From Robertmurraya dakarensis (GTDB lineage Bacteria > Bacillota > Bacilli > Bacillales > Cytobacillaceae), in contig NZ_LT707409.1 of NCBI RefSeq assembly GCF_900156875.1, forward strand, positions 1,528,046 through 1,592,045: DNA of 64,000 nucleotides. Reading direction: 5' to 3'. Of this stretch, positions 1-64,000 are shown piece after piece. The notes beneath the pieces are model-generated. The model was not told the origin of the DNA, ran no database searches, and worked only from the letters and a program-made list of their open reading frames with translations. The position numbers and the translations under genes are program-made. The stretch's first letter is position 1, and every line of letters starts with the position of its first letter.

Positions 1-289
1 AAGTGTTTAACAAACTAGCATTTCTGAGCGGCTTAAAAATAATTTTCTCGATAAAGAAACCAAAAACCCCGATGATGATCAACGTTGCGATTAAAGCAAC
101 AAAAAAGTTGATTTGATAAATACTAACCATAAAGAAGGTTGAAAAACCACCGAGCATGTATAGCTCACCATGCGCCAAGTTAATAACATGCATAATTCCA
201 AATACCAGTGTAAAACCCACTGCCATTAACGCATAAATGCTCCCACTGACTAATCCGTTAATTAACGCCTGGATAATTTGTTCACTCAT
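1..289 (-). CDS. livH: Branched-chain amino-acid-type ABC transporter permease (LivH family), 5' part only
   Basis: The first 96 codons of a minus-strand gene lie inside the window; the rest runs off the left edge. The reading frame starts MSEQIIQALINGLVSG and continues with hydrophobic helices and an INLAHGELYMLGG stretch, typical of LivH-type permeases that form the membrane channel for branched-chain amino acids or related carboxylic acids. An AGGAGAA ribosome site precedes the ATG. It lies 80 bp downstream of the binding-protein gene and is probably co-transcribed with it. The substrate cannot be read from sequence; the neighbouring acyl-CoA genes make a short or branched carboxylic acid possible. 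Confidence 0.85.
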   Translation of the reverse strand, partial: MSEQIIQALINGLVSGSIYALMAVGFTLVFGIMHVINLAHGELYMLGGFSTFFMVSIYQINFFVALIATLIIIGVFGFFIEKIIFKPLRNASLLNT

Positions 290-325
290 ATAGTTCTCCT
301 TTCGGATAAGTTTGATTATATAGAG

Positions 326-358
326 GGAGGAGAGAGTCAGCCTCTCTTCCTCTCCTCC
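326..358 (-). promoter_or_regulatory. Intercistronic stem-loop between the binding protein and permease genes
   Basis: A 9-bp GC-rich stem (GGAGGAGAG at 326-334 pairing with CTCTCCTCC at 350-358) sits in the 80-bp gap after the binding-protein stop codon. No strong U-run follows on the minus strand, so it looks more like an mRNA-stabilising or attenuating hairpin that favours the binding protein over the permease than a full terminator (inference). Confidence 0.5.
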
Positions 359-369
359 AAGGGAAGCTG

Positions 370-1575
370 TTATCTTATGGAATCAATAACATCTTGAGGG
401 ATGTCTTCGTCCTTTTCATAATAGTGAATTTCGCCATCTAGCACGATTCCAGTGATACTCTTGATTGAGTTTTCTCCTTTTTCGTTAAATTGGTAATTAC
501 CCATTAAGCCATCAAAATTACTTGCTCGAATTGCCTCTTGTAATTTTTCTTTATCTGTCGCTGAACCAGCTCGTTCAAAGGCATCTTTAAGTAGATAAAT
601 AGAATCACGGCCAGAATAATGGAATGAGTTCACAAGCTCAGGTTCTTCAAATTTTGCTCTAAATGCCTTATGGTCTTCAGCATCTACCCGGCCGGAACGA
701 GAACCGCCAACTAAACCGTGAGTGTATTCAGGAGGTAATATTTTAATCATTTCTTCAAGTGCTCCACCTGCCCCATCTCTAACTGGGATCTTAATGCCCT
801 TTTCTTTCGCTTGTTTTAAAAGATTGACGAACGATTCAATCTGCGCAACAGCAAATATTACCTCAGCATCAGTTGCAGCCACTTTATCTAGCATCGTTCC
901 AAATTCATGCTGTGTGGGTGCGAATGCTTCCTGGAAGACAATCTCGATATCATTTTCGGCAAACGCTTTGTTAACAGCTTCAGCCGTAGCCATCCCGAAC
1001 TCATCGTTAAAATGAAGCATAGCTACTTTTTTATAATCAAAATTCTTCATGCCATCAACATATTTTTGAATGGCCATAATCGTTTGACTTGAAGCAGATG
1101 TGAAATAATTTGCGCCCATATTAGTTAGTACAGGTGCCGCAGCGACAGCCGTTAACATAGGTGTTTTGTTTCGCTCAGCAATTGGAATCATCGCGGCTGT
1201 TTCTGTACTTGTCGAAGCCCCGATAACTGCCATTACTTTATCTTGCTGAATTAATCTTTCAGTAGCTGCAGTGGCCGACTCAGCTTTTCCTTCCGTGTCG
1301 TAGTGGACCAGCTCAAATTTATAAGATTTATCGCCAATCTTTACCCCGCCGCTTTCATTAATTTCTTCAACCGCAACTCTTTGAGCAGCAAGCGAGTCTT
1401 GACCAGTTTTTGCAATTGCACCGCTTGTAGCAACTGCAATTCCAATTTTAATCGTATCTCCTCCATCCCCTGAACCACCTTTTCCTCCTGTTTCCGATGA
1501 TCCACTGCAGCCTGTAAAAACCAAAAGTACAAATGCCATTAAGCCTGCGAGTAGAGATAACTTTCGTTTTCCCAT
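370..1575 (-). CDS. ABC transporter substrate-binding lipoprotein (LivJ/type-1 periplasmic binding protein)
   Basis: A 401-residue secreted lipoprotein. The N-terminus has KRK, a hydrophobic run and the lipobox VFTGC with the acylated cysteine at residue 23, followed by a Ser/Gly linker. The remainder is a Periplas_BP_6 (LivJ-like) domain with the IKIGIAVATSGAIAKTGQDS start and the usual two-lobe layout. It should capture a small ligand outside the membrane and hand it to the LivH-type permease encoded just downstream. The start is supported by an AGGGGGA ribosome site. A CcpA-type operator lies upstream at 1655-1668. Leucine/isoleucine/valine is the family default, but homologues beside CoA-ligase genes often carry other carboxylates, so specificity is open. 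Confidence 0.88.
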   Translation of the reverse strand: MGKRKLSLLAGLMAFVLLVFTGCSGSSETGGKGGSGDGGDTIKIGIAVATSGAIAKTGQDSLAAQRVAVEEINESGGVKIGDKSYKFELVHYDTEGKAESATAATERLIQQDKVMAVIGASTSTETAAMIPIAERNKTPMLTAVAAAPVLTNMGANYFTSASSQTIMAIQKYVDGMKNFDYKKVAMLHFNDEFGMATAEAVNKAFAENDIEIVFQEAFAPTQHEFGTMLDKVAATDAEVIFAVAQIESFVNLLKQAKEKGIKIPVRDGAGGALEEMIKILPPEYTHGLVGGSRSGRVDAEDHKAFRAKFEEPELVNSFHYSGRDSIYLLKDAFERAGSATDKEKLQEAIRASNFDGLMGNYQFNEKGENSIKSITGIVLDGEIHYYEKDEDIPQDVIDSIR

Positions 1576-1654
1576 GTTAATCCCCCTAATTATTTTTAAT
1601 TTACAGTGTTAGAAATAAGACTTTGACTTTATGAACTTCGATCACCTCCCTTTA

Positions 1655-1668
1655 TGAAAGCGTGTACA
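1655..1668 (+). promoter_or_regulatory. Candidate catabolite-responsive element (cre) upstream of the binding-protein gene
   Basis: TGAAAGCGTGTACA matches the CcpA consensus TGWAANCGNTNWCA at all but one position, with the central CG intact. It lies about 80 bp upstream of the binding-protein start, in the leader/promoter region. Known CcpA sites in Bacillaceae repress secondary carbon-source transport when glucose is present; regulation here is inferred. Confidence 0.5.
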
Positions 1669-1748
1669 TAATTAATTTAACGAAATAATATAATATTATG
1701 AATATTCCGAATTTTTATGGCGTAAATTCACTCCTCCTATTTACCACA

Positions 1749-1781
1749 CAAACCAATACTATCATAAGTAGTATTGGTTTG
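1749..1781 (-). terminator. 13-bp stem-loop at the end of the acyl-CoA catabolic operon
   Basis: CAAACCAATACTA (1749-1761) pairs perfectly with TAGTATTGGTTTG (1769-1781) around a 7-nt loop, 14 bp after the dehydrogenase stop. No long U-run follows on the minus strand, so termination may be leaky into the downstream transporter genes. Confidence 0.6.
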
Positions 1782-1794
1782 CTGCAACCATTTA

Positions 1795-3003
1795 TTAAAA
1801 ATTAGCTGGATCCCAAGATCCTCCCTCTTTATATTTTCTAATAATACGGCGTGCAATTGTTGCAGTATGCACTTCATCTGGACCATCATAAATTCGTGCA
1901 TATCTTGCTTCTCTGTACATTTTTTCTAATGGTGTATCAGCTGTTACACCCTTTGCACCATGTACCTGGATCGCTCTATCAATGACGTCATGAAGGACTT
2001 TTGCTCCATACACTTTGATCATTGCAATATCAATTCTTGCGTCTTCTCCTCTATCAATCTTCTTGGCAGCTTCAAATGTCATTAAGCGGGCAGACTGAAT
2101 TTCCGTAGCAGAATCTGCTATGAACTTTTGAATCATTTGTTTATCAGCCAGCAATGAACCATGTGCATAACGGTTAAGTGATCTTTCAACCATAAGATCG
2201 AATGCACGCTGTGCTTGCCCTAACCATCTCATGCAGTGATAAATCCGGCCTGGTCCAAGTCGTTTTTGTGCAATTACAAATCCTTCCCCGCGTTCTCCAA
2301 GTAAATTTTCTTTAGGAACTCTAACATTTGTTAGGCGGATTTCACAGTGTGCACCGTGTTCATGCCCCATTGTCGGAACCACTCTGACAATTTCATAACC
2401 AGGTGTGTTCGTTGGAACGATGATCATTGATGCTCTTCTATGTCTGCTTTCCTCATTTGGTTCTGTTACACAGAACATCGTCGTGAACGCAGCTCTAGTT
2501 GCCCCAGTCGTAAACCACTTGTGAGCGTTAATTACCCATTCGTCTCCATCTAGATAAGCAGTTGATTGAATCAATGTCGGGTCAGACCCTGCTACTTCAG
2601 GTTCAGTTAACCCTACAGATGGATTAATTTCCCCCCTAACCATAGGGTATAGCCATCTATCCTTTTGCTCTTGTGTTCCAAATAAATTCAGCATGGTAGC
2701 ATCTTGAGCAGTATGCGTTCCAAGCGAAGCCATCGCTGCCTCAGAACGACCTACCACTTCGTTAATGTAGACGTAGTCCATAAACTTTAGACCGCCGCCG
2801 CCAATTTCCTTTGGTAAGCCTAATGCCCATATTCCTTGCTCTTTTGCCTCTGCCTGCAAGCCTTTTAATATTTCGCGCCCCTCTATACGATCTTCAATGT
2901 CTTTTTCAACAGGAATGACCTTTTCATCAATAAATTTTCTAACCTTTTGACGAAGCTCAATTACTTCTTGACTCATACCATACTTCTTTTCGATTTCATT
3001 CAT
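1795..3003 (-). CDS. Acyl-CoA dehydrogenase family protein with an ACAD10/11-type DGPDEVH motif
   Basis: A 402-residue flavoprotein with the acyl-CoA dehydrogenase fold: helical N-domain, the FAD/substrate motif GLTEPEVAGSDP, the KWFTTGA strand and the C-terminal helical domain ending RIYDGPDEVHTATIARR (Y at residue 372). The usual E-G-T signature is replaced by D-G-P-D-E-V-H, as in eukaryotic ACAD10/ACAD11, which act after a fused kinase domain to remove phosphate from 4-phospho-acyl-CoA. Here two kinase-fold genes lie just upstream in the same operon, so a joint role in hydroxyacyl-CoA conversion is plausible (inference). The start follows a GGAGG site at good spacing. Ordinary alpha,beta-desaturation of an acyl-CoA is the alternative. 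Confidence 0.88.
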   Translation of the reverse strand: MNEIEKKYGMSQEVIELRQKVRKFIDEKVIPVEKDIEDRIEGREILKGLQAEAKEQGIWALGLPKEIGGGGLKFMDYVYINEVVGRSEAAMASLGTHTAQDATMLNLFGTQEQKDRWLYPMVRGEINPSVGLTEPEVAGSDPTLIQSTAYLDGDEWVINAHKWFTTGATRAAFTTMFCVTEPNEESRHRRASMIIVPTNTPGYEIVRVVPTMGHEHGAHCEIRLTNVRVPKENLLGERGEGFVIAQKRLGPGRIYHCMRWLGQAQRAFDLMVERSLNRYAHGSLLADKQMIQKFIADSATEIQSARLMTFEAAKKIDRGEDARIDIAMIKVYGAKVLHDVIDRAIQVHGAKGVTADTPLEKMYREARYARIYDGPDEVHTATIARRIIRKYKEGGSWDPANF

Positions 3004-3065
3004 TCTAAAAAACCTCCTAAAATTTTATCATTACTCTGATAATTAAATAGAAAGAATCTACTAAA

Positions 3066-3524
3066 TTATCGAACCAAACTCATTTCAATGTTCAACTGCT
3101 CGCGAACTTTTTCTCTTAAAGGTGTAATATAGGATTCCTGTATTTCAGGATTTCTATCATTCTCTTTATACAATTGCTGTATAAGCTGACATTGTATATC
3201 ATTTAACACTTTCCATTTTTCAGTGACATCTACTAATCCTTCTGTGTTTTTATAGGACTTCTCTAAAGAACCTTTCCAGTCTAGACTTGAAAATTGTCCG
3301 GAATCCTGCTCAAGCTTTTGGAATTGCTCCTCAAGATTCTCTTGGATCTTTGCAATAAGCTGCTCTTTTGGACTGATATTTTCAACCGTCCACATATCCA
3401 GATTCTTCAGGACTGATATTAAGGCAATGGCTTGTTCCTTTGCTACACCGTCTTCAAGCTCCGGAATAATAATCTCCTTTAATGCTTGATTTGCCGTCTT
3501 AAAGGTTAATTTTTTATCTAGCAT
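3066..3524 (-). CDS. Small helical protein between kinase and dehydrogenase genes (LvaB-position)
   Basis: A 152-residue soluble, mostly helical, acidic protein with no signal peptide or membrane segment. I do not recognise a catalytic motif. The N-terminal pattern (L-x-E-I-I-I-P-E-L-E-D-G-V-A then a helix) recalls the small partner proteins encoded next to APH-fold acyl-CoA kinases, such as LvaB in the Pseudomonas levulinate pathway; this is a weak pattern-level resemblance supported mainly by position. The gene is 11 bp downstream of one kinase gene and 62 bp upstream of the dehydrogenase gene, with an AGGAGG site before its ATG, so it is clearly part of the operon. Confidence 0.75.
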   Translation of the reverse strand: MLDKKLTFKTANQALKEIIIPELEDGVAKEQAIALISVLKNLDMWTVENISPKEQLIAKIQENLEEQFQKLEQDSGQFSSLDWKGSLEKSYKNTEGLVDVTEKWKVLNDIQCQLIQQLYKENDRNPEIQESYITPLREKVREQLNIEMSLVR

Positions 3525-3535
3525 GATAAGACCTC

Positions 3536-4570
3536 CTAATACCCTAATAATTCAGCTACCATGCCTCGCATCAATGGCCATCGGTATCCTTGACGGGCCA
3601 TTCTTAAATCTTGTGTCTGCCCCTTTGCAAAGGATGTACCAGCTGACTGTGAAATTAAAACAAATCGTACTTGGTGAAAAACTTCATAATAATGAACAAC
3701 TTTTTCGTCCACCTGCAAACCGGTTAATTTACTATAAGTTTCATAGAACATATCTCTGTCTAATAAGTAGCACAGAAGCGGAGAATCCATTCGATTTGAT
3801 TTTGCACAAACGTAGGCTACGTCTGCCATTGGATCCCCAATTTCTGCCGCCTCCCAGTCTAGTATCCCGGTAATTTCATTATTTTTATACAACAGGTTCC
3901 CCGTCCGGTAATCGTTATGTACGATCGAATATCTCTGTGCTGCAGGTTTATTTGCTTTAAGCCATTCTAAAGCATCTACCATAACAGGGTCAGGACTGAT
4001 TAAATATCTGTTGTACATCTCTTCGAGTCCCTTAATTTTACTATCAATATATCCATATGGTCCGACTGGTTCAGTAAAGTCCTTTGTAAAGCCTGCTTCT
4101 TGATAGTCTAAAAGATGCAGTTTTGCTAATAGTTCTACAAACTGCTGCGGGATGTGACCATCATCATGAGCCTGTTTTAGAAACTGCTGACCTTCTTTAG
4201 ACCAAGGCACATAGGCTGCCCCTTCCAGCTTATCCATCACAAAAAACGAGCCGCCGAGAATAGATTCATCTGTTTCATACCAGTGAACACCCGGTACGGG
4301 TAAATCACAATTCTTACTTAAAATATCTAAAAAATTATATTGATTATAGAAATTTTTGTTTTCGCGCATCAAGCCTCCTTTGTTCTGTTTTCGAATGGCA
4401 AAGCCCTTTTGATGGGTTTCACCATCAGATTCCCAATTCACATTGAAAATGAAGGCCTCATCTGACCAACCTGCAGATGGCTGCTTAAAATCTGATATCC
4501 TTAAGTTAACAGCACCCTCAAGCTTACTTTCAAAGTAAGATTTAAGGGCCTGTTTAGTAGTTTCTGACAT
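3536..4570 (-). CDS. APH-fold phosphotransferase, probable acyl-CoA-linked kinase (copy 1)
   Basis: A 344-residue aminoglycoside-phosphotransferase-fold kinase. The catalytic loop HNDYRTGN and the metal-binding ILDWEAAEIGDP motif are both present, so it should be an active ATP-dependent kinase. The start is set at the ATG at 4570, preceded by GGAGGGG; an upstream TTG would overlap that ribosome site. Relatives in this context (LvaA, the kinase half of ACAD10/11) phosphorylate the 4-hydroxyl of hydroxyacyl-CoA. A second kinase-fold gene lies 68 bp upstream, which may mean two substrates or a heteromer. Antibiotic modification is unlikely given the operon of acyl-CoA enzymes. Confidence 0.85.
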   Translation of the reverse strand: MSETTKQALKSYFESKLEGAVNLRISDFKQPSAGWSDEAFIFNVNWESDGETHQKGFAIRKQNKGGLMRENKNFYNQYNFLDILSKNCDLPVPGVHWYETDESILGGSFFVMDKLEGAAYVPWSKEGQQFLKQAHDDGHIPQQFVELLAKLHLLDYQEAGFTKDFTEPVGPYGYIDSKIKGLEEMYNRYLISPDPVMVDALEWLKANKPAAQRYSIVHNDYRTGNLLYKNNEITGILDWEAAEIGDPMADVAYVCAKSNRMDSPLLCYLLDRDMFYETYSKLTGLQVDEKVVHYYEVFHQVRFVLISQSAGTSFAKGQTQDLRMARQGYRWPLMRGMVAELLGY

Positions 4571-4638
4571 TCGCGCTATCCCCTCCAAAAATGATAATCG
4601 TATTATTCAATTGTGCAGGAATATCTCTCAATCTATTC

Positions 4639-5721
4639 TTAATATTTAGCTCCTGTATTTTCTAAAGCCCAGTCTGTAAGATTTCTTACAAACTCATCCA
4701 ATTTCGCAAATCTCTCATCACTTGTTTGGCCTTTTTTCCAGCGATAATACATCTGCTGCATAATAACAATGTGTTTGAAATAGCCAAATACGATATAATA
4801 ATTCATTTTGGACACATCTCGGCCGCTGACTTTTGAATATGTTTCAATAAATTCTCTTCTTGTCATAAATCCTGGTCTTGTTGTAATTGGGGTTTCGCCT
4901 CTTTGTGATTTGATAAAGTCTGGATCACTTGGTTCAAACCATAAAGCAAGTGCAGATGCAAGATCTGTTAAAGGATCCCCTACTGTACTCATCTCCCAAT
5001 CCAGCACTCCAGAAATTTGCGTTAGATCATCTTTATCAAACAATATATTCTTTAAATGAAAATCATAATGAATTAACGTCGCCGGCTGTGAAACCGGTCT
5101 GTTGTCTGTGATCCACTTAATTAACCGCTCCATTCCTGGCACATCATCCGTTTTAACGTTTTCATAACGGCCGATCCAGCCTTTAACCTGTCTCTCCAAG
5201 AACCCTTGTGGCTTCGTAAAGTTGACTATATCTGTTTTTGTATAATCAATTTCATGAAGCTTTGCCAGTGAATTGACCATTGTATTTGAAATTTGATGAT
5301 AGAGCTCTTTACTTCCGTCGCTGTGATCAGGCAGTGCTGATCCTAGTAAAACACCATTCAGCCTCTGCATGACATAAAATGGCGCACCAATTAAACTATC
5401 ATCTTCTATAAAGAAGTATGGCTTTGGTGCAAGTGGATAAACCGGATTAATGGCACTTAATACCCTATATTCTCGCTGCATGTCGTGAGCTCCTGTATTA
5501 ACAGGACCAAGCGGTGCTCTCCGCAAAACACCCTGCCATTCTCCTACTCTTAGCAAATACGTTAAATTAGAACTTCCGGCACTAAATTGCTCCACAACCA
5601 TGGGATCATTGCTTAATTCTGGAAGCTTCTTCCTAAGAAGCTCCTCTACCACTTCAACATTTAATTCTTCACCTTTACGAACGGAAATGGTATCTTCTAT
5701 GATTTTTTTATTCGTTGTCAT
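4639..5721 (-). CDS. APH-fold phosphotransferase, probable acyl-CoA-linked kinase (copy 2)
   Basis: A 360-residue APH-fold kinase, closer in feel to the ACAD10/11 and LvaA kinase domain: nucleotide-lobe FSAGSSNLTYLLR and VLRRAP, catalytic loop HYDFHLKN, and metal loop VLDWEMSTVGDPLTDLA. It lies 11 bp after the enoyl-CoA hydratase gene and shares its operon with a second, clearly divergent kinase. Together with the small protein and the DGPDEVH dehydrogenase it forms a possible hydroxyacyl-CoA phosphorylation/elimination module (inference from family knowledge). GGAGGA precedes the ATG. Confidence 0.86.
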   Translation of the reverse strand: MTTNKKIIEDTISVRKGEELNVEVVEELLRKKLPELSNDPMVVEQFSAGSSNLTYLLRVGEWQGVLRRAPLGPVNTGAHDMQREYRVLSAINPVYPLAPKPYFFIEDDSLIGAPFYVMQRLNGVLLGSALPDHSDGSKELYHQISNTMVNSLAKLHEIDYTKTDIVNFTKPQGFLERQVKGWIGRYENVKTDDVPGMERLIKWITDNRPVSQPATLIHYDFHLKNILFDKDDLTQISGVLDWEMSTVGDPLTDLASALALWFEPSDPDFIKSQRGETPITTRPGFMTRREFIETYSKVSGRDVSKMNYYIVFGYFKHIVIMQQMYYRWKKGQTSDERFAKLDEFVRNLTDWALENTGAKY

Positions 5722-5732
5722 GTTTTTCCTCC

Positions 5733-6584
5733 TTAATTAGATTTTGCCTCATCCCACCATGGATAAAAGTCAGGCAGGTCTGTACTTGGCTTCATAGTAA
5801 AATTTGGTTTACGCTTTTCTAAAAAGGAAGCAATCCCTTCTTTAGCATCAACCTGTCTAGAAGCCCATAAATTCCCTTTAGATTCAATTTTATGGGACTC
5901 CATTGGGTGAGTTTCACCAAGCATTTTCCAAAATAAATTTCTTGATAATGCAATTGCTGTAGCAGAAGTATTTTCGGCAATTTTTTCTGCTAATGCTCTA
6001 GCTGTTGGCAGCAGCTCTTCAGGTGGAACCACTTTGCTGACAAGGCCGCTTTCTAGAGCTTCTTCGGGTGAAATAAAATCTCCCGTATAGACCCATTCTA
6101 ACGCCTTGCTAATTCCAACTATTTTCGGTAGAAACCAACCGCTGGCGGCTTCCGGTAATATCCCTCTTCTTGTGAAAATAAAGCCAATTTTAGAATTAGT
6201 TGAACAAATGCGAATGTCCATTGGCAAGGCCAAAGTAATTCCTACCCCTACAGCAGGACCATTGATTGCGGCAATAATCGGTTTCTTCAAGTTAAATAAT
6301 TTGAATACGAAACCTCCTCCTCTTTCTTCCGAATCGTCTGATTTACCCGAGAAATAATCCTCTTCAATTGAACTAGTTCCTTTTCCTAAATCAGCACCAG
6401 AACAAAAGGCTCTGCCTTCCCCAGTGACAATTACTACTCTAATGTCATCATTGTTGTCAGCATAATCTAAGGCTTCTGTGAATTCCTTAGACATTTGTGG
6501 ATTAAACGCATTTAACTTTTCAGGACGATTTAACGTGATGGTTAACACGCGGTTAGAAACATCACACTTAATTGTTTCGTACAT
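5733..6584 (-). CDS. Enoyl-CoA hydratase/isomerase family protein
   Basis: A 283-residue crotonase-fold enzyme. The oxyanion-hole segments GRAFCSGADLG and INGPAVGVGI are present, as is the RRGILPEAASGWFLP region that supplies the catalytic glutamate in hydratases. It likely hydrates an enoyl-CoA made by the dehydrogenase encoded in the same operon. It follows an acyl-CoA ligase gene after 30 bp and is followed by the kinase genes, so its product is placed in the middle of a CoA-thioester degradation route. Isomerase or hydrolase activity cannot be ruled out from sequence. Confidence 0.88.
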   Translation of the reverse strand: MYETIKCDVSNRVLTITLNRPEKLNAFNPQMSKEFTEALDYADNNDDIRVVIVTGEGRAFCSGADLGKGTSSIEEDYFSGKSDDSEERGGGFVFKLFNLKKPIIAAINGPAVGVGITLALPMDIRICSTNSKIGFIFTRRGILPEAASGWFLPKIVGISKALEWVYTGDFISPEEALESGLVSKVVPPEELLPTARALAEKIAENTSATAIALSRNLFWKMLGETHPMESHKIESKGNLWASRQVDAKEGIASFLEKRKPNFTMKPSTDLPDFYPWWDEAKSN

Positions 6585-6614
6585 CCTATTTCCCCCTCAT
6601 CCTCAAAATTGGGA

Positions 6615-8204
6615 TCATATTCGTAATTGATGCTTTAATACCTTCCCTGACGCGTTTTTCGGGAGCTCATCAATAAATTCATAAAATTCAGGAATCTTAA
6701 AACGCGCCAAATGTTGGGCACAATAGCTGCGAATTGCTTCCTGATCTTGTTCATTTAAAGAGTCTGAAACGACAAAAGCCTTTACTCTCTCTCCATAGAT
6801 TTCATCCGGAACACCTACTACTGCAGCCTCTAGGATATCGGAATGTTTCTTTAAAACATCCTCAACTTCAATAGAAAATATTTTTTCGCCGCCACGGTTA
6901 ATCATGTCTTTCTTCCGATCGAGAATATAGACAAAACCATCTTCATCGATTTTCGCGATATCGCCAGATCGCCAGTATCCATCTACAAAGGAAGTTTTAT
7001 TTGCCTCCGGATTCTCCCAATAGCCGCCGATCACCATCGGACCTTTAATTAATAACTCTCCCTCTTGATTTGGACCGAGTTCACGATCATTTGTATCAAT
7101 GACCATAATATCTGCCGTCTCGACAGGAAGGCCAACAGAACTCGCTTTGCTCATTGGATAATGATCTGGCATAATCGTAGTCGGTGAAGTCGTTTCCGTT
7201 GCCCCATACACATTGTGCAGTGTGGCGTTCGGAAAAATTCTTTTTAGCATTTCTAATGTATGCTGGTAGATTGGTGAACCGCCAAAGCCAACTCTTTTAA
7301 CAAAATCAAAAGAGTACTCCTCTAGAAGCGGGCTCGTCGCCATCATCGCATAGATCGTTGGGACATTGCTTTGAACATTGATTTTGTAGTCATAGCTTTG
7401 TTTAATGTATTTTTCATTTTGATATTTTTTAATAATCAGCATGGAACCGCCGATATAGACGCTTTGCAGAAATCTGGCCACTAGTCCTGTTACATGGAAA
7501 AAAGGAACTGCCAGGATCGATCTTACATTTTCATCACCCTTAAATGCCCGCTGATAATGCATGACAGAATGAATGACATTAATATGACTAATCACCGCAC
7601 CCTTTGGGCGCCCTGTTGTTCCTGAAGTATATAAAATAAAAGCCGGGTCCAGTTCATTTACTTCCACATCTATTAGCGGGTTTTGCTCAGCAAGTAAGCC
7701 TGCTAAACTATCATAATCTGTTGTTTTCTCGCCAATTGAAACAATGCTTCTTGTGTAAGGTTCTGCTGCCTGAAAATTCTTCTTACAATCTTCTACTACC
7801 GGAAGCAAGTCTTGATCACATAAGAGCACCTTTGGCCTTGAATTGCTCAGGACAAACGCAACTTCCGGTGTCCTTAACTTTGTGTTAACGGGGACCATAA
7901 TCGTCCCTGATTTAACACAAGCCATCACGATAATGGCAAACTCAAAACTATTTCCCAGCAATGTAGCAATTCGGTCTCCTTTTTTAATTCCGTACTTGGA
8001 TTGCAATGAAGCTATTAATCTATCTGATTTTTCATCGATTTCTTTGTAAGTAATCTTGTCATCATCCAAATAAAGGGCATCTTTATTTCCATGTTTTGAT
8101 ACGGTATTTTTAAAAAAGTCCTTTATTGATGATGGTCTTTCGGCAAAAACCTTAATTCCCTCTCTTCCGAAAAGAGAGACCCTTTTAATATCTGTATCAA
8201 TCAA
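6615..8204 (-). CDS. Class I adenylate-forming acyl-CoA ligase (FadD-like, copy 1)
   Basis: A 529-residue AMP-forming ligase. The nucleotide loop LYTSGTTGRPKG, the YGATETTSP motif, the YWRSGDIAKIDEDG hinge and the C-terminal catalytic-lysine segment PKNASGKVLK are all intact. It should activate a carboxylic acid to its CoA thioester with ATP. The start is a TTG (8204) with a GGGGA sequence upstream; no better in-frame start is visible. It lies 55 bp downstream of a second, divergent ligase gene, suggesting that two acids, or an acid and its product, are activated in the pathway. Confidence 0.88.
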   Translation of the reverse strand: MIDTDIKRVSLFGREGIKVFAERPSSIKDFFKNTVSKHGNKDALYLDDDKITYKEIDEKSDRLIASLQSKYGIKKGDRIATLLGNSFEFAIIVMACVKSGTIMVPVNTKLRTPEVAFVLSNSRPKVLLCDQDLLPVVEDCKKNFQAAEPYTRSIVSIGEKTTDYDSLAGLLAEQNPLIDVEVNELDPAFILYTSGTTGRPKGAVISHINVIHSVMHYQRAFKGDENVRSILAVPFFHVTGLVARFLQSVYIGGSMLIIKKYQNEKYIKQSYDYKINVQSNVPTIYAMMATSPLLEEYSFDFVKRVGFGGSPIYQHTLEMLKRIFPNATLHNVYGATETTSPTTIMPDHYPMSKASSVGLPVETADIMVIDTNDRELGPNQEGELLIKGPMVIGGYWENPEANKTSFVDGYWRSGDIAKIDEDGFVYILDRKKDMINRGGEKIFSIEVEDVLKKHSDILEAAVVGVPDEIYGERVKAFVVSDSLNEQDQEAIRSYCAQHLARFKIPEFYEFIDELPKNASGKVLKHQLRI

Positions 8205-8259
8205 AAAGCTTCATCCCCTAATATTAGTTTGGTTACATAAAAGTTCGTAAAATACTTGT

Positions 8260-9828
8260 TTACGATTGCTTTGCTTTTACTTCATCACGAAGTATGCGCT
8301 TCAAAATTTTTCCTGACGGATTTCTTGGCAGTTCATCAAGAAATTCAACAAATTTTGGTTTCTTGTAAGAAGCTAAATGCTCGCGGCAGTGCTGTATGAC
8401 TTCTTCTGCTGTCATTGTTTTTCCTTCCTTCAAGACAACGTAAGCTTTCACACTTTCTCCCCATTCTGCATCAGGCACCCCGATCACAGCTACTTCAAGA
8501 ACAGCATCATGCTTATACAGAGCAGCCTCTACTTCTGCTGGATAAATATTTTCCCCGCCGCTAATGATCATATCCTTCTTTCGGTCAACGACATAAATAA
8601 AACCTTCCTCATCCATGCGCACCAAATCTCCGCTATGGAACCATCCGCCACTAAATGCTTCTGCTGTTGCTTCTGGATTTTTATAATAACCTTTCATCAC
8701 AGTAGGGCCACGGTAGATAATCTCTCCAATTTCTCCAACTGAAACATCATTCATATTCTCATCAACAACACGCACTTCAACATTTGTAACCGGCTGCCCT
8801 ACAGAATCGGTTTTTCTTAGTGAATCTTCTGGAAGTAAACAAGTTGTAGTTGGACTCATTTCTGTTTGACCAAAAGCATCGAATATACCGGCGTTCGGAA
8901 AATGATGCATGATTTTTTTCTTGATCTCTAGTGGACAAATAGCAGCCCCAGTTGAACAACGAAGAACTGATGTTGTGTCAAACTCATTAATATTTGGAAC
9001 CTGCATAACAAAATTCCACATGGCAGGCACTAAGAATAACCCCGTAATTTTTTCATTATGAATCGTTTCTAGCACTTTAACTGGACTAAATTCGCGGTGA
9101 ATATAGGTTGTTCCATTGACTGTACAGCTGATAAGTAAATTTCCAACGCCAGCGATGTGGAATAATGGCGTAACAGTTAATTGTCTATTTCCTCTGCTAA
9201 TCCTCGAATCAACTACACTGTTTAAAGCACTCATTTGCAAATTTTTGTGTGACAGAACCGCGCCCTTTGGATACCCTGTCGTTCCAGATGTGTAACAAAT
9301 CATACAATCATCTTCGTCATTGACAAGGCCATCAATGGATCGGTAGTTGACACTAGTTTGATAAATATTCTTATAGGGAATCATATCGGAAGACTCAACA
9401 TTTCCAATCACGACAATTTGCTCTACATTTGAAAGTTTATGTCTGATTGATTCAATCATTTCTACATATTCTTCTTCAATAAATAATATTTTCGTGTCTG
9501 AGTTATTTATAATATAAGCAAATTCTTCCGGTGCGAGCCTGAAATTAATCGGAACGCTAACCCCTCCGGCCAAAGCCGCAGCAAACATAATTTCTACAAA
9601 AGCTAAGTTATTTTTGGAGATCATTCCTACTTTTTCACCAATCTCAATCCCCTTGTTTTGGAGCCAGCCTGCTAAATGAAGAGTTCTTTCTTCAAGTTGT
9701 TTGTATGTAACTTTCTCATTTTCATAAACGAATGCAAGAACATTAGGCGTCTTATGGGCTCCTCTTCTTACCAATTCCCCTAATAATAGCTGGCGTGACA
9801 TTTGCAAGCTAGTTGTAGTCAATTCCAT
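8260..9828 (-). CDS. Class I adenylate-forming acyl-CoA ligase (FadD-like, copy 2), first gene of operon
   Basis: A 522-residue AMP-forming ligase with CYTSGTTGYPKG, FGQTEMSPT, the GWFHSGDLVRMDEEG hinge and the PRNPSGKILK catalytic-lysine region. It is the promoter-proximal gene of a seven-gene minus-strand operon that continues through 1795. The ATG follows AAAGGAGTG. Chain-length preference cannot be told from sequence; the sequence is distinct from the adjacent ligase and from the third ligase at 30636-32222, so the three probably differ in substrate. Confidence 0.88.
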   Translation of the reverse strand: MELTTTSLQMSRQLLLGELVRRGAHKTPNVLAFVYENEKVTYKQLEERTLHLAGWLQNKGIEIGEKVGMISKNNLAFVEIMFAAALAGGVSVPINFRLAPEEFAYIINNSDTKILFIEEEYVEMIESIRHKLSNVEQIVVIGNVESSDMIPYKNIYQTSVNYRSIDGLVNDEDDCMICYTSGTTGYPKGAVLSHKNLQMSALNSVVDSRISRGNRQLTVTPLFHIAGVGNLLISCTVNGTTYIHREFSPVKVLETIHNEKITGLFLVPAMWNFVMQVPNINEFDTTSVLRCSTGAAICPLEIKKKIMHHFPNAGIFDAFGQTEMSPTTTCLLPEDSLRKTDSVGQPVTNVEVRVVDENMNDVSVGEIGEIIYRGPTVMKGYYKNPEATAEAFSGGWFHSGDLVRMDEEGFIYVVDRKKDMIISGGENIYPAEVEAALYKHDAVLEVAVIGVPDAEWGESVKAYVVLKEGKTMTAEEVIQHCREHLASYKKPKFVEFLDELPRNPSGKILKRILRDEVKAKQS

Positions 9829-10211
9829 TCACTCCTTTAAATTAAGTAATTTTTAGTAGTAGAAATATATTAATATTCATGTTGTTGTATTATTTGAAAT
9901 ATTCAAAAAATATTAGAAGTATAAGGATATAAAAGTTGCTCATGTAGTTGTGATCGTTTTGATGTGTTTTATATAGATTGATGTAGAAGATTCGTGGATT
10001 GTATGTAAGCCCTTTCAACAACAATAGTTGTAGGTTCGATTAGAAAGATTTTTAAGACGTTTATAGAAATCAGCATCCCATCCTTTCTAAGCTAAGGTAA
10101 TTTTTTAAACAGTTATTTAAATTTTCTTTAAATTATAAATATTATAATTATAATTTAATGCTTTTGTCTACCGTTATGGGAAAATAAATAAAAATAATTC
10201 ATATCAAAGAG
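9829..10211. promoter_or_regulatory. Promoter region of the acyl-CoA operon with a palindrome and a cre-like site
   Basis: This AT-rich gap between the fabF terminator and the first ligase gene holds no plausible gene. A 15-bp near-perfect palindrome, TTTGAAATATTCAAA at 9893-9907, lies about 65 bp upstream of the ligase start and is a candidate operator. TGTAAGCCCTTTCA at 10004-10017 matches the CcpA consensus except in the central CG, so it is weaker. I could not find a convincing sigma-54 element or a FadR-type TGAATGA palindrome here. Confidence 0.4.
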
Positions 10212-10244
10212 AGAAAACATTGGAAGTAAGATCCAATGTTTTCT
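10212..10244 (-). terminator. Terminator hairpin overlapping the fabF stop codon
   Basis: A perfect 13-bp stem (10212-10224 with 10232-10244) and 7-nt loop. The far edge of the stem overlaps the fabF stop codon by two bases. The minus-strand sequence after it is pyrimidine-rich (CTCTTT) rather than a clean U-run. Confidence 0.6.
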
Positions 10245-11478
10245 ATAATTTTTTAAAAATCAACGTTGCATTATGCCCCCCAAATCCAAATGAGTTGGAT
10301 AATACGACATCAACTTTCTCTTCCTTTGAGATGTTTGGAACATAATTTAAATCTAGCTCTTCGTCAGGAGTTTCATAGTTAATCGTTGGCGGAATGGTTC
10401 CTTCTTTAATTGCTAAGCATGAAAAAATGGCTTCGACGGCCCCTGCTGCTCCCAATAGATGACCTGTCATCGACTTTGTCGAGCTAACTGCCACTTTGTA
10501 CGCATGCTCACCAAATACTTCTTTGATTGCTTGCGATTCAAATAAATCATTATACTTTGTGGAGGTGCCATGCGCATTGATATAACTAATCTGTTCGGGT
10601 GTAAAACCAGCATCGTTTAGTGCTAGTTTCATTGCACGAGCTCCGCCTGCCCCGTTTGGAGCAGGAGTTGTAATATGATAAGCATCCCCTGTTGCTCCAT
10701 AGCCAGTTATTTCGCAATAAATTACAGCTCCGCGCTTTATAGCATGCTCGTACTCTTCTAGAATAACAATTCCAGCTCCCTCAGCAATGACAAACCCATC
10801 TCGGTTTTTGTCAAATGGCCGACTTGCTGATTGAGGATCTGGGTTTGTGGAAAGTGCCGTCATATTGGTAAAGCCAGCAATGGTCATCTCGGTGATAGAA
10901 GCTTCTGTTCCTCCTGCAATCATCACATCAGCGTGTCCATTTTGGACCACTCGAAATGCATCACCGATTGAATTTGAACCAGACGCACAGGCCGTAACAG
11001 AACAATTATTCATTCCTTTAGCACCTAGTTCTATAGACACACGTCCTGAGGCCATATCGGGAATAAACATGGGAATCGTAAATGGATTTACCCTTCGAGG
11101 GCCTTTCTCCAAAAACCTCTTATGTTGTTCTTCAAATTCACCAAGACCTCCGATTCCAGAGCCAATCCAGACACCAGCTCTTTCTGGGTCTACATTATCA
11201 CCAATTGCGATACCAGCGTCCTCAACAGCCATCTTACTTGCGCCAATTGCAAAATGTGTAAAGCGGCCCATTCTCCTTACTTCTTTCTTATCGATATAGA
11301 GTTCTGGATTGAAATCTTTTACTTCTCCAGCTACTTTTACAGGAGTATCATCTGTGTTAAATTTCGTTATTGGTCCAATTCCAGAAACGCCGTCTATTAA
11401 CTTAGACCAAGTTGAAGAAATATCGTTTCCAAGCGGTGTTATGGCTCCAATGCCGGTAATCACAACTCTTTTTTTCAA
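10243..11478 (-). CDS. fabF: 3-oxoacyl-[acyl-carrier-protein] synthase II
   Basis: A 411-residue condensing enzyme with the complete Cys-His-His triad: Cys164 in [10 protein letters not shown], the NAHGTST histidine and the TGHLLGAAG histidine, plus the C-terminal [10 protein letters not shown] motif. It elongates acyl-ACP with malonyl-ACP in fatty-acid synthesis. The TTG start has a GGGGGG ribosome site. In most Bacilli the housekeeping fabF follows fabH; this copy stands alone with its own terminator, so it may be an additional paralogue with a specialised role or simply a relocated gene. Nothing in the active site suggests loss of function. Confidence 0.92.
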
Positions 11479-11570
11479 TTTCTATTCCCCCCTATAATCT
11501 TTTTATTGATTGTAAAACTTTGATTATGCGGCTTAGCACGAGTTTCCCTGCTTACGATCCATTTATTCCA

Positions 11571-12035
11571 TTAGTTATTTTTCACACTATCCACTAGGCT
11601 TGACAGAAGCTGATAAATAGCACGATAGGCTTCTAAAATAGACATATCTTCCCTGAACCCGTCTACATAATCCAAGGTGAAATTTAGGTTCCATAGCCCA
11701 TCTTGTCCATCAAACATTAAATCAAATTTAATATCCTCGCCTTTTAGTGCGTTGTTTAAGTAGGTTCTAATTGTATTCTCCTGTTTTTTCGGGAGCTTTA
11801 ATCCAAGCATAACATCGTATGTATGAAATAGGTCATCTACTTCTAGAGAAACTCCATCAACCCCAATTTTATCAAAAAGTTCGTCTTCAATATAAATGAA
11901 TTCATTCATTTCCTTTTTTAAATACTGGATCGACTTCTCTAAAAAATCAGCACTCTCTGAACTGATCTTTTCCTCAGTTTCTTTATTACTTCTTTCAATA
12001 TAGCTGTTATTAAAACTCCATTTTTCATTTTCCAT
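11571..12035 (-). CDS. Conserved-looking hypothetical protein, 154 aa
   Basis: An acidic soluble protein with a charged N-terminal 40 residues and a compact alpha/beta-looking remainder (motifs LFDGQ... and LNFTLDYVDGF). There is no signal peptide, membrane segment or recognisable catalytic motif. GGGAGG precedes the ATG, and it lies 92 bp upstream of fabF in the same direction, so co-transcription is possible. I do not recognise the family and assign no function. Confidence 0.7.
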   Translation of the reverse strand: MENEKWSFNNSYIERSNKETEEKISSESADFLEKSIQYLKKEMNEFIYIEDELFDKIGVDGVSLEVDDLFHTYDVMLGLKLPKKQENTIRTYLNNALKGEDIKFDLMFDGQDGLWNLNFTLDYVDGFREDMSILEAYRAIYQLLSSLVDSVKNN

Positions 12036-12146
12036 TTATGCGTTTCCTCCCGCTGCCAATTCATATAATGTGAAACCTTTAATTATTGGGGATCTATTGA
12101 TCCCTTAAATTTTTTCTGTAAAATGATTGTGTCAGCAATCTGCGAT

Positions 12147-12175
12147 AAAAACAGGAGAGCCTTTTAGACCTCCTG
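12147..12175 (-). terminator. Rho-independent terminator after the MBL-fold gene
   Basis: On the minus strand CAGGAG (12170-12175) pairs with CTCCTG (12152-12157) and is followed by TTTTT, 87 bp downstream of the MBL-fold stop codon. Confidence 0.65.
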
Positions 12176-12261
12176 CCTTCAATCATACGATTCCAAGAAA
12201 TCATCCCAATACTATAGATTTACCAATATAATTTCTTTACAAACCTATGACATAGCGTATA

Positions 12262-13200
12262 TTACACCTGATATTGGAAAATCCCTTTAAAAATATCTTT
12301 TGAACATTCTCCACGGTTTATTAAATATTCAAGATGTGAGATGGTTTCACCGATAGCAAACCTCATTTCATGTGAAGTTAAATTTTCTCCAAATAATTTC
12401 AAACATACATCAAAAACCGTCGAAGGTACTTTTACAATATCGATAATTTGAACAAGTCTTTCGTCATGATGCTTCAAAATCTCGTCAATCCGCTTATTAG
12501 CGTTTTTAAATGGTTTCCCGTGTGACGGGATTACGAGCTCCGCTTCCAGCTTTTTATATTCTCGGAGTGATGTAATGTATTGCTCTAGCGGGTTGCTCTC
12601 CCCGTAAAAATGATAAGAGATGTTTGGCGTAATTTTTGGAAGGATATGGTCAGTTGAAAATAAAACACTGTTTTCTTTATTAAAAAATGTAATAAGACCA
12701 TCAGCATGACCTGGTGCATCAAAGATTTCGTATTCATATCTGCCAAATTGGAACTTATCACCTGCTTTTAAATGGCCGCTAACCTGTGGGTGCGGACTGA
12801 CCATTTGATTAAAACTCGTTTCAGTATTCGTCATATCTTCCACTACTTTTTTCGGGATACCGCAGTTTAAATAGTTTTCCTTTAATGTTTCATCCCGTTC
12901 TTTCTTAATGATTGCTGACGCTGTTTCATGCTCTATTTTTGACATAAATACTTTTGCACCCGTCATTTCCTGAAGTCCGCCTGCAAATCCGTAATGATCA
13001 GGGTGATGATGTGTTACGATAATATCTGAGATTTTTCTGCTATCAAGAAACGGTTTCCAGCTGTTGTATGCCTCTAGGTCATGGAGACCAGTGTCAATAA
13101 TCGTCCAACCGTCAGCACCTTCTGCAATAAAGCAGTTTACATGATTTAATCTAAATGGTAATTTTATTGTCACCGATGTGACATCTAAATTCTCAAGCAT
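12262..13200 (-). CDS. MBL-fold metallo-hydrolase
   Basis: A 312-residue metallo-beta-lactamase-fold hydrolase. The zinc-binding HxHxDH motif is H64-x-H66-x-D68-H69 (THHHPDHYG), followed by further metal ligands in APGHADG, STDH and IPSHGKP. The C-terminal extra domain after about residue 225 is typical of glyoxalase-II-like or thioesterase-like relatives. It probably hydrolyses a thioester, lactone or similar small substrate in the cytoplasm. A GGAGG site supports the ATG. The gene appears monocistronic and carries its own terminator, so context gives no substrate. Confidence 0.85.
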   Translation of the reverse strand: MLENLDVTSVTIKLPFRLNHVNCFIAEGADGWTIIDTGLHDLEAYNSWKPFLDSRKISDIIVTHHHPDHYGFAGGLQEMTGAKVFMSKIEHETASAIIKKERDETLKENYLNCGIPKKVVEDMTNTETSFNQMVSPHPQVSGHLKAGDKFQFGRYEYEIFDAPGHADGLITFFNKENSVLFSTDHILPKITPNISYHFYGESNPLEQYITSLREYKKLEAELVIPSHGKPFKNANKRIDEILKHHDERLVQIIDIVKVPSTVFDVCLKLFGENLTSHEMRFAIGETISHLEYLINRGECSKDIFKGIFQYQV

Positions 13201-13303
13201 AGTCTACCTCCAACTCCCTTTTTCATTTTTATTTAATATATAAAATGCCTCATGAGAAATCTGGATGGTAGTCTACGGCTTATAGGCCGTGCTGTCATTC
13301 TCC

Positions 13304-14062
13304 TTAAGACAAATTCATCTCAAGCACTACAGGACAATGGTCACTTCCAAGAATATCACTGTGGATAGCGGCCTCTTGAATAGAATCTGCGAATCTTTCA
13401 GACACAATAAAATAATCGATACGCCAGCCAATGTTCCGTTCCCTGACCTTGCTCATATATGACCACCAGGTGTACGCTTCTGTTTTTTCTGGATACATAT
13501 ATCGAAAACTATCAACAAAGCCAGCTTCTAATAATGACGTCATTTTGCCGCGTTCTTCATCTGTAAACCCTGAATTACCTATATTTGGTTTTGGATTTCG
13601 AAGGTCTATCTCCTGGTGGGCTACATTAAGATCACCGCAATAAATGACTGGCTTCATTTTATCTAATTTAACAAGATGCTCACGGATCTCCTCTTCCCAC
13701 TCCAATCGATAAGGCAGCCTTGTTAAATCCCTTTTCGAATTTGGAGTATACACATTCACAAGGAAAAAGTCCTCAAATTCAATGGTGATAATTCTTCCTT
13801 CTTCCTCATCATTTCGATCGCCTACACCGTAACTGACCGACAGTGGTTTTTTCTTTGAAAATACAGCCGTCCCAGAGTAGCCCTTTCTCTCTGCATAGTT
13901 CCAATATTGATAATATTCGGTTAATTCTAAATCAATTTGACCTTCTTGTACTTTGGACTCTTGTATACAAAAGATATCTGCATTAACCTTTTCAAAGTAA
14001 TCCAAAAATCCTTTTTTTACACATGCTCGAATTCCATTTACATTCCAAGATATTAATTTCAT
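13304..14062 (-). CDS. exoA: Exodeoxyribonuclease III / AP endonuclease
   Basis: A 252-residue enzyme of the ExoIII/APE family: MKLISWNVNGIRA start, metal-binding IQESKVQ, YTPNS, GDLNVAHQEIDL and the C-terminal SDHCPV catalytic histidine motif. It cleaves DNA 5' of abasic sites during base-excision repair. The start was moved to the ATG at 14062 because it follows AAGGAGA and restores the exact length of Bacillus ExoA; an upstream in-frame ATG would add nine unconserved residues. Confidence 0.93.
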   Translation of the reverse strand: MKLISWNVNGIRACVKKGFLDYFEKVNADIFCIQESKVQEGQIDLELTEYYQYWNYAERKGYSGTAVFSKKKPLSVSYGVGDRNDEEEGRIITIEFEDFFLVNVYTPNSKRDLTRLPYRLEWEEEIREHLVKLDKMKPVIYCGDLNVAHQEIDLRNPKPNIGNSGFTDEERGKMTSLLEAGFVDSFRYMYPEKTEAYTWWSYMSKVRERNIGWRIDYFIVSERFADSIQEAAIHSDILGSDHCPVVLEMNLS

Positions 14063-14308
14063 TATGACTCTCCTTGCTGTCCTATGCATAAAGTAAATTC
14101 TAAGTAAGTCGTTATTCGTACTTGTTTCCCTGTACCATTAAATCTACTATACTATGAAAATAGAAGTTTTTCATGTATTTAAAATCGGACTGCTGGGATA
14201 CATCCCCTACTTGTGCTGTGATTAAAAGTTTTAGACGGCACTTATAAACCTTACTGTAAGCTGTCTAGACTATTAAATAGGTACTTTCAAGAAAGTGAGG
14301 AGTTCAGG

Positions 14309-15445
14309 TTGAAACGCTTCCTTTTATTCATAATAATTATTTTTTCTCTGATAATCTCATGGCCATTTATAGAAAAACAAATAAATGGAAGCGGTCTTGC
14401 TTCCATCTTTAGTAAGGCTAGTCATGACGTAAGCACTTTTCTAAAAAGCGACGAGATGCAGGATGCTGTAAGATTAATCAATAGCATTGTAATTGGAATG
14501 GTCGAACAAATTGAAAATAGCATAGACAAAGAAAATCCAGAGTCATCTCATTCTATAGAAATCGATAAGCCCACTTTAACTTTGCCGGAGGACAACACTT
14601 TTTCTATTCATAATATCGAAATTGGTGAAACGAAGGATGTTGTTGAACAAAAATTAGGGGATCCGAAACGTGTCTCATTAAACGAGTATGGATCAAAATG
14701 GCATGCGTACCACGAGGAGTATCATAACTTTGTAAAGGTAATCTATAATCAAAACAATCAGGTTATTGGCCTTTACACAAATCAAGACATCATTTCTTCA
14801 ACAGAAGGGATAGAATGGGGAACCTCGAAACAGTCCGTTCGGGAACATCTTGGCAGCCCTCTCGATACCATTCAAAAAGGGTTTGTATATTATCAAATAG
14901 ATAAAGATGCTGATTATGACATCTTCCAGCTTGATGATAGTTTTATCACGATCTTTTACGACAAACACATGAATAATACAGTTACCTCTATACAAATTAT
15001 TCATGAAGATCTTGAAAACGCCAAGGAAGGGTTCTACACAGAAGCCAATGTTCAGTTAAGAGAGGGGCTTGAACACCAAATGTTTGATTTGACAAATGCT
15101 GTTCGACGGAATCACGGACTCCCCATACTGACATGGGATGAGCATGTAAAGGAAACAGCAAGAAAACACAGTCTTGATATGGCCGACAATTCATACTTTG
15201 ACCATACCAACCTAGAGGGCAAGTCACCCTTTGACAGATTGAAAGAAGATGATTTATTTTTTACCGCAGCCGGCGAGAATCTCGCATACGGACAATTTAG
15301 CAGTATTTTCGCACACGAAGGTTTAATGAACTCACTAGGACATCGCAAAAATATATTACAATCTGATTTCGAATATCTCGGCGTGGGAGTTGCTTTTAAT
15401 TCTGAAAATCATCCATACTATACCCAGAACTTTTACGCTAAATAG
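14309..15445 (+). CDS. CAP-domain protein with CAP-associated N-terminal domain (YlbC-like)
   Basis: A 378-residue protein with an N-terminal signal anchor (residues 1-20), a linker, a CAP-associated domain of about residues 90-240 that contains two related blocks (IEIGETKDVVEQKLGDP and IEWGTSKQSVREHLGSP), and a C-terminal CAP/SCP domain with AVRRNHGLPILTWDE, YFDHTNLEGKSPFDR and AGENLAYG. The layout equals Bacillus subtilis YlbC. The role of these extracytoplasmic proteins is unknown. Start is TTG with GTGAGGAG upstream. Its last 8 bp overlap, tail to tail, the end of the metallophosphoesterase gene on the other strand. Confidence 0.85.
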   Translation: MKRFLLFIIIIFSLIISWPFIEKQINGSGLASIFSKASHDVSTFLKSDEMQDAVRLINSIVIGMVEQIENSIDKENPESSHSIEIDKPTLTLPEDNTFSIHNIEIGETKDVVEQKLGDPKRVSLNEYGSKWHAYHEEYHNFVKVIYNQNNQVIGLYTNQDIISSTEGIEWGTSKQSVREHLGSPLDTIQKGFVYYQIDKDADYDIFQLDDSFITIFYDKHMNNTVTSIQIIHEDLENAKEGFYTEANVQLREGLEHQMFDLTNAVRRNHGLPILTWDEHVKETARKHSLDMADNSYFDHTNLEGKSPFDRLKEDDLFFTAAGENLAYGQFSSIFAHEGLMNSLGHRKNILQSDFEYLGVGVAFNSENHPYYTQNFYAK

Positions 15446-16295
15446 AAAGTAAGGTAAAGACGGTAATTTCTGGCCTGCAGAAAAATCTAATTGGCAGCTG
15501 AGATGTCCCAATCCCTCTATTCACATATAAGGGCATCTCTGATTCACCAACAAAATACAAACCACTATCGTATTTTCTAGCCATCCTTTGTTTTATGATT
15601 GGACCTAGGAATGGCAGTCGTACCTGTCCTCCATGCGAATGCCCGGAGAACTGCGCATTGACAGGATAGGTGCTAATCCATTGGGCAGAGTCTGGTTCAT
15701 GGGCTAATAGGAGAATACATTGATGTTCTTCCAATCTTTTAAGAGCTTTTTCGATATCAGGTATCCCGTACATTGCATCCTCCAAACCAGCTATATACAA
15801 ACTTTGGTCATTATGAACGATTTGACGATGGCTGTTTTCTAATACTTCAAAATTTGCCTGATTGTAAAGCTTAATGATCTCTCCCTTTGTATGAATATCA
15901 TGGTTACCTATTACAGCCCACTTTCCCCCACGGATATCTTTTAATTCTAAAAGTAAAGACGGAGTTAAACCTGTTGTTACCGAGCCAGTATGGACTAAAT
16001 CACCTGTAAATAGCAGTATATCCGGGTTCAACCCATTGATGATTTTTATAACTTTACGTAAATCTTCCTCATCATAATGAAATCCAAAATGAACATCACT
16101 AAATTGAACCATCTTCCATCCATGGAATGACAGTGGTAAATCTTTAATTTTCAAAGGTACCTCTTTGACTTCGTACCAAAAGCGTTCAGTCATAACAGAA
16201 TACGTACTGGCAATCACACCTGTTCCCAATATGCCAATCAGCACTTTAGTTGACCATCTAAAAAATGTACGTCGATTGATTTTTATTTCAGCCAT
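15438..16295 (-). CDS. Metallophosphoesterase with twin-arginine-like N-terminus (YkuE-like)
   Basis: A 285-residue calcineurin-like phosphoesterase. Metal ligands are visible in QFSDVHFGFH, LFTGDLVHTG, GNHDIHT, LLAHEPD and GHSHGGQ. The first 35 residues contain RRTFFRW followed by a hydrophobic helix, resembling a Tat or signal-anchor sequence like that of B. subtilis YkuE, so the enzyme probably acts outside the membrane. GAGGAAAGGA precedes the ATG. The natural substrate in this family is unsettled; UDP-sugar or lipid phosphoesters are possible. Confidence 0.88.
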   Translation of the reverse strand: MAEIKINRRTFFRWSTKVLIGILGTGVIASTYSVMTERFWYEVKEVPLKIKDLPLSFHGWKMVQFSDVHFGFHYDEEDLRKVIKIINGLNPDILLFTGDLVHTGSVTTGLTPSLLLELKDIRGGKWAVIGNHDIHTKGEIIKLYNQANFEVLENSHRQIVHNDQSLYIAGLEDAMYGIPDIEKALKRLEEHQCILLLAHEPDSAQWISTYPVNAQFSGHSHGGQVRLPFLGPIIKQRMARKYDSGLYFVGESEMPLYVNRGIGTSQLPIRFFCRPEITVFTLLSI

Positions 16296-16409
16296 TATAT
16301 TCCTTTCCTCTTAGACCCAAAAGTTTTATTCCATTATAATAAAAGACAGGCTTCATGTAAATTTTAATAAGAACAGATTAGTTCTCTAGATTGAACCATC
16401 TCGATGTTA

Positions 16410-16443
16410 AAAAGAGAAATGTACAGCACTGCGTACATTTCTC
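16410..16443 (-). terminator. Rho-independent terminator after the reductase gene
   Basis: GAGAAATGTAC (16414-16424) pairs perfectly with GTACATTTCTC (16433-16443) over 11 bp; on the minus strand the stem is followed by TTTTT. It lies 7 bp after the reductase stop codon. Confidence 0.85.
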
Positions 16444-16449
16444 ATCAGC

Positions 16450-17340
16450 TTATTTTCTTTTCACGACGACATTGCACTCTTCTTCTAGCGGCTTAATAAC
16501 AGCTGACATATCCAAATCGGCCAGACCTTTATGAATCGCATTCGAAAAAGAGCTTTCCGCTAAATCCCCAAGTATTGATTTCATTCCTGCCTGCCTAAAT
16601 AATACATTCGCGAGAGCGACATCTTTATGAACATACTTTACGGCACCGCCCGGCTCAAAACTGCGGTCAAGGACATATTGTTCCATATGTCTCTCTAACA
16701 TGCGGCTGTCCCCATAACTAACCTTCAGAAGTTCGTACAGCTGTTCAGAATTTAGTCCAAATGCAGCCCCGGCAACCATTGCCTCTGACGCTGCGACAGA
16801 ATGCACTGCTACTAAATATTGATTAATCAGCTTAGCAATGCTCCCAGACCCAGACGGCCCAAGGTATTGAATGGTTTGACCAAAAGCTTTGAAAATCTCA
16901 CTTGTTTTGTCATAGCTTGCCTTGTCTCCGCCGACCATAATCGTCAGAGAGCCCTGTTCAACCCCCTCAGGTCCCCCGCTTACCGGTGCATCCAAATAAC
17001 GAATCCCTTTCGCAGCCGCTTCTTTAAAAATCATTGTACTTGTGTCAGCACCAACAGTTGCAAAGTCAATACAAATCGTATTTTCTCTCGCATGCTTAAT
17101 GACACCGTCATCGCCAAGATAAACATCGATGCAATCTTGCGGCATTGATAGGCAGCTGCAGACAACATCAGAATGCTGCGCCAGTTCTTTTATTGAAGAT
17201 GCGGATTCAGCACCAGATTTCAATAAATCTGCCACTTTTTCAGGTGAACAATTATAGACACCCACAGAAAAACCTGCATGCAATAATTTTTTTACCATTC
17301 TAGAACCCATTACTCCTGTACCAATAAATCCAATCCTCAT
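16450..17340 (-). CDS. NAD(P)-dependent beta-hydroxyacid dehydrogenase (tartronate semialdehyde reductase-like)
   Basis: A 296-residue 6-phosphogluconate-dehydrogenase-family enzyme: Rossmann motif GFIGTGVMGSRM at the N-terminus, substrate motif DAPVSGGPEGVEQGSL, and the catalytic lysine in SGSIAKLINQYL. Its start codon overlaps the stop of the hydroxypyruvate isomerase gene by 4 bp (ATGA), so the two are translationally coupled. That pairing points to tartronate semialdehyde/hydroxypyruvate interconversion in glyoxylate metabolism; 3-hydroxyisobutyrate dehydrogenase activity is the alternative. No glyoxylate carboligase is nearby. Confidence 0.87.
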   Translation of the reverse strand: MRIGFIGTGVMGSRMVKKLLHAGFSVGVYNCSPEKVADLLKSGAESASSIKELAQHSDVVCSCLSMPQDCIDVYLGDDGVIKHARENTICIDFATVGADTSTMIFKEAAAKGIRYLDAPVSGGPEGVEQGSLTIMVGGDKASYDKTSEIFKAFGQTIQYLGPSGSGSIAKLINQYLVAVHSVAASEAMVAGAAFGLNSEQLYELLKVSYGDSRMLERHMEQYVLDRSFEPGGAVKYVHKDVALANVLFRQAGMKSILGDLAESSFSNAIHKGLADLDMSAVIKPLEEECNVVVKRK

Positions 17341-18131
17341 GGACGACCATCCCCTTTCACAACATGTGGTAACCAGGTGAAACTTTCCTCACTTTTCCCC
17401 TTTGGTATGTATTCAAGACCAATGTGCCCGTCATATCCTAGTTCTTTTACTGCCCTAAATATATTCTCGTACTGAACTTCACCTGTACCCGGCTGATGCC
17501 GTCCGGGAACATCCGCTATTTGTACATGCCCTATTTTGTCTATCATTTGTTCAAAAGTAGAAAGAAGATTTCCTTGTATTCTTTGAATATGATAAAAATC
17601 AAATTGGATTTTCACATTGTGACAATCGATCTTGTTTAATAATTTTACCGCTTGTTCTGCACTGCATAAAAAATACCCCGGCATATCAAACGTATTGATC
17701 GGCTCAATCAAGATTGTTATGTCATGTTCAGCCATTTTTTCTGCTGCATATTGGATGTTTTTTATGTACAGATCATTGAGCTGGTTATTGTCAAATTCCT
17801 CTTTTATTATTCCAGCCATACAGTGAATTTTCTTAACATCTAAGGCTTGAGCATATTGAATCCCTTTTTCTACAGACTCTCTAAAATCAAGCTGCCGGTT
17901 CGGGTCAATCGCTAGTCCTCTTTCTCCCTGACTCCAATCCCCAGGATATAAATTAATTAAATCAAGTGTAAGTTGATTAATATTCAATTCAGCCTTAATT
18001 GCTTCTATGGAGTAATCGTATGGAAACTGACACTCAACATATTGGAAACCAGCTTCTCGTGCTTTTTTAAAACGATCTAGAAACGGATATTCTGTAAAAA
18101 CCGTTGATATATTCACTGAAAATTGATTCAT
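17337..18131 (-). CDS. hyi: Hydroxypyruvate isomerase family TIM-barrel protein
   Basis: A 264-residue xylose-isomerase-like TIM barrel matching Hyi length. Visible motifs include VECQFPY near the N-terminus, ILIEPINTFDMPGYF with a metal-binding glutamate, QFDFYHIQRIQGN, QIADVPGRHQPGTGE and the terminal LEYIPKG. Hyi converts hydroxypyruvate to tartronate semialdehyde, which the downstream overlapping reductase would then reduce to glycerate. A GGAGT ribosome site precedes the ATG. Other sugar-isomerase or epimerase activities in this superfamily cannot be excluded. Confidence 0.85.
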   Translation of the reverse strand: MNQFSVNISTVFTEYPFLDRFKKAREAGFQYVECQFPYDYSIEAIKAELNINQLTLDLINLYPGDWSQGERGLAIDPNRQLDFRESVEKGIQYAQALDVKKIHCMAGIIKEEFDNNQLNDLYIKNIQYAAEKMAEHDITILIEPINTFDMPGYFLCSAEQAVKLLNKIDCHNVKIQFDFYHIQRIQGNLLSTFEQMIDKIGHVQIADVPGRHQPGTGEVQYENIFRAVKELGYDGHIGLEYIPKGKSEESFTWLPHVVKGDGRP

Positions 18132-18253
18132 AAGCGTGACTCCTTGTCATTCGTATTAAAAGCTTTGTTACAAAATTCGAGTGTTCTTTCATTAAAAGAT
18201 TCAACAGATATGTATGTTTTCCTTTGAAAAAACAAAATTTAATTTTTTTATAG

Positions 18254-18284
18254 AAAAAGGAGCCGTATCCATGAATACAACCCC
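18254..18284 (-). terminator. Terminator after dacC
   Basis: A 10-bp stem with three G-U pairs (18259-18268 with 18275-18284) is followed on the minus strand by TTTTT, 11 bp after the dacC stop codon. Confidence 0.6.
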
Positions 18285-18295
18285 CGTAACATCTG

Positions 18296-19795
18296 TTATT
18301 GATTTGCCAAAATCGTGACTATTTTATCTTCAATATCTTTTCCTTTTTCTTCATCTACTAGGTTGTTTAACAAAATCGAAAAGATGAGAAGTTCCTCACT
18401 TTTTGTCTTGACATAGCCCGAAAGCGAGGTAACCGTAGTAATCGTACCTGTTTTTGCTTTAATATTTCCGGACATTGAGGCCGATGCCATTCGGTTTCTT
18501 AGTGTTCCTCCAATCATTTTTTCATCACTTCCAGCAACAGGAAGCGAATTCATAAACGCAGGAAACCATGATTCTTTTTGAACATGGTAGAGAAGATTTG
18601 AAATTTCATTAGCTGGAATTAAGTTCACATGCGATATTCCCGATCCATCCCTGATGACAATCGTATTAGGATTTATTCCTAATTGAGGAACTTGCTCTCT
18701 AACAACTTCAAGTCCCTTTTCCCAGCTTCCTTCCCCCTTCACCATTCTACCCATTTCTTTTATTAAGATCTCCGCATGACTGTTATTGCTTAGCTTCATA
18801 AATGGAACCAAAAGGTCTGATAGAGGGATAGATTGATGACTTGTAATAACAGCGGCTTGGGATGGGGTCTGCCCTATTTTCACATCCTCCTTCACTTCTA
18901 CGCCTTTTTCTGCAAGTGATTGCTTAAACACATTTAATGCGTAAAGGCTGGGCTCCCATACGGCAATCCATTCTTTTTCTTCGCTCGCATGTATCGGTAT
19001 TATCCCTTCAACCGTGACGATATTTTCTCCATGCTTTCTATTAAAATGAATCTCTGAATTAGAATCTGGTGATCCAGTCACAGCATGATTGACAATCTTT
19101 ACATAATCAGTCTTTGGTTCAATTTGTACTATTGCTCCATCTCCAATTGCTTTTCCCGGAGTAACCGTAATTTGGACTGTACCTGAATCAAAATCTTTAG
19201 TTGGCGACGCCGTGAGAGCAGAAATTTGCGATCCGTAGTATACATACTCATCACTCCAGATTAAATCAGGAGATAGCCGGACCTCATCATACCAAGAATC
19301 ATCACCGATTAAATTGCCTTCAATCACATGTATTCCTGATTTCTTTATCTTCATTGCCATTTCATCAAAATCTTCTTTTAAAAGAGTAGGATCGCCTTTT
19401 CCTCTTAAATAAAGATTTCCTTTTAACGTATGTTCGTCTATTGCTCCATCTGTTAGTACATCGGTGGTGAACTTATAATTCTTCCCTAGCACAGCAAGCG
19501 ACACAGCAGCTGTGAGCAGTTTCATATTTGATGCTGGCCTAAGGCGTATATCCCCATTGTACTCAAATCTTAAATCTCCCGTTTTTGCGGATCTGATGCT
19601 GATTCCTGCTATTGCTCCTTTTAGTGAGGGTTCATCTTGCAGTAGCTGCAGCAGCTGTTTCTCCATTGTTTGCCCTTGTTCAGCAGCCAGAGCCTGGGGG
19701 GCTTTTGCCTTAATGGGAGGAATAAATAATAATATGGATAATAACAAAATGAAACCACCTTTATGAATTGCTTTTTGTAGATTATTTTTCTTCAT
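18296..19795 (-). CDS. dacC: D-alanyl-D-alanine carboxypeptidase/endopeptidase (PBP4, peptidase S13)
   Basis: A 499-residue secreted penicillin-binding protein. An N-terminal signal sequence (about 36 residues, ending near LAAEQG) is followed by the S13 catalytic motifs: SNMK in LRPASNMKLL, SNN in KLSNNSHAE, and KTG in IKAKTGTITT, with the insert domains between the first two as in DacB/DacC. It trims or cleaves peptidoglycan peptides outside the membrane. In B. subtilis DacC is a stationary-phase/early-sporulation enzyme. A GGAGA site precedes the ATG; the gene has its own terminator and seems monocistronic. Confidence 0.92.
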   Translation of the reverse strand: MKKNNLQKAIHKGGFILLLSILLFIPPIKAKAPQALAAEQGQTMEKQLLQLLQDEPSLKGAIAGISIRSAKTGDLRFEYNGDIRLRPASNMKLLTAAVSLAVLGKNYKFTTDVLTDGAIDEHTLKGNLYLRGKGDPTLLKEDFDEMAMKIKKSGIHVIEGNLIGDDSWYDEVRLSPDLIWSDEYVYYGSQISALTASPTKDFDSGTVQITVTPGKAIGDGAIVQIEPKTDYVKIVNHAVTGSPDSNSEIHFNRKHGENIVTVEGIIPIHASEEKEWIAVWEPSLYALNVFKQSLAEKGVEVKEDVKIGQTPSQAAVITSHQSIPLSDLLVPFMKLSNNSHAEILIKEMGRMVKGEGSWEKGLEVVREQVPQLGINPNTIVIRDGSGISHVNLIPANEISNLLYHVQKESWFPAFMNSLPVAGSDEKMIGGTLRNRMASASMSGNIKAKTGTITTVTSLSGYVKTKSEELLIFSILLNNLVDEEKGKDIEDKIVTILANQ

Positions 19796-19911
19796 GTCTA
19801 TTCTCCATATTTTATTATAGTATTGGTCAAAGTTAAAACTGTTTTTACCTGTGACACTCGATCATATAGCGTTATTTTTTCCAATAAGAAGTAACATATC
19901 CATGACCAGAC

Positions 19912-19938
19912 AAAAAACCCATCTCAAGATGAAATGGG
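19912..19938 (-). terminator. Terminator after the helicase gene
   Basis: An imperfect hairpin with CCCAT/ATGGG ends (19918-19938) is followed by TTTTTT on the minus strand, 24 bp past the helicase stop. Confidence 0.75.
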
Positions 19939-19961
19939 CTTCCTGCCACATAAACTGGAGT

Positions 19962-22520
19962 TTACCATCTGACATATTGCTCATGATGGCATCGATCACA
20001 TATTTGAAATGTATGGTCCCATGGCAAATGTCTGCCACAGCTCCTGCATTTCTTTTTCATTTTTTTAACCTCTCTTTTAAGTGACTCATGTACAGCATCA
20101 CTTAATTCTTCACGAACTTTCTCCCAATAACTTGCTTCCAAGCGCTTATCTAACCGATATAAAAACAACAAATGCAGCCCAATTGCTTTGTAGGACAATT
20201 CAAGATCTTCTAGGCTCTTTTTCTTGATAATCGGGTCAGGAAGCTCGTTACCATGAACAACAGCAAACATCGTCTCAACCCACTGGTTGACTAAACCAGG
20301 ATCCTTTGTTGAGAAAGGCAAATGCAAAAATCCATATAAATCCATCATCGAGAGGCGTGCTTCTATCTCGGTTCCGCGGATTAATTTATACAGCTCACGT
20401 TCTTCGGAAAGACTGGCTTTTTCTGTACCCACCGGACTTTCAAATTTTTCCCAGAGTTCAAAAAAAGTTCCGAGGTCACGTGAATAGCGCTGAAACCTTT
20501 CAAATACCGAATTTGTAGGTGCGATTGCAAAGGTATGTACCGGGTCATCCTCTTTTTTAAGTAATTGTTTCATGATTTTAATATCCTTTGTAAAAGCAAC
20601 TTTCCCAACATCGTAAATACCCTTTCTTCCAGCACGGCCAGCAATTTGTTTGACCTCCTGAGATGATAGCCTCCTTCTTCTTGTACCATCAAACTTTTCA
20701 TTTTCTAAGAAGACAATTCGGCGTATCGGAAGGTTTAAGCCCATTCCAATCGCATCCGTTGAAACGATCACCATTGTTTCTCCTTTAATAAATCTCTGCA
20801 TCTCTTTCTTTCTTGTTTCTGGAGGCATACTTCCGTAAATCATGCTAACGGTAAAACCACTATTCTGAAGCCTTGATGCAGTCTCCAGGACGCGCCTTCT
20901 TGAAAAACAAACAAGCGCATCTCCTTTCTTTGTTTGAGCAAAATCAAACAGCTTACGTTCAACTTGAAGCGGAATATCCCGGTTATACTCATGAATTTCA
21001 ATATGTTCATCACCAAGCAGCTGCAGGACCATCCCCTTCAAATTTCTGCTTCCGACAATGTGAACTTCCTTTGCATTCGCTTTAGTTATCGCTTTGTACC
21101 AAGAAAACCCGCGGTCTTTATCAGCAATCATTTGTGCTTCATCAATGACAACGACGTCAAAGTAATCTTTCTCATGAAACATTTCGACTGTACACGAAAA
21201 ATGACTAGCGCCAGTAACAACTTTTTCTTCTTCTCCAGTTTTTAAAGTACAAGCAACCCCCTCACCGTTCAGCTTATCATAAACCTCTAGAGCTAATAGT
21301 CGCAGTGGAGCAAGGTACAGACCACTAGGTGCTTCCATCATTTTCTTCAAAGCGTGATGGGTCTTCCCTGTATTTGTTTCCCCTATGTGAAGAACATAGT
21401 GAATGTTTTTTCCCAGTGATGGTCGATATTCTTGTCCAAATATATCATCAAGCATCTTCGCTTCTTCCTGTTTCTTTCTTTCAATCGCAGCGAGTTCCTC
21501 TGCTTGTTTTCTTTCCCTATCTGCGAGGTGCTGCTCAAATAACTTCCCATGTTCGACAGGATCAAACGGGATATCAGCAACTGAAAGGAGGTCTGTTACA
21601 TATTCTTCTTGTATTTCTTCAAAAAAATCTATAGACATGTCAAATAAGTCATCTCTAAGAAATTGCTCAAGATCATAGGAATTTAGCTCTTCTTCAAATA
21701 TTTCTTTAAAACTTGCCAATAAGTCTTTATTTAATTCCTTCAATATCAAATTTGGCACTAGTTTCTTTATGTATTGAGCGATAGACCGTTCAAAAACAAA
21801 ATCATATGTCTCATATTCAAAAAACGTACGGCCGCGGTGTCTAGTCTTGTGGATTTCTCCTGTAAACTCTTCAAAGAATGATGACATTGTAGAATAGTCC
21901 GCTGCTTGGAATACACCCACTTCTTCTAAAGGGATTTCTAGTGCCTGTGGGTCAAGTTTTTTATACCTCGGCTTACTTTCGAAACATTGTGTTAACAATT
22001 GCGCAATATGTTTTCTAACATATAAATAAATAAGAAGATCGTTTTCATTTATGATTTTATAGGTAGCTGCCTCAATCTCAGTTATGATTTTACTCTTCGC
22101 TTCTTCGATGGCTTCCTCTTCTTGGTAAATAATATAATCTCTTCTTGCTTCGTCGTACTGCTGTTTCCACTTTTCTGGATGGTCACGGTATGTTTCGGTC
22201 ACCCATTGTATAACGTCAAATGGTTTGTATGTACGCATTTCTGTGCGGAAAAGGTGGTTAATCAATTTTCGATCAACCCCTTCGACTTCGAATCCTTTTT
22301 GATGAAGATAATTCTTTTTTTCAGTCCTCGGGACATCATTGTTTGCTCTGTTTAACCAAACATTGATCCAGATTTGCTCTAGATAAATCTTACGGTCTAA
22401 TAAATATTGCTCAAAAGACACGATGAATTCTTTGGCGCCTAGATACCGATTCAAATCTTCTAGTACTTTCTTTTTTGTATGGTGGATGGCGTTAGGGTAT
22501 AGAGCTTCTATATGTTTCAT
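19962..22520 (-). CDS. Suv3-like DExH RNA helicase with C-terminal zinc ribbon
   Basis: An 852-residue protein. Residues 1 to about 350 are a helical N-domain without a known motif. The helicase core starts with HIGETNTGKTHHA (Walker A), then YLAPLRLLALEVYDKLN, TGEE, VIDEAQMIADKDRGFSW (DEAQ box) and QIAGRAGRKG (motif VI). The order and wording closely match mitochondrial Suv3/SUPV3L1 RNA helicase rather than common bacterial DEAD-box proteins. The last 30 residues hold two CxxC pairs (CRSCG and CDRCH), a likely zinc ribbon. An RNA turnover role is inferred. The start at 22520 is preceded by AAGGGAG; an upstream in-frame ATG would overlap that site. Confidence 0.87.
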   Translation of the reverse strand: MKHIEALYPNAIHHTKKKVLEDLNRYLGAKEFIVSFEQYLLDRKIYLEQIWINVWLNRANNDVPRTEKKNYLHQKGFEVEGVDRKLINHLFRTEMRTYKPFDVIQWVTETYRDHPEKWKQQYDEARRDYIIYQEEEAIEEAKSKIITEIEAATYKIINENDLLIYLYVRKHIAQLLTQCFESKPRYKKLDPQALEIPLEEVGVFQAADYSTMSSFFEEFTGEIHKTRHRGRTFFEYETYDFVFERSIAQYIKKLVPNLILKELNKDLLASFKEIFEEELNSYDLEQFLRDDLFDMSIDFFEEIQEEYVTDLLSVADIPFDPVEHGKLFEQHLADRERKQAEELAAIERKKQEEAKMLDDIFGQEYRPSLGKNIHYVLHIGETNTGKTHHALKKMMEAPSGLYLAPLRLLALEVYDKLNGEGVACTLKTGEEEKVVTGASHFSCTVEMFHEKDYFDVVVIDEAQMIADKDRGFSWYKAITKANAKEVHIVGSRNLKGMVLQLLGDEHIEIHEYNRDIPLQVERKLFDFAQTKKGDALVCFSRRRVLETASRLQNSGFTVSMIYGSMPPETRKKEMQRFIKGETMVIVSTDAIGMGLNLPIRRIVFLENEKFDGTRRRRLSSQEVKQIAGRAGRKGIYDVGKVAFTKDIKIMKQLLKKEDDPVHTFAIAPTNSVFERFQRYSRDLGTFFELWEKFESPVGTEKASLSEERELYKLIRGTEIEARLSMMDLYGFLHLPFSTKDPGLVNQWVETMFAVVHGNELPDPIIKKKSLEDLELSYKAIGLHLLFLYRLDKRLEASYWEKVREELSDAVHESLKREVKKMKKKCRSCGRHLPWDHTFQICDRCHHEQYVRW

Positions 22521-22701
22521 GAAGGAACTCCCTTTCATTAAACTTTTCTTTATTTTTTACTGCATGCAGCTAATTTTATTTATTTTTGCATATGAAACCA
22601 TTTTTTTACACAAATTTTCATGGGTTATGCATAAATTTTATTGTACAAAGGTTTTCGCACTGTCCTTATATTACGTAGAAAGGATAAAAATAGGTGATAA
22701 T

Positions 22702-23223
22702 GTGAATAATTTTATGTTTCAAAATCTTCAAAAAAGCCATATGTCGTTTGAAACTGTGTTTGATCATATTATTAAGTTTATGAGACTTAGTCCCAGGGGG
22801 AATTATCGCTTAATGATCGGCACTGACTCCCAGGTACATCCAAGCTCCACGATTTTTATTACTGGCATCGTCATTCAAAACGCCGGAAAAGGCGCTTGGG
22901 CTTGTATTAGAAAGGAAATTGTCCCAAGAAGAATGCTTCAGATACACGAACGAATCTCAAAGGAAACATCCTTAACAGAAGAAATTGCATCGCTTTTTAC
23001 TAAAGAAAGAAAAGATGCATTAATTAATATCGTTCTCCCTTTTATCTATCAGGGTGCGTCTTTTACAATGGAAGGTCATATCGATATCGGTTCTGGAATG
23101 AGAAACAAAACCAGAATCTTTGTGGAAGAGATGGTATCCAGAATTGAATCAATGGGCATAGAACCAAAGATAAAACCAAACTCTTTTGTAGCATCGCATT
23201 ATGCGAACCGCTATACAAAATAA
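22702..23223 (+). CDS. ykuK: YkuK family RNase H-like protein
   Basis: A 173-residue protein matching B. subtilis YkuK in length and pattern: MNNFMFQNLQKSHMSFE start, LMIGTDSQVH and FITGIVIQNAGKGAWACIRKE, then SGMRNKTRIFVEEMVSRIESMG. The family (DUF458) is predicted to adopt an RNase H-like fold with the GTDSQVH aspartate as a possible metal ligand; its function is not known. The GTG start at 22702 has AGGTGATA immediately upstream and gives the family length, whereas a longer in-frame extension to 22423 would overlap the divergent helicase gene and is not real coding. Confidence 0.9.
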   Translation: MNNFMFQNLQKSHMSFETVFDHIIKFMRLSPRGNYRLMIGTDSQVHPSSTIFITGIVIQNAGKGAWACIRKEIVPRRMLQIHERISKETSLTEEIASLFTKERKDALINIVLPFIYQGASFTMEGHIDIGSGMRNKTRIFVEEMVSRIESMGIEPKIKPNSFVASHYANRYTK

Positions 23224-23330
23224 CAATCTGTTCCTATAATTTCATATTCCACTAAATTTTTCTACAAACAACGATTCCACCCTTTCCATTATTTTTCAAG
23301 GTTTTACTGAAATGGTCAAATTAAGTATGT

Positions 23331-23457
23331 ACAGGCCATAATGAGATGAAGATTTCGCCTCACTCATTGACCTGTCTGATTCCGCAAGTTTGATTGCTTT
23401 TCGACAGGCAGTATAGAAAAAGTGGAATTTCCACTTTCTTTGCCGAATTCAAACTTG
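23331..23457 (+). promoter_or_regulatory. Structured intergenic region between ykuK and racA
   Basis: Several nested or competing stems are visible: ACAGG 23331-23335 with CCTGT 23371-23375 plus inner AATGAG/CTCATT; CAAGTTTGA 23385-23393 with TCAAACTTG 23449-23457; and a small AAAGTGG/CCACTTT hairpin at 23419-23437. CCTGTC at 23371 can alternatively pair with GACAGG at 23403. It may be the ykuK terminator or a larger RNA structure; no gene is visible. Confidence 0.4.
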
Positions 23458-23472
23458 TTTTGTCACCTCTGT

Positions 23473-23497
23473 AGGATTTTTCTAGTCCAGCTAGAAT
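23473..23497 (+). promoter_or_regulatory. Sigma-H-type promoter of racA
   Basis: AGGATTT (23473-23479), 13-bp spacer, AGAAT (23493-23497) copies the layout of known sigma-H promoters such as spoVG (AGGATTT-N13-GGAAT). It ends 26 bp before the racA start. B. subtilis racA is known to be expressed at the onset of sporulation under sigma-H. Confidence 0.72.
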
Positions 23498-23523
23498 ACC
23501 TTTTTTATAGGAGGGATCGGAAG

Positions 23524-24033
23524 TTGAATACTGGTGCTGTATCGAAAATGTTAGGTGTATCTTCTAGTACTGTTCAACGCTGGGTAAAACATTTGGGTTT
23601 GGAAATGGAAAGAAACGAGTTTGGCCACTATGTATATGATGACGAAGATATCGAGTTGTTAAAGGAGTTTAAGCAACAATTACAAAATGGCGTGCCAATT
23701 CAAAATATTGTCATGGAGAAAAAGACACGTAAAGGCTATGGAAAAATTAAAGCAAATCATGAACAACAACCTCAAAATGAAGAACTATTAAAGAAATTGA
23801 CGGAGTTAGAGAAGAATATTGAAAATAAAGCGGATTCAGTGGTTACTTACCAGCTGCTTCAACATCGCAATGAAATTGAAGAACTAAAAAATCAAATAGA
23901 AAAATTAAACCAGCAAATTGAGACCCTAACTGTAAGGGCTCAAGAAGAAGAGAAACTAGCTGAAAGTGCTGCTGCACAAGAGATGGTTAAGCCAAAACGG
24001 AAAGGAATGTTCAGCTCTATATTTGGCTTTTAA
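23524..24033 (+). CDS. racA: Chromosome-anchoring protein RacA
   Basis: A 169-residue protein with an N-terminal MerR-like helix-turn-helix (MNTGAVSKMLGVSSSTVQRWVKHL, written here in part as GVSSSTVQRWVK), a central coiled coil (about residues 75-140, rich in E/K/Q heptads) and a basic C-terminal tail KPKRKGMFSSIFGF likely to contact membrane or DivIVA. This is the RacA architecture: it binds origin-proximal DNA and ties the chromosome to the cell pole during asymmetric division. The TTG start follows AGGAGGG at 8 bp. Preceded by a sigma-H-type promoter, which fits the sporulation role. Confidence 0.9.
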   Translation: MNTGAVSKMLGVSSSTVQRWVKHLGLEMERNEFGHYVYDDEDIELLKEFKQQLQNGVPIQNIVMEKKTRKGYGKIKANHEQQPQNEELLKKLTELEKNIENKADSVVTYQLLQHRNEIEELKNQIEKLNQQIETLTVRAQEEEKLAESAAAQEMVKPKRKGMFSSIFGF

Positions 24034-24049
24034 TAGTTCTTAGTATAAA

Positions 24050-24070
24050 AAAAAGATGGTTAAACCATCT
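24050..24070. terminator. Convergent terminator between racA and the RHH-like gene
   Basis: AGATGGT (24054-24060) pairs with ACCATCT (24064-24070); an A-run lies on the racA side, giving a U-run for the minus-strand transcript. Confidence 0.6.
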
Positions 24071-24080
24071 ACAATGAACT

Positions 24081-24284
24081 TTAAAGATAATGAGGCCGTT
24101 TATTTAATTTTTGTTTATTCATGGCCTCATAAGCCTTATCAATAATATCTGTTAACACATCACCTTTATAGACTTTTCCAATTTTGGTGTTATCTTGGTA
24201 GAATTCAACTATTTCAGTTAATTTCCTTACAGTATCAGCTGAAATGCGAACATTAAATTGAACTTTTGCCGTTTCATCAGGCAT
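24081..24284 (-). CDS. Small ribbon-helix-helix-like DNA-binding protein
   Basis: A 67-residue protein starting MPDETAKVQFNVRISADT, with an initial beta strand (VQFNVRIS) followed by two amphipathic helices, the pattern of Arc/CopG-type ribbon-helix-helix repressors. AGGAGGT precedes the ATG at 24284; a longer frame would start inside the promoter. Immediately upstream lies an 11-bp perfect inverted repeat (24325-24357), a natural autoregulatory operator. A partner gene for a toxin-antitoxin pair is not evident, so a stand-alone regulator is more likely. Confidence 0.72.
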   Translation of the reverse strand: MPDETAKVQFNVRISADTVRKLTEIVEFYQDNTKIGKVYKGDVLTDIIDKAYEAMNKQKLNKRPHYL

Positions 24285-24324
24285 TATAGCACCTCCTATC
24301 ATTTTGTTAGCTAAAAGATATACA

Positions 24325-24357
24325 ATAGCTAGCAACTTGATAGCAATTGCTAGCTAT
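24325..24357. promoter_or_regulatory. Inverted-repeat operator of TAGC boxes upstream of the RHH-like gene
   Basis: ATAGCTAGCAA (24325-24335) and TTGCTAGCTAT (24347-24357) are perfect inverted repeats of 11 bp around an 11-bp spacer; the spacer contributes to a second perfect palindrome TAGCAATTGCTA (24341-24352). The centre lies about 57 bp upstream of the RHH-like start and 38 bp upstream of the promoter at 24379. Binding by the RHH-like protein is inferred. Confidence 0.6.
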
Positions 24358-24378
24358 CATATATCATATCATATATTC

Positions 24379-24407
24379 TTGATTTTTAAAGGAGTACATG
24401 CTATATT
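24379..24407 (+). promoter_or_regulatory. Sigma-A promoter of the candidate small RNA
   Basis: TTGATT (24379-24384), 17-bp spacer, TATATT (24402-24407): near-consensus housekeeping promoter pointing right, with a predicted start at about 24413-24415. Confidence 0.7.
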
Positions 24408-24412
24408 TATTT

Positions 24413-24525
24413 AGCGATGAGCTGAATTGTGTAAGTCGTTAGCGGGACCCTTTGGTCATGCACTATGTGGAGTGCAGTCTAACGCCACAATACGCAGAAA
24501 AGACCCCTATGGGGTCTTTTCTTTT
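24413..24525 (+). ncRNA. Candidate structured small RNA (about 110 nt)
   Basis: Between promoter and terminator there is no open reading frame but a strongly nested fold: ATTGTG 24426-24431 with CACAAT 24486-24491; CGTTAG 24437-24442 with CTAACG 24479-24484; and inside it two hairpins, GACC/GGTC (24446-24457) and TGCACT/AGTGCA (24459-24476). This is a three-way junction followed by a 10-bp terminator stem (24498-24520) with a U-rich tail. The arrangement strongly suggests a free-standing trans-acting RNA. I do not firmly recognise the family; conserved sporulation sRNAs of Bacillales such as CsfG are worth comparing. Confidence 0.68.
24498..24525. terminator. Bidirectional terminator (candidate sRNA and ykoT)
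   Basis: AAAAGACCCC (24498-24507) and GGGGTCTTTT (24511-24520) form a perfect 10-bp stem with loop TAT; CTTTT continues on the plus strand. The same hairpin lies 14 bp after the ykoT stop codon on the minus strand. Confidence 0.9.
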
Positions 24526-24533
24526 ATATAACG

Positions 24534-25562
24534 CTAATTCGTTTCAAATAGCTTTCCTTTATTTAATGGATAAAACTCTTTTTCCTCATCTCTGTAATTC
24601 TCGCGAAATGGTAAGTTAAAAGTATCGATATCAACGATGTACTTTGGCCTCCTCTTCACCTCTTTATAGATTTTACCGATATACTCACCGACCAGACCTA
24701 CCGCAATTAACTGTAAGCCTCCTATCAGCCAAATAGAAGTGATTAACGACGTCCAGCCCAATTCAGTATTGCCAAAGAATTTTAAATAAAAGAAATAAAC
24801 AGCAAAAGACAGGCTAATAATAAATGAAATGATCCCAACTAGAAGAACCAACCTTATTGGTGTAACGGAAAAAGACGTTATCCCATCCAAAGCAAAGGAC
24901 AGCATCTTCTTTAATGGATACTTTGTTTCACCTGCTACTCTTTCTTTACGCGAATAGTAGACATTTGTTGATTGAAACCCTATTAGCGGAATAATGCCTC
25001 GCAAAAAGAGGTTTATTTCATCGAAGCGCTTTAGTTCTTCTACAGCCCTCTTGCTCATCAACCGAAAATCTGCATGGTTATATATAAGTTCCACACCCAT
25101 CTTTCTCATGAGTCCGTAAAACCATTGTGCCGTGTTTCTCTTAAACGCCGTGTCACTTTCGCGATTCTTTCTAACACCATAAACAATTTCGTAACCTTCC
25201 TTATACTTCCCAACAAATTCCTCTATCACACTTATATCATCCTGCAGATCTGCATCAATTGAAATAAGACAGTCAGAATAATCCTTGGCTGCAAATAAAC
25301 CCGCTAATAATGCATTTTGATGGCCAACATTCCGGGATAATTTTAATCCGCGTACGACATCGCTTCTTAGTGTTTCTTTATAAATTAAAGACCATGTTGC
25401 GTCTCGGCTTCCATCATCCACAAATAAGATTTTACTTTTCTTTGAGACATATTTGTTATCTGCCATACCCTTTAATAAACTCTTTAATTTATCGAAGGTA
25501 TATGGCAAAATTTCTTCCTCATTATAACAAGGGACTACGATGGTTAATACTGGTTCGTTCAT
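24534..25562 (-). CDS. ykoT: Family 2 glycosyltransferase, YkoT-like (polyprenyl-phosphate hexosyltransferase)
   Basis: A 342-residue GT2 enzyme: N-terminal VVPCYNEEE nucleotide-sugar motif, FVDDGS, SIDADLQDD (metal-binding DxD-like), RKERVAGETKYP acceptor region, then two transmembrane helices (about residues 235-255 and 270-295) and a charged tail. Such enzymes attach a sugar from UDP- or GDP-sugar to undecaprenyl phosphate at the inner membrane face. It follows the ykoS-like gene by 17 bp, the same pairing as B. subtilis ykoS-ykoT, suggesting that the two act together in decorating an envelope polymer. AGGAGG precedes the ATG. Confidence 0.87.
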   Translation of the reverse strand: MNEPVLTIVVPCYNEEEILPYTFDKLKSLLKGMADNKYVSKKSKILFVDDGSRDATWSLIYKETLRSDVVRGLKLSRNVGHQNALLAGLFAAKDYSDCLISIDADLQDDISVIEEFVGKYKEGYEIVYGVRKNRESDTAFKRNTAQWFYGLMRKMGVELIYNHADFRLMSKRAVEELKRFDEINLFLRGIIPLIGFQSTNVYYSRKERVAGETKYPLKKMLSFALDGITSFSVTPIRLVLLVGIISFIISLSFAVYFFYLKFFGNTELGWTSLITSIWLIGGLQLIAVGLVGEYIGKIYKEVKRRPKYIVDIDTFNLPFRENYRDEEKEFYPLNKGKLFETN

Positions 25563-25579
25563 TGTATCCTCCTAGTTGT

Positions 25580-27253
25580 TTAAATTACCTTGTATAAGTG
25601 GATCTTCCAAAGAGAATCTTTATGTGTAAAAATTTTTTCTAATATAAGATTATTTTCACTTGCGTTATCAATTGGGACGGCAGAAAAGATATACCTTCCC
25701 CCCATTTCTTTGAAGGGCTTTATATTTAGATTCAGTTCCTTTATTGATTTTTTTGTGTTTTTCTTAAACATATAATGCTTCCCTAATTCATTCGTAAATA
25801 TATAACAACGTCCACCCCACTCATCAAAATATGTTTTAATCGTTTTATTTTTTGCTAACTCATTCTCAATTATTTTCCTAAATTGGTATTTATAAGATAA
25901 AGGATAAAAATTGTTATAGGTGTCTAACGTATAAAAACCATTGTATTGAGCAATTGCTGGATGAATCCCAATACTCACAACACGGTACTGATCTACAGGA
26001 AGTTTAATATGGTCTTTGATTTCTTCAAATAGATCCTCCGAATAGAACTCCTTAACAGTTGGTTTCTTATGGTGAACTACCTCATCATTAAACGCAAAAA
26101 GAATCAAAATTTGAGCAATGATAAAAAAATGCACCGTTTTTTCCCATCCTATTAAATGTTTTACAATGATCTTTAGCCCTAGAGCAAAGCCCATATAAAT
26201 AATGAGCGGCCTTAAAAAATGAAACCGGGCAAAATTAAAGGTATCCATAAAATGAAACCTTTCTGTCAGAGGCAGCCATCCCTTATAAAACCAAAAGGCA
26301 TACCATGTTGATAACGCAAAATTTAGGATGAATAGAAATACAAATGCCTTTTCTTGTTTCCATAGCCTTTTTGAAAAAATAATGTATAGTGCGATCAATA
26401 AGACTGGAAGGACGATTAGTCCATGAACAGTCATGACATGGGTATGCCCTAATACAAAGTTCTTAAAGGTTAACCTGACCGACCTCCAAAAAGAAAGTCT
26501 TGCGTGAAAATACTCATCCCGGCTGTTCGGATCTCCTTCAAAAATAAATGAGCTTACCAGTCTGTATTCGACCAACAAAAAAATTATTAACATGTATACT
26601 ATCGAGAAAAGAAAACGTATATTCCATCCTTTTCCCCGCATAACGTCAGCCAGCCAAAAAACGCCAAGTGCAAAAAGAAAAAAGAAAAACCCTAATACAA
26701 AGCTTGAATACAATGGTAATGCTGTTAAAACGAAGTAATTTACCCAGGACCTTTCCCCATTGCGAATATTTAAAAATGCCCAGAGTGCTAAGGGCATTCC
26801 TAACGTGCTTAACATTCCGGATGGCCAAAATGGAGTCAGCGCAAATGCCAGGGCTACTCCAACACACAGATAAGACCATCGACTCTCCTGTATAAAATGC
26901 TTTTTTAGCAATAAATACATCCCAATAAAAGCAAAAACCCTCGTAATCGCTTGGCTTAGTGCATAAGCGATCATTGTGGGGAATAAATGATGAAGCCAAA
27001 CAATTCCGCTAAACTCTGTACCTAAAGCATTGCGGGGAAGCCCATTTATAACTTGTGGAATGGTTGCGTTGATCGAACCAAACATTTCTCCACTTCTTGA
27101 TAAGACTTTATACCAGGCAAGGTTTGAGTCTAGATTATCGTGCACTCGTATATGTGCGTTTTCACCAAGAATAAAAAGAGGAGATAAATATAAGAAGATG
27201 ATCAGAAGGCCTAACCAAAACAGCTTGTACTCATACTTAACATTGAAATACAC
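25580..27253 (-). CDS. ykoS: Polytopic membrane protein, YkoS-like (DUF6044)
   Basis: A 557-residue membrane protein with about 12 predicted transmembrane segments spread over residues 10-385 and an extracytoplasmic C-terminal domain of about 160 residues. The first loop carries RVHDNLDSNLAWYK, with acidic residues reminiscent of the GT-C fold glycosyltransferase loop. Together with the downstream GT2 gene it matches the ykoST pair: the GT2 enzyme would charge the lipid carrier and this protein would transfer the sugar outside (inference). GTG start with AAGGGG upstream. Confidence 0.82.
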   Translation of the reverse strand: MYFNVKYEYKLFWLGLLIIFLYLSPLFILGENAHIRVHDNLDSNLAWYKVLSRSGEMFGSINATIPQVINGLPRNALGTEFSGIVWLHHLFPTMIAYALSQAITRVFAFIGMYLLLKKHFIQESRWSYLCVGVALAFALTPFWPSGMLSTLGMPLALWAFLNIRNGERSWVNYFVLTALPLYSSFVLGFFFFLFALGVFWLADVMRGKGWNIRFLFSIVYMLIIFLLVEYRLVSSFIFEGDPNSRDEYFHARLSFWRSVRLTFKNFVLGHTHVMTVHGLIVLPVLLIALYIIFSKRLWKQEKAFVFLFILNFALSTWYAFWFYKGWLPLTERFHFMDTFNFARFHFLRPLIIYMGFALGLKIIVKHLIGWEKTVHFFIIAQILILFAFNDEVVHHKKPTVKEFYSEDLFEEIKDHIKLPVDQYRVVSIGIHPAIAQYNGFYTLDTYNNFYPLSYKYQFRKIIENELAKNKTIKTYFDEWGGRCYIFTNELGKHYMFKKNTKKSIKELNLNIKPFKEMGGRYIFSAVPIDNASENNLILEKIFTHKDSLWKIHLYKVI

Positions 27254-27365
27254 AAACGTACACCCCTTAAAAAAAACTGGGACAAAATAGTTTAAAGACT
27301 CAATTTTAAGGTTTACTAAAAAAAGGAAATTATGCTAATTAAATATATTAATTACCATAATTAAA

Positions 27366-27388
27366 GAGCAATCGCATTTTGATTGCTC
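27366..27388 (-). terminator. Terminator after the CAP lipoprotein gene
   Basis: GAGCAATC (27366-27373) pairs with GATTGCTC (27381-27388), 14 bp after the stop codon; the minus strand continues TTTAATT. Confidence 0.7.
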
Positions 27389-27402
27389 CCTTTAAAGGAT
27401 CA

Positions 27403-28365
27403 TTATTTCTTTATAAACATTTGCGTCCAATAATTTCCATTCTGATTATGGCCAACGCCGATATGCGTGTAGTCACTACTAAGAATGTTTTTACGGTGTC
27501 CTTCACTGTTCATCCAAGCATTCACTACTTCTTCTGGTGACCTCTGCCCTTTGGCAATATTTTCACCAGCTGATTGATAGTTAACACCAAAGTCTCTCAT
27601 CATATCGAACGGTGAGCCATATGTCGGACTTGTATGAGAAAAATAATTATTTTGCTGCATATCCCTAGACTTTTCACGTGCTACGTTACTTAGAGATGTA
27701 TCTGCTTGTAAATCGGACAGACCGTTTTTTCTACGTTCTGCATTTGTCAGTTCAATAACCCTCTGTTCTGTTTGGGTAATCCCCTGTGTTTGTAAATCTT
27801 GCTGTGGCGCTTGTTCATTGGCAGGAGCCTGCTCATTTCTAGGCTGCTGTGGTGCTGGTTCATTTGCTGGTGCCTGCTCCCTGTCAGGTCGCTGTGCCTC
27901 TGGTTCATTTGCCGGTGCCTGGCCCCTGTCAGGTTGCTGGGATTCAGGAGTTCTTCCTGCTTCAGCTTTTCCTTGCTGATACTGTGACTGATTTTTTTCA
28001 TTTTCATTGAGATAAAACTCGAATTGTCCCTCTGTTATATACTTGCTATGTGGAAACTTACTGCTTGGAATGGTTGTACTATACGAATTTTGTTCAATAG
28101 TAATAAACCCATTATTGATGCGTTGAATCGCATCATTCGGTACATTATTGTTTCTTCTTTGATCATTTTGATTGTTATGTCTGACTTGGGATGTTCTGTC
28201 TTCTAGATTTCTTCTGCCAGACTGTTCTAACCCGTTTCTATTCCCTACTTGCTGCAAGTCATTCTCTCGTTGAACTTGCTGTCCTGCTGAATCTCCTGCA
28301 TTCTGATTACATGCAGCTAGAAACAAAATGAGACAGCCTATTAGGAAAACTTTTAATCCTTTCAC
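27403..28365 (-). CDS. CAP-domain lipoprotein (YkwD-like) with P/Q-rich linker
   Basis: A 320-residue secreted protein. The signal ends in the lipobox LAAC with cysteine 19. Residues 20-125 are N/Q/R-rich and low complexity. A proline/glutamine-rich linker of about residues 128-195 carries near-repeats of the unit QAPANEPxxQxP, and the C-terminal CAP/SCP domain (about 200-320) has ELTNAERRKNGLSDL, YFSHTSPTYGSPFDMM, AGENIAKG and GHRKNILSSDYTHIGVG. It resembles B. subtilis YkwD. Probably an envelope or spore-surface protein of unknown biochemical role. The GTG start follows GGGAG. Confidence 0.87.
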   Translation of the reverse strand: MKGLKVFLIGCLILFLAACNQNAGDSAGQQVQRENDLQQVGNRNGLEQSGRRNLEDRTSQVRHNNQNDQRRNNNVPNDAIQRINNGFITIEQNSYSTTIPSSKFPHSKYITEGQFEFYLNENEKNQSQYQQGKAEAGRTPESQQPDRGQAPANEPEAQRPDREQAPANEPAPQQPRNEQAPANEQAPQQDLQTQGITQTEQRVIELTNAERRKNGLSDLQADTSLSNVAREKSRDMQQNNYFSHTSPTYGSPFDMMRDFGVNYQSAGENIAKGQRSPEEVVNAWMNSEGHRKNILSSDYTHIGVGHNQNGNYWTQMFIKK

Positions 28366-28484
28366 ATAAACGCTCCCCTTTCACTAATTAAGTTTTACTT
28401 CTATATTTTCAGTTGTTATCATAAAAAAATAAGTGAAAATTATAGGAAATATGTGAAAATTGGATGCTAAAATTCCCCAAATTA

Positions 28485-28512
28485 AAAAAGCCATCATTTT
28501 TGATGGCTTTTT
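28485..28512 (-). terminator. Terminator of the fatty-acid operon
   Basis: AAAAAGCCATCA (28485-28496) and TGATGGCTTTTT (28501-28512) form a perfect 12-bp stem with loop TTTT. It closes the operon ending in fabG. Confidence 0.9.
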
Positions 28513-28548
28513 CTAAAGATCGGTACATAATATTAGAAAGATAATGCA

Positions 28549-29313
28549 TTAAGTTCTTGGTCCGCCAGCAACATAGATAACTTGACCGTTGACAAATGAT
28601 GAACGTTCATCTGCAAAAAAGGCTACAGCATTTGCTATATCTTCAGGTTTACCAGTTCTGCCGACAGGAATTGCCTTTGCACTTGCTTTTACAAAATCTT
28701 CGAAAGGAACTCCTACTCTCTCAGCAGTTGCTTTCGTCATATCTGTCTCAATAAAGCCTGGAGCAACAGCATTCGCAGTAATCCCATATTTCCCTAATTC
28801 AATAGCAAGTGTCTTTGTAAAACCTTGCAGTCCAGCCTTTGCTGTTGCATAGTTTGCCTGTCCTCTGTTTCCTAAAGCAGATGTGGAAGAGATGTTGATA
28901 ATTCTTCCATAATTATTCTTCACCATATATTTTTGAGCAGCCTGTGATGCATAAAAAGCACCTTTCAAATGAATATCCATGACCGTAGTCCAGTCGTCAT
29001 CAGACATCTTGAATAGCATATTGTCGCGGATGACTCCAGCATTATTCACTAGAATATCAACTGTCCCAAACTTCTCAGCCACTTCAGCCATGGCCTCTTC
29101 TATTTGATTGCGTTCCGTTACACTAGCAACTTTCGTAAAAACAGTATATCCGTTTTCTTTCAATTCTGCTTCTGTTTCAGTTAGAGCTTGTTCATTTACA
29201 TCAATGATCGCAACACTTGCCCCTTCTTCAGCAAATTGTTTAACGATTGCTTTTCCAATCCCTCTGCTTCCACCTGTGACAAATGCTACTTTCCCATCAA
29301 ATCTACCTGCCAT
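28549..29313 (-). CDS. SDR-family 3-oxoacyl reductase (FabG-like)
   Basis: A 254-residue short-chain dehydrogenase: TGGSRGIGKAI cofactor loop, NNAGVIRDNM, and the catalytic Ser-Tyr-Lys set in ISSTSALGNRGQANYATAKAG, with the PGFIETDMT active-site loop. The sequence matches FabG-type enzymes. Because it is the last gene of an operon with an acyl-CoA synthetase and acyl-CoA dehydrogenase, it may work on 3-hydroxyacyl-CoA in degradation rather than on acyl-ACP in synthesis (inference). GGAGG lies about 11 bp before the ATG. Confidence 0.85.
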   Translation of the reverse strand: MAGRFDGKVAFVTGGSRGIGKAIVKQFAEEGASVAIIDVNEQALTETEAELKENGYTVFTKVASVTERNQIEEAMAEVAEKFGTVDILVNNAGVIRDNMLFKMSDDDWTTVMDIHLKGAFYASQAAQKYMVKNNYGRIINISSTSALGNRGQANYATAKAGLQGFTKTLAIELGKYGITANAVAPGFIETDMTKATAERVGVPFEDFVKASAKAIPVGRTGKPEDIANAVAFFADERSSFVNGQVIYVAGGPRT

Positions 29314-29373
29314 ATCGTAGTGTTCCTCCTCTGTATAGAAAATTCATAATAGTCATATTTATTATACTACTAA

Positions 29374-30549
29374 TTAAATGAATTGTCCTAGTTTAACATG
29401 GCCTTTTAATAGATTTCTAGAAATGATTAAGCGCTGCATTTCATCAGTACCATCATAAATTCTCCACAATCTAGTTTCGCGATACCAGCGTTCGATCGGC
29501 AGCTCTCTTGTATAACCCATTCCACCGTGGATTTGCAGGACACGATCGACCACACGATTTGCAATATTTGACCCATAAAGCTTGGCTATTGACGCAAGAT
29601 GTCGATTATCTTCACCAATATCAAGAGTAAAGGCTGCATTTAATGTAAGCCATCTTGCTGCTTCAATTTCTACTGCTGAATCAGCAATCTGCCACTGAAT
29701 TGCTTGTCTTTCGGAAATTGGCTTTCCAAACGTTTCACGTTCCTTTGAATAGTCTATCGCCATCTGTAAAAGTCTTTCTCCAGCGCCAACTGCACGTGCA
29801 CCAATAATCCATCTTGCAAATCCGATCCATTCTAGACCAAGCTTATAGCCGCCATGTACCTCGCCTAGTATATTCTCTTCCGGTACACGCACGTTATCAA
29901 ACACTAAACCTGCAGGTCCCCATTCACCCATTGTATGGATATACTCAGATTTCCAGCCCATATCTCTGTCAACAATAAAGCAGGTTACACCCTCTCTTCC
30001 TGTTGCTTTATGCTTTTCTTTATCTGTGATCGCAATAACCATAACAAAGTCTGCTTCATTACCGCCTGTAATAAATGTTTTTTCACCATTTAGGACCCAT
30101 TCATTACCATCCTTTACAGCGGTCATTTTAATATTGCGAGTATCCGACCCAGCGCTTGGTTCTGTCATTGCAAAACAGGATTTCTTTTCTCCATTTATCG
30201 TTGGTATAAGATATTTTTTCTTTTGCTCTTCATTTGCATAGTAAAGAATATTATCAGCAGAACCCCCAAATTTAAACGGTACAAACGTTTTGGAAATTTC
30301 CATCGTAACGAGAGCCATCATCATTTGGCCAAGGTCAGCACCGCCATATTCAGCAGGAGTATTAATTCCCCAGAATCCAGCTTCCTTTGCTTTTTGCTGA
30401 AGTTCTTCCAATTTTCCAGGTGGAAGACTTGGTCTCCCTTCTCTCTCATTTCTTAACACATCATTTTCCAATGGTATTAATTCTTTTTCAACAAATTTTC
30501 TAATCGTTTCTTGCACCATTTTTTGTTCTTCAGTTAAACGTAAATGCAT
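29374..30549 (-). CDS. Acyl-CoA dehydrogenase
   Basis: A 391-residue flavoenzyme with the full acyl-CoA dehydrogenase layout: MHLRLTEEQKMVQETIRKF start, CFAMTEPSAGSD, EKTFITGG, QIHGGMGYTRELP and the C-terminal RIYDGTDEMQRLIISR. It should introduce the 2,3-double bond into a fatty acyl-CoA and pass electrons to ETF. The ATG at 30549 is preceded by GGAGAG at suitable distance; an ATG five codons upstream overlaps that site and is rejected. Second gene of the sigma-54-controlled operon, 86 bp after the synthetase gene. Confidence 0.9.
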   Translation of the reverse strand: MHLRLTEEQKMVQETIRKFVEKELIPLENDVLRNEREGRPSLPPGKLEELQQKAKEAGFWGINTPAEYGGADLGQMMMALVTMEISKTFVPFKFGGSADNILYYANEEQKKKYLIPTINGEKKSCFAMTEPSAGSDTRNIKMTAVKDGNEWVLNGEKTFITGGNEADFVMVIAITDKEKHKATGREGVTCFIVDRDMGWKSEYIHTMGEWGPAGLVFDNVRVPEENILGEVHGGYKLGLEWIGFARWIIGARAVGAGERLLQMAIDYSKERETFGKPISERQAIQWQIADSAVEIEAARWLTLNAAFTLDIGEDNRHLASIAKLYGSNIANRVVDRVLQIHGGMGYTRELPIERWYRETRLWRIYDGTDEMQRLIISRNLLKGHVKLGQFI

Positions 30550-30635
30550 AAAATCTCTCTCCATTCTGTTATGATTAATTTTATTCGCAGAAGTTTACTT
30601 CTATGTTGTATTTTTTATTAGACTATCTATTTGAA

Positions 30636-32222
30636 TTATTTAGAAAACTGTTCCTGCAGCTTTCTTTTTAAGATCTTACCTACTGTTGTCTTAGGCATTT
30701 CCTCAACAAAAATTACGTCAGTTGGCACTTTGTAAGATGCGAGATGCTCCCTGCAATATTGAATTACTTCTTCACTGGTGAGTTGTTCTTGATCTTTTAC
30801 CACGATAACCGCTTTTACCGTTTCACCACGGTATTCATCAGGAACTCCAAAAACAGCTGCTTCTAATACTTTAGGATGCTTATATAGAGCATCTTCAATT
30901 TCAATTGGATAAACATTGAAGCCACTCGCTAGAATCATTTCTTTTTTGCGGCCAACAATGTAAAAGTAACCATCTTCATCCATCTTGGCAAGGTCGCCTG
31001 TAAACAGCCATCCATCACGAATCGTATGATTTGTTTCCTCAGGCATCCCTAAATATCCCTTCATTATTTGCGGACCCTTTATGACAAGTTCCCCAACTTC
31101 CCCAATAGGCAAGTCCACTTTTCCTGTGCTCATATCGACAATTTTGCTGTCCGTATTCGGTATTGGAATCCCAATACTTCCAGGTTTCTGAAGCCCACCG
31201 ACTGGATTACGATGAGTCACAGGTGATGCCTCAGAAAGTCCATAACCTTCAGCGACAGTTGTACCGCTTACTTGATTAAACTGATGTAAGACCTTTACTG
31301 GCAAAGGTGCTGAACCACTTGTGCATGAAGTGAAGCAGCCTAGATCAAACTTCCTTTTTTTATAATATTGAAGAAGGGCTATATACATGGTAGGCACTCC
31401 AGGAAATCCTGTCGGCTTTAATTTTTCGATAATATCAACAACTTCTTCAACATTAAACTTAGGAACTAATATTAAGTTGCCGCCGTTGTAAAAGGTTAAA
31501 TTCATTCCACTTGTCATGCCGTAAACATGAAATAACGGTGAAATAGTCAATACTCTTTCTTCACCAGGCTTAGTAAAGTTCTTCGATGTTGCTGCACTTT
31601 GCAGTGTATTGGCTACCAAATTAAAATGAGTGAGCATTGCACCTTTAGACCTGCCTGTTGTACCGCCTGTATATTGAATCACAGCAACGTCCTCTTTTGG
31701 ATTAATCGTAACGTCAGGTATTGAATCACCCGGGTCATTCAGGAGTTCCTTCATTGTGCAAAGGCTTTCAAAAGAAGCCTTTATAACAATGGAAACATTC
31801 GTTTCCTTTAAGATACTCTCGGCAGCGGAATAGAGACCATCCAGTACAATCAAGCATTTTACATTTGAATCATTTAAGACATAAAGTAATTCATCTGATT
31901 TATACATAGGGTTTACTTGGACAATGGTAGCACCGCATAGCAATGATGCATAAAAACTAATAGGGTAGTAAGGACAATTTGGCAGCATGATTGCTACCCG
32001 ATCTCCTTTCTGCACGCCTAGCTTTCTTAAAGCACTTGCAACATTTTTAATGTATTTAAAAAGCTGACTATATGTGTAGGTTTGTTGATAGAATGTCACA
32101 GCAGTATGATTTTCGAACTTTTCTACTGATTGTTTAAATAGATCTGTAAGTGATATTTCAGGAATCTCAATTTCCTTCGGATTTCCTTCTACTATATGTT
32201 TAAACCAGATCTTTTCCTCCAA
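30636..32222 (-). CDS. Long-chain acyl-CoA synthetase (FadD/LcfA-like)
   Basis: A 528-residue AMP-forming ligase: QYTGGTTGRSKGAM nucleotide loop (the GGTTG form seen in LcfA/FadD), EGYGLSEASPVTH, GWLFTGDLAKMDEDGYFY and the catalytic-lysine region PKTTVGKILKRK. It activates fatty acids to CoA thioesters at the membrane. The TTG start at 32222 was chosen because AAAGGGGGG lies directly upstream; an ATG ten codons earlier has no ribosome site and would lie at the transcription start predicted for the sigma-54 promoter at 32261-32277. First gene of a three-gene operon. Confidence 0.9.
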   Translation of the reverse strand: MEEKIWFKHIVEGNPKEIEIPEISLTDLFKQSVEKFENHTAVTFYQQTYTYSQLFKYIKNVASALRKLGVQKGDRVAIMLPNCPYYPISFYASLLCGATIVQVNPMYKSDELLYVLNDSNVKCLIVLDGLYSAAESILKETNVSIVIKASFESLCTMKELLNDPGDSIPDVTINPKEDVAVIQYTGGTTGRSKGAMLTHFNLVANTLQSAATSKNFTKPGEERVLTISPLFHVYGMTSGMNLTFYNGGNLILVPKFNVEEVVDIIEKLKPTGFPGVPTMYIALLQYYKKRKFDLGCFTSCTSGSAPLPVKVLHQFNQVSGTTVAEGYGLSEASPVTHRNPVGGLQKPGSIGIPIPNTDSKIVDMSTGKVDLPIGEVGELVIKGPQIMKGYLGMPEETNHTIRDGWLFTGDLAKMDEDGYFYIVGRKKEMILASGFNVYPIEIEDALYKHPKVLEAAVFGVPDEYRGETVKAVIVVKDQEQLTSEEVIQYCREHLASYKVPTDVIFVEEMPKTTVGKILKRKLQEQFSK

Positions 32223-32260
32223 GCTATACCCCCCTTTAAAAATCACTGACATTAAGTATT

Positions 32261-32277
32261 ATGCAATTTCCATGCCA
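32261..32277 (-). promoter_or_regulatory. Sigma-54 (-24/-12) promoter of the fatty-acid operon
   Basis: On the minus strand TGGCATGGAAATTGC matches the sigma-54 consensus TGGCACnnnnnTTGC except for one base, with the exact 10-bp distance between the invariant GG and GC. It lies about 40 bp upstream of the synthetase start. A sigma-54 activator gene ends 145 bp upstream and phased repeats lie between. Confidence 0.85.
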
Positions 32278-32313
32278 ACTTAGAACCCTTAATCTATCAG
32301 TCTCCTATTTTCA

Positions 32314-32420
32314 TTTGAATCAATTTTGAATCACTTTTGAATCACTTTTCTTATAACCCCTAGAAACTCCAATATTTACGTGTGATTCAATTCTGTATCT
32401 ATCGATTCATTTTTGAATCA
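32314..32420. promoter_or_regulatory. Upstream activating sequences: phased TTTGAATCA repeats
   Basis: Three direct copies of TTTGAATCA start at 32314, 32325 and 32336, spaced exactly 11 bp, one helical turn. Inverted or further copies occur at 32383-32390 (TGATTCAA), 32404-32409 and 32412-32420, the last two forming GATTCA-TTTT-TGAATC. They lie 65-170 bp upstream of the predicted start, the usual place for binding sites of a sigma-54 activator; the adjacent regulator is the likely binder. Confidence 0.75.
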
Positions 32421-32421
32421 G

Positions 32422-34092
32422 TCAGAATGATAATTGATATTTTTTTAATTTCCTAACAATGGTCGGCTGGCTGGTTTTTAATTTTTCGGCAATCTCATAA
32501 GTAGATTTGCATTCGTGAAAGGCTTTTTCAATTGCAAGTTTTTCAGCCATATCTACCACTTCTTTTAAAGAAAGTTCTTTGTTTGAGGATACCAGATTAA
32601 TCGCAGAGTGATTTTTGTATTCATCAGGCAGATCATCGACAGTTATCAATTCGTGAGGCACCGTCAAAATTAACCTTTCAATTAGGTTCGATAACTCCCT
32701 AATGTTTCCAGGCCAATTGTAATAATAAAAATATTGATTTAGTTCATAGTCAAACTCTTTAGACAAATGATATTTTTGGCTATATTGCTCTAAGAAGTGA
32801 TGGATAAGAGGTAAAATATCATCCTGTCTCTCCCTTAAAGGCGGAACAGATATTGGGACAACGTTTAATCGATAATATAAATCTTCACGAAATAAACCTT
32901 TTCGCACCATTTCTTTTAAGTCTCTATTAGTAGCCGCAATAAGTTGCGTGTCGACTTTTTTTAATTTTGTTCCGCCTACACGCATAAACTCTTTTTCCTG
33001 TATGGCTCTTAATAACTTTACCTGTAACTCTAAAGACAACTCACCAATTTCATCCAAAAATAGAATACCGTTCTCTGCTAATTCAAACATTCCAGCTTTT
33101 CCAGAACGATTCGCACCAGAGAAAGCACCGCCTTCATAACCAAAGAGCTCAGACTCTAGCAAGTCTTTTGGAATGGCGCCGCAATTTACTTTTACTAATT
33201 GTCCATTCTTAGAACGAGGGCTATTTTGATAAAAATGTCTAACTAATACGTCCTTTCCTACTCCAGACTCTCCTAATACAAGAATAGTTGTATCAAAATC
33301 AGCTATTCTTTCAATCATCTCATAGATTTTAATCATCTTTTCATTCTTTAAAATTATATTTTTGTCTTGATTAGCAGTTGCTTTCAATCGCTTTAACTCT
33401 TCTTTATATTTCTCATTTAACTTCTCTGCCTTTTTTAATTGTAGATTCAATTGATTTAGTTCAGACAAATCCCGAATATTCGTGACAATAATTTCAATTT
33501 CATCTTGTTCATTTAAGATAGGATTGCCTGTTAAAAGTGTTTCTTTTCCATTGAAATTTTCTTGGACGACGGTTACAGCTTGTCTTGTTTCCAGTACCTT
33601 CTTAGTAACAGACTCTTGCAGTATTCCCCTTTTTATTAAATCGTCCATATTTTTTCCTATATAATATTCTTTAGGAATGCCTGTTAATCTTTCAATTGCT
33701 GAGTTGGTTTTTAATGTATTTCCTTCGGCATCGGTGATATAAATCCCATCATATGAGCTTTCAATGATCGCATCTAACTGTCTTATTGATTTATCAAGTT
33801 CTTTTACTTGTTGTTTTAAAGCATGTACTCCCTCTCCCTCAACCATAATATATATTCGCTGTGATCCGTCTTCATGCAAATGGTCAGTTAATAATAAATA
33901 TCTTTGATCATTACAAGAAGCTAGTATAATGTTAGATCCGAGTTCTTCCCACTCGTCAAAAAGGCCTTTAAAGGGTTTATCCTTAATATTACTTTGATAA
34001 AATAACTCTTGCTCTAATTGAGATGATTGTATCTTCCCATCTCTGTCAACGATAACCATATTGAATGGGTGAGTGTTTGTTATCAAATTCAA
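32422..34092 (-). CDS. Sigma-54-dependent transcriptional activator with PAS domain
   Basis: A 556-residue bacterial enhancer-binding protein. Residues 1-100 are an N-terminal sensory region, about 105-225 a PAS domain (SYDGIYITDAEGNTLKTN), 225-260 a coiled linker, 265-485 an AAA+ domain with Walker A GESGVGKD, the sigma-54 contact loop GAFSGA (usual GAFTGA), and FLDEIGEL; the C-terminus has an HTH (TYEIAEKLKTSQPTIVRKL). It likely senses a fatty-acid-related signal and activates the operon downstream. A TTG start at 34092 is preferred because GAGGTG lies 6 bp upstream. The T-to-S change in the contact loop is conservative. Confidence 0.9.
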   Translation of the reverse strand: MNLITNTHPFNMVIVDRDGKIQSSQLEQELFYQSNIKDKPFKGLFDEWEELGSNIILASCNDQRYLLLTDHLHEDGSQRIYIMVEGEGVHALKQQVKELDKSIRQLDAIIESSYDGIYITDAEGNTLKTNSAIERLTGIPKEYYIGKNMDDLIKRGILQESVTKKVLETRQAVTVVQENFNGKETLLTGNPILNEQDEIEIIVTNIRDLSELNQLNLQLKKAEKLNEKYKEELKRLKATANQDKNIILKNEKMIKIYEMIERIADFDTTILVLGESGVGKDVLVRHFYQNSPRSKNGQLVKVNCGAIPKDLLESELFGYEGGAFSGANRSGKAGMFELAENGILFLDEIGELSLELQVKLLRAIQEKEFMRVGGTKLKKVDTQLIAATNRDLKEMVRKGLFREDLYYRLNVVPISVPPLRERQDDILPLIHHFLEQYSQKYHLSKEFDYELNQYFYYYNWPGNIRELSNLIERLILTVPHELITVDDLPDEYKNHSAINLVSSNKELSLKEVVDMAEKLAIEKAFHECKSTYEIAEKLKTSQPTIVRKLKKYQLSF

Positions 34093-34164
34093 GATCAACA
34101 CCTCATTTTTCTTTTGTAATATACTTTCGATATTTATCTGATAATATCCTTTTTACCTTTATGA

Positions 34165-34197
34165 AAAAATAAAAGACCATCAGGAAGATGGCCTTTT
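34165..34197 (-). terminator. Terminator after the secreted 174-aa protein gene
   Basis: AAAAGACCATC (34171-34181) pairs with GATGGCCTTTT (34187-34197, one G-U pair); on the minus strand it is followed by a U-rich run. It lies 11 bp after the stop codon. Confidence 0.8.
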
Positions 34198-34207
34198 ACA
34201 CTGCTTA

Positions 34208-34732
34208 TTAAGGATACAGATTATCAAACATTTTTTGCATAAAATGATCTTCATCACAATTGATCGTTTCTAAAGAAATACTTTTTCCAGGCTTCACTTT
34301 TTCTTCAGCGATAACCCATTCATTTTCTGTTCGATTAATCTTTACCATTACATTTTGATTATCAACATTTTTATATAAGATATATCCGCTTTCAGGGTTA
34401 CGATCGAAGAAATAAAGCCTTTTCTCTCCCCTATATGTTCCAGCCATTAGCTTTTTTAATGAGCTGTACATTTCATTTTCACCCATAAGCACTTGATTTT
34501 TCCATATATCATATGCTGTAAAATAGGTATATTGATCAGAGTTATTTCCTTTAATTAAATCAAAGCTTGAAAGTACATCATTCATTACTAATTTTATGTA
34601 TTCTTGTCTTGCCTCATCAAGCATTTGCTGACATTCGTCTGTTCCATTCTTATTATCCTTTGCATAGATAGAAAACGGATTAAAAGCTAGAAAAAGCAAA
34701 AGACAAGCAAGAATAATATGCCTATTTTTCAC
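34208..34732 (-). CDS. Secreted hypothetical protein, 174 aa
   Basis: The N-terminus is a clear Sec signal peptide (MKNRHIILACLLLFLAF, cleavage probably after IYA near residue 23). The mature part has one cysteine pair candidate (DECQQ and TINCDEDH) and a mixed alpha/beta pattern with GEKRLYFFDRNPESGYILYK. I do not recognise a family. The GTG start at 34732 was chosen because GAGGTG precedes it by 6 bp; a GTG three codons earlier overlaps this site. It is a stand-alone gene with its own terminator. Confidence 0.72.
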   Translation of the reverse strand: MKNRHIILACLLLFLAFNPFSIYAKDNKNGTDECQQMLDEARQEYIKLVMNDVLSSFDLIKGNNSDQYTYFTAYDIWKNQVLMGENEMYSSLKKLMAGTYRGEKRLYFFDRNPESGYILYKNVDNQNVMVKINRTENEWVIAEEKVKPGKSISLETINCDEDHFMQKMFDNLYP

Positions 34733-34801
34733 AAGTATCACCTCATGATTAGTCTTAGGGTAAAACTTGGAAAATATGCATTGTATCTTAATTCTCTGTA
34801 T

Positions 34802-34993
34802 TTAAATTTGATGTTCTTTACAATAAGCTTCAACTAATTCTTCAATTTGTTGAGGTTCAGGATATTCTCCAGAAAAGCTAAACTTAATCTCTTCCAAAAA
34901 GTCACCTTGATGATAAACATGTATCGCACCCTTTTGGTTGATCACACTGTATTCAGGTTCAAAGCGATAACCATTTCGATCAATTGCCCCCAT
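34802..34993 (-). CDS. Small YbxH-like protein (DUF5370)
   Basis: A 63-residue acidic protein, MGAIDRNGYRFEPEYSV and ending in a helix rich in glutamate. The sequence resembles the short Bacillus YbxH family, whose role is unknown. AGGAG precedes the ATG at 34993; a longer in-frame extension has no ribosome site. It is 17 bp downstream of another very small gene, and both are likely co-transcribed. Confidence 0.7.
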   Translation of the reverse strand: MGAIDRNGYRFEPEYSVINQKGAIHVYHQGDFLEEIKFSFSGEYPEPQQIEELVEAYCKEHQI

Positions 34994-35010
34994 TTTCAAT
35001 CTCCTCTTTA

Positions 35011-35160
35011 TCAACTAGGATCTATTTCATCATTGGAAAGTGTTGTTACGCTAGTATAATCATTTTCTTTAATTTCCTCTTCTGTCGCGCTTTGCTGCAA
35101 TTCCTCTTGGTCATCCATCCCCGGAGCAACCGTTGGATTGTTTTCATTTTTCTTCATCAT
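35011..35160 (-). CDS. Small acidic hypothetical protein, 49 aa
   Basis: A 49-codon reading frame starting MMKKNENNPTVAPGMDDQ and ending NDEIDPS, strongly acidic and probably disordered. AAAGGAGTGG precedes the first ATG. Position, strong ribosome site and tight spacing to the next small gene support it as real. No family is recognised. Confidence 0.6.
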   Translation of the reverse strand: MMKKNENNPTVAPGMDDQEELQQSATEEEIKENDYTSVTTLSNDEIDPS

Positions 35161-35293
35161 TATTCACCACTCCTTTTCCGATAATTTTCCACAATAAGAA
35201 TCGTTTATTCATCTTTTGGTTTTGCACCAAGTTGTACTTCTATAACATACGATATCTTAAGCTTTTAAAATTGAACAAGGAGGGTTGAGAACT

Positions 35294-36052
35294 TTGGGAA
35301 TCTACACAAACTTTAATACTAAACCCAAACTTTATAAATCAAAAAAGGTTAAGACAAAAAATCAAAGCTCCTATCGCGTCAACTATTTACAGGAGGTATT
35401 AGACAAGCAGCAACAATTAAACCAGACCATTACAGATTCTGTTGGTCATGTACAAAGTCAGCTTAAAGAAACGGTCTATCAACAGAATCATCAATATACC
35501 CATATTAGTACTAAATTAGAAAAACAAAATGAATTATCAGATAAATTTGATGAGGTGCTGCGTAAACAAAATGATATTAATGACATTATTTTAGAAAGAC
35601 TGGAAAGACTCGAAAAAAATAACGCTTCTCTTATACAAAAGTTAGAATCAGAAGGCTTAATGACACAAGCAATTCTTGAACAGCAGTCCTTGCATGATGA
35701 TGCTCTTTCCAAGATAGCGTCAAAACTAAATGATCATGAATTCTATGCAGCGGATTTGTCTTCGCAATTAAATAAACAAGAAGAATTTTTTCATGAACTT
35801 ACTGAAAAGCTTAAGCTGCAAGAAGTTTTTCATAATACAGTTATGGAAAGATTGGATCAACAGGAAGGATTGATAAAGAAACTCAGTCGGGAGATTGATC
35901 ATATAAGGACAATCATCTTCGAGCGAGCAGCCTATCTTTCAGAAAAATTTGAAGCTAATTTTACAAAACTAACAGCGCCTGTTCAACGTTTTTTCATTGG
36001 TAATACAGAAAAAAATACAGAAAATGCAAACGAAAAGGTTGACCCTAAATAA
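35294..36052 (+). CDS. Coiled-coil protein, 252 aa
   Basis: After a basic N-terminus (GIYTNFNTKPKLYKSKKVK) almost the whole protein is alpha-helical coiled coil with heptad-like recurrences (QNELSDKFDEVLRKQNDIN, LEKQ, LNKQEEFFHELTEKL), ending in a short globular or disordered tail. There is no signal peptide or membrane helix. A structural or scaffolding role is likely, but no specific function can be named. The TTG at 35294 is preferred over 35285 since AAGGAGG needs about 9 bp of spacing. Confidence 0.72.
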   Translation: MGIYTNFNTKPKLYKSKKVKTKNQSSYRVNYLQEVLDKQQQLNQTITDSVGHVQSQLKETVYQQNHQYTHISTKLEKQNELSDKFDEVLRKQNDINDIILERLERLEKNNASLIQKLESEGLMTQAILEQQSLHDDALSKIASKLNDHEFYAADLSSQLNKQEEFFHELTEKLKLQEVFHNTVMERLDQQEGLIKKLSREIDHIRTIIFERAAYLSEKFEANFTKLTAPVQRFFIGNTEKNTENANEKVDPK

Positions 36053-36053
36053 T

Positions 36054-36079
36054 GAGAACCCCCAAAAATGGGGGTTCTC
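36054..36079. terminator. Bidirectional terminator between coiled-coil gene and fdhF
   Basis: GAGAACCCCC (36054-36063) and GGGGGTTCTC (36070-36079), a perfect 10-bp stem with loop AAAAAT, sits between two converging genes. Confidence 0.85.
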
Positions 36080-36080
36080 T

Positions 36081-38150
36081 TTACGTAATTTTGGATAATT
36101 TAACGGCACATGCTTTATATTCTGCTGTACCTGATATTGGGTCATACTCATTAATGGTTAGCACATTAGTTGGTACCTCATGCCAATGAAAACTCATAAA
36201 TACAAGTCCTGGGACCACTTGTTCCGTAAGTTTGGCTCTAACCGTCAAAGACCCCCTCCTCGAACTCACTTCCACGATATCCCCGTTTTCAATTCCCAAG
36301 GCGCTAGCATCTTCCGGATGAATATCAACGGTTTCTTCCGTTTGTTTGAGTTTAACGCCGGAGGCATAGTAACGCGTTTGAGTGTGAGTATTGTATGTCT
36401 CATAACGCCTGCCCGTAGTTAGTGTAAACGGATACTCTTCGTCTGGAACCTCCACTGGCGGCGTATATGATACTGGAACAAAAGGCGATTTCGTTTGGTT
36501 CTCTTTAGCATTCTGATGTAGTCGTTCATGTAATACAAATGTACCTGGGTGATTCTCGTCTGGGCAAGGATAGTGAATACTATACTCCTTATCGAGCCTG
36601 TTATAAGTAATTCCTCCGTATACTTCGTGTGCTAAGTGGCGTACTTCTTCCCAGATTGCCTCACTGTTTTGATAATTCATTTCGTATCCCATTATCTTCG
36701 AAAGTTCACATAAAATTTCCCAGTCTTCCTTAACATTCTGATGAGCGATGACGGCTTCTCGCACACGTTGTATTCTTCTATCTGTGTTTGTATATGTTCC
36801 TTCAACTTCTCCCCATGATTTAGCCGGCAATACAACATCCGCCATCTTTGCCGTTTCAGTTAAAAAGATGTCTTGAACAACTAATAAGTCCAGCTTCTCA
36901 AGTAACCCTTTCGTATGATTTAGATGGACATCTGCTAAAAGCGGATTTTCACCAATAACATATAAAGCTTTTACATCCCCGTTCTCCATTTTTTCAAACG
37001 TTCTAGTCTGGGTATCTCCTACATTCGGGTTAATTTCCACACCCCAGTAATTTTCAAAACGTTTGCGATATTCATGGTCTGTCACCGGTCTGCTTCCAGT
37101 TAGCAGATTCGGAAGACATCCCATATCACCAGCTCCTTGAACATTGTTCTGTCCACGAAGCGGCATGATGCCGTTTCCTCTTCTGCCGATATGCCCTGTA
37201 AGCAACGCTAAATTGGCAATATCAAAGACATTATTCACTCCGCAATGATGTTCAGTAATTCCAAGCGTATAGGCAATCATTGAGTTGTTTGCGCTTGCAT
37301 ATTCCCTCGCCGTATCGATAATATCGGACTCTCTTAAACCGGTAATCATGGAAGTATATTCCGGCGTATAGCCTCTCACCTTTTCTTTAAGTTTTTCAAA
37401 GTCAGTTGTATGCTGCTGCACCCACTTTTCATCATACAAGTTCTCCGCAATAATGACATGCATCATTCCATTCATGAAAGCAATATCTGCTCCTACTTCA
37501 ATTTGCAAATGACGATGTGCAACCTTCACCATATCAATCCCGCGCGGATCTATGACGATAATCTTTAATCCAGATTTAACAGCCTTTTTCATTCTATTCG
37601 CAATAATCGGATGTGCTTCTGTCGTATTTGACCCCATTAACAGCAAGATATCTGCTTCATCAAAATCATCAAGAGTATTCGTTGGTGAACCGCTTCCAAA
37701 TACAGTTGCCAGACCGGCAACACTCGGTGCGTGTCACGTTCGGTTACAGCCATCGATGTTATTGCTCCCGATGACCGTTCTCATAAATTTTTGTGTAACA
37801 TAATTTGACTCATTTGTTGTTCTTGCACAAGCAAACATGGAGATCGCATCTGGCCCCCATTTAGATTTAACTCCAGATAGTTTAGTGGCAATAAATTGTA
37901 AAGCTTCCTCCCAGGTAGAAGATTGTAGCTCTCCGTTTTTCCGTATCAAGGGTTCTGTTAATCTTTCTTTAGCATGTACATATTTATATGCAAAAGCACC
38001 TTTTACACAAGTTTGCCCTTTATTAACTGGGGCCTCTTTATCACCTCTGATCTTGATGATTTGGTTATTTTCCACTTCGAGGATCAGCCCGCATCCAGTT
38101 CCACAATATCCACAAATGGTCTTAACGGCCTTTGTCAGTGAATTCGTCAT
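36081..38150 (-). CDS. fdhF: Selenocysteine-containing formate dehydrogenase alpha subunit (in-frame UGA at codon 139)
   Basis: One continuous frame of 690 codons is interrupted only by a TGA at 37734-37736. Read through, it gives a 689-residue molybdopterin oxidoreductase the size of E. coli FDH-H. The N-terminus binds a 4Fe-4S cluster (Cys13, Cys16, Cys20, Cys48, then Lys49). The UGA sits in NNIDGCNRT-U-HAPSVAGL, aligning exactly with the catalytic Sec140 of FDH-H (NNVDCCARV-U-HGPSVAG), and a SECIS-like hairpin follows. Downstream motifs GRRGNGIMPLRGQNNVQGA and WGEVEGTYTNTDRR are intact with no decay. The enzyme would oxidise formate to CO2 with Mo- or W-bis-MGD. A standard caller splits it in two; a nonsense mutation is the alternative but is much less likely. 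Confidence 0.9.
37705..37721 (-). promoter_or_regulatory. Bacterial SECIS-like hairpin directing selenocysteine at the fdhF UGA
   Basis: On the mRNA, GUUGCC and GGCAAC form a perfect 6-bp stem around loop GGUCU, beginning 12 nt after the UGA at 37734-37736. E. coli fdhF has its SECIS stem 11 nt after UGA with an AGGUCU loop; the loop GGUCU, which SelB recognises, is conserved. The stem also encodes protein, so its bases are doubly constrained. Confidence 0.85.
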
Positions 38151-38244
38151 TCATGCACCCTCCTTATCTTCTACTTCCATTTTAGCGAAAAAGAACAGAG
38201 AATTATGACAGAATTTAGTCAGATATCTGAACTTTTCTTATGAA

Positions 38245-38282
38245 AATAAAAAAACAGCCCAATTGTTAAGATTGGACTGTTT
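38245..38282 (-). terminator. Terminator after the histidine kinase gene
   Basis: AAACAGCCCAAT and ATTGGACTGTTT (38253-38282, one mismatch) form a hairpin just past the kinase stop codon; a U-run follows on the minus strand. It separates the kinase transcript from fdhF. Confidence 0.75.
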
Positions 38283-38284
38283 CT

Positions 38285-40438
38285 CTATGCTGTTTTAGCA
38301 GGGAGTACAATATTGAAGGTAGTACCTTTATTCAATTCACTTTCAATATAGACGGTTCCGTTATGGCTCTCAATGATTTTATAACTCACCATAAGTCCTA
38401 AACCATTTCCGTTTTTCTTTGTTGTATAAAAAGGCTCGCCGATTTTCTTCAGTTTATCTTCAGGAATTCCAACACCTGTATCTTGTATCGATATTTGTAC
38501 CTGGCCATCAGTAATCGCAACTCTTACGGTAATATCCCCGCCATCAGGCATTGCCTCAATTCCATTTTTGACAAAGTTTAAGAACACCTGCTTTAAGCGA
38601 TCTTCATCACATTCAATTTGTACAATATCATCATTTGCTTCAAAGTGCATACTAACATTTTTCTTTCTTGCTTCGAATTCTAGTAGTGATAAAACATTCT
38701 TGATAATGGGTATGATATTTTTCTCTTTTAGATCAACCGCTTTTGGCTTAGCCAAAACCATAAAGTCTTCCACAATCTCGTTCACCCGATTAATTTCATC
38801 AAGAATAATATCAAGAAATTCCCGGCGCTGTTCATCTACTTCGTCTTCTAGCAAAAATTCTGCGTAGCCCTTCATTGAAGTAAGCGGATTTCGAATTTCA
38901 TGCGCTACACCTGCAGCCAGCTGCCCTACTGCCGCCAATTTATCTTGACGATGAAGGATTTCCTCATTTTTTTTACGTTCGGTAATATCGTTTCGAATCG
39001 CTAAATATTGATAAGGTTTTCCATTCTCTCCAATAAAAGGAACGATAGTGGTTGCTACCCAATAGTACGAACCATCCTTTGCTTTATTGCGGATATCACC
39101 TTTCCACACTTGTCCTTGACCGATCGTTTTCCATAAATCTTTGAAAAATTGCTTAGAATGCAGTCCCGAATTTAAAATTCGATGATCACTGCCTATCAAT
39201 TCTTCCCGGCTATATTGTGAAATCTCACAAAAGTTATCATTTACACTTGTAATGATACCTTTTTCATCTGTGAATGCCACAATGGAGGATTGGTCCAAAG
39301 CAAACTTAATATCACTAGTTTCTTTTAAGGATTCTTGTAACTGTTTTTCGTATAATTTTTTATTCGTTATATCTGTGCGAATTGCAACATACTGATACGG
39401 TTTATTCTTCTTATTCAAGAAGGGAACAATGGTGGTGTCTACCCAATATAAACTCCCGTCCTTTGCTCTATTTTTGATTTCACCTTTCCAAACCTTTCCG
39501 CTCCCAATCGTCGCCCAGAGTTTTTTAAAAAAGTCAGTTGAATGATAACCCGAATTCAAGATGCTGTGATTAGCTCCAATTAATTCTTCTCGTGAATACT
39601 TCGATATCTCAACAAACTTATCATTTACATAAGTTATGTTTCCTTTCGGATCAGTCATAGCTACAATCGAAGATTCATCCAATGCAGCTTTAATATCAGT
39701 TAAGTTTGTATCGGTTTCATTAAGTCTCTTGTTAATTAAAGCACTGGAACCTATCAATCCAGTTAGTATTAAAATAGCGACAAAAAGAATGATGTAGACT
39801 AGAAATGTTTGATCAAAAGGTTCCCCGTTGACTGCTGGAATGATCCTAGAGATAGAAGCTGATCTAACAAACAAGAAGTGTCCTTCCACTACAGCTACTG
39901 TTATAACAATTGCACCTAAAGGCTTCAACCATGCCTGATTAGATTTTAAGGCAATTTTGGAATAAAACATTAACCAAAACACAAAGAAAAATGAGAAAAA
40001 AATCATGATGGCTGCAACAGCTAAAATGGGTTTACTAAAATGAATACTTAGTTTTAACCCATAAATTTCAATGATCTGTGTAGAAAAAACAGCACAGGCC
40101 ATTAGAAAGCTTGCAATTGATAGATGTTTTAAATCAACTACTTCATATGTTAAAGCATAAAAAGCCATTCCTGTGAAACAAATCCCAACTAAAATGGATA
40201 GAAGCGTAATTGGAATATTGAAACTAGTTGCACCTGTTACATCAATAGCTAACATAAAATTCATTATCCAGATACCAATACCCAATGAAAAAGTACCGCC
40301 TGCAAAAATAAACCTCTCGCTCCGTTCAGATGTGCCCATCATCGAGAACAGATCTAATGAAGTATAGGCTGCCATTAAGGTCAAACATATACTTGTTATG
40401 AGTAATACTGGATTATATGATATCAAAATTTCTTCCAT
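38285..40438 (-). CDS. Membrane sensor histidine kinase with tandem PAS domains
   Basis: A 717-residue kinase: about seven transmembrane helices (residues 8-245) resembling an MHYT-type sensor, two PAS/PAC domains (about 255-370 and 380-495), a HisKA domain with HEIRNPLTSMKGYAEF, and a HATPase domain with FVKNGIEAMP, DTGVGIPED and NGNGLGLMVS. The two PAS units are nearly copies of each other, sharing YSREELIG, VWKG and YWV-TTIVPF, so they arose by recent internal duplication. No response regulator is adjacent; orphan kinases of this build in Bacilli often feed the sporulation phosphorelay. Located upstream of fdhF but separated by a terminator. Confidence 0.9.
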   Translation of the reverse strand: MEEILISYNPVLLITSICLTLMAAYTSLDLFSMMGTSERSERFIFAGGTFSLGIGIWIMNFMLAIDVTGATSFNIPITLLSILVGICFTGMAFYALTYEVVDLKHLSIASFLMACAVFSTQIIEIYGLKLSIHFSKPILAVAAIMIFFSFFFVFWLMFYSKIALKSNQAWLKPLGAIVITVAVVEGHFLFVRSASISRIIPAVNGEPFDQTFLVYIILFVAILILTGLIGSSALINKRLNETDTNLTDIKAALDESSIVAMTDPKGNITYVNDKFVEISKYSREELIGANHSILNSGYHSTDFFKKLWATIGSGKVWKGEIKNRAKDGSLYWVDTTIVPFLNKKNKPYQYVAIRTDITNKKLYEKQLQESLKETSDIKFALDQSSIVAFTDEKGIITSVNDNFCEISQYSREELIGSDHRILNSGLHSKQFFKDLWKTIGQGQVWKGDIRNKAKDGSYYWVATTIVPFIGENGKPYQYLAIRNDITERKKNEEILHRQDKLAAVGQLAAGVAHEIRNPLTSMKGYAEFLLEDEVDEQRREFLDIILDEINRVNEIVEDFMVLAKPKAVDLKEKNIIPIIKNVLSLLEFEARKKNVSMHFEANDDIVQIECDEDRLKQVFLNFVKNGIEAMPDGGDITVRVAITDGQVQISIQDTGVGIPEDKLKKIGEPFYTTKKNGNGLGLMVSYKIIESHNGTVYIESELNKGTTFNIVLPAKTA

Positions 40439-40737
40439 GGAAATTTAGTCAGTCCCTTTTGTCGAAAATTGTTTCAACTATGATTGTAATGGAAACTTAA
40501 CCTACTTTAAAGAAAAAAGTAATATAACAAAAAATTAGTTCCTTTCTCATTCATCCAATAGTATAGGAAATCAATTGATAAAAATGTGGGTATCATTTGG
40601 CAATTTTTTATTTCCACCCATAAAAAATTAAGAAATTTTTTTAAAAAAAGACTACACATTTCTCAGCAGCATGTGTATACTGTATTATAACAGTTGTAAA
40701 CAATATAATCTGTATTATAAAAAGGGAGGATTTTAAA
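40439..40737. promoter_or_regulatory. Divergent promoter region between the kinase and yhfH-like genes
   Basis: An AT-rich gap of 299 bp with no plausible gene. An 11-bp direct repeat CTGTATTATAA occurs at 40680-40690 and 40710-40720, exactly 30 bp apart, just upstream of the yhfH-like gene; a TATAAT at 40704-40709 may be its -10 box. Regulator unknown. Confidence 0.5.
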
Positions 40738-40872
40738 ATGTTACAAAGTCCAGTTGAATTTTTCCGTACACTACCGAAAAAGGTTTGCCCTGAATGTGGT
40801 CAAACAATGGCGGAGCAAGCAGAATCTTATCTTATGGAATGTGACCGCTGTCTCTCAAAGAAATCAGAATAA
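40738..40872 (+). CDS. yhfH: YhfH-like mini zinc-ribbon protein
   Basis: A 44-residue protein, MLQSPVEFFRTLPKKVC then CPECG...CDRC. Two Cys pairs 18 residues apart form a minimal zinc ribbon, and the FF-x-LP-K start matches the YhfH family of Bacilli. Its function is unknown. AAAGGGAGG lies 7-8 bp before the ATG, and two hairpins follow the stop. Confidence 0.8.
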   Translation: MLQSPVEFFRTLPKKVCPECGQTMAEQAESYLMECDRCLSKKSE

Positions 40873-40884
40873 TTATCCTTACCC

Positions 40885-40974
40885 AACCCTCTGATAGAAA
40901 AGGAGCTTACTTTTCTTACAAGAGGGTTATAATTTGCTATTTGGCAAAAAAAAGACTCTCTATAATTAGAGAGT
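40885..40974 (+). terminator. Two consecutive hairpins after the yhfH-like gene
   Basis: AACCCTCT/AGAGGGTT (40885-40928) encloses a second stem AGAAAAG/CTTTTCT; then ACTCTCTA/TAGAGAGT (40955-40974) follows with a T-rich tail. Either could terminate; the second has the better U-run and abuts the mobile-element border. Confidence 0.65.
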
Positions 40975-40980
40975 TGATTT

Positions 40981-41005
40981 TTAACATCTTAGGAGACCCA
41001 ACCAT
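40981..41005 (+). repeat. Left terminal inverted repeat
   Basis: 25 bp beginning TTAACATCTTAGGAG and ending CAACCAT; matches the reverse complement of 41578-41602 except at two positions. Confidence 0.75.
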
Positions 41006-41577
41006 GTCATCGGTATTCCAATCCATTATTGTGAAACAAAGTCTTTTTCAACAATTCAAATGTACCGATGTGTGTTTGTTCCGTATTTATTCAATTAAAT
41101 TAAAAGTTTTTCGGCTGCAAACATTATTCAATTTTTCCAAGCTCCCCTTATACGCTTTACGTAGCCGGATGATTTTTACAACAATTTCGTAAGGTTCGAT
41201 TTAAATTCCTTCAACTTCATTGGTAATTACAATTTCAATTCACAAACACTTTCAACAAGAATAGGAATTCGCTTAATTCCCCAACTATTCGTGAAATGAA
41301 AGTCTTTTGGTAAAGATCTTCCTTTCTACGTACCAATAATTGAGTAGGCAGAAGCTTCGATCTTGCCCTATTGGAAATGTTAATTTCATTTAGCTATCCC
41401 ACTCTTTTATACTCTGCAAGTGAGGTAAACAAAGTATAATGTTTCAGTAGTAAAGTTTGATTTGTAACAGTATCTGGAATTATCCTCCTTTACCTTCAAT
41501 TTATATGCCATCCAATTACAGCTATAAAGGGGTAATAGTTTATCGTCCTCGTATTACTCATACGGAACGTTCACTAT

Positions 41578-41602
41578 ATGGTTGAGCCTCCTAAGATGTT
41601 AA
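41578..41602 (-). repeat. Right terminal inverted repeat
   Basis: Ends CCTAAGATGTTAA on the plus strand; inverted partner of 40981-41005 with two differences. Confidence 0.75.
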
Positions 41603-41687
41603 CTCTTTTTCTTTTTTTGTTGTGTTCCCTTTACATCTTTATTATAACACTGGTTTTAATCTGTACACGTTGCATTTATGGCTATTT

Positions 41688-41701
41688 TGTGAACGCTTAC
41701 A
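41688..41701 (+). promoter_or_regulatory. cre-like site upstream of a small acidic gene
   Basis: TGTGAACGCTTACA differs from the CcpA consensus TGWAANCGNTNWCA at one position (G for A at position 4), with central CG intact. It lies about 85 bp upstream of the gene at 41773. Confidence 0.4.
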
Positions 41702-41772
41702 TAAATGTTTGTTTTCGTTCTGAATAACAAATTTATACGTGGAGAATGCTTATAATAAAGAGGTGAAGATGA

Positions 41773-41964
41773 ATGAATCAAAAAAAGCAAGATGAATTCT
41801 TAACTCAAGCAGCAAAAAAAGAACAATTCTCAATTGACAATGACGGAAACTTTCCGAATCAAAAGAGTTTTCCCGGTGACTCAGTTGATGGACATGAGGA
41901 ACTCGAAACAGCTAATGCATTAATAGCAGAGGCTGAAATTGGCCAACAAAATGAAAATCTTTAA
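41773..41964 (+). CDS. Small acidic protein, 63 aa
   Basis: A 63-residue hydrophilic protein, MNQKKQDEFLTQAAKKEQ and ending in an E/A/Q-rich helix. No cysteine, signal or membrane segment. AGAGGTGA precedes the ATG and a 16-bp terminator follows at once, supporting expression. It resembles the many short spore-associated or stress proteins of Bacilli, but no family is recognised with confidence. Confidence 0.65.
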   Translation: MNQKKQDEFLTQAAKKEQFSIDNDGNFPNQKSFPGDSVDGHEELETANALIAEAEIGQQNENL

Positions 41965-41977
41965 ATAAAGCAAAGTA

Positions 41978-42012
41978 AAAGGAAAGAAGCCCTTCAAGGG
42001 CTTCTTTCCTTT
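41978..42012. terminator. Long terminator stem
   Basis: A 16-bp stem (41978-41993 with 41997-42012) with loop TCA; T-rich on both strands. It serves the 63-aa gene and the converging ydjO-like gene. Confidence 0.9.
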
Positions 42013-42022
42013 CTTTAGTTTA

Positions 42023-42211
42023 TTAATTAATTTTTGGTAGTTCCCGAACTTCCATTGTAGTGTCATCCCCACATAATGGACATTTTAAATCATTGCTGGC
42101 AAATTCTTTTCTCATCCAACCAATACAGCTATCATCGATACATGAATAGACTTCTGTATCCAACATGACAACTTCTTGCTTTTCTTCTTGAGCTTTTCTG
42201 TTAAAAAATAT
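42023..42211 (-). CDS. ydjO: YdjO-like cysteine-rich protein with probable AUA start
   Basis: A 62-residue protein (M)FFNRKAQEEKQ, with CIDDSCIGWMRKEF and CPLCGDD plus the terminal RELPKIN, matching the YdjO family of small zinc-ribbon, cold-inducible proteins in Bacilli. The Cys pairs C24/C29 and C44/C47 would bind zinc. In this frame there is no ATG, GTG or TTG near the expected start; an ATA at 42209-42211 lies 8 bp after AAAAAGGGGG and gives the family-typical N-terminus FFN-R. A shorter start at an internal ATG would lose 15 residues. The unusual start is inferred. Confidence 0.65.
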   Translation of the reverse strand: MFFNRKAQEEKQEVVMLDTEVYSCIDDSCIGWMRKEFASNDLKCPLCGDDTTMEVRELPKIN

Positions 42212-42330
42212 AGCAACCGCCCCCTTTTTTATTTATTATGGCCAAATAATTACATTTTTAATGGCGTATTCTACAAGGTCTGATAAAAAAGTGATAAACG
42301 CACATATTATTAATTAAAGGAGTGATCTTA

Positions 42331-42474
42331 ATGGATTCTATTGAAAGGCACAAAAAGTTTACTGCTGCCGGGACTGATATTGAAGCAGTAAAGCAGCTGA
42401 ATAAAAATTCTGGGTTATCCTACAACGCGGCGAAAGCGCTACTGGCAAGGCAATTTCTTAATAAAAATAAATAA
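42331..42474 (+). CDS. Small gamma-SASP-like protein, 47 aa
   Basis: MDSIERHKKFTAAGTDIEA followed by VKQLNKNSGLSYNAAKALLA. The T-D-x-x-x-V-K-x-x-N block and the SGLSYN turn recall the repeats of gamma-type small acid-soluble spore proteins, though it is shorter and more basic. AAAGGAGTGA precedes the ATG, and a strong terminator follows 7 bp after the stop. A spore role is an inference. Confidence 0.65.
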   Translation: MDSIERHKKFTAAGTDIEAVKQLNKNSGLSYNAAKALLARQFLNKNK

Positions 42475-42481
42475 AGCTAAC

Positions 42482-42521
42482 AAAGGAAAAAGGATTAGCA
42501 AAAGCGGCACCTTTTTCCTTT
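42482..42521. terminator. Bidirectional terminator
   Basis: AAAGGAAAAAGG (42482-42493) pairs perfectly with CCTTTTTCCTTT (42510-42521) around a 16-nt loop, between two converging small genes. Confidence 0.8.
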
Positions 42522-42525
42522 CATT

Positions 42526-42687
42526 TTAATTTTCTAGGTCTTCCCTCTTGCCTAAATCAGGTTCACCTGGAGTTTTATTTCCCGTTGTAGCAGTATAACC
42601 AACTCGATAAGAAGCGTTTCTTTTCTCCTTAAGTGCTTTCGGCATTTGATACTGGCTTAAATCATTCTGTGCTTCTCGGGGTGCCAT
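42526..42687 (-). CDS. Small hypothetical protein, 53 aa
   Basis: MAPREAQNDLSQYQMPKALK, then a hydrophilic tail with TPGEPDLGKRED. AGGAGAG precedes the ATG. It lies 14 bp downstream of another small gene and is probably co-transcribed with it. It looks intrinsically disordered; no family recognised. Confidence 0.62.
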   Translation of the reverse strand: MAPREAQNDLSQYQMPKALKEKRNASYRVGYTATTGNKTPGEPDLGKREDLEN

Positions 42688-42701
42688 ATCTTTTCTCTCC
42701 T

Positions 42702-42911
42702 TTATTTTTCAAATCCTTTTCGTTCTACTGGGATATCCTCCCCATTAACATCATCAATGACTGCTTTTATCTCTCCTTCTGCAAAAGTATCACTGACTTG
42801 TTCATGTGTTTCCGCAAGTGCAGATGACATTTGATCTTCTTTTTGGTAATCTTCTGGATTAAAATATCGGTTGGCAATTTTTGCACTTTCTTCATTTAGC
42901 TTATCCTTCAT
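42702..42911 (-). CDS. YozQ-like small protein (DUF4025)
   Basis: A 69-residue acidic protein with MKDKLNEESAKIANRYFNP and the THEQVSDTFAEGEI block typical of the YozQ/DUF4025 family of Bacilli, function unknown. AAAGGAGATA precedes the ATG at 42911; the upstream in-frame ATG has no ribosome site. Confidence 0.68.
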   Translation of the reverse strand: MKDKLNEESAKIANRYFNPEDYQKEDQMSSALAETHEQVSDTFAEGEIKAVIDDVNGEDIPVERKGFEK

Positions 42912-42984
42912 ATGTATATCTCCTTTCTGTTTCATTCTTTGTTATATTTACCTACACACATACAATTCATACAGACAATTAAAA

Positions 42985-43008
42985 GCCTGCCCCCGATTTA
43001 GGGCAGGC
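42985..43008 (-). terminator. GC-rich terminator after the yjcZ-like pair
   Basis: GCCTGCCC (42985-42992) pairs with GGGCAGGC (43001-43008); followed by TTTTAATT on the minus strand. Confidence 0.8.
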
Positions 43009-43042
43009 AGGTAATATTCTTCAATTTACCGTATTGCTTTTT

Positions 43043-43174
43043 TTAGAACCAAGCTGCTCCTACAATGATTAAGAGGATGAATAGCACGACGATTAGAACA
43101 AATCCACCACCGTAACCATATCCACCTCCTGAGTAACCATAGCCGCATCCATATCCGCCATATCCGTAACCCAT
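43043..43174 (-). CDS. YjcZ-family small glycine/tyrosine-rich membrane protein (copy 1)
   Basis: A 43-residue protein: [18 protein letters not shown] then a single hydrophobic helix [19 protein letters not shown]. The Gly/Tyr-rich head and [11 protein letters not shown] helix define the YjcZ family, abundant in sporulating Bacilli. AAAGGGAG precedes the ATG. A paralogue lies 30 bp upstream, so the pair is a tandem duplication. Confidence 0.85.
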
Positions 43175-43204
43175 TGTAACACTCCCTTTAATTAATTTTA
43201 TTTT

Positions 43205-43309
43205 TTAGTACCAACCGCCAACGTAAGCAGCACCAACAATAATTAGAAGGATGAACAATACTACAATTAATGCAAAACCGCCAGAATAACCATGTGAACC
43301 TCCACTCAT
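43205..43309 (-). CDS. YjcZ-family small membrane protein (copy 2)
   Basis: A 34-residue protein, [16 protein letters not shown] followed by the same [11 protein letters not shown] helix as its neighbour and a GGWY end. AGGAGGT precedes the ATG by 6 bp. It is the first gene of the pair. Confidence 0.85.
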
Positions 43310-43446
43310 GCATATCCACCTCCTATGAAATCTATGGGTATATTATGTAAAGACAGATTGTCCTGAATGGGCAGGTATAATGGTTTTAGAAAATAATTTA
43401 ATATTTTATCTAGTAATTTTTACCTTTGTTTTGATACACAAAAAAA

Positions 43447-43469
43447 ATACAGCCCTTTAAAGGCCGTAT
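43447..43469 (-). terminator. Terminator after the MFS transporter gene
   Basis: ATACGGCC/GGGCTGTAT (one G-U pair) followed by TTTTTTT on the minus strand, 9 bp after the stop. Confidence 0.85.
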
Positions 43470-43478
43470 CCAATGTAA

Positions 43479-44660
43479 TTATTTTATTGCCGTTCGCTGC
43501 AATGAAGGAGAGTGTTTTTCTTCTTTGATCAGCCAAACATTGAGCAGTACACCAATTAAAGAAAGCATGGCGAAAAAAAGATATACACTGTAAATGCTAA
43601 ATTCCTCATAAAAAATCCCGCCTAAAAAGGTACTAAACCAATTTCCCAAACCGTTACCAATTGCAGAATAAAGTGTAATGGCTGTCGCGACAATATGAAC
43701 TGGTGTAACATCCCTTATGTATTGTAAGCCTGCCGGAATAAATAAACCTAAAGAAAAACCTTGAATTACTGCTGTCGCGTATACAATGAATAAACTTGGT
43801 TCGAAGAAATATAATATCCATCTAAACAATGAGACAGCGCCTGCAATTGCCGCTATTTGAAGCAAGCCTAATTTCAAAATCCATCTGTTAGCAATCTTCA
43901 TGAATGGTACTTCTGATAAAACGGCAATCAAAAAGGCAAAACCAATTCCCGTGTATGTACCCCCCCGGTCTTCAATAAAAAGGCCAAAATAAGTGTTATT
44001 AGCTAAGTTTGGCCCAAAAATTAAAAAGGTAATAGCTAAAAATATCAGATACTTTTTAAGTGTTAAGATTTCTTTAACTCCTGATAGCAGGTTCCGTGGT
44101 GGTGTTGTTTTTTCTTTAGGAATACGAATAGCTAAAATGGCAGCTAATGTCAGAAATATAAAAAAGCTGTAAAATATAGATGCAGGAAATTCCTCTGAAA
44201 CTCTACCTAAAATAAATACAGCAATACCAAAACCTAAAGAACCAAACATTCTAACATTTCCATAGTTGTAACCAACTTTGGTTGTATATTTAATTGCCAG
44301 ACTATCTGAAACTGGAATAATGGCACTTTGAAAAATCGCAACCAAAATGGCAATAAGCAGAAATAAATAGTAGTGATGAAAGAATATATATCCTAATCCA
44401 AATAAGCCTGCAAGGAATGTAGTTATGGTTAGTATTCGAATAGGCGCATTCGTCAGGTCCGATATGATTCCCCATAAAGGTTGAAAAAAAATCATAATAA
44501 CAGGCCCAATCGACATAATCGTACCTATTTGATAACCATTTAACCCTTCTACTTCACTGAGATATACACTTAATAAAGGCGTGATCGCTCCTAATCCAAA
44601 AAAGACAAATAAATAAAAACCCTGTAATGTTAGAATGTTTTTCTTATCAGTGTTATTCAA
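43479..44660 (-). CDS. MFS transporter (MFS_1-like/HcaT-type)
   Basis: A 393-residue integral membrane protein with 12 predicted helices. The first loop carries PLWGIISDLTNAPIR, the major-facilitator signature, and helix 1 starts QGFYLFVFFGLGAITPLLSVYL as in the HcaT/nucleoside-symporter-like branch. Likely a proton-coupled importer or exporter of a small organic molecule; the substrate cannot be told. The start is TTG with GGGGG upstream. It appears monocistronic. Confidence 0.85.
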   Translation of the reverse strand: MNNTDKKNILTLQGFYLFVFFGLGAITPLLSVYLSEVEGLNGYQIGTIMSIGPVIMIFFQPLWGIISDLTNAPIRILTITTFLAGLFGLGYIFFHHYYLFLLIAILVAIFQSAIIPVSDSLAIKYTTKVGYNYGNVRMFGSLGFGIAVFILGRVSEEFPASIFYSFFIFLTLAAILAIRIPKEKTTPPRNLLSGVKEILTLKKYLIFLAITFLIFGPNLANNTYFGLFIEDRGGTYTGIGFAFLIAVLSEVPFMKIANRWILKLGLLQIAAIAGAVSLFRWILYFFEPSLFIVYATAVIQGFSLGLFIPAGLQYIRDVTPVHIVATAITLYSAIGNGLGNWFSTFLGGIFYEEFSIYSVYLFFAMLSLIGVLLNVWLIKEEKHSPSLQRTAIK

Positions 44661-44762
44661 TTTTTGACCCCCAGAGAGACGAAGTTCGTCTATAACTAAT
44701 AAAGCACCCCTTATTTTAACATTTTTTGTTTAATTTTGTTTTATTCCAAAATAAAAAAGACA

Positions 44763-44782
44763 GCAGTGTATAAGTACGCTGC
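44763..44782 (-). terminator. Terminator of the nap operon
   Basis: GCAGTGTA (44763-44770) pairs with TACGCTGC (44775-44782, one G-U pair); on the minus strand TCTTTTTTATT follows. It lies 37 bp after napH. Confidence 0.85.
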
Positions 44783-44818
44783 AATCTTTCTACAGTAGTA
44801 ATATTTAACAGAGACTTC

Positions 44819-45673
44819 CTATTTTTGATGCGATTTTTTATCATAATATTGGTTGGTTACGATAGGAGTCTCTCTAACTGTGATTTCTAGAGCATCGAAT
44901 GGACAATTGTCAACACACGCGCCACATAAACTGCAGTCATCATCTTTTATATATTGACTTTCCCTAAAAATTCCCGGCTCCAATATTTCAGGATGTGAAA
45001 AGCATACAGAACGACATTTATCACACCCTACACAGACATCATGGTCAAATTTCACTTGGAAGAGTCCGGCTTTTCCTATTGACTGATAAAATCCTCCTAA
45101 TGGACAAAGATACCGACACCAACCTCTTTTTGAAACTAACAGCTCAAAGAGAACAATTGATACAATTAACCACATCCCAATTCCTGCTGAAAATAATAAG
45201 CCTTTCATTATATAGCCTATCGGTGAAAAAATTTCGAATAAAGGTATACCAATTAAGAAAGAGAGGACTATCACAGCCGCCGCATAATATTTTTTATGAT
45301 GTCTATTCAATTCTAGATTCGGCAGTTTAATAAATCTCCTTAATTTATCCGTTAATTCTAATAAAGTATTCATGGGACATACCCAACTGCAAAAAACCCT
45401 TCCACGAATTAATAGATAAAAAAGGAATATAATGAGAGCTCCTCCCATGTAAACAAAACTTATTTCTCGAGTAGCCATTAAGATTTGTAAGGCAGCAAAA
45501 GGATCAGTTAACGAAATCCCGAAAATACTAGACGAAACGAGAGAGCCATAAAAGAAGTTGTCGCTCTCAACTTTTACAAGAACCATCGGTGAAAGGAAAA
45601 GAAGTAGAATGCTCCACTGAACTATCCTCCTGGTAAGAGTCAATTTTTTTAACCGCCTTGGCTTCTTAACCAT
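44819..45673 (-). CDS. napH: NapH quinol dehydrogenase membrane component
   Basis: A 284-residue polytopic iron-sulfur protein with four to five transmembrane helices, the two CP motifs SWVCPMNTLLEL and RYLCPLGGFYQ, and two C-terminal 4Fe-4S motifs CVGCDKCRSVCF and CSLCGACVDNCPFD facing the cytoplasm. NapH oxidises menaquinol and works with NapG to deliver electrons to NapAB. Last gene of the nap operon; 15 bp after tatA. GGGA precedes the ATG. Confidence 0.92.
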   Translation of the reverse strand: MVKKPRRLKKLTLTRRIVQWSILLLFLSPMVLVKVESDNFFYGSLVSSSIFGISLTDPFAALQILMATREISFVYMGGALIIFLFYLLIRGRVFCSWVCPMNTLLELTDKLRRFIKLPNLELNRHHKKYYAAAVIVLSFLIGIPLFEIFSPIGYIMKGLLFSAGIGMWLIVSIVLFELLVSKRGWCRYLCPLGGFYQSIGKAGLFQVKFDHDVCVGCDKCRSVCFSHPEILEPGIFRESQYIKDDDCSLCGACVDNCPFDALEITVRETPIVTNQYYDKKSHQK

Positions 45674-45688
45674 GTGACCATCCCTAAC

Positions 45689-45904
45689 TTAAGATTTTGT
45701 AATATCTTTCACGTCTTTAACCTCTGTCTTAACAATATTTATTTCTTCTTCCACATCGGAAACTAATTCTCTTGTTGAATTTTTAAACTCTTTTAACGTT
45801 GTCCCGACAGCTCTGCCCAATTCAGGTAGCTTTTTCGGACCGAAAATAATTAGTGCTAATACTAAAATGAGAATTAAGCCCGGAATTCCAATATTAGAAA
45901 GCAT
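45689..45904 (-). CDS. tatA: TatA/E family translocase subunit within the nap operon
   Basis: A 71-residue protein starting [20 protein letters not shown] with the invariant [14 protein letters not shown] hinge and an amphipathic helix, then an acidic tail. It builds the pore of the twin-arginine pathway that exports folded NapA. GGAGTA precedes the ATG at 45904; an 18-residue in-frame extension overlaps napF and is rejected. Only 1 bp separates it from napF, so it is a dedicated TatA of this cluster. Confidence 0.92.
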
Positions 45905-45905
45905 A

Positions 45906-46472
45906 TTACATACTCCTTTCAAGCTGGACTTTGGTTGAAATATAAATTCCTTTCTCATCTGATATACAGTTTGTTACACATGCCCCACATCCATTGCAAA
46001 AGTTTTTATTAATTTCTGGTTTTCCGTTTACCAAAGTAATGGCACCTTGTACGGGACATGAATATACACAGTAATCACACATGACCTCTTTAAAGGTTAG
46101 GCAGGTGTTTTTATTTATAATTGCTAACCCGATTGGAGTTAATCCGGCGTGGTTCAAAGCACCAGTCGGACAGACATTTATACATTCGTTACAAAAAGTA
46201 CAATGACTTTCATTTGGATTAATATAAGGTGTATTGAGTAGTTGTGCTCCATCTGAAAAAGAAAAAAGCTTGATCATGTTCTCAGGACAATGTTCTTTGC
46301 ATAATCCGCATCTGCTGCAAGAGGTTAGAAAATCTAATTCACTATATGCACCAGGCGGTCGAAAAAAATCCCTCTCAACTTCAAACTGTGGAGCTAGTAA
46401 GTTGCCTAGAAAACCTACAGAAGCCTCAAAATTCATCGAAAAAAATTTCCTTCTATTTATCTTTTCAGTCAT
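45906..46472 (-). CDS. napF: NapF-type ferredoxin
   Basis: A 188-residue protein with four iron-sulfur motifs: [43 protein letters not shown] and [14 protein letters not shown]. The N-terminus [13 protein letters not shown] carries a twin-arginine-like pair. NapF-type proteins help mature NapA or relay electrons. The start ATG overlaps the napD stop codon (ATGA), giving translational coupling; an eight-residue upstream extension is not needed. Confidence 0.87.
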
Positions 46473-46732
46473 TGCCATCCATCCGCTTCTTTGCAAAGTG
46501 GATCATCTTCAAAATTGCTATAAACTAAACAAATGGTTAATACACCATCAACCTCTTTAAAGGTATCAGCAACTTTATAACTTCTGTCTACTGATTCAGC
46601 TTCAAGCGTGAGAATAATCTTTAGATCATCCTCTATATGATGGACTTCTACACCTTCTTTTTTTACAAGCTCATTAGCAGCAGCTAGTGCCTGACCAGGG
46701 ATTGTTTCTATATAGATGCCTGATATAACCAT
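46469..46732 (-). CDS. napD: NapD chaperone of the NapA Tat signal
   Basis: An 87-residue protein with the NapD fold pattern: MVISGIYIETIPGQA, VEVHHIEDDLKIILTLEAES, IKEV-like helix and CLVYSNFEDD. NapD binds the NapA signal peptide and delays export until the cofactor is inserted. Start chosen at 46732, where the family sequence begins; AGGGA lies upstream. Downstream napF overlaps by 4 bp. Confidence 0.9.
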   Translation of the reverse strand: MVISGIYIETIPGQALAAANELVKKEGVEVHHIEDDLKIILTLEAESVDRSYKVADTFKEVDGVLTICLVYSNFEDDPLCKEADGWQ

Positions 46733-46758
46733 TTGTGTCCCTACTTTCTTATTTGGAT

Positions 46759-46784
46759 AGCCTGTTTTTATAAAAAAACAGGCT
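46759..46784 (-). promoter_or_regulatory. Intercistronic hairpin between napB and napD
   Basis: AGCCTGTTTTT (46759-46769) pairs perfectly with AAAAACAGGCT (46774-46784). No U-run follows the stem on the minus strand, so it likely stabilises or attenuates the mRNA, lowering expression of napD and later genes relative to napGAB (inference). Confidence 0.55.
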
Positions 46785-46812
46785 ACTTGTTTAATAGAAT
46801 TTAAAATATTAT

Positions 46813-47235
46813 TCACTCTTCACTATTAAATGCCGTCTTTGTATCATTTTGTTGTCCATGACATTGAACACAGTTATCCCGAAAGATTGGATTATCAATG
46901 TTATTATCATAATAATGGTCCTCTGGTATCTCCCTTGCACCAGTCGTTTCTGGAGATGCATGGCAAGTTAAACAGCTTTCATGTCGAAGCTCAGGGTTCC
47001 AGCGATCAATATGGTCTGATGGCTGTAGAGGTGGTGCCCCCAACAGGACCATTGTTGCAGCATCTTCTCTCTCTTCAGAGGTTAACTGAGGAATTTCAAC
47101 GATATCAGTAGCCTCGGCCGTTACACTATCATCACTGCTGGCACTCTCAGATCCGTTTCCTAATGCTGAGATGCCTATAGCAGCACCAATTACAAGTACA
47201 AAAGCGAATAGAAACATTAGCTCTTTCTTCATCAT
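46813..47235 (-). CDS. napB: NapB diheme cytochrome c subunit
   Basis: A 140-residue protein with an N-terminal hydrophobic signal anchor (residues 5-25) and two c-type heme motifs CLTCH and CVQCH with the AREIPEDHYYDN and PPLQPSDH segments found in NapB. The uncleaved or poorly cleaved helix probably keeps it at the outer face of the membrane in this Gram-positive cell. It takes electrons from NapGH and passes them to NapA. Follows napA after 11 bp with GGAGG. Confidence 0.92.
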   Translation of the reverse strand: MMKKELMFLFAFVLVIGAAIGISALGNGSESASSDDSVTAEATDIVEIPQLTSEEREDAATMVLLGAPPLQPSDHIDRWNPELRHESCLTCHASPETTGAREIPEDHYYDNNIDNPIFRDNCVQCHGQQNDTKTAFNSEE

Positions 47236-47246
47236 TCACACCTCCG

Positions 47247-49787
47247 TTATGCTTTGACGATTTTCACTGCACATTTTTTGTAATCAGGCTGTTTGGATAT
47301 CGGACAATATGCGTCTAGTGTAACTAGATTAATTAAAGTTTCTTCGGCAAAGAACGGAACAAAAACTAAACCTTTTGGGGGGTTTCCTCTTCCCTTCGTG
47401 GTTGCCTTAACCTGCACTTCTCCACGGCGAGAAATAACTTTGACCATATCCCCCGTATTAATTCCCAAGATTTTAGCATCCTCTGGGTTAATTTCACAGA
47501 GAGCTTCTGGTACTGCACGATGAAGCTCAGGTACACGCCTTGTCATGGTACCGCTATGCCAATGTTCTAGCACGCGGCCTGTACAAAGCCATAATGGATA
47601 CTCTTTATCAGGAATTTCTGCTGCATCTTCAAACGGGCGATAAAATACAGATGGACGATGATCTTCAGATTTATAAAAGTCTATATCTTTGTATTTTCCA
47701 ACTTCACCGAACTCTTCTACCCCATATTGATCATAGCCATCCTCTTGTTTGCCGTGTACATATCTCCAGTTCGTCTCAACCCATTTTCCATCAACATTAC
47801 GCACCGGCCAGCAAATTCCATGCTGCTTGAAATACTCCTCATATGGAGCCATTTGTTTTGCTTTCAATTTAAGCTTTTTGCCAAGTTCCTGAATTTCTTT
47901 GTTATCGCTTTCATGTGGATTTGAGAAAGCACGATATTCTTCCCAAAGAACTCCATTTACTTTATGTTGATCCACAATGAGATCATTTTTTTCGTAATCC
48001 CATATATTTCCAAATATCACATCAAATGCAGGTTTGTCTCCTATTTTCTTGCCATCTAATACTCGTTTTGCCACCTGAACAATTGCCCAAAGATCCCACT
48101 TTGCTTCTCCTGGCGGTTCCGTACATTTTTCAAAAATACTTGTCCTTCTCTCTGCATTTCCAAATTGTCCTTCCCTTTCAACCCACATTGCAGCTGGGAA
48201 GACTACATCAGCCATTTCGGTTGATCGTGTAGGGTATACTTCTGAAACAACAATAAAGCCATCAAGTACACCTTTTCCATTAGCGTCTTTTCCTCTGAAG
48301 CGATTTAATTTCGGCATCGTCTGACCCCAGTTGTTAGACATGCTCCATAAGAATTTTACGTTTCCGTTTCCTAACTCACGAAACATTTTCACAGTGTGAT
48401 AACCTGGATTTTGGAGTGGTTCTAAATAGCCTTTAGGCAGGTTCCAAATCAATTCAGAATATCGTCTATGTTCAGGGTTAGCGGTCACCATGTCTGCAGG
48501 CAGCCTGTGAGAAAAGACTCCTACTTCCCTTGCAGTACCACAAGCACTAGGCTGACCGGTTAATGAGAATGGACCATTTCCTGGCTTACTAATCTTCCCT
48601 GTTAATAAATGAAGATTATATACCAGGTTATTAATCCATGTGCCGCGTGTGTGTTGATTCATCCCCATCGTCCATAAAGACATAATTTTTTTATTCGGAT
48701 CTGCAAACTCTTTTGCCAGTGTTTCAATATCTGCCGCAGGTACCCCCGAGATCTCCTCTGCCTTCGCAAATGTATAAGTACTTACCTTTTGTTTATATTC
48801 ATCAAACGAAATTTCCCAAGCTTTGTCAGCTGCTTTTCCTACGTCAGTAGCATCATAGCCATCTTCAATGGAGTGTCCTAAATTCTCTGTACCTGCTTTA
48901 AACTTCAGATGTGTATCAACAAACTTTTGATCATATAAGTTATTTTGTATTAAGTAATTGGCAATAGCGTTTGCAATAGCTAAATCTGATTGAGGTCTGA
49001 ATTCAAGGACAAGGTCGGCTGTCTCTGATGTTCTTGATCTTCTGGTGGTTATGTCGTAATGTTTAACGTTTGGATTACTAAGTTTATGAGCTGTTAGCCT
49101 AGAGTATAGAACAGGATGCATTTCGGCCATGTTTGCTCCCCATGTTACAAATACATCAGCCTCGTCTAAATCTCTATAGGAGCCCATTGGTTCATCTGAT
49201 TGGAAGGTGCTCATAAATCCTGTTACGGCACTTGCCATACAAAGTCTAGCATTTGGGTCAATATTGTTGCTGAGCAAACCTGCCTTCCAAAGCTTGACAG
49301 ACGCATAGCCCTCCATGATTGTCTGTTGGCCTGACCCCCAGAACGCAATAGATTTGGGATCCTTATCGTAATTTTCTTTTAATTTGCTGGCTACTAAGTC
49401 TAGCGCTTCCTCCCAAGATGCCTCCCTAAAGCCCTCCATTGTTCCTTTTTTCGATTTATCTTCGCGAATAAGTGGTTTTGTTAAACGATCTTTGCCAAAG
49501 AGAATTTTTCCTACATAGAAACCTTTAATACAGTTTAATCCACGGCTTGAACGGTTATCCGGGTCGCCTTTTGTAGCAACTACTTTGCCATCTTTTACTC
49601 CAACTAGCACTCCACATCCTGTTCCACAAAAGCGGCATACAGTTGATTTCCATTCATCTGGCTCAACACTTTCCGAAGCTGTCGCAGTCGGTATTGAAGA
49701 TTTTGAATCATCTTTCTTACAACCTGCAACCGCCATCGTCATTGAAATAGCCGTCGCTTTCAATAAGGATCTTCTCGTTAGTTCCAT
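47247..49787 (-). CDS. napA: Periplasmic-type nitrate reductase catalytic subunit, Tat-exported lipoprotein form
   Basis: An 846-residue bis-MGD molybdoenzyme. The N-terminus combines a twin-arginine motif TRRSLLK with a lipobox VAGC (Cys23), so the folded enzyme is probably exported by Tat and anchored by lipid. The 4Fe-4S cluster is bound by Cys51, Cys54, Cys58 and Cys86; the molybdenum ligand is Cys183 in RLCMASAV. Motifs [10 protein letters not shown] and the C-terminal dinucleotide-binding domain are complete. Reduces nitrate to nitrite outside the membrane. GGAGG precedes the ATG. Confidence 0.95.
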
Positions 49788-49892
49788 ATCCTATTTTTCC
49801 TCCCTTTAAATAAAGGATTTCTTTTTAATTCTATTTAAAGTGACATCTCATCAAGAATGGAGGATGACCAGTTGTCACTAAAAACCAATGGG

Positions 49893-50489
49893 TTAAAAAA
49901 GTCCTTCTATAACACGGGGTTTTACTCTAATAGCAAGGGGATTATCTATGACACATCTTTGTTCGCAAATCCCGCATCCTACGCATTTTTCCTTATTAAT
50001 AACTGGTGCAAAGATAGCATGAAGGTTATCATCGTGTTTCATATGTATATCTAATGTGATCGCCTCGTCTATTAATGGACACTCTCGGTAGCAAACTTCA
50101 CAGCGCATTCCTTTGTATGCAATGCAAGCTTCCTCGTCAATTACAGCAGTTCCCATTTTCACATCGTATACAGTTGTTATTCCTGATAATGCTTCAGTTG
50201 GACATACTTCAACACAAGGAAAATCATGACACAGCATGCAAGGGCTGTCTCTAGCTTCAAGATAGGGAGTACCCAAGCCTAATCCATGTTTCTCAGTTCC
50301 CAATTTAATAGAATCGTAAGGGCATGCTTGAATGCATTTACCGCACCTTATACATAAGGCCATAAACTCGTCTTCATCAGCTGCACCCGGCGGCCTCAGT
50401 ACAGATTTACTCCCGCCTTTCATCAGATTTAGGAGTTCATATGCTGCCATACCGCCGATAAGCCATTTCGCCAGCCCAATCCCCTTCAT
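49893..50489 (-). CDS. napG: NapG ferredoxin-type electron transfer protein
   Basis: A 198-residue protein with four 4Fe-4S motifs: CIRCGKCIQACPYDS, CMLCHDFPCVEVCP, CEVCYRECP and CVGCGICEQRCV. A short hydrophobic N-terminus (GLAKWLIGGMAAYELL) may anchor it. It pairs with NapH to carry electrons from quinol to NapB. First gene of the operon; 105 bp precede napA. GAGGAG precedes the ATG at 50489. Confidence 0.9.
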   Translation of the reverse strand: MKGIGLAKWLIGGMAAYELLNLMKGGSKSVLRPPGAADEDEFMALCIRCGKCIQACPYDSIKLGTEKHGLGLGTPYLEARDSPCMLCHDFPCVEVCPTEALSGITTVYDVKMGTAVIDEEACIAYKGMRCEVCYRECPLIDEAITLDIHMKHDDNLHAIFAPVINKEKCVGCGICEQRCVIDNPLAIRVKPRVIEGLF

Positions 50490-50557
50490 GTACCACACTC
50501 CTCAATATTTGAGTGATTACGATGATTACATGTTATTCTTTTCTGAATATTAAATTC

Positions 50558-50573
50558 TGTGATTTATTGCACG
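50558..50573. promoter_or_regulatory. Weak FNR-like half palindrome upstream of napG
   Basis: TGTGATTTATTGCACG keeps 8 of the 10 fixed bases of TGTGA-N6-TCACA. It lies between the divergent napG and sco genes. Functional only if one poor half-site is tolerated. Confidence 0.25.
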
Positions 50574-50711
50574 TTTTATTAACGTTCATAAATTTCACAC
50601 AATCTCGTTTCTAAAGTGATAAAAACTTCTATGTTTTACAATAAGTTCACAATATGTCCATATGATTTTACTTGAATGTTTTATATCTTTATTAAAGAAG
50701 GAGGGTGCGAA

Positions 50712-51314
50712 ATGAAAAAAATATATATAATTTGCGGTATCATCGTCATGGTCGGAATCGCTGCAGGGATTTCTTTCTTTGTTATAAGAGATATGACTTC
50801 AAAGATTCCCGATAATATTGACCTAGTAACGATGAATAATGAGGTATATGATTTTAGCAAGTCTGACAAAAAACTTAAAATGATAGAGTTTATGTATACT
50901 CATTGTCCTGATATTTGTCCTACAACCACACTAAAAATGAATATGTTAAAGAAAGATCTACAGAAAGCAGATGTATTCGGAAAAGAGATTCAATTTATTA
51001 CCGTAACAATCGATCCATATCGTGACACTCCAGAGAAGTTACAGGAATATATGAAAAATTTTGAAGTTGAGGATGAAGGTAATTGGATTTTTCTAACCGG
51101 TGATCAAAATAATATTAAAGAAGATATAAAAGAAATAGAAGAATTAGCCGGTACATTTCAATTTCAATTCCGTGACCCCGGTGATGGATTCTATGTACAC
51201 TCAACATTTGTTTACTTAATTGACGAGAATAATCAATATATTAAGAAATACCCTATGGGGGAAGGCTTTGATCGCGAAGAGGTTTACGCGAAGATCATGA
51301 AAGAAATTAACTAA
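50712..51314 (+). CDS. SCO1/SenC-family protein
   Basis: A 200-residue membrane-anchored thioredoxin-fold protein: one N-terminal transmembrane helix (residues 5-25), the copper-binding CPDIC motif (Cys65/Cys69) and the distal histidine in FYVHSTFVY. Sco proteins deliver copper to, or maintain thiols in, the CuA site of cytochrome oxidase or nitrous-oxide reductase. It is divergent from nap, so it may be part of the respiratory switch. GAAGGAGGG precedes the ATG at 50712. Confidence 0.9.
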   Translation: MKKIYIICGIIVMVGIAAGISFFVIRDMTSKIPDNIDLVTMNNEVYDFSKSDKKLKMIEFMYTHCPDICPTTTLKMNMLKKDLQKADVFGKEIQFITVTIDPYRDTPEKLQEYMKNFEVEDEGNWIFLTGDQNNIKEDIKEIEELAGTFQFQFRDPGDGFYVHSTFVYLIDENNQYIKKYPMGEGFDREEVYAKIMKEIN

Positions 51315-51324
51315 ATGTAAAAAT

Positions 51325-51421
51325 AAAAAGCAAGCTAAGGTAGAATAAAACCTCGAATAGATACACTTTTTTAGTGTCCACTTTTCGGGGTTTCGTTCGT
51401 ACACCTTTTGGCTTGCTTTTT
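51325..51421 (+). terminator. Long composite stem-loop after the sco gene
   Basis: AAAAAGCAAGC (51325-51335) pairs with GCTTGCTTTTT (51411-51421). Inside, an AAACC-TCGAA arm faces TTTTCGGGGTTT and an ACAC/GTGT tip closes the structure, giving a roughly 97-nt rod. It can act as terminator in both directions, but its length suggests a repeated intergenic element or RNA. Confidence 0.55.
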
Positions 51422-51463
51422 ATGATGATTTTCTTTCACAGGAAAATATCTATTTTCCATGTA

Positions 51464-51598
51464 TTAATTAATATTGATGGAAAATTTATCTTGCTGCTTG
51501 AGGACAATCATCAGTTTCGATCTCGGTTTTGTAAGGCTAACTTTTACTCCTGACTTTTTTAATCGATCAACAAGATCGATTAACTGTTGTTTGGCCAT
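51464..51598 (-). CDS. Small basic hypothetical protein, 44 aa
   Basis: MAKQQLIDLVDRLKKSGVK followed by VSLTKPRSKLMIVLKQQDK and an I/N tail. AAAGGAG lies 7-9 bp before the ATG. The amphipathic helix plus short strands suggest a folded small protein; no family is recognised. Confidence 0.6.
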   Translation of the reverse strand: MAKQQLIDLVDRLKKSGVKVSLTKPRSKLMIVLKQQDKFSININ

Positions 51599-51825
51599 GG
51601 TAAAAAACTCCTTTTAAAATATCCTGTTAATATCATTGTAGCGAATAAATATGAACAAATTATTAAAATTCCTTGTTTTAATAGAAAAATTGTGACAAAC
51701 TTCAAAATTCTCAAAAGAAATTTTTGTTCCCTTCTCTATCTTAATTATTTAATTCTGTATAAAAAACAGATATCCTTTAACAATTTCCTTAATAAGAGGA
51801 ATTTTTTCCTTCTTATTGTCGAAAA

Positions 51826-51834
51826 TGGTATAAT
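51826..51834 (+). promoter_or_regulatory. Extended -10 promoter of the ABC-F gene
   Basis: TGGTATAAT is a perfect extended -10 element, with start predicted about 25 bp before the ABC-F ATG. No good -35 box is present, as is usual for extended -10 promoters. The rest of 51599-51825 is AT-rich with nothing else recognised. Confidence 0.65.
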
Positions 51835-51865
51835 GTGAGATATTGCTTATTTTGGAGGATATTAA

Positions 51866-53485
<1,620 letters not shown>

Positions 53486-53486
53486 T

Positions 53487-53532
53487 ATTCAAAAACGAGA
53501 GAGTCTCAAAGGAGGCTCTCTCGTTTTTGAAT
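53487..53532. terminator. Bidirectional 17-bp terminator
   Basis: ATTCAAAAACGAGAGAG (53487-53503) pairs perfectly with CTCTCTCGTTTTTGAAT (53516-53532). It ends the ABC-F gene and the converging small gene, whose stop codon begins in the stem. Confidence 0.92.
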
Positions 53533-53669
53533 CATACATCACGTTTTTTCGTCTTTTTTCTAGCTGATGAGACACTTTTTCCATCAATTTCAACATTAGT
53601 TGTACCCTGTCCTTCAACTTGTGAAGAGTTTAAGCCAATTGTTGAAGGATCTGCTTTTCTTTTTTTCAC
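53532..53669 (-). CDS. Small basic protein, YuzL-like, 45 aa
   Basis: MKKRKADPSTIGLNSSQVEG with a Q-G-T-T-N strand and a basic tail ARKKTKKRDV. It resembles the short YuzL-type proteins of Bacilli, role unknown. GGAGGTG precedes the GTG start. Basic, hydrophilic and probably disordered. Confidence 0.65.
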   Translation of the reverse strand: MKKRKADPSTIGLNSSQVEGQGTTNVEIDGKSVSSARKKTKKRDV

Positions 53670-53776
53670 TTTATCAGCACCTCCATCCTTACTTTTACAT
53701 AATTGTCTCGTTTTTATTCAATCGCATATTTTTGTAAAAAAAACACATTCTATTCTATGGAGGAGGTGTAAAAGTT

Positions 53777-54019
53777 ATGGCGAAAATTGGTGTAGAACAA
53801 TCTCTGAAAAATGTTCAGCAAGCACTTCGGGAAAAAGGCTTTGATGTGGTAGAATTAAGCCAAGAATTAGATGCAAACGGATGCGATTGCTGTGTTATTA
53901 CAGGACTAGATTCAAATGTAATGGGAATGCAGGACACAGTCATTTCTGGTCCCGTCATAGAGGCAAATGGATTGTCTGCTGATGAGGTATGTCAGCGAGT
54001 GGAGCAAAATTTACAATAA
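53777..54019 (+). CDS. ykuS: YkuS family protein (UPF0180)
   Basis: An 80-residue protein, [38 protein letters not shown], and a C-terminal helix. It matches the YkuS/UPF0180 family in length and in the CDCCVITG block. Its function is unknown. GGAGGAGGTG precedes the ATG. Confidence 0.9.
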
Positions 54020-54028
54020 TATCCTACT

Positions 54029-54060
54029 AAGACTAAAGATATTTCTTTAGTCTTTTCTTT
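54029..54060 (+). terminator. Terminator after ykuS
   Basis: AAGACTAAAG (54029-54038) pairs with CTTTAGTCTT (54045-54054), followed by TTCTTT. Confidence 0.85.
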
Positions 54061-54194
54061 TTCCTCTCACAAATTTCTCTTATGTTCTATCATCATTTTG
54101 TAATCTAATTTACTAAAAATGATTTTATCTATTTTTAACTGCCATTTTCCGTTATAATTCCTAATATGCAACAACCTTTTGGAGGCATGACAGA

Positions 54195-54977
54195 ATGAAA
54201 TACATAAGCTTAAAAATCTCCCTGCTGCTTATCCTTGCTTTCCTAGCAGGCTGCAGCAATGATTCACCCCAGGACAGTAATGAAGAGATCACTTTAACCG
54301 TATCGGCAGCAGCAAGTCTCAACGAAGCCCTTACGGAAATTAAAGCCATTTATGAGGAAGAAAATGACAGTGTTGAATTAGTATTGAATTTTGGCGGCTC
54401 TGGTTCCCTTCAACAGCAAATAAAACAAGGTGCTCCTGTGGATATCTTTATCTCTGCCGCTGAACAACCATTTGCAGAATTAGTCTCCAATGACTTAATC
54501 GATCAATCTAACCAAACGGAGCTAATTGGAAATAGCCTCGTTCTAATTGCGCCAATGGATTCTAATCTAGCAGCTATTGAAGAATTAACGAAGAGTTCAG
54601 TAAAGAAAGTAGCCGTAGGCACAACAGATACTGTCCCAGCAGGTCATTATGCGAAGCAGTCTTTACTCTCAATAGACCAGTGGGAGTCGATTAGCAAAAA
54701 AACGGTATTTACGAAGGATGTTAGACAAGTGCTTACTTACGTTGAAACAGGCAATGTGGATGCTGGTTTTGTTTATAAAACGGATGCCCAAGCATCTGAG
54801 AAAGTGAAAATCGTTACGGAACTTGCTGACGATTCTCATGATCCAATCGTTTACCCCGCCGGAGTTGTAAAGGCATCTAAAAATCATGAACACGCCGTGC
54901 TTTTTTATCATTATCTTCAAACGAATAATGTACAGAAGATATTTGAAAAATATGGCTTTCGCGTATGGAAAAGATAG
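54195..54977 (+). CDS. modA: Molybdate ABC transporter substrate-binding lipoprotein
   Basis: A 260-residue lipoprotein: lipobox LAGC with Cys20, then the ModA fold with LTVSAAASLNEALTEI, NFGGSGSLQQQIKQGAPVDIFISAA, and AGHYAKQ and VYKTDAQ ligand-binding segments. It captures molybdate outside the cell and passes it to ModB, whose gene begins 3 bp downstream. Molybdenum is needed by the nap and fdhF enzymes of this window. GGAGGC precedes the ATG. Confidence 0.93.
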   Translation: MKYISLKISLLLILAFLAGCSNDSPQDSNEEITLTVSAAASLNEALTEIKAIYEEENDSVELVLNFGGSGSLQQQIKQGAPVDIFISAAEQPFAELVSNDLIDQSNQTELIGNSLVLIAPMDSNLAAIEELTKSSVKKVAVGTTDTVPAGHYAKQSLLSIDQWESISKKTVFTKDVRQVLTYVETGNVDAGFVYKTDAQASEKVKIVTELADDSHDPIVYPAGVVKASKNHEHAVLFYHYLQTNNVQKIFEKYGFRVWKR

Positions 54978-54980
54978 TAT

Positions 54981-55634
54981 ATGAATGAACATTTCTGGTC
55001 TCCTGTGAAACTATCAATTGAAGTAGCATCCATATCCTTAGTAATTGTTTTATTTACAGGAATACTATTAGCAAGACTCATGTACCGCAAGAATTTTAAA
55101 GGGAAAATCGCTGTCGAAACTGCTATGTTACTTCCCCTTGTTTTACCCCCAACTGTTGTTGGGTTTTTATTAATTGTTATTTTTGGAGTTAATAGTCCTG
55201 TAGGAAGATTGATTGACACCATCTTCGGACAGCCTATTATGTTTACCTGGTGGGCGGCAGTACTTGCTTCGACTGTTGTAGCCTTTCCCCTAATGTATCA
55301 ATCCTGTGTCACCGGATTTAAATCGGTTGATAAAGGGATTGAAGAAGCTGCTAGAGTCGATGGTGCGTCAGAATGGAAAGTCTTTCTTTTTATTACCTTA
55401 CCTCTGGCTTATAAATCAATTATTTCAGGAGGAATTTTAAGCTTTGCTCGTGCACTTGGTGAATTTGGTGCAACACTGATGTTCGCTGGCAACTTGCCTG
55501 GCAAAACACAAACCATGCCTATGGCCATTTATGTTGCATTAGAATCGGGCAATACTGGCTTAGCATGGATGTGGGTAATCATCACAATTGTCATCTCCTT
55601 TGGAATGCTCCTAGTTTCCACTTTAATCAAGTAA
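54981..55634 (+). CDS. modB: Molybdate ABC transporter permease
   Basis: A 217-residue permease with about six transmembrane helices and the EAA loop EEAARVDGASEWKVFLFITLP that contacts the ATPase. PLVLPPTVVGFLL and LARALGEFGATLMFAGN are ModB hallmarks. It is coupled to modA (3-bp gap). No modC ATPase gene follows; a terminator lies right after, as in B. subtilis yvgL-yvgM, so the ATPase must be supplied from elsewhere. Confidence 0.93.
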   Translation: MNEHFWSPVKLSIEVASISLVIVLFTGILLARLMYRKNFKGKIAVETAMLLPLVLPPTVVGFLLIVIFGVNSPVGRLIDTIFGQPIMFTWWAAVLASTVVAFPLMYQSCVTGFKSVDKGIEEAARVDGASEWKVFLFITLPLAYKSIISGGILSFARALGEFGATLMFAGNLPGKTQTMPMAIYVALESGNTGLAWMWVIITIVISFGMLLVSTLIK

Positions 55635-55666
55635 CCGTCACACCATCAGGAGTGGCGGTTTTTTTT
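55634..55666 (+). terminator. Terminator of modAB
   Basis: ACCGTCAC (55634-55641) pairs with GTGGCGGT (55652-55659, one G-U pair), followed by seven T residues. Confidence 0.9.
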
Positions 55667-55746
55667 GTGAAAAATTTTTAACAATAAGACAAGTATCCCC
55701 TTCTTCCTCGCATATGTTAGTAGTGAAAACTTAGGGGGTGAAAGGT

Positions 55747-56199
55747 TTGCATATTTATATTTTAAAGAAGCGATCATTTTTTATTTTTTTCCTCATCTTT
55801 GTCTCTGTCATTTCAGCATCCATTTTGTTCTATGTAAATTCTAAAGCAGTAACAACTTTTAATCAGTCAGAAAAAGGACATGCACGTGAAATTCATCTAG
55901 TTACAGGAGAATTTAAAGCTAAAACTGAAGATGGTCAAGAAATTGAGGCATATCGGTGGGATCCTGGAACGATATTTATTAACAAAAATGAAAAAGTAAT
56001 TCTAAGAATTTATGGAGTAAACGGTAGAGAGCATCCATTCATTATTGAAGGAACGAAAATTGAAGGCGTTGTTAAACAAGGTGAAGAATCCGTAGTGGAG
56101 GTTCAATTCAACAAAGAAGGTATTTATCGTTTAGTTTGCTTAACACATCCTGATAAACATAGTAACGGTCCTATGATAGCCTATATAGTGGTAGATTAA
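55747..56199 (+). CDS. Membrane-anchored cupredoxin-like protein
   Basis: A 150-residue protein with one N-terminal transmembrane helix (about residues 12-32) and a single cupredoxin domain. Candidate copper ligands are the histidine in NGREHPF, and Cys and His in LVCLTHPDKH with a methionine in GPMIAY. The blue-copper fold resembles CuA-type or plastocyanin-like proteins and may serve as an electron carrier or copper chaperone on the outside. TTG start at 55747 follows AGGGGGTG; an earlier GTG overlaps that site. It lies between modAB and pfl. Confidence 0.8.
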   Translation: MHIYILKKRSFFIFFLIFVSVISASILFYVNSKAVTTFNQSEKGHAREIHLVTGEFKAKTEDGQEIEAYRWDPGTIFINKNEKVILRIYGVNGREHPFIIEGTKIEGVVKQGEESVVEVQFNKEGIYRLVCLTHPDKHSNGPMIAYIVVD

Positions 56200-56468
56200 A
56201 CAATGCGGGAGGTGATTCCCTCCCTCCCCTACCTCATTTATCCCTCAAAACATTTTACCAGTATTTGTATTCAAGATTTTTACAAATATCGATCAACTCT
56301 TCAATCATTTCTCACGTTACAATAATGCTAACGTTCTATCACCTTAAATTCATCTATAACAGTTTGGAATAACATTCCAATCGTTATAGTACAGATTTTT
56401 AATTTTCATTAGCAACTTTTGGACAAGAACTCTTCTTAAACCACTGTTCATAATAAATTCACAAACTA
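56200..56468. other. Long leader region upstream of pflB, no gene seen
   Basis: AT-rich sequence with no plausible reading frame or ribosome site. A short TGGAATAACATTCCA-like inverted repeat lies near 56365-56380. No hairpin followed by a U-run is evident after the cupredoxin gene, so read-through towards pfl is possible. Confidence 0.4.
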
Positions 56469-56511
56469 TGTGATCACTTTCACAATATACCTGTTATACT
56501 TCAAATATAGT
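56469..56511 (+). promoter_or_regulatory. FNR/Rex-type operator and promoter of pflB
   Basis: TGTGA-TCACTT-TCACA at 56469-56484 is a perfect FNR consensus palindrome, also compatible with Rex (TTGTGAA-N4-TTCACAA). Its centre lies 41.5 bp before a start predicted from the -10 box TATAGT at 56506-56511, the classic position for FNR activation. A further TCACA half-site lies directly upstream. Anaerobic induction of pyruvate formate-lyase is expected. Confidence 0.8.
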
Positions 56512-56560
56512 TAAAACAACTCACTGTTATAAAAAAATACACATTCAGAGGTGTTTATAC

Positions 56561-58786
56561 ATGGAACAATGGAATGGATTTTCTAACGGAACTTGGCAGA
56601 AAGAAGTAAACGTTCGCGATTTTATACTAAAGAACTTCACTCCATATAAAGGCAATGATACTTTCTTACAAGGGCCATCTGAAGCTACATCAGATTTATG
56701 GAAGCAAGTAATGGAATTAACAAAGCAGGAACGTGAAAAAGGCGGCGTTCTTGATATGGATACTGAAATTGTTTCAACGATCACTTCACATGGACCTGGT
56801 TATCTAAATCAAGACTTAGAGAAAGTTGTCGGTGTACAAACAGACCAGCCATTCAAGCGTTCCCTGCAGCCATTTGGCGGAGTTAGAATGGCTGCGCAGG
56901 CTTGTGAATCTTATGGCTATGAAATGAACAAGGATGTTGAAAAAGTCTTTACGGACTTCCGTAAAACTCATAACCAAGGTGTATTTGATGCCTATACCGA
57001 TGAAATGCGGCTTGCTCGTAAAGTAGGAATTATCACAGGTCTTCCAGATGCATATGGCCGTGGTCGTATCATCGGTGACTATCGCCGCGTTGCCCTTTAT
57101 GGTGTAGACTTCCTTATTAAAGAAAAGCAAAAAGATTTCGCTAACACTTCATCTGTCATGTCAGAAGATGTGATTAGATTGCGTGAAGAAATGTCAGAAC
57201 AGTATCGTGCTCTCCTAGAGTTAAAAGAATTAGCAAAAAGCTATGGTTTCGATATTTCAAAACCTGCTTCTAACGCTAAGGAAGCTTTCCAATGGTTATA
57301 CTTTGGTTACTTAGCTGCAGTAAAAGAACAAAACGGTGCAGCGATGAGTTTAGGCAGAGTGTCAACTTTTTTAGATATCTATATTGAAAGAGATCTAGAA
57401 AATGGAGTTCTAACAGAGCAAGAAGCACAGGAGCTTGTGGACCATTTTGTCATGAAACTCCGTCTAGTAAAATTTGCACGAACACCTGATTATAATGAAT
57501 TATTCAGCGGTGATCCTACTTGGGTAACTGAATCACTTGGCGGTATGGCTCTTGATGGACGCCCATTAGTGACAAAGAACTCTTTCCGCTTCTTGCATAC
57601 ACTAGATAATCTCGGACCAGCTCCTGAGCCAAACTTAACAGTGCTATGGTCTAAACAGCTACCTGAAGGTTTTAAAGACTATTGTGCAAAAATGTCGATT
57701 AAAACCAGCTCTATTCAATACGAAAATGACGATATCATGAGACCTGAATATGGGGATGATTACGGGATCGCTTGCTGTGTGTCAGCCATGAAGATTGGGA
57801 AGCAAATGCAGTTCTTTGGTGCTCGTGCAAACCTTGCAAAAGCTCTTCTTTATGCTATTAACGGAAACAAGGATGAAAAGAAAAATGTTCAAGTAGGTCC
57901 TGCTTACTCCCCTATTACTTCAGATGTTTTAAATTATGATGAAGTGATGAAGAAATTTGACAGCACGATGGAATGGTTGGCGGGTCTTTATATTAATACA
58001 TTAAACATCATACATTACATGCATGATAAATATGCATATGAAAGAATTGAAATGGCTTTACATGATACAGAAATCGTTCGTACAATGGCAACGGGAATTG
58101 CTGGTTTAAGTGTTGTTGCTGACTCATTAAGTGCGATTAAATATGGAAATGTTAAAGTAATTCGCGATGAAAATGGTTTAGCTGTTGATTTTGAGGTCGA
58201 GGGTGACTACCCTAAGTATGGAAATAACGATGACCGTGTTGACAGCATTGCGGTAGAAATTGTTGAAATCTTTATGAAAAAACTTCGCAAGCATCAAACA
58301 TACCGCAACTCTGTTCACACGATGTCAATCTTAACGATCACATCAAATGTCGTATACGGTAAAAAGACAGGTAACACACCTGATGGCCGCCGTGAGGGTG
58401 AACCATTTGCACCAGGCGCAAATCCAATGCATGGCCGTGACACAAAAGGTACACTAGCTTCCCTATCATCAGTCGCAAAGCTTCCATACAGCTACGCAAT
58501 GGATGGGATCTCTAATACATTCTCCATTGTACCAAAAGCATTAGGAAAAGATGATGACAGCCGTATTAAAAACCTGGTAAGTATTCTAGATGGCTATGCT
58601 GTTAAACAAGGACACCACCTAAATGTTAACGTCTTTAATAGAGAAACTCTTTTAGATGCTATGGAGCATCCAGAAGAATATCCACAATTAACGATTCGTG
58701 TCTCTGGCTATGCTGTAAACTTTATAAAATTAACAAGAGAACAGCAACTAGATGTTATTAACCGTACCTTCCACGCTACAATGTAA
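56561..58786 (+). CDS. pflB: Pyruvate formate-lyase
   Basis: A 741-residue glycyl-radical enzyme. The active-site cysteine pair is in [14 protein letters not shown], and the radical glycine is Gly716 in the C-terminal RVSGYAVNF. It splits pyruvate with CoA into acetyl-CoA and formate under anaerobic conditions. AGAGGTG precedes the ATG. The activating enzyme gene follows 78 bp downstream. Formate made here can feed the formate dehydrogenase encoded at 36081-38150. Confidence 0.96.
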
Positions 58787-58815
58787 CGAGCAAAAAAAAT
58801 TGTATTTATAAAGAT

Positions 58816-58840
58816 GGGGAGTTCCTGCCTGCTCCCCTTT
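58816..58840 (+). promoter_or_regulatory. Intercistronic hairpin between pflB and pflA
   Basis: GGGGAG (58816-58821) pairs with CTCCCC (58832-58837), followed by TTTC. It resembles a weak terminator and would reduce expression of the activase relative to the abundant lyase (inference). Confidence 0.6.
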
Positions 58841-58864
58841 CTTCATTCGAAAGGAGTTTTCATC

Positions 58865-59602
58865 ATGAACGGAAATATTCATTCTATTGAAACATTTGGA
58901 ACAGTTGACGGTCCTGGAATCCGTTACGTTATTTTTACTCAAGGTTGTCTCTTACGCTGCCAATTTTGTCATAATGCGGATACTTGGGAGATTGGAACTG
59001 GTAAACAAATGTCTGTTTCCGAAATCATCGATGATCTTAAATCATATCTCCCTTTCATCGAGGCATCTGGCGGTGGAATTACTGTAAGCGGAGGCGAACC
59101 TCTTCTGCAAATTCCTTTTCTAATCGAGTTATTTAAAGAATGTAAAAAGCTTGGGATTCATACCACCATTGACTCATCTGGCGGATGCTATTCACATGCA
59201 GAACAATTCCAGCAAAATCTAAAGGAATTATTAAAGTATACAGATCTTATACTTTTGGATTTAAAACATATTGACCGAAAAAAGCATATTAAATTAACAG
59301 GAATGGCAAATGATCATATACTGGAATTTGCTCAATTCTTATCAAGTCAAAATGTGCCAATATGGGTCCGCCATGTTCTAGTACCAACCATTTCCGATGA
59401 AGAACAAGACTTGAGAAGACTTGGTGACTTTATCGGTACTCTTACAAATATTGAAAAAATTGAGGTTCTTCCATATCATAAATTAGGTGTATACAAGTGG
59501 GAAGCACTTGGACTAGATTACCCTCTTAAAGATATCGAACCACCAAGCGATGAAAAGGTTGAACTAGCTTATAAACACTTAACAGCAAAGGTGACTCTCT
59601 AG
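58865..59602 (+). CDS. pflA: Pyruvate formate-lyase activating enzyme (radical SAM)
   Basis: A 245-residue radical SAM protein: CLLRCQFC (Cys28, Cys32, Cys35) binds the 4Fe-4S cluster, with VSGGEPLLQ and LDLKHID downstream. It makes the glycyl radical on PflB. The ATG at 58865 follows AAAGGAGT; a 17-residue extension upstream would run through the hairpin and is rejected. It is terminated by a strong hairpin overlapping its stop. Confidence 0.95.
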   Translation: MNGNIHSIETFGTVDGPGIRYVIFTQGCLLRCQFCHNADTWEIGTGKQMSVSEIIDDLKSYLPFIEASGGGITVSGGEPLLQIPFLIELFKECKKLGIHTTIDSSGGCYSHAEQFQQNLKELLKYTDLILLDLKHIDRKKHIKLTGMANDHILEFAQFLSSQNVPIWVRHVLVPTISDEEQDLRRLGDFIGTLTNIEKIEVLPYHKLGVYKWEALGLDYPLKDIEPPSDEKVELAYKHLTAKVTL

Positions 59603-59616
59603 AGAGTCACCTTTTT
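59586..59616 (+). terminator. Terminator overlapping the pflA stop codon
   Basis: AAAGGTGACTC (59586-59596) pairs perfectly with GAGTCACCTTT (59603-59613), followed by further T residues; the stop codon lies within the loop. Confidence 0.9.
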
Positions 59617-59646
59617 TGCGCAAAGCTGCCTTTTATATGGGATCGG

Positions 59647-60465
59647 CTATTTCCACCACTCATCAAACATAGTAGCAGGTAATTGTCGTTTGTGCTCTGA
59701 AAGTAAATAGCGTTTTTCAATCTTTTCTGCGACATTAGGCGGCACTTTCTTTCCCTCTAAATAGTCATCCAACTCTTCATAAGTAATCCCTAATTCTGTT
59801 TCATCAGCCTGCCCAGGAGTATGGTCTAATAAATCAGCAGTTGGAACTTTTAAATAAAGTCTTTCTTCTGCCTTTAATTCCTTCAACAGCGCCTTTCCTT
59901 GTCGTTTTGTTAGTCCAGAGAGCGGGAGAATATCTGCCCCGCCATCTCCATATTTTGTATAAAACCCAGTAACTGCTTCAGCAGCATGGTCAGTTCCTAC
60001 CACGAGCAGCTGTTCTTGACCACCGATTGCATATTGCGCTATCATCCTCATGCGGGCCTTAACATTCCCCTTATGATAATCTTTTAATGGCTCCCCATGT
60101 ATCATATCAAATTCCTTTTTTAACGCATCAACAGAATCCTTGATATTGAAAACATACTCTTCATCGGGCTTTATAAATTTTAGTGCTCTCCTTGCATCAT
60201 CTTCATCTAGCTGAATGCCATATGGAAGACGAACTGCGCAAAATTTTGCTTCATATCCTTCACTTCTTAACTCTTCAACTGCTAGCTGCACAAGTCTTCC
60301 CGCTAAAGATGAATCCTGTCCGCCGCTTATTCCTAAGACAAACCCCTTTGCTTTTGTTTTCCTAAGATAATTCTTTAAAAACTCAATCCGACTTCTAATT
60401 TCTTCTTTAGGATCTATGTTAGCTTTAATATTTAAATCTTTCATGATTTTTTCCTGTACATTCAT
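59647..60465 (-). CDS. nadE: NH3-dependent NAD synthetase
   Basis: A 272-residue enzyme, the exact length of B. subtilis NadE. The PP-loop [12 protein letters not shown] binds [26 protein letters not shown] and the [15 protein letters not shown] segment complete the active site. It amidates nicotinate adenine dinucleotide to NAD. The start at 60465 follows AAGGGGG; an upstream in-frame ATG is rejected. Downstream of pncB by 39 bp, so the two form a pyridine-nucleotide salvage pair. Confidence 0.95.
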
Positions 60466-60504
60466 AACAGTCAACCCCCTTCTTTCAAGATTGTAATGCA
60501 AATA

Positions 60505-61971
60505 CTATGATTTCATTTCTTTTATTTTCGTTCTTACTTCTTGTATATTTCGCATTTTATTGTCCCAACACTTCTGGCTTAAGTCGACAGGATATTCTTC
60601 AGGATTTAAGGAACGAGTATATTCCTCCCAAAGAAGTTTTAGATTTTCACTGCAATATGCCTGCATTTCAGGCAGACTCGGTGATTGATACACTAAGTTC
60701 CCACCTGTAAAAATATCTTTTTGCAGCTCCTTAGCCTCAAAATCAGTTACAAACTTACTAATAAATGTGTGAACTGGATGAAACATTTTAAGCGGTTCTT
60801 CTTCCACCGGGTTTTCATCCTCAAGTGCGATATAGTCACCTTCTGATTTATGGTTCGTCGAATTAATGATTCGGTAGACTCTCTTAAGGCCAGGTGTTGT
60901 CACTTTTTCAGGGTTCCCGCTAATTTTAATTGTGTCAGTCATTTTTCCATTTTCGTCCTCAATAGAGACTAGTTTATAGACAGCTCCTAATGCCGCCTGA
61001 TCATAGGCGGTAATTAGCTTTGTACCAACCCCCCAACTATCAATTTTGGCATCCTGAGCCTTTAAATTCATTATCGTGTACTCATCTAAATCGTTTGAAG
61101 CAACAATCTTTGTATCAGTAAAACCAGCGTCATCTAACATTTTCCGGGCTTCCTTTGAAAGATAGGCCAGATCCCCGCTATCCAATCTTATCCCCACAAA
61201 ATTTATTTTATCACCAAGCTCCTTAGCCACACGAATCGCATTTGGTACACCCGACCTTAACGTATCATATGTATCCACTAAAAAGACACAATCTTTATGC
61301 CTTCTAGCGTACTTGTGAAAAGCTGTGTACTCATCCCGATATGCTTGAATCAGTGAATGTGCATGTGTCCCTGAAATAGGTATCCCAAATAACTTTCCAG
61401 CACGAACATTTGAAGTTGAGTTAAAACCGCCTATATAAGCAGCCCTAGTTCCCCATATGGCAGCATCCATTTCCTGTGCTCTTCGTGTCCCAAATTCCAT
61501 TAAAACTTCATCACCGGCAACTTGTTTTATCCTTGAGGCTTTTGTTGCGATTAAGGTTTGATAGTTCACAATGTTAAGCAGAGCTGTTTCAACAAGTTGT
61601 GCCTGCGCAAGCGGCGCCTCTACCCGCATCAAAGGCTCATTTCCAAATACTATTTCCCCTTCCACCATAGATCGTATATTTCCTGTAAACTTTAATGTAC
61701 TCAGATACTGGAGAAAATCATCACCATATCCTGCTTCTTTTTTTAAATATTCTAAATCAGATTCCGTGAATCTAAATTGTTGTATGTATTGAATTGCTCT
61801 TTCTAATCCAGCAAAAACAGCATACCCATTTCCGAATGGAAGTTTTCGAAAATACAATTCAAATACAGCGTTTCGATTATGTATCCCATCCTCCCAATAT
61901 GTTTCCGCCATATTGATTTGATATAAATCAGTATGCAGAGTTAAGCTGTCATCTCGATAGAATTCATCCAT
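60505..61971 (-). CDS. pncB: Nicotinate phosphoribosyltransferase
   Basis: A 488-residue type II phosphoribosyltransferase: LTLHTDLYQINMAETYW near the start, EFGTRRAQEMDAA, GTHAHSLIQAY, VGIRLDSGDLAYLSKEAR and VASNDLDEY. It converts nicotinate and PRPP to nicotinate mononucleotide, using ATP. The ATG at 61971 lies 7 bp after AAGGAG; an ATG two codons upstream is too close to it. It is followed by nadE and preceded by the nicotinamidase-like gene. Confidence 0.95.
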   Translation of the reverse strand: MDEFYRDDSLTLHTDLYQINMAETYWEDGIHNRNAVFELYFRKLPFGNGYAVFAGLERAIQYIQQFRFTESDLEYLKKEAGYGDDFLQYLSTLKFTGNIRSMVEGEIVFGNEPLMRVEAPLAQAQLVETALLNIVNYQTLIATKASRIKQVAGDEVLMEFGTRRAQEMDAAIWGTRAAYIGGFNSTSNVRAGKLFGIPISGTHAHSLIQAYRDEYTAFHKYARRHKDCVFLVDTYDTLRSGVPNAIRVAKELGDKINFVGIRLDSGDLAYLSKEARKMLDDAGFTDTKIVASNDLDEYTIMNLKAQDAKIDSWGVGTKLITAYDQAALGAVYKLVSIEDENGKMTDTIKISGNPEKVTTPGLKRVYRIINSTNHKSEGDYIALEDENPVEEEPLKMFHPVHTFISKFVTDFEAKELQKDIFTGGNLVYQSPSLPEMQAYCSENLKLLWEEYTRSLNPEEYPVDLSQKCWDNKMRNIQEVRTKIKEMKS

Positions 61972-62073
61972 ATTCATTCTCCTTCACTTTTACTTCAATG
62001 CAGCATGAGTATGCACAAACATCATTTCATCAACATATTTGAGCACCCTCAACAATAATCTACATCAGCTATT

Positions 62074-62616
62074 TCATATTATTGAACCATTTAAACATCC
62101 TTTTATATGTTCTAATGCCCATTTATGACCTGTTTCATTAAAACTAGCAACAGCTTTTTCATGGACAAAGATATTGAAACCTTTATTATAGGCATCTACT
62201 GCTGTATGCAGGACACAGATATCAGTGCATACTCCCACTAAATGAAGATCTGTAATTCCTCTTTCTCTCAATTTTATTTCTAAGTCCGTCCCAGCAAATG
62301 CACTGTATCTAGTTTTATCCATCCAATAGACATGATCGCGGTCTCTGTTTTTTTCATAAACTTCTTTTAGTTTACCGAACAAATCTCTGCCGCTCGTACC
62401 TTCTATATTATGGGGCGGAAAAAGTTTTGTTTCTGGATGGTGTGGATCATCTTTTGTATGTAAATCTATCGCAAAGACAACATAATCTCCTTCACTAATA
62501 AAAGTTTCGGTTATCTTCGATATTTCCTCTTCTATCGCTTCCCCTGGTTCACCGCAAGGCAATGCACCATTCACAAAATCAACGGTATAATCAATGTTTA
62601 AAAGTGCCTTTCTCAT
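62074..62616 (-). CDS. pncA: Nicotinamidase-type cysteine hydrolase
   Basis: A 180-residue isochorismatase-fold enzyme. The catalytic triad is visible: Asp in NIDYTVDFV, Lys in MDKTRYSAF, and Cys in LVGVCTDICVLHTA with a preceding cis-peptide Val-Gly. Metal ligands lie in IDLHTKDDPHHPE. With pncB and nadE next to it, deamidation of nicotinamide to nicotinate for NAD salvage is likely. Start moved to the ATG at 62616, which is 9 bp after AAGGGG. Confidence 0.9.
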   Translation of the reverse strand: MRKALLNIDYTVDFVNGALPCGEPGEAIEEEISKITETFISEGDYVVFAIDLHTKDDPHHPETKLFPPHNIEGTSGRDLFGKLKEVYEKNRDRDHVYWMDKTRYSAFAGTDLEIKLRERGITDLHLVGVCTDICVLHTAVDAYNKGFNIFVHEKAVASFNETGHKWALEHIKGCLNGSII

Positions 62617-62794
62617 AGGACCCATCCCCTTCTAAATAAAATGTTATATATTATTTAAATTTTAACTCATTTTAATGAGATAATCACGTTCGATAACATA
62701 TATAAGGAAAAAGAAACTGCTTATGGTAACTGCTAATTAAAATAATAAGACCAGATTTTTTTCTACTTAAATAGGAAAAAATCTAGAAAAGATG

Positions 62795-62858
62795 TTGACA
62801 AATATTTCAGATAATTTTATAGTTTATATGTCAACTGAAAATGCATAAAGGTTAACCA
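62795..62858 (+). promoter_or_regulatory. bioY promoter and BirA-type operator
   Basis: TTGACA (62795-62800), 17 bp, TATAGT (62818-62823) is an excellent sigma-A promoter. From the predicted start lies TGTCAAC (62829-62835), 15 bp, GTTAAC (62851-62856), matching the paired GTTAAC-type half-sites of the biotin repressor BirA. Biotin-bound BirA would block transcription. Confidence 0.72.
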
Positions 62859-62873
62859 AAAGGAGATAGACGA

Positions 62874-63452
62874 ATGACTAAAGAACAACTTAAATTAAGA
62901 TCAATGATTCTGACAGCTCTCTTTGCTGCTGTCATTGGAGTTTTAGCGCAACTGACAATCCCTCTCCCGCTTGTCCCAATTACCGGACAAACACTAGCAA
63001 TTGGACTTGCTGCTACCATATTAGGCGCTCGTTACGGTACCCTTTCTGTTATTTTGTATTTAATTATAGGTTCTGCAGGTGTACCTGTTTTTGCAGAATT
63101 TTCCGCAGGGATTTCAAAACTTGTTGGTCCAACTGGAGGATTTTTAGTAGGCTTCGTTCCAGCTGCCTTTTTGATGGGAATATACATGGAAAAATGGGGT
63201 TTTAACTTTAAAAACGCGTTAATAGCAAATATAATCGGGATGATTGTCACATTGATATTTGGTACAGTTTGGCTGAAAATATCTGCCAGCCTAACATGGA
63301 CAGCCGCCTTTGCCAGCGGGTTTACCCCATTTCTAATCGTTGGTATCATTAAAGCTGCACTTGCTTCATGGATTGGCATTACCATTAGAAAACGTTTAAT
63401 ATCCGCTAGATTATTAATTTCAGCTCAGAAGAATCTGGACCATAGTATTTAA
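62874..63452 (+). CDS. bioY: Biotin transporter S-component
   Basis: A 192-residue membrane protein with about six helices: AQLTIPLPLVPITGQTLAIGLAA, IGSAGVPVFAEFSAGISKLVGPTGGFLVGF and a LTWTAAFASGFTPFLIVGIIKA region typical of BioY. It binds biotin and works alone or with a shared ECF energising module. AAAGGAGATA precedes the ATG. Regulated by the upstream BirA-type site. Confidence 0.93.
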   Translation: MTKEQLKLRSMILTALFAAVIGVLAQLTIPLPLVPITGQTLAIGLAATILGARYGTLSVILYLIIGSAGVPVFAEFSAGISKLVGPTGGFLVGFVPAAFLMGIYMEKWGFNFKNALIANIIGMIVTLIFGTVWLKISASLTWTAAFASGFTPFLIVGIIKAALASWIGITIRKRLISARLLISAQKNLDHSI

Positions 63453-63459
63453 TGACTTA

Positions 63460-63487
63460 GAGTTGTCGTTTTGACAGCTCTTTTTTT
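63460..63487 (+). terminator. Terminator of bioY
   Basis: GAGTTGTC (63460-63467) pairs with GACAGCTC (63473-63480, one G-U pair), followed by seven T residues. Confidence 0.9.
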
Positions 63488-63511
63488 ATGCACATAAGCC
63501 TTATGAAAATA

Positions 63512-63922
63512 TTATCTCTTACTTAAGATATCTTGTATAATTTCAATATGTACCGATGCCCAAGCTTTTTCACGAAAATGAATAATAGCGCTAAAGGTAA
63601 GAACCAAAACATAAATAAATACGAATATTGCCCATAATAGACTCCCCTCTTTAAAAAGAAATTGCTGGAGCTGAGTAGAAAATAAAAATAAAAGCCATGG
63701 AATGGAAGTGACAAAGATTGGAATAATTCCCGAACCATTTTTTTCCTTAATCATTCGATAATAAATTAGTTTTAAAGCACTGCTGTCGATGTTTTGATAA
63801 GTGTTTTTAATTTCTTCTATCTCTCTCAAATTTTTAAGTTGTTGAACAGCTAATTTGTTATTAGTTCGCTCTCTTATTTGAAGATATAATCTATGGGCAT
63901 CTCCTCGAAAAGTAAACAACAC
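63512..63922 (-). CDS. Small membrane protein of unknown function, 136 aa
   Basis: A protein with a charged N-terminal half (residues 1-65, RERTNNKLAVQQLKNLREIEEI, likely amphipathic helices; shown in part) and two transmembrane helices around residues 65-80 and 90-112, ending in a cytoplasmic tail. No family is recognised. A GTG at 63922 is 8 bp after AGGGAG and is preferred over a GTG three codons earlier that overlaps it. It appears to be a single gene facing bioY. Confidence 0.68.
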   Translation of the reverse strand: MLFTFRGDAHRLYLQIRERTNNKLAVQQLKNLREIEEIKNTYQNIDSSALKLIYYRMIKEKNGSGIIPIFVTSIPWLLFLFSTQLQQFLFKEGSLLWAIFVFIYVLVLTFSAIIHFREKAWASVHIEIIQDILSKR

Positions 63923-64000
63923 TTTCAGCACTCCCTACAACATATTAATTGAGCTTTTATTTCTAACATAATAATAGCAGCCTCAAAAGTCGTTAATTAC

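Follow-up and report, generated by a model that had tools for sequence, protein, structure and literature searches.

The window, a stretch of 64,000 nucleotides from Robertmurraya dakarensis, contains seven open reading frames that all lie on the minus strand and run from position 9828 to position 1795. The open reading frames and their Pfam matches agree with the initial annotation, which listed two ligases, a hydratase, two kinases, a small protein, and an acyl-CoA dehydrogenase in one direction; seven co-directional genes are thus confirmed. The first gene, LIG1 (8260–9828), encodes an AMP-forming acyl-CoA ligase of 522 residues (PF00501/PF13193; NCBIfam NF004837 above the cut-off). LIG1 is a conserved first gene, and an orthologue with 74–77% identity heads the set in the genome G014 and in Neobacillus citreus. 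It is followed by LIG2 (6615–8204), a second AMP-forming acyl-CoA ligase (529 residues; PF00501/PF13193), and by ECH (5733–6584), an enoyl-CoA hydratase/isomerase of 283 residues (PF00378, ECH_1; NCBIfam NF006109 with 385 bits against a cut-off of 320). Then come two APH-fold kinases. K1 (4639–5721, 360 residues; PF01636, E 2e-43) is of the solo type (ACAD10/11-type) and is a putative 4-hydroxyacyl-CoA kinase, and K2 (3536–4588; PF01636, E 7e-29) is of the partner type. The K2 frame has 350 residues from a TTG at 4588 in the list of open reading frames; an in-frame ATG at 4570, read from the translation, is the likelier start. P152 (3066–3524) is a small partner protein of 152 residues, and ACAD (1795–3003), with 402 residues and three Pfam domains, is an acyl-CoA dehydrogenase of the LvaC/ACAD10-11 type and a putative 4-phosphoacyl-CoA eliminating enzyme.

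The gaps along the operon are 55, 30, 11, 50, 11, and 62 bases. Clear-looking ribosome-binding sites precede LIG1, ECH, K1, P152, and ACAD, and a weak one precedes LIG2. A 13-pair hairpin with a T-rich tail (10212–10244), situated between fabF and LIG1 and terminator-like on both strands by consensus match only, is likely to mark the upstream boundary of the transcription unit. Scans for promoter patterns gave no signal for sigma-54 (25 matches, 26.9 expected) and 27 matches for sigma-70 (26.6 expected). Downstream, a gene for an ABC substrate-binding protein of the branched-chain-amino-acid type (370–1575, minus strand; PF13458) is a possible member of the operon because a gap of 219 bases separates it from ACAD. 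Permease- and ATPase-like genes, named by eye among the neighbors in the locus L013, come next, beyond the window. In Neobacillus citreus, the order LIG1-K1-K2-P152-ACAD is kept with identities of 77, 72, 76, 53, and 86%, respectively, and no LIG2 lies between LIG1 and K1. The recurrence of this order indicates that the gene set is not a product of chance.

The residues of ACAD were compared with the phosphate-eliminating residues and mutants of ACAD11, which were taken from a published study (PMC12440821). At the positions equivalent to R626, R631, H634, R637, and D753 of mouse ACAD11, the window enzyme reads RRHRD. R626, H634, R637, and Asp753 are common to ACAD10/11, LvaC, and the window ACAD and differ in the three ordinary acyl-CoA dehydrogenases of the alignment; R631 is not among the differing positions. 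The string D-G-P-D-E-V-H reported earlier was also found, and its first Asp aligns with the catalytic Asp of ACAD11, which is the best solved relative of the window ACAD in a PDB search. In the tree, the enzyme did not group with LvaC. It paired with a relative from Rhodococcus (100/99) within the ACAD11 side, whose joining node is supported at 83/89. The equivalent of human ACAD11 Pro463, whose numbering we reckoned to be shifted by one from that of mouse, is a Met in the window enzyme and is also missing in four further enzymes of this ACAD type that do not belong to its clade. Nonomuraea encodes a member of the clade of the window ACAD (58%) immediately next to an LvaA-type kinase.

Both kinases keep the catalytic Asp, the Asn, and the Asp of the DWE motif, as expected from the intact catalytic loops first described. 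ACAD11 and its kin ranked above the aminoglycoside kinases in PDB searches with either protein (K1 gave 420 bits to 9o56 and 145 bits to ACAD11), and the solved APH-like kinases 9o56, 3dxp, 3ats, and 9fsg are sequence relatives of both. By their sequences, K1 and K2 are separate kinase lineages. K1 groups with the kinase domain of ACAD11 (support 100/100), and K2 is outside this solo clade, in trees with and without outgroups. The clade of K2 (100/98; 96/98 with outgroups) is separate from that of LvaA (100/99; 91/76 with outgroups). The mutual order of these two clades is not fixed, and one tree placed the clade of K2 nearer to the solo clade (90/87). In pairwise comparison, K2 resembles K1 (118 bits) and the LvaA-type kinase of Thermus (103 bits) to nearly the same degree. 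K2 sits among kinases that, like LvaA, mostly have a small partner gene. In the outgroup tree, in which two remote APH proteins encoded in the same genome formed long and poorly filled rows, both kinases stayed with the ACAD11/LvaA set, apart from these two proteins. The phylogeny envisaged in the initial annotation therefore gave a divided answer: neither kinase belongs with unrelated APH families and K1 goes with ACAD11, but K2 did not group with LvaA in any of three trees.

The two arginines that contact CoA in ACAD11 are found together in all 11 solo kinases, including K1, in none of the seven LvaA-type kinases, and in one of the eight kinases of the K2 clade. The published R86 does not match the chain numbering of the PDB entry (the R-E pair is at chain positions 83–84), and the Arg beside the alpha-C Glu was used, in line with the description in the paper. 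K1 has this Arg and the equivalent of Arg176. K2 lacks both arginines and also the alpha-C Glu. Because the CoA arginines are kept in solo kinases and mostly gone in LvaA-type and K2-clade kinases, the comparison suggests that CoA is bound by the partner instead in the kinases devoid of them.

P152 has no Pfam or NCBIfam family above the cut-off. The model of DUF6285 (PF19802), which LvaB of the annotated yardstick lva operon (L038) matches at 4.8e-24, gave no match above the cut-off for P152 and none in its own genome, and BLASTP showed no pairwise similarity. A comparison of family profiles by hhalign (67 rows for P152 and 16 rows for DUF6285) gave 95.8% with an E value of 8e-9 over 129 columns, which is most of the length, and the reversed controls gave 0.1 and 0.2%. 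The sets for this comparison had been cleaned, and DUF6285 rows were kept out of P152 training. An earlier run, in which the sets contained some rows twice and one row in the wrong frame (L120), gave 93.3%. A value of 97.3% was dropped because the training rows included real DUF6285 proteins, and the first iterative partner-family profile was discarded because it was contaminated by wrong-frame open reading frames from GC-rich genomes. A narrow comparison of six against six sequences found nothing (0.56%). Among six reference DUF6285 proteins, the strict P152 profile clearly recovered two (Thermus, 3.8e-9; Azoarcus, 4.1e-6), Massilia (2.9e-3) was near the control level (best background open reading frame, 7.7e-3), and LvaB (0.08), Azospirillum (0.67), and Sulfitobacter (7.9) failed.

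The LvaB counterpart sought in the initial annotation was thus found at the family-profile level only, and we regard P152 as remotely related to LvaB. Both are small, all-helical by prediction, and encoded directly after an APH-fold kinase. AlphaFold2 predicted six helices for P152 (pLDDT 90.9). No usable match to a solved fold was obtained with P152 (best E 0.47) or with a member of DUF6285 (best E 1.7), and a PDB sequence search with P152 returned a single chance match (E 0.37). The P152 family is undescribed so far. Its members are neighbors of K2-like kinases across Bacillota, Actinomycetota, Chloroflexi, Proteobacteria, and haloarchaea. A P152/DUF6285-like open reading frame adjoins 78 of 91 K2-like kinases, as counted with the profile behind the dropped 97.3% value, which was itself grown from such adjacent frames (cut-off 1e-4; best background or reversed control 9.2e-3). 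At one of the 13 misses (L025), an annotated partner upstream was overlooked by the open reading frame caller. An LvaA-type gene of Azotobacter has no annotated DUF6285 neighbor, and the cluster of Pseudomonas citronellolis reportedly has an lvaA homologue and no lvaB (PMC6692424).

With the remote link between P152 and LvaB, K2-P152-ACAD repeats the order lvaA-lvaB-lvaC of Pseudomonas, and the phosphate-binding residues of ACAD and LvaC are identical. This order, the ACAD signature and its kinship with ACAD11, and the clade of K1 all favor the kinase/ACAD logic of phosphorylation and elimination originally proposed. We consider it probable that the operon is catabolic and passes a 4-hydroxy acid to beta-oxidation by a variant of this known route. 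A CoA ligase would make the 4-hydroxyacyl-CoA, a kinase would place phosphate on the 4-hydroxyl group, and the ACAD-fold enzyme with bound FAD would eliminate the phosphate to give a 2-enoyl-CoA, from which the hydratase and general beta-oxidation genes would carry on. The core would be K2-P152-ACAD, in which, we infer, K2 works in a complex with its small helical partner. K1 belongs to the ACAD10/11 lineage and is present in the operon of some species only; as a putative additional kinase of the solo type, it probably broadens the range of substrates or stereoisomers. Compared with ACAD10 and ACAD11, the window has separate polypeptides, as in the bacterial split orthologues, a second kinase of the partner type, and an altered loop around Pro463. 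The operon would offer, in compact bacterial form, the ACAD10/11 chemistry with which mammals break down 4-hydroxy acids, and it unites both kinase lineages.

A more general scheme is tentative, and we give it less than an even chance. There may be two mechanistic classes of 4-hydroxyacyl-CoA kinases, solo enzymes with their own CoA arginines and partnered enzymes that lack them and need a helical subunit. LvaB and P152 would be branches of one superfamily of CoA-clamp subunits, and the window operon would hold both classes for different stereoisomers or substrates. According to PMC6692424, LvaB is needed for growth of P. putida on levulinate and is called a "hypothetical protein" interacting with LvaA. 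The correlation between arginines and partners offers it a concrete, testable function, which extends to the unnamed P152 family.

K2-P152 might act on another hydroxylated CoA ester or hydroxyl position, with K1 alone serving ACAD. An ACAD with both ACAD10/11 motifs was in the fetched stretch at only 11 of 90 K2-like loci, leaving 79 without it, and K2-P152 is far from ACAD in four genomes. The genome of R. dakarensis has another K2-like/P156 pair adjoining an R2-like protein, and P152 genomes carry further K1-type kinases (42–52%) that could serve ACAD. However, ACAD tracks P152: in the order sample, P152 and a close ACAD (E ≤ 1e-150) occur in the same six of 397 genomes (three of 136 genera), whereas a K1 relative above 60% was found in two of eight further P152 genomes. 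In the family sample, P152 is present in four of 151 genomes, and an ACAD of at least 78% is in these four and in G105, a remnant lacking the kinases. Moreover, K2-P152-ACAD is contiguous in G014 in the absence of K1. We therefore regard a separate substrate for K2-P152 as unlikely.

A true Gram-positive lva operon, in which the ligases activate levulinate, a reductase encoded elsewhere gives 4-hydroxyvaleryl-CoA, and the kinases are redundant, is also rather improbable. The gene order agrees with it, and a short-chain dehydrogenase and a thiolase are encoded about 13–15 kb downstream. However, the seven genes include no LvaD-type ketoreductase, whereas a short-chain dehydrogenase gene comes after the ACAD gene in L038. 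The window ACAD is only 35% identical to LvaC, and its clade lacks the APDxGN loop of the acyl pocket common to LvaC and ACAD11. The best matches of the ligases are general fatty-acyl ligase models. The window operon also differs from lvaABC in its additional solo kinase, in the clade and missing alpha-C Glu of K2, in the length of the partner (152 against 118 residues) and its position outside Pfam DUF6285, and in the ABC-type binding protein that comes next, where lva has DUF485 and symporter genes. Levulinate, named as one possible substrate in the initial annotation, is thus not supported, and the interpretation given there is partly supported overall.

A further reading, which we judge very unlikely, is that K2 has degenerated as a kinase and that P152 is regulatory, both modulating K1 or ACAD with no catalysis. 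The alpha-C Glu is indeed replaced in all eight kinases of the K2 clade, but the catalytic Asp, Asn, and DWE Asp are intact in the same eight, and in G014 and four g88 genomes K2-P152 occurs with no K1 next to it. It is highly improbable that ACAD is an ordinary desaturase beside unrelated kinases. The complete three-domain fold and the 48 ACAD-like matches in this genome would fit such an enzyme, but ACAD retains the Arg/His/Arg that binds phosphate and the Asp base, which differ in the three ordinary dehydrogenases of the alignment.

An ORF list bore out seven co-directional genes separated by short gaps, running from position 9828 to 1795 on the minus strand in the order LIG1 and LIG2 (AMP-forming acyl-CoA ligases), ECH (enoyl-CoA hydratase), K1 and K2 (APH-fold kinases), P152 (a 152-aa protein), and ACAD (an acyl-CoA dehydrogenase). 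The families of the operon genes were confirmed with Pfam and NCBIfam, in which P152 matched no family over the cut-off. A hairpin (10212–10244) lies between fabF and the operon, and 219 bases separate ACAD from a downstream gene for a binding protein of the branched-chain-amino-acid type. The initial annotation had interpreted this set as a possible 4-hydroxyacyl-CoA phosphorylation/elimination operon resembling LvaABC and ACAD10/11. Our LvaA, LvaB, and LvaC references are from a Pseudomonas plasmid operon, not from strain KT2440 itself. Its order (regulator, kinase, annotated lvaB, ACAD, SDR, ligase, DUF485, symporter) agrees with the lva operon described in excerpts of PMC6692424.

ACAD11 is the best solved relative of the window ACAD (256 bits). 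Residues R626, H634, R637, and Asp753 of mouse ACAD11 are involved in phosphate binding and release (excerpts of PMC12440821), and the window ACAD keeps equivalents of all four, plus R631. Of 24 aligned rows, 21 (including the window ACAD, LvaC, and ACAD11) have RRHRD at these five positions; the remaining three are ordinary ACADs, in which R631 is the only one of the five conserved. The APDxGN loop is kept in 16 rows of the ACAD10/11 type and missing in the window ACAD clade (five rows, one from Rhodococcus), as it is in a Nonomuraea relative. A proline highlighted in excerpts of PMC11342911 is also missing from this clade. In the tree, the window ACAD is placed on the ACAD11 side (support 83/89), apart from LvaC. 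From the retained RRHRD residues, the missing loop and proline, and this position, we read the window ACAD as having the same chemistry as ACAD11 and LvaC with a different acyl pocket. A stand-alone ACAD with an HCMR motif, 84% identical to the window ACAD, is found elsewhere in the same genome (L021:9461-10672; contig C11:126460-127668), and another in genome G014 (L146:8983-10197); this form is present in two genera. Both adjoin TRAP-transporter-like genes (named by eye) and have no kinase-like neighbor. The R. dakarensis genome has 48 acyl-CoA dehydrogenase matches, seven of the ACAD10/11 type among those aligned, and such genes are densely clustered at about 1.35–1.70 Mb of C11.

K1 and the ACAD11 kinase domain form one clade (100/100) of solo kinases, so the proposed kinship with ACAD10/11 holds for K1, but K2 and LvaA form separate clades. 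The Bacillota/Thermocrispum clade of K2 (100/98; 96/98 with two distant outgroups) and the LvaA clade (100/99; 91/76) are both outside the solo clade. A tree without ACAD11 places the K2 clade nearer to the solo clade (90/87); other trees give no firm branching order outside the solo clade, and by BLAST K2 is about equidistant from K1 and an LvaA-type kinase. All solo (11/11), LvaA-type (7/7), and K2-clade (8/8) kinases retain the catalytic Asp and Asn and the DWE Asp, each of which is also found in 80/83 other K2-like kinases. Both CoA-contacting arginines of ACAD11 are kept in 11/11 solo kinases, 0/7 LvaA-type, 1/8 K2-clade, and 1/83 other K2-like kinases. The alpha-C Glu is missing in all eight K2-clade kinases.

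A P152- or DUF6285-like ORF adjoins 78 of 91 K2-like kinases (80 among the matches listed in a scan of named genomes and 11 others). An annotated DUF6285 or LvaB gene is next to six of seven LvaA-type kinases; the seventh, from Azotobacter, has only a 75-aa hypothetical gene as neighbor. When partner profiles were run against 405 ORFs from nine solo-kinase loci and the window, only the window P152 and that of locus L019, which adjoins its own K2, were found; weak matches to unrelated window ORFs scored 0.006 or worse.

The relationship of P152 to LvaB, which itself matches DUF6285 at 4.8e-24, was borne out between families, but not by Pfam, BLASTP, a narrow comparison, or LvaB itself. A P152-family profile trained without DUF6285-like rows recovered the DUF6285 proteins of Thermus (3.8e-9) and Azoarcus (4.1e-6); that of Massilia (2.9e-3) was near the control level (best background ORF, 7.7e-3; best reversed sequence, 1.7e-2), and LvaB (0.08) and those of Azospirillum (0.67) and Sulfitobacter (7.9) were not recovered. 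With hhalign, cleaned sets of 67 P152-family and 16 DUF6285 rows scored 95.8% (E 8e-9 over 129 columns; reversed controls, 0.1 and 0.2%), whereas the narrow comparison and BLASTP were negative. AlphaFold2 predicted six confident helices for P152 (pLDDT 90.9) and five for one DUF6285 member (pLDDT 85.3); neither model resembled any solved structure. In the literature searched, no paper mentions DUF6285, and excerpts found on lva, LvaA/LvaB, 4-hydroxyvaleryl-CoA, and ACAD10 describe no CoA role for LvaB. A histidine phosphatase gene lies directly 3' of the kinase or kinase-DUF6285 pair at L028, L032, L035, and L042 (Thermus, Azoarcus, Azospirillum, and Pseudoalteromonas), possibly as a phosphate-removing safety valve.

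Sequence comparison establishes the gene set, the residues, the kinase lineages, the pairing of K2-like kinases with P152-like proteins, and the co-occurrence of P152 with this ACAD. In the pathway proposed from these, a ligase would form 4-hydroxyacyl-CoA, K2 with P152 (and K1) would phosphorylate it, and ACAD would eliminate the phosphate to yield 2-enoyl-CoA with no net oxidation. Such elimination is reported for ACAD10/11 (excerpts of PMC12440821 and PMC11342911). Levulinate, one substrate suggested in the initial annotation, is not favored. For the kinase of ACAD10, a roughly fourfold preference for the R isomer is reported (excerpts of PMC11342911); therefore, two kinases could serve two isomers, although this is a guess. 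Excerpts found on lva, LvaA/LvaB, the Bacillus pathway, and ACAD10/bacterial kinases contain no description of a two-kinase operon.

P152 is present in 4/151 family and 6/397 order genomes; those six order genomes, from 3/136 genera, are also the ones with a close ACAD orthologue (E <= 1e-150). In the family sample, ACAD matched at E <= 1e-100 in 10/151 genomes; the five at 78% identity or more are the four P152 genomes and G105. In G105, a fragment from the start of LIG1 directly adjoins part of ACAD (L147:9277-10310), and K1, K2, and P152 are missing; this is apparently a natural deletion, although possibly an assembly error. All eight further P152 genomes have ACAD at 78–86% identity. It is adjacent or within ~10 kb in G014, G128, G137, and G157, whereas in the four genomes of genus g88 it is found on a different contig or at a distance of half a megabase. 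A K1 relative above 60% is found in only two of the eight, G014 (74%) and G316 (66%); K1 is less tightly tied to P152 than ACAD is. The complete two-kinase order is found in Neobacillus citreus; in G157, a K1-type gene (52%) comes after K2-P152-ACAD. Nonomuraea has a member of the window ACAD clade immediately next to an LvaA-type kinase, and a DUF6285-like ORF lies ~4 kb away.

At the g88 loci (L155, L157, L158, and L159), K2-P152 adjoins a 694–707-aa protein that is similar, in size and context only, to the sigma-54 activator (CBS and PAS domains) encoded at L013:5916-8006, about 10 kb downstream of the window operon. On contig C10 of the R. dakarensis genome (L012:4583-12886), another K2-like kinase and its 156-aa partner are clustered with a 275-aa protein without a Pfam family, ORFs judged by eye to be aldehyde- and alcohol-dehydrogenase-like, and a ribonucleotide-reductase-small-chain-like protein with two look-alikes by N-terminus.
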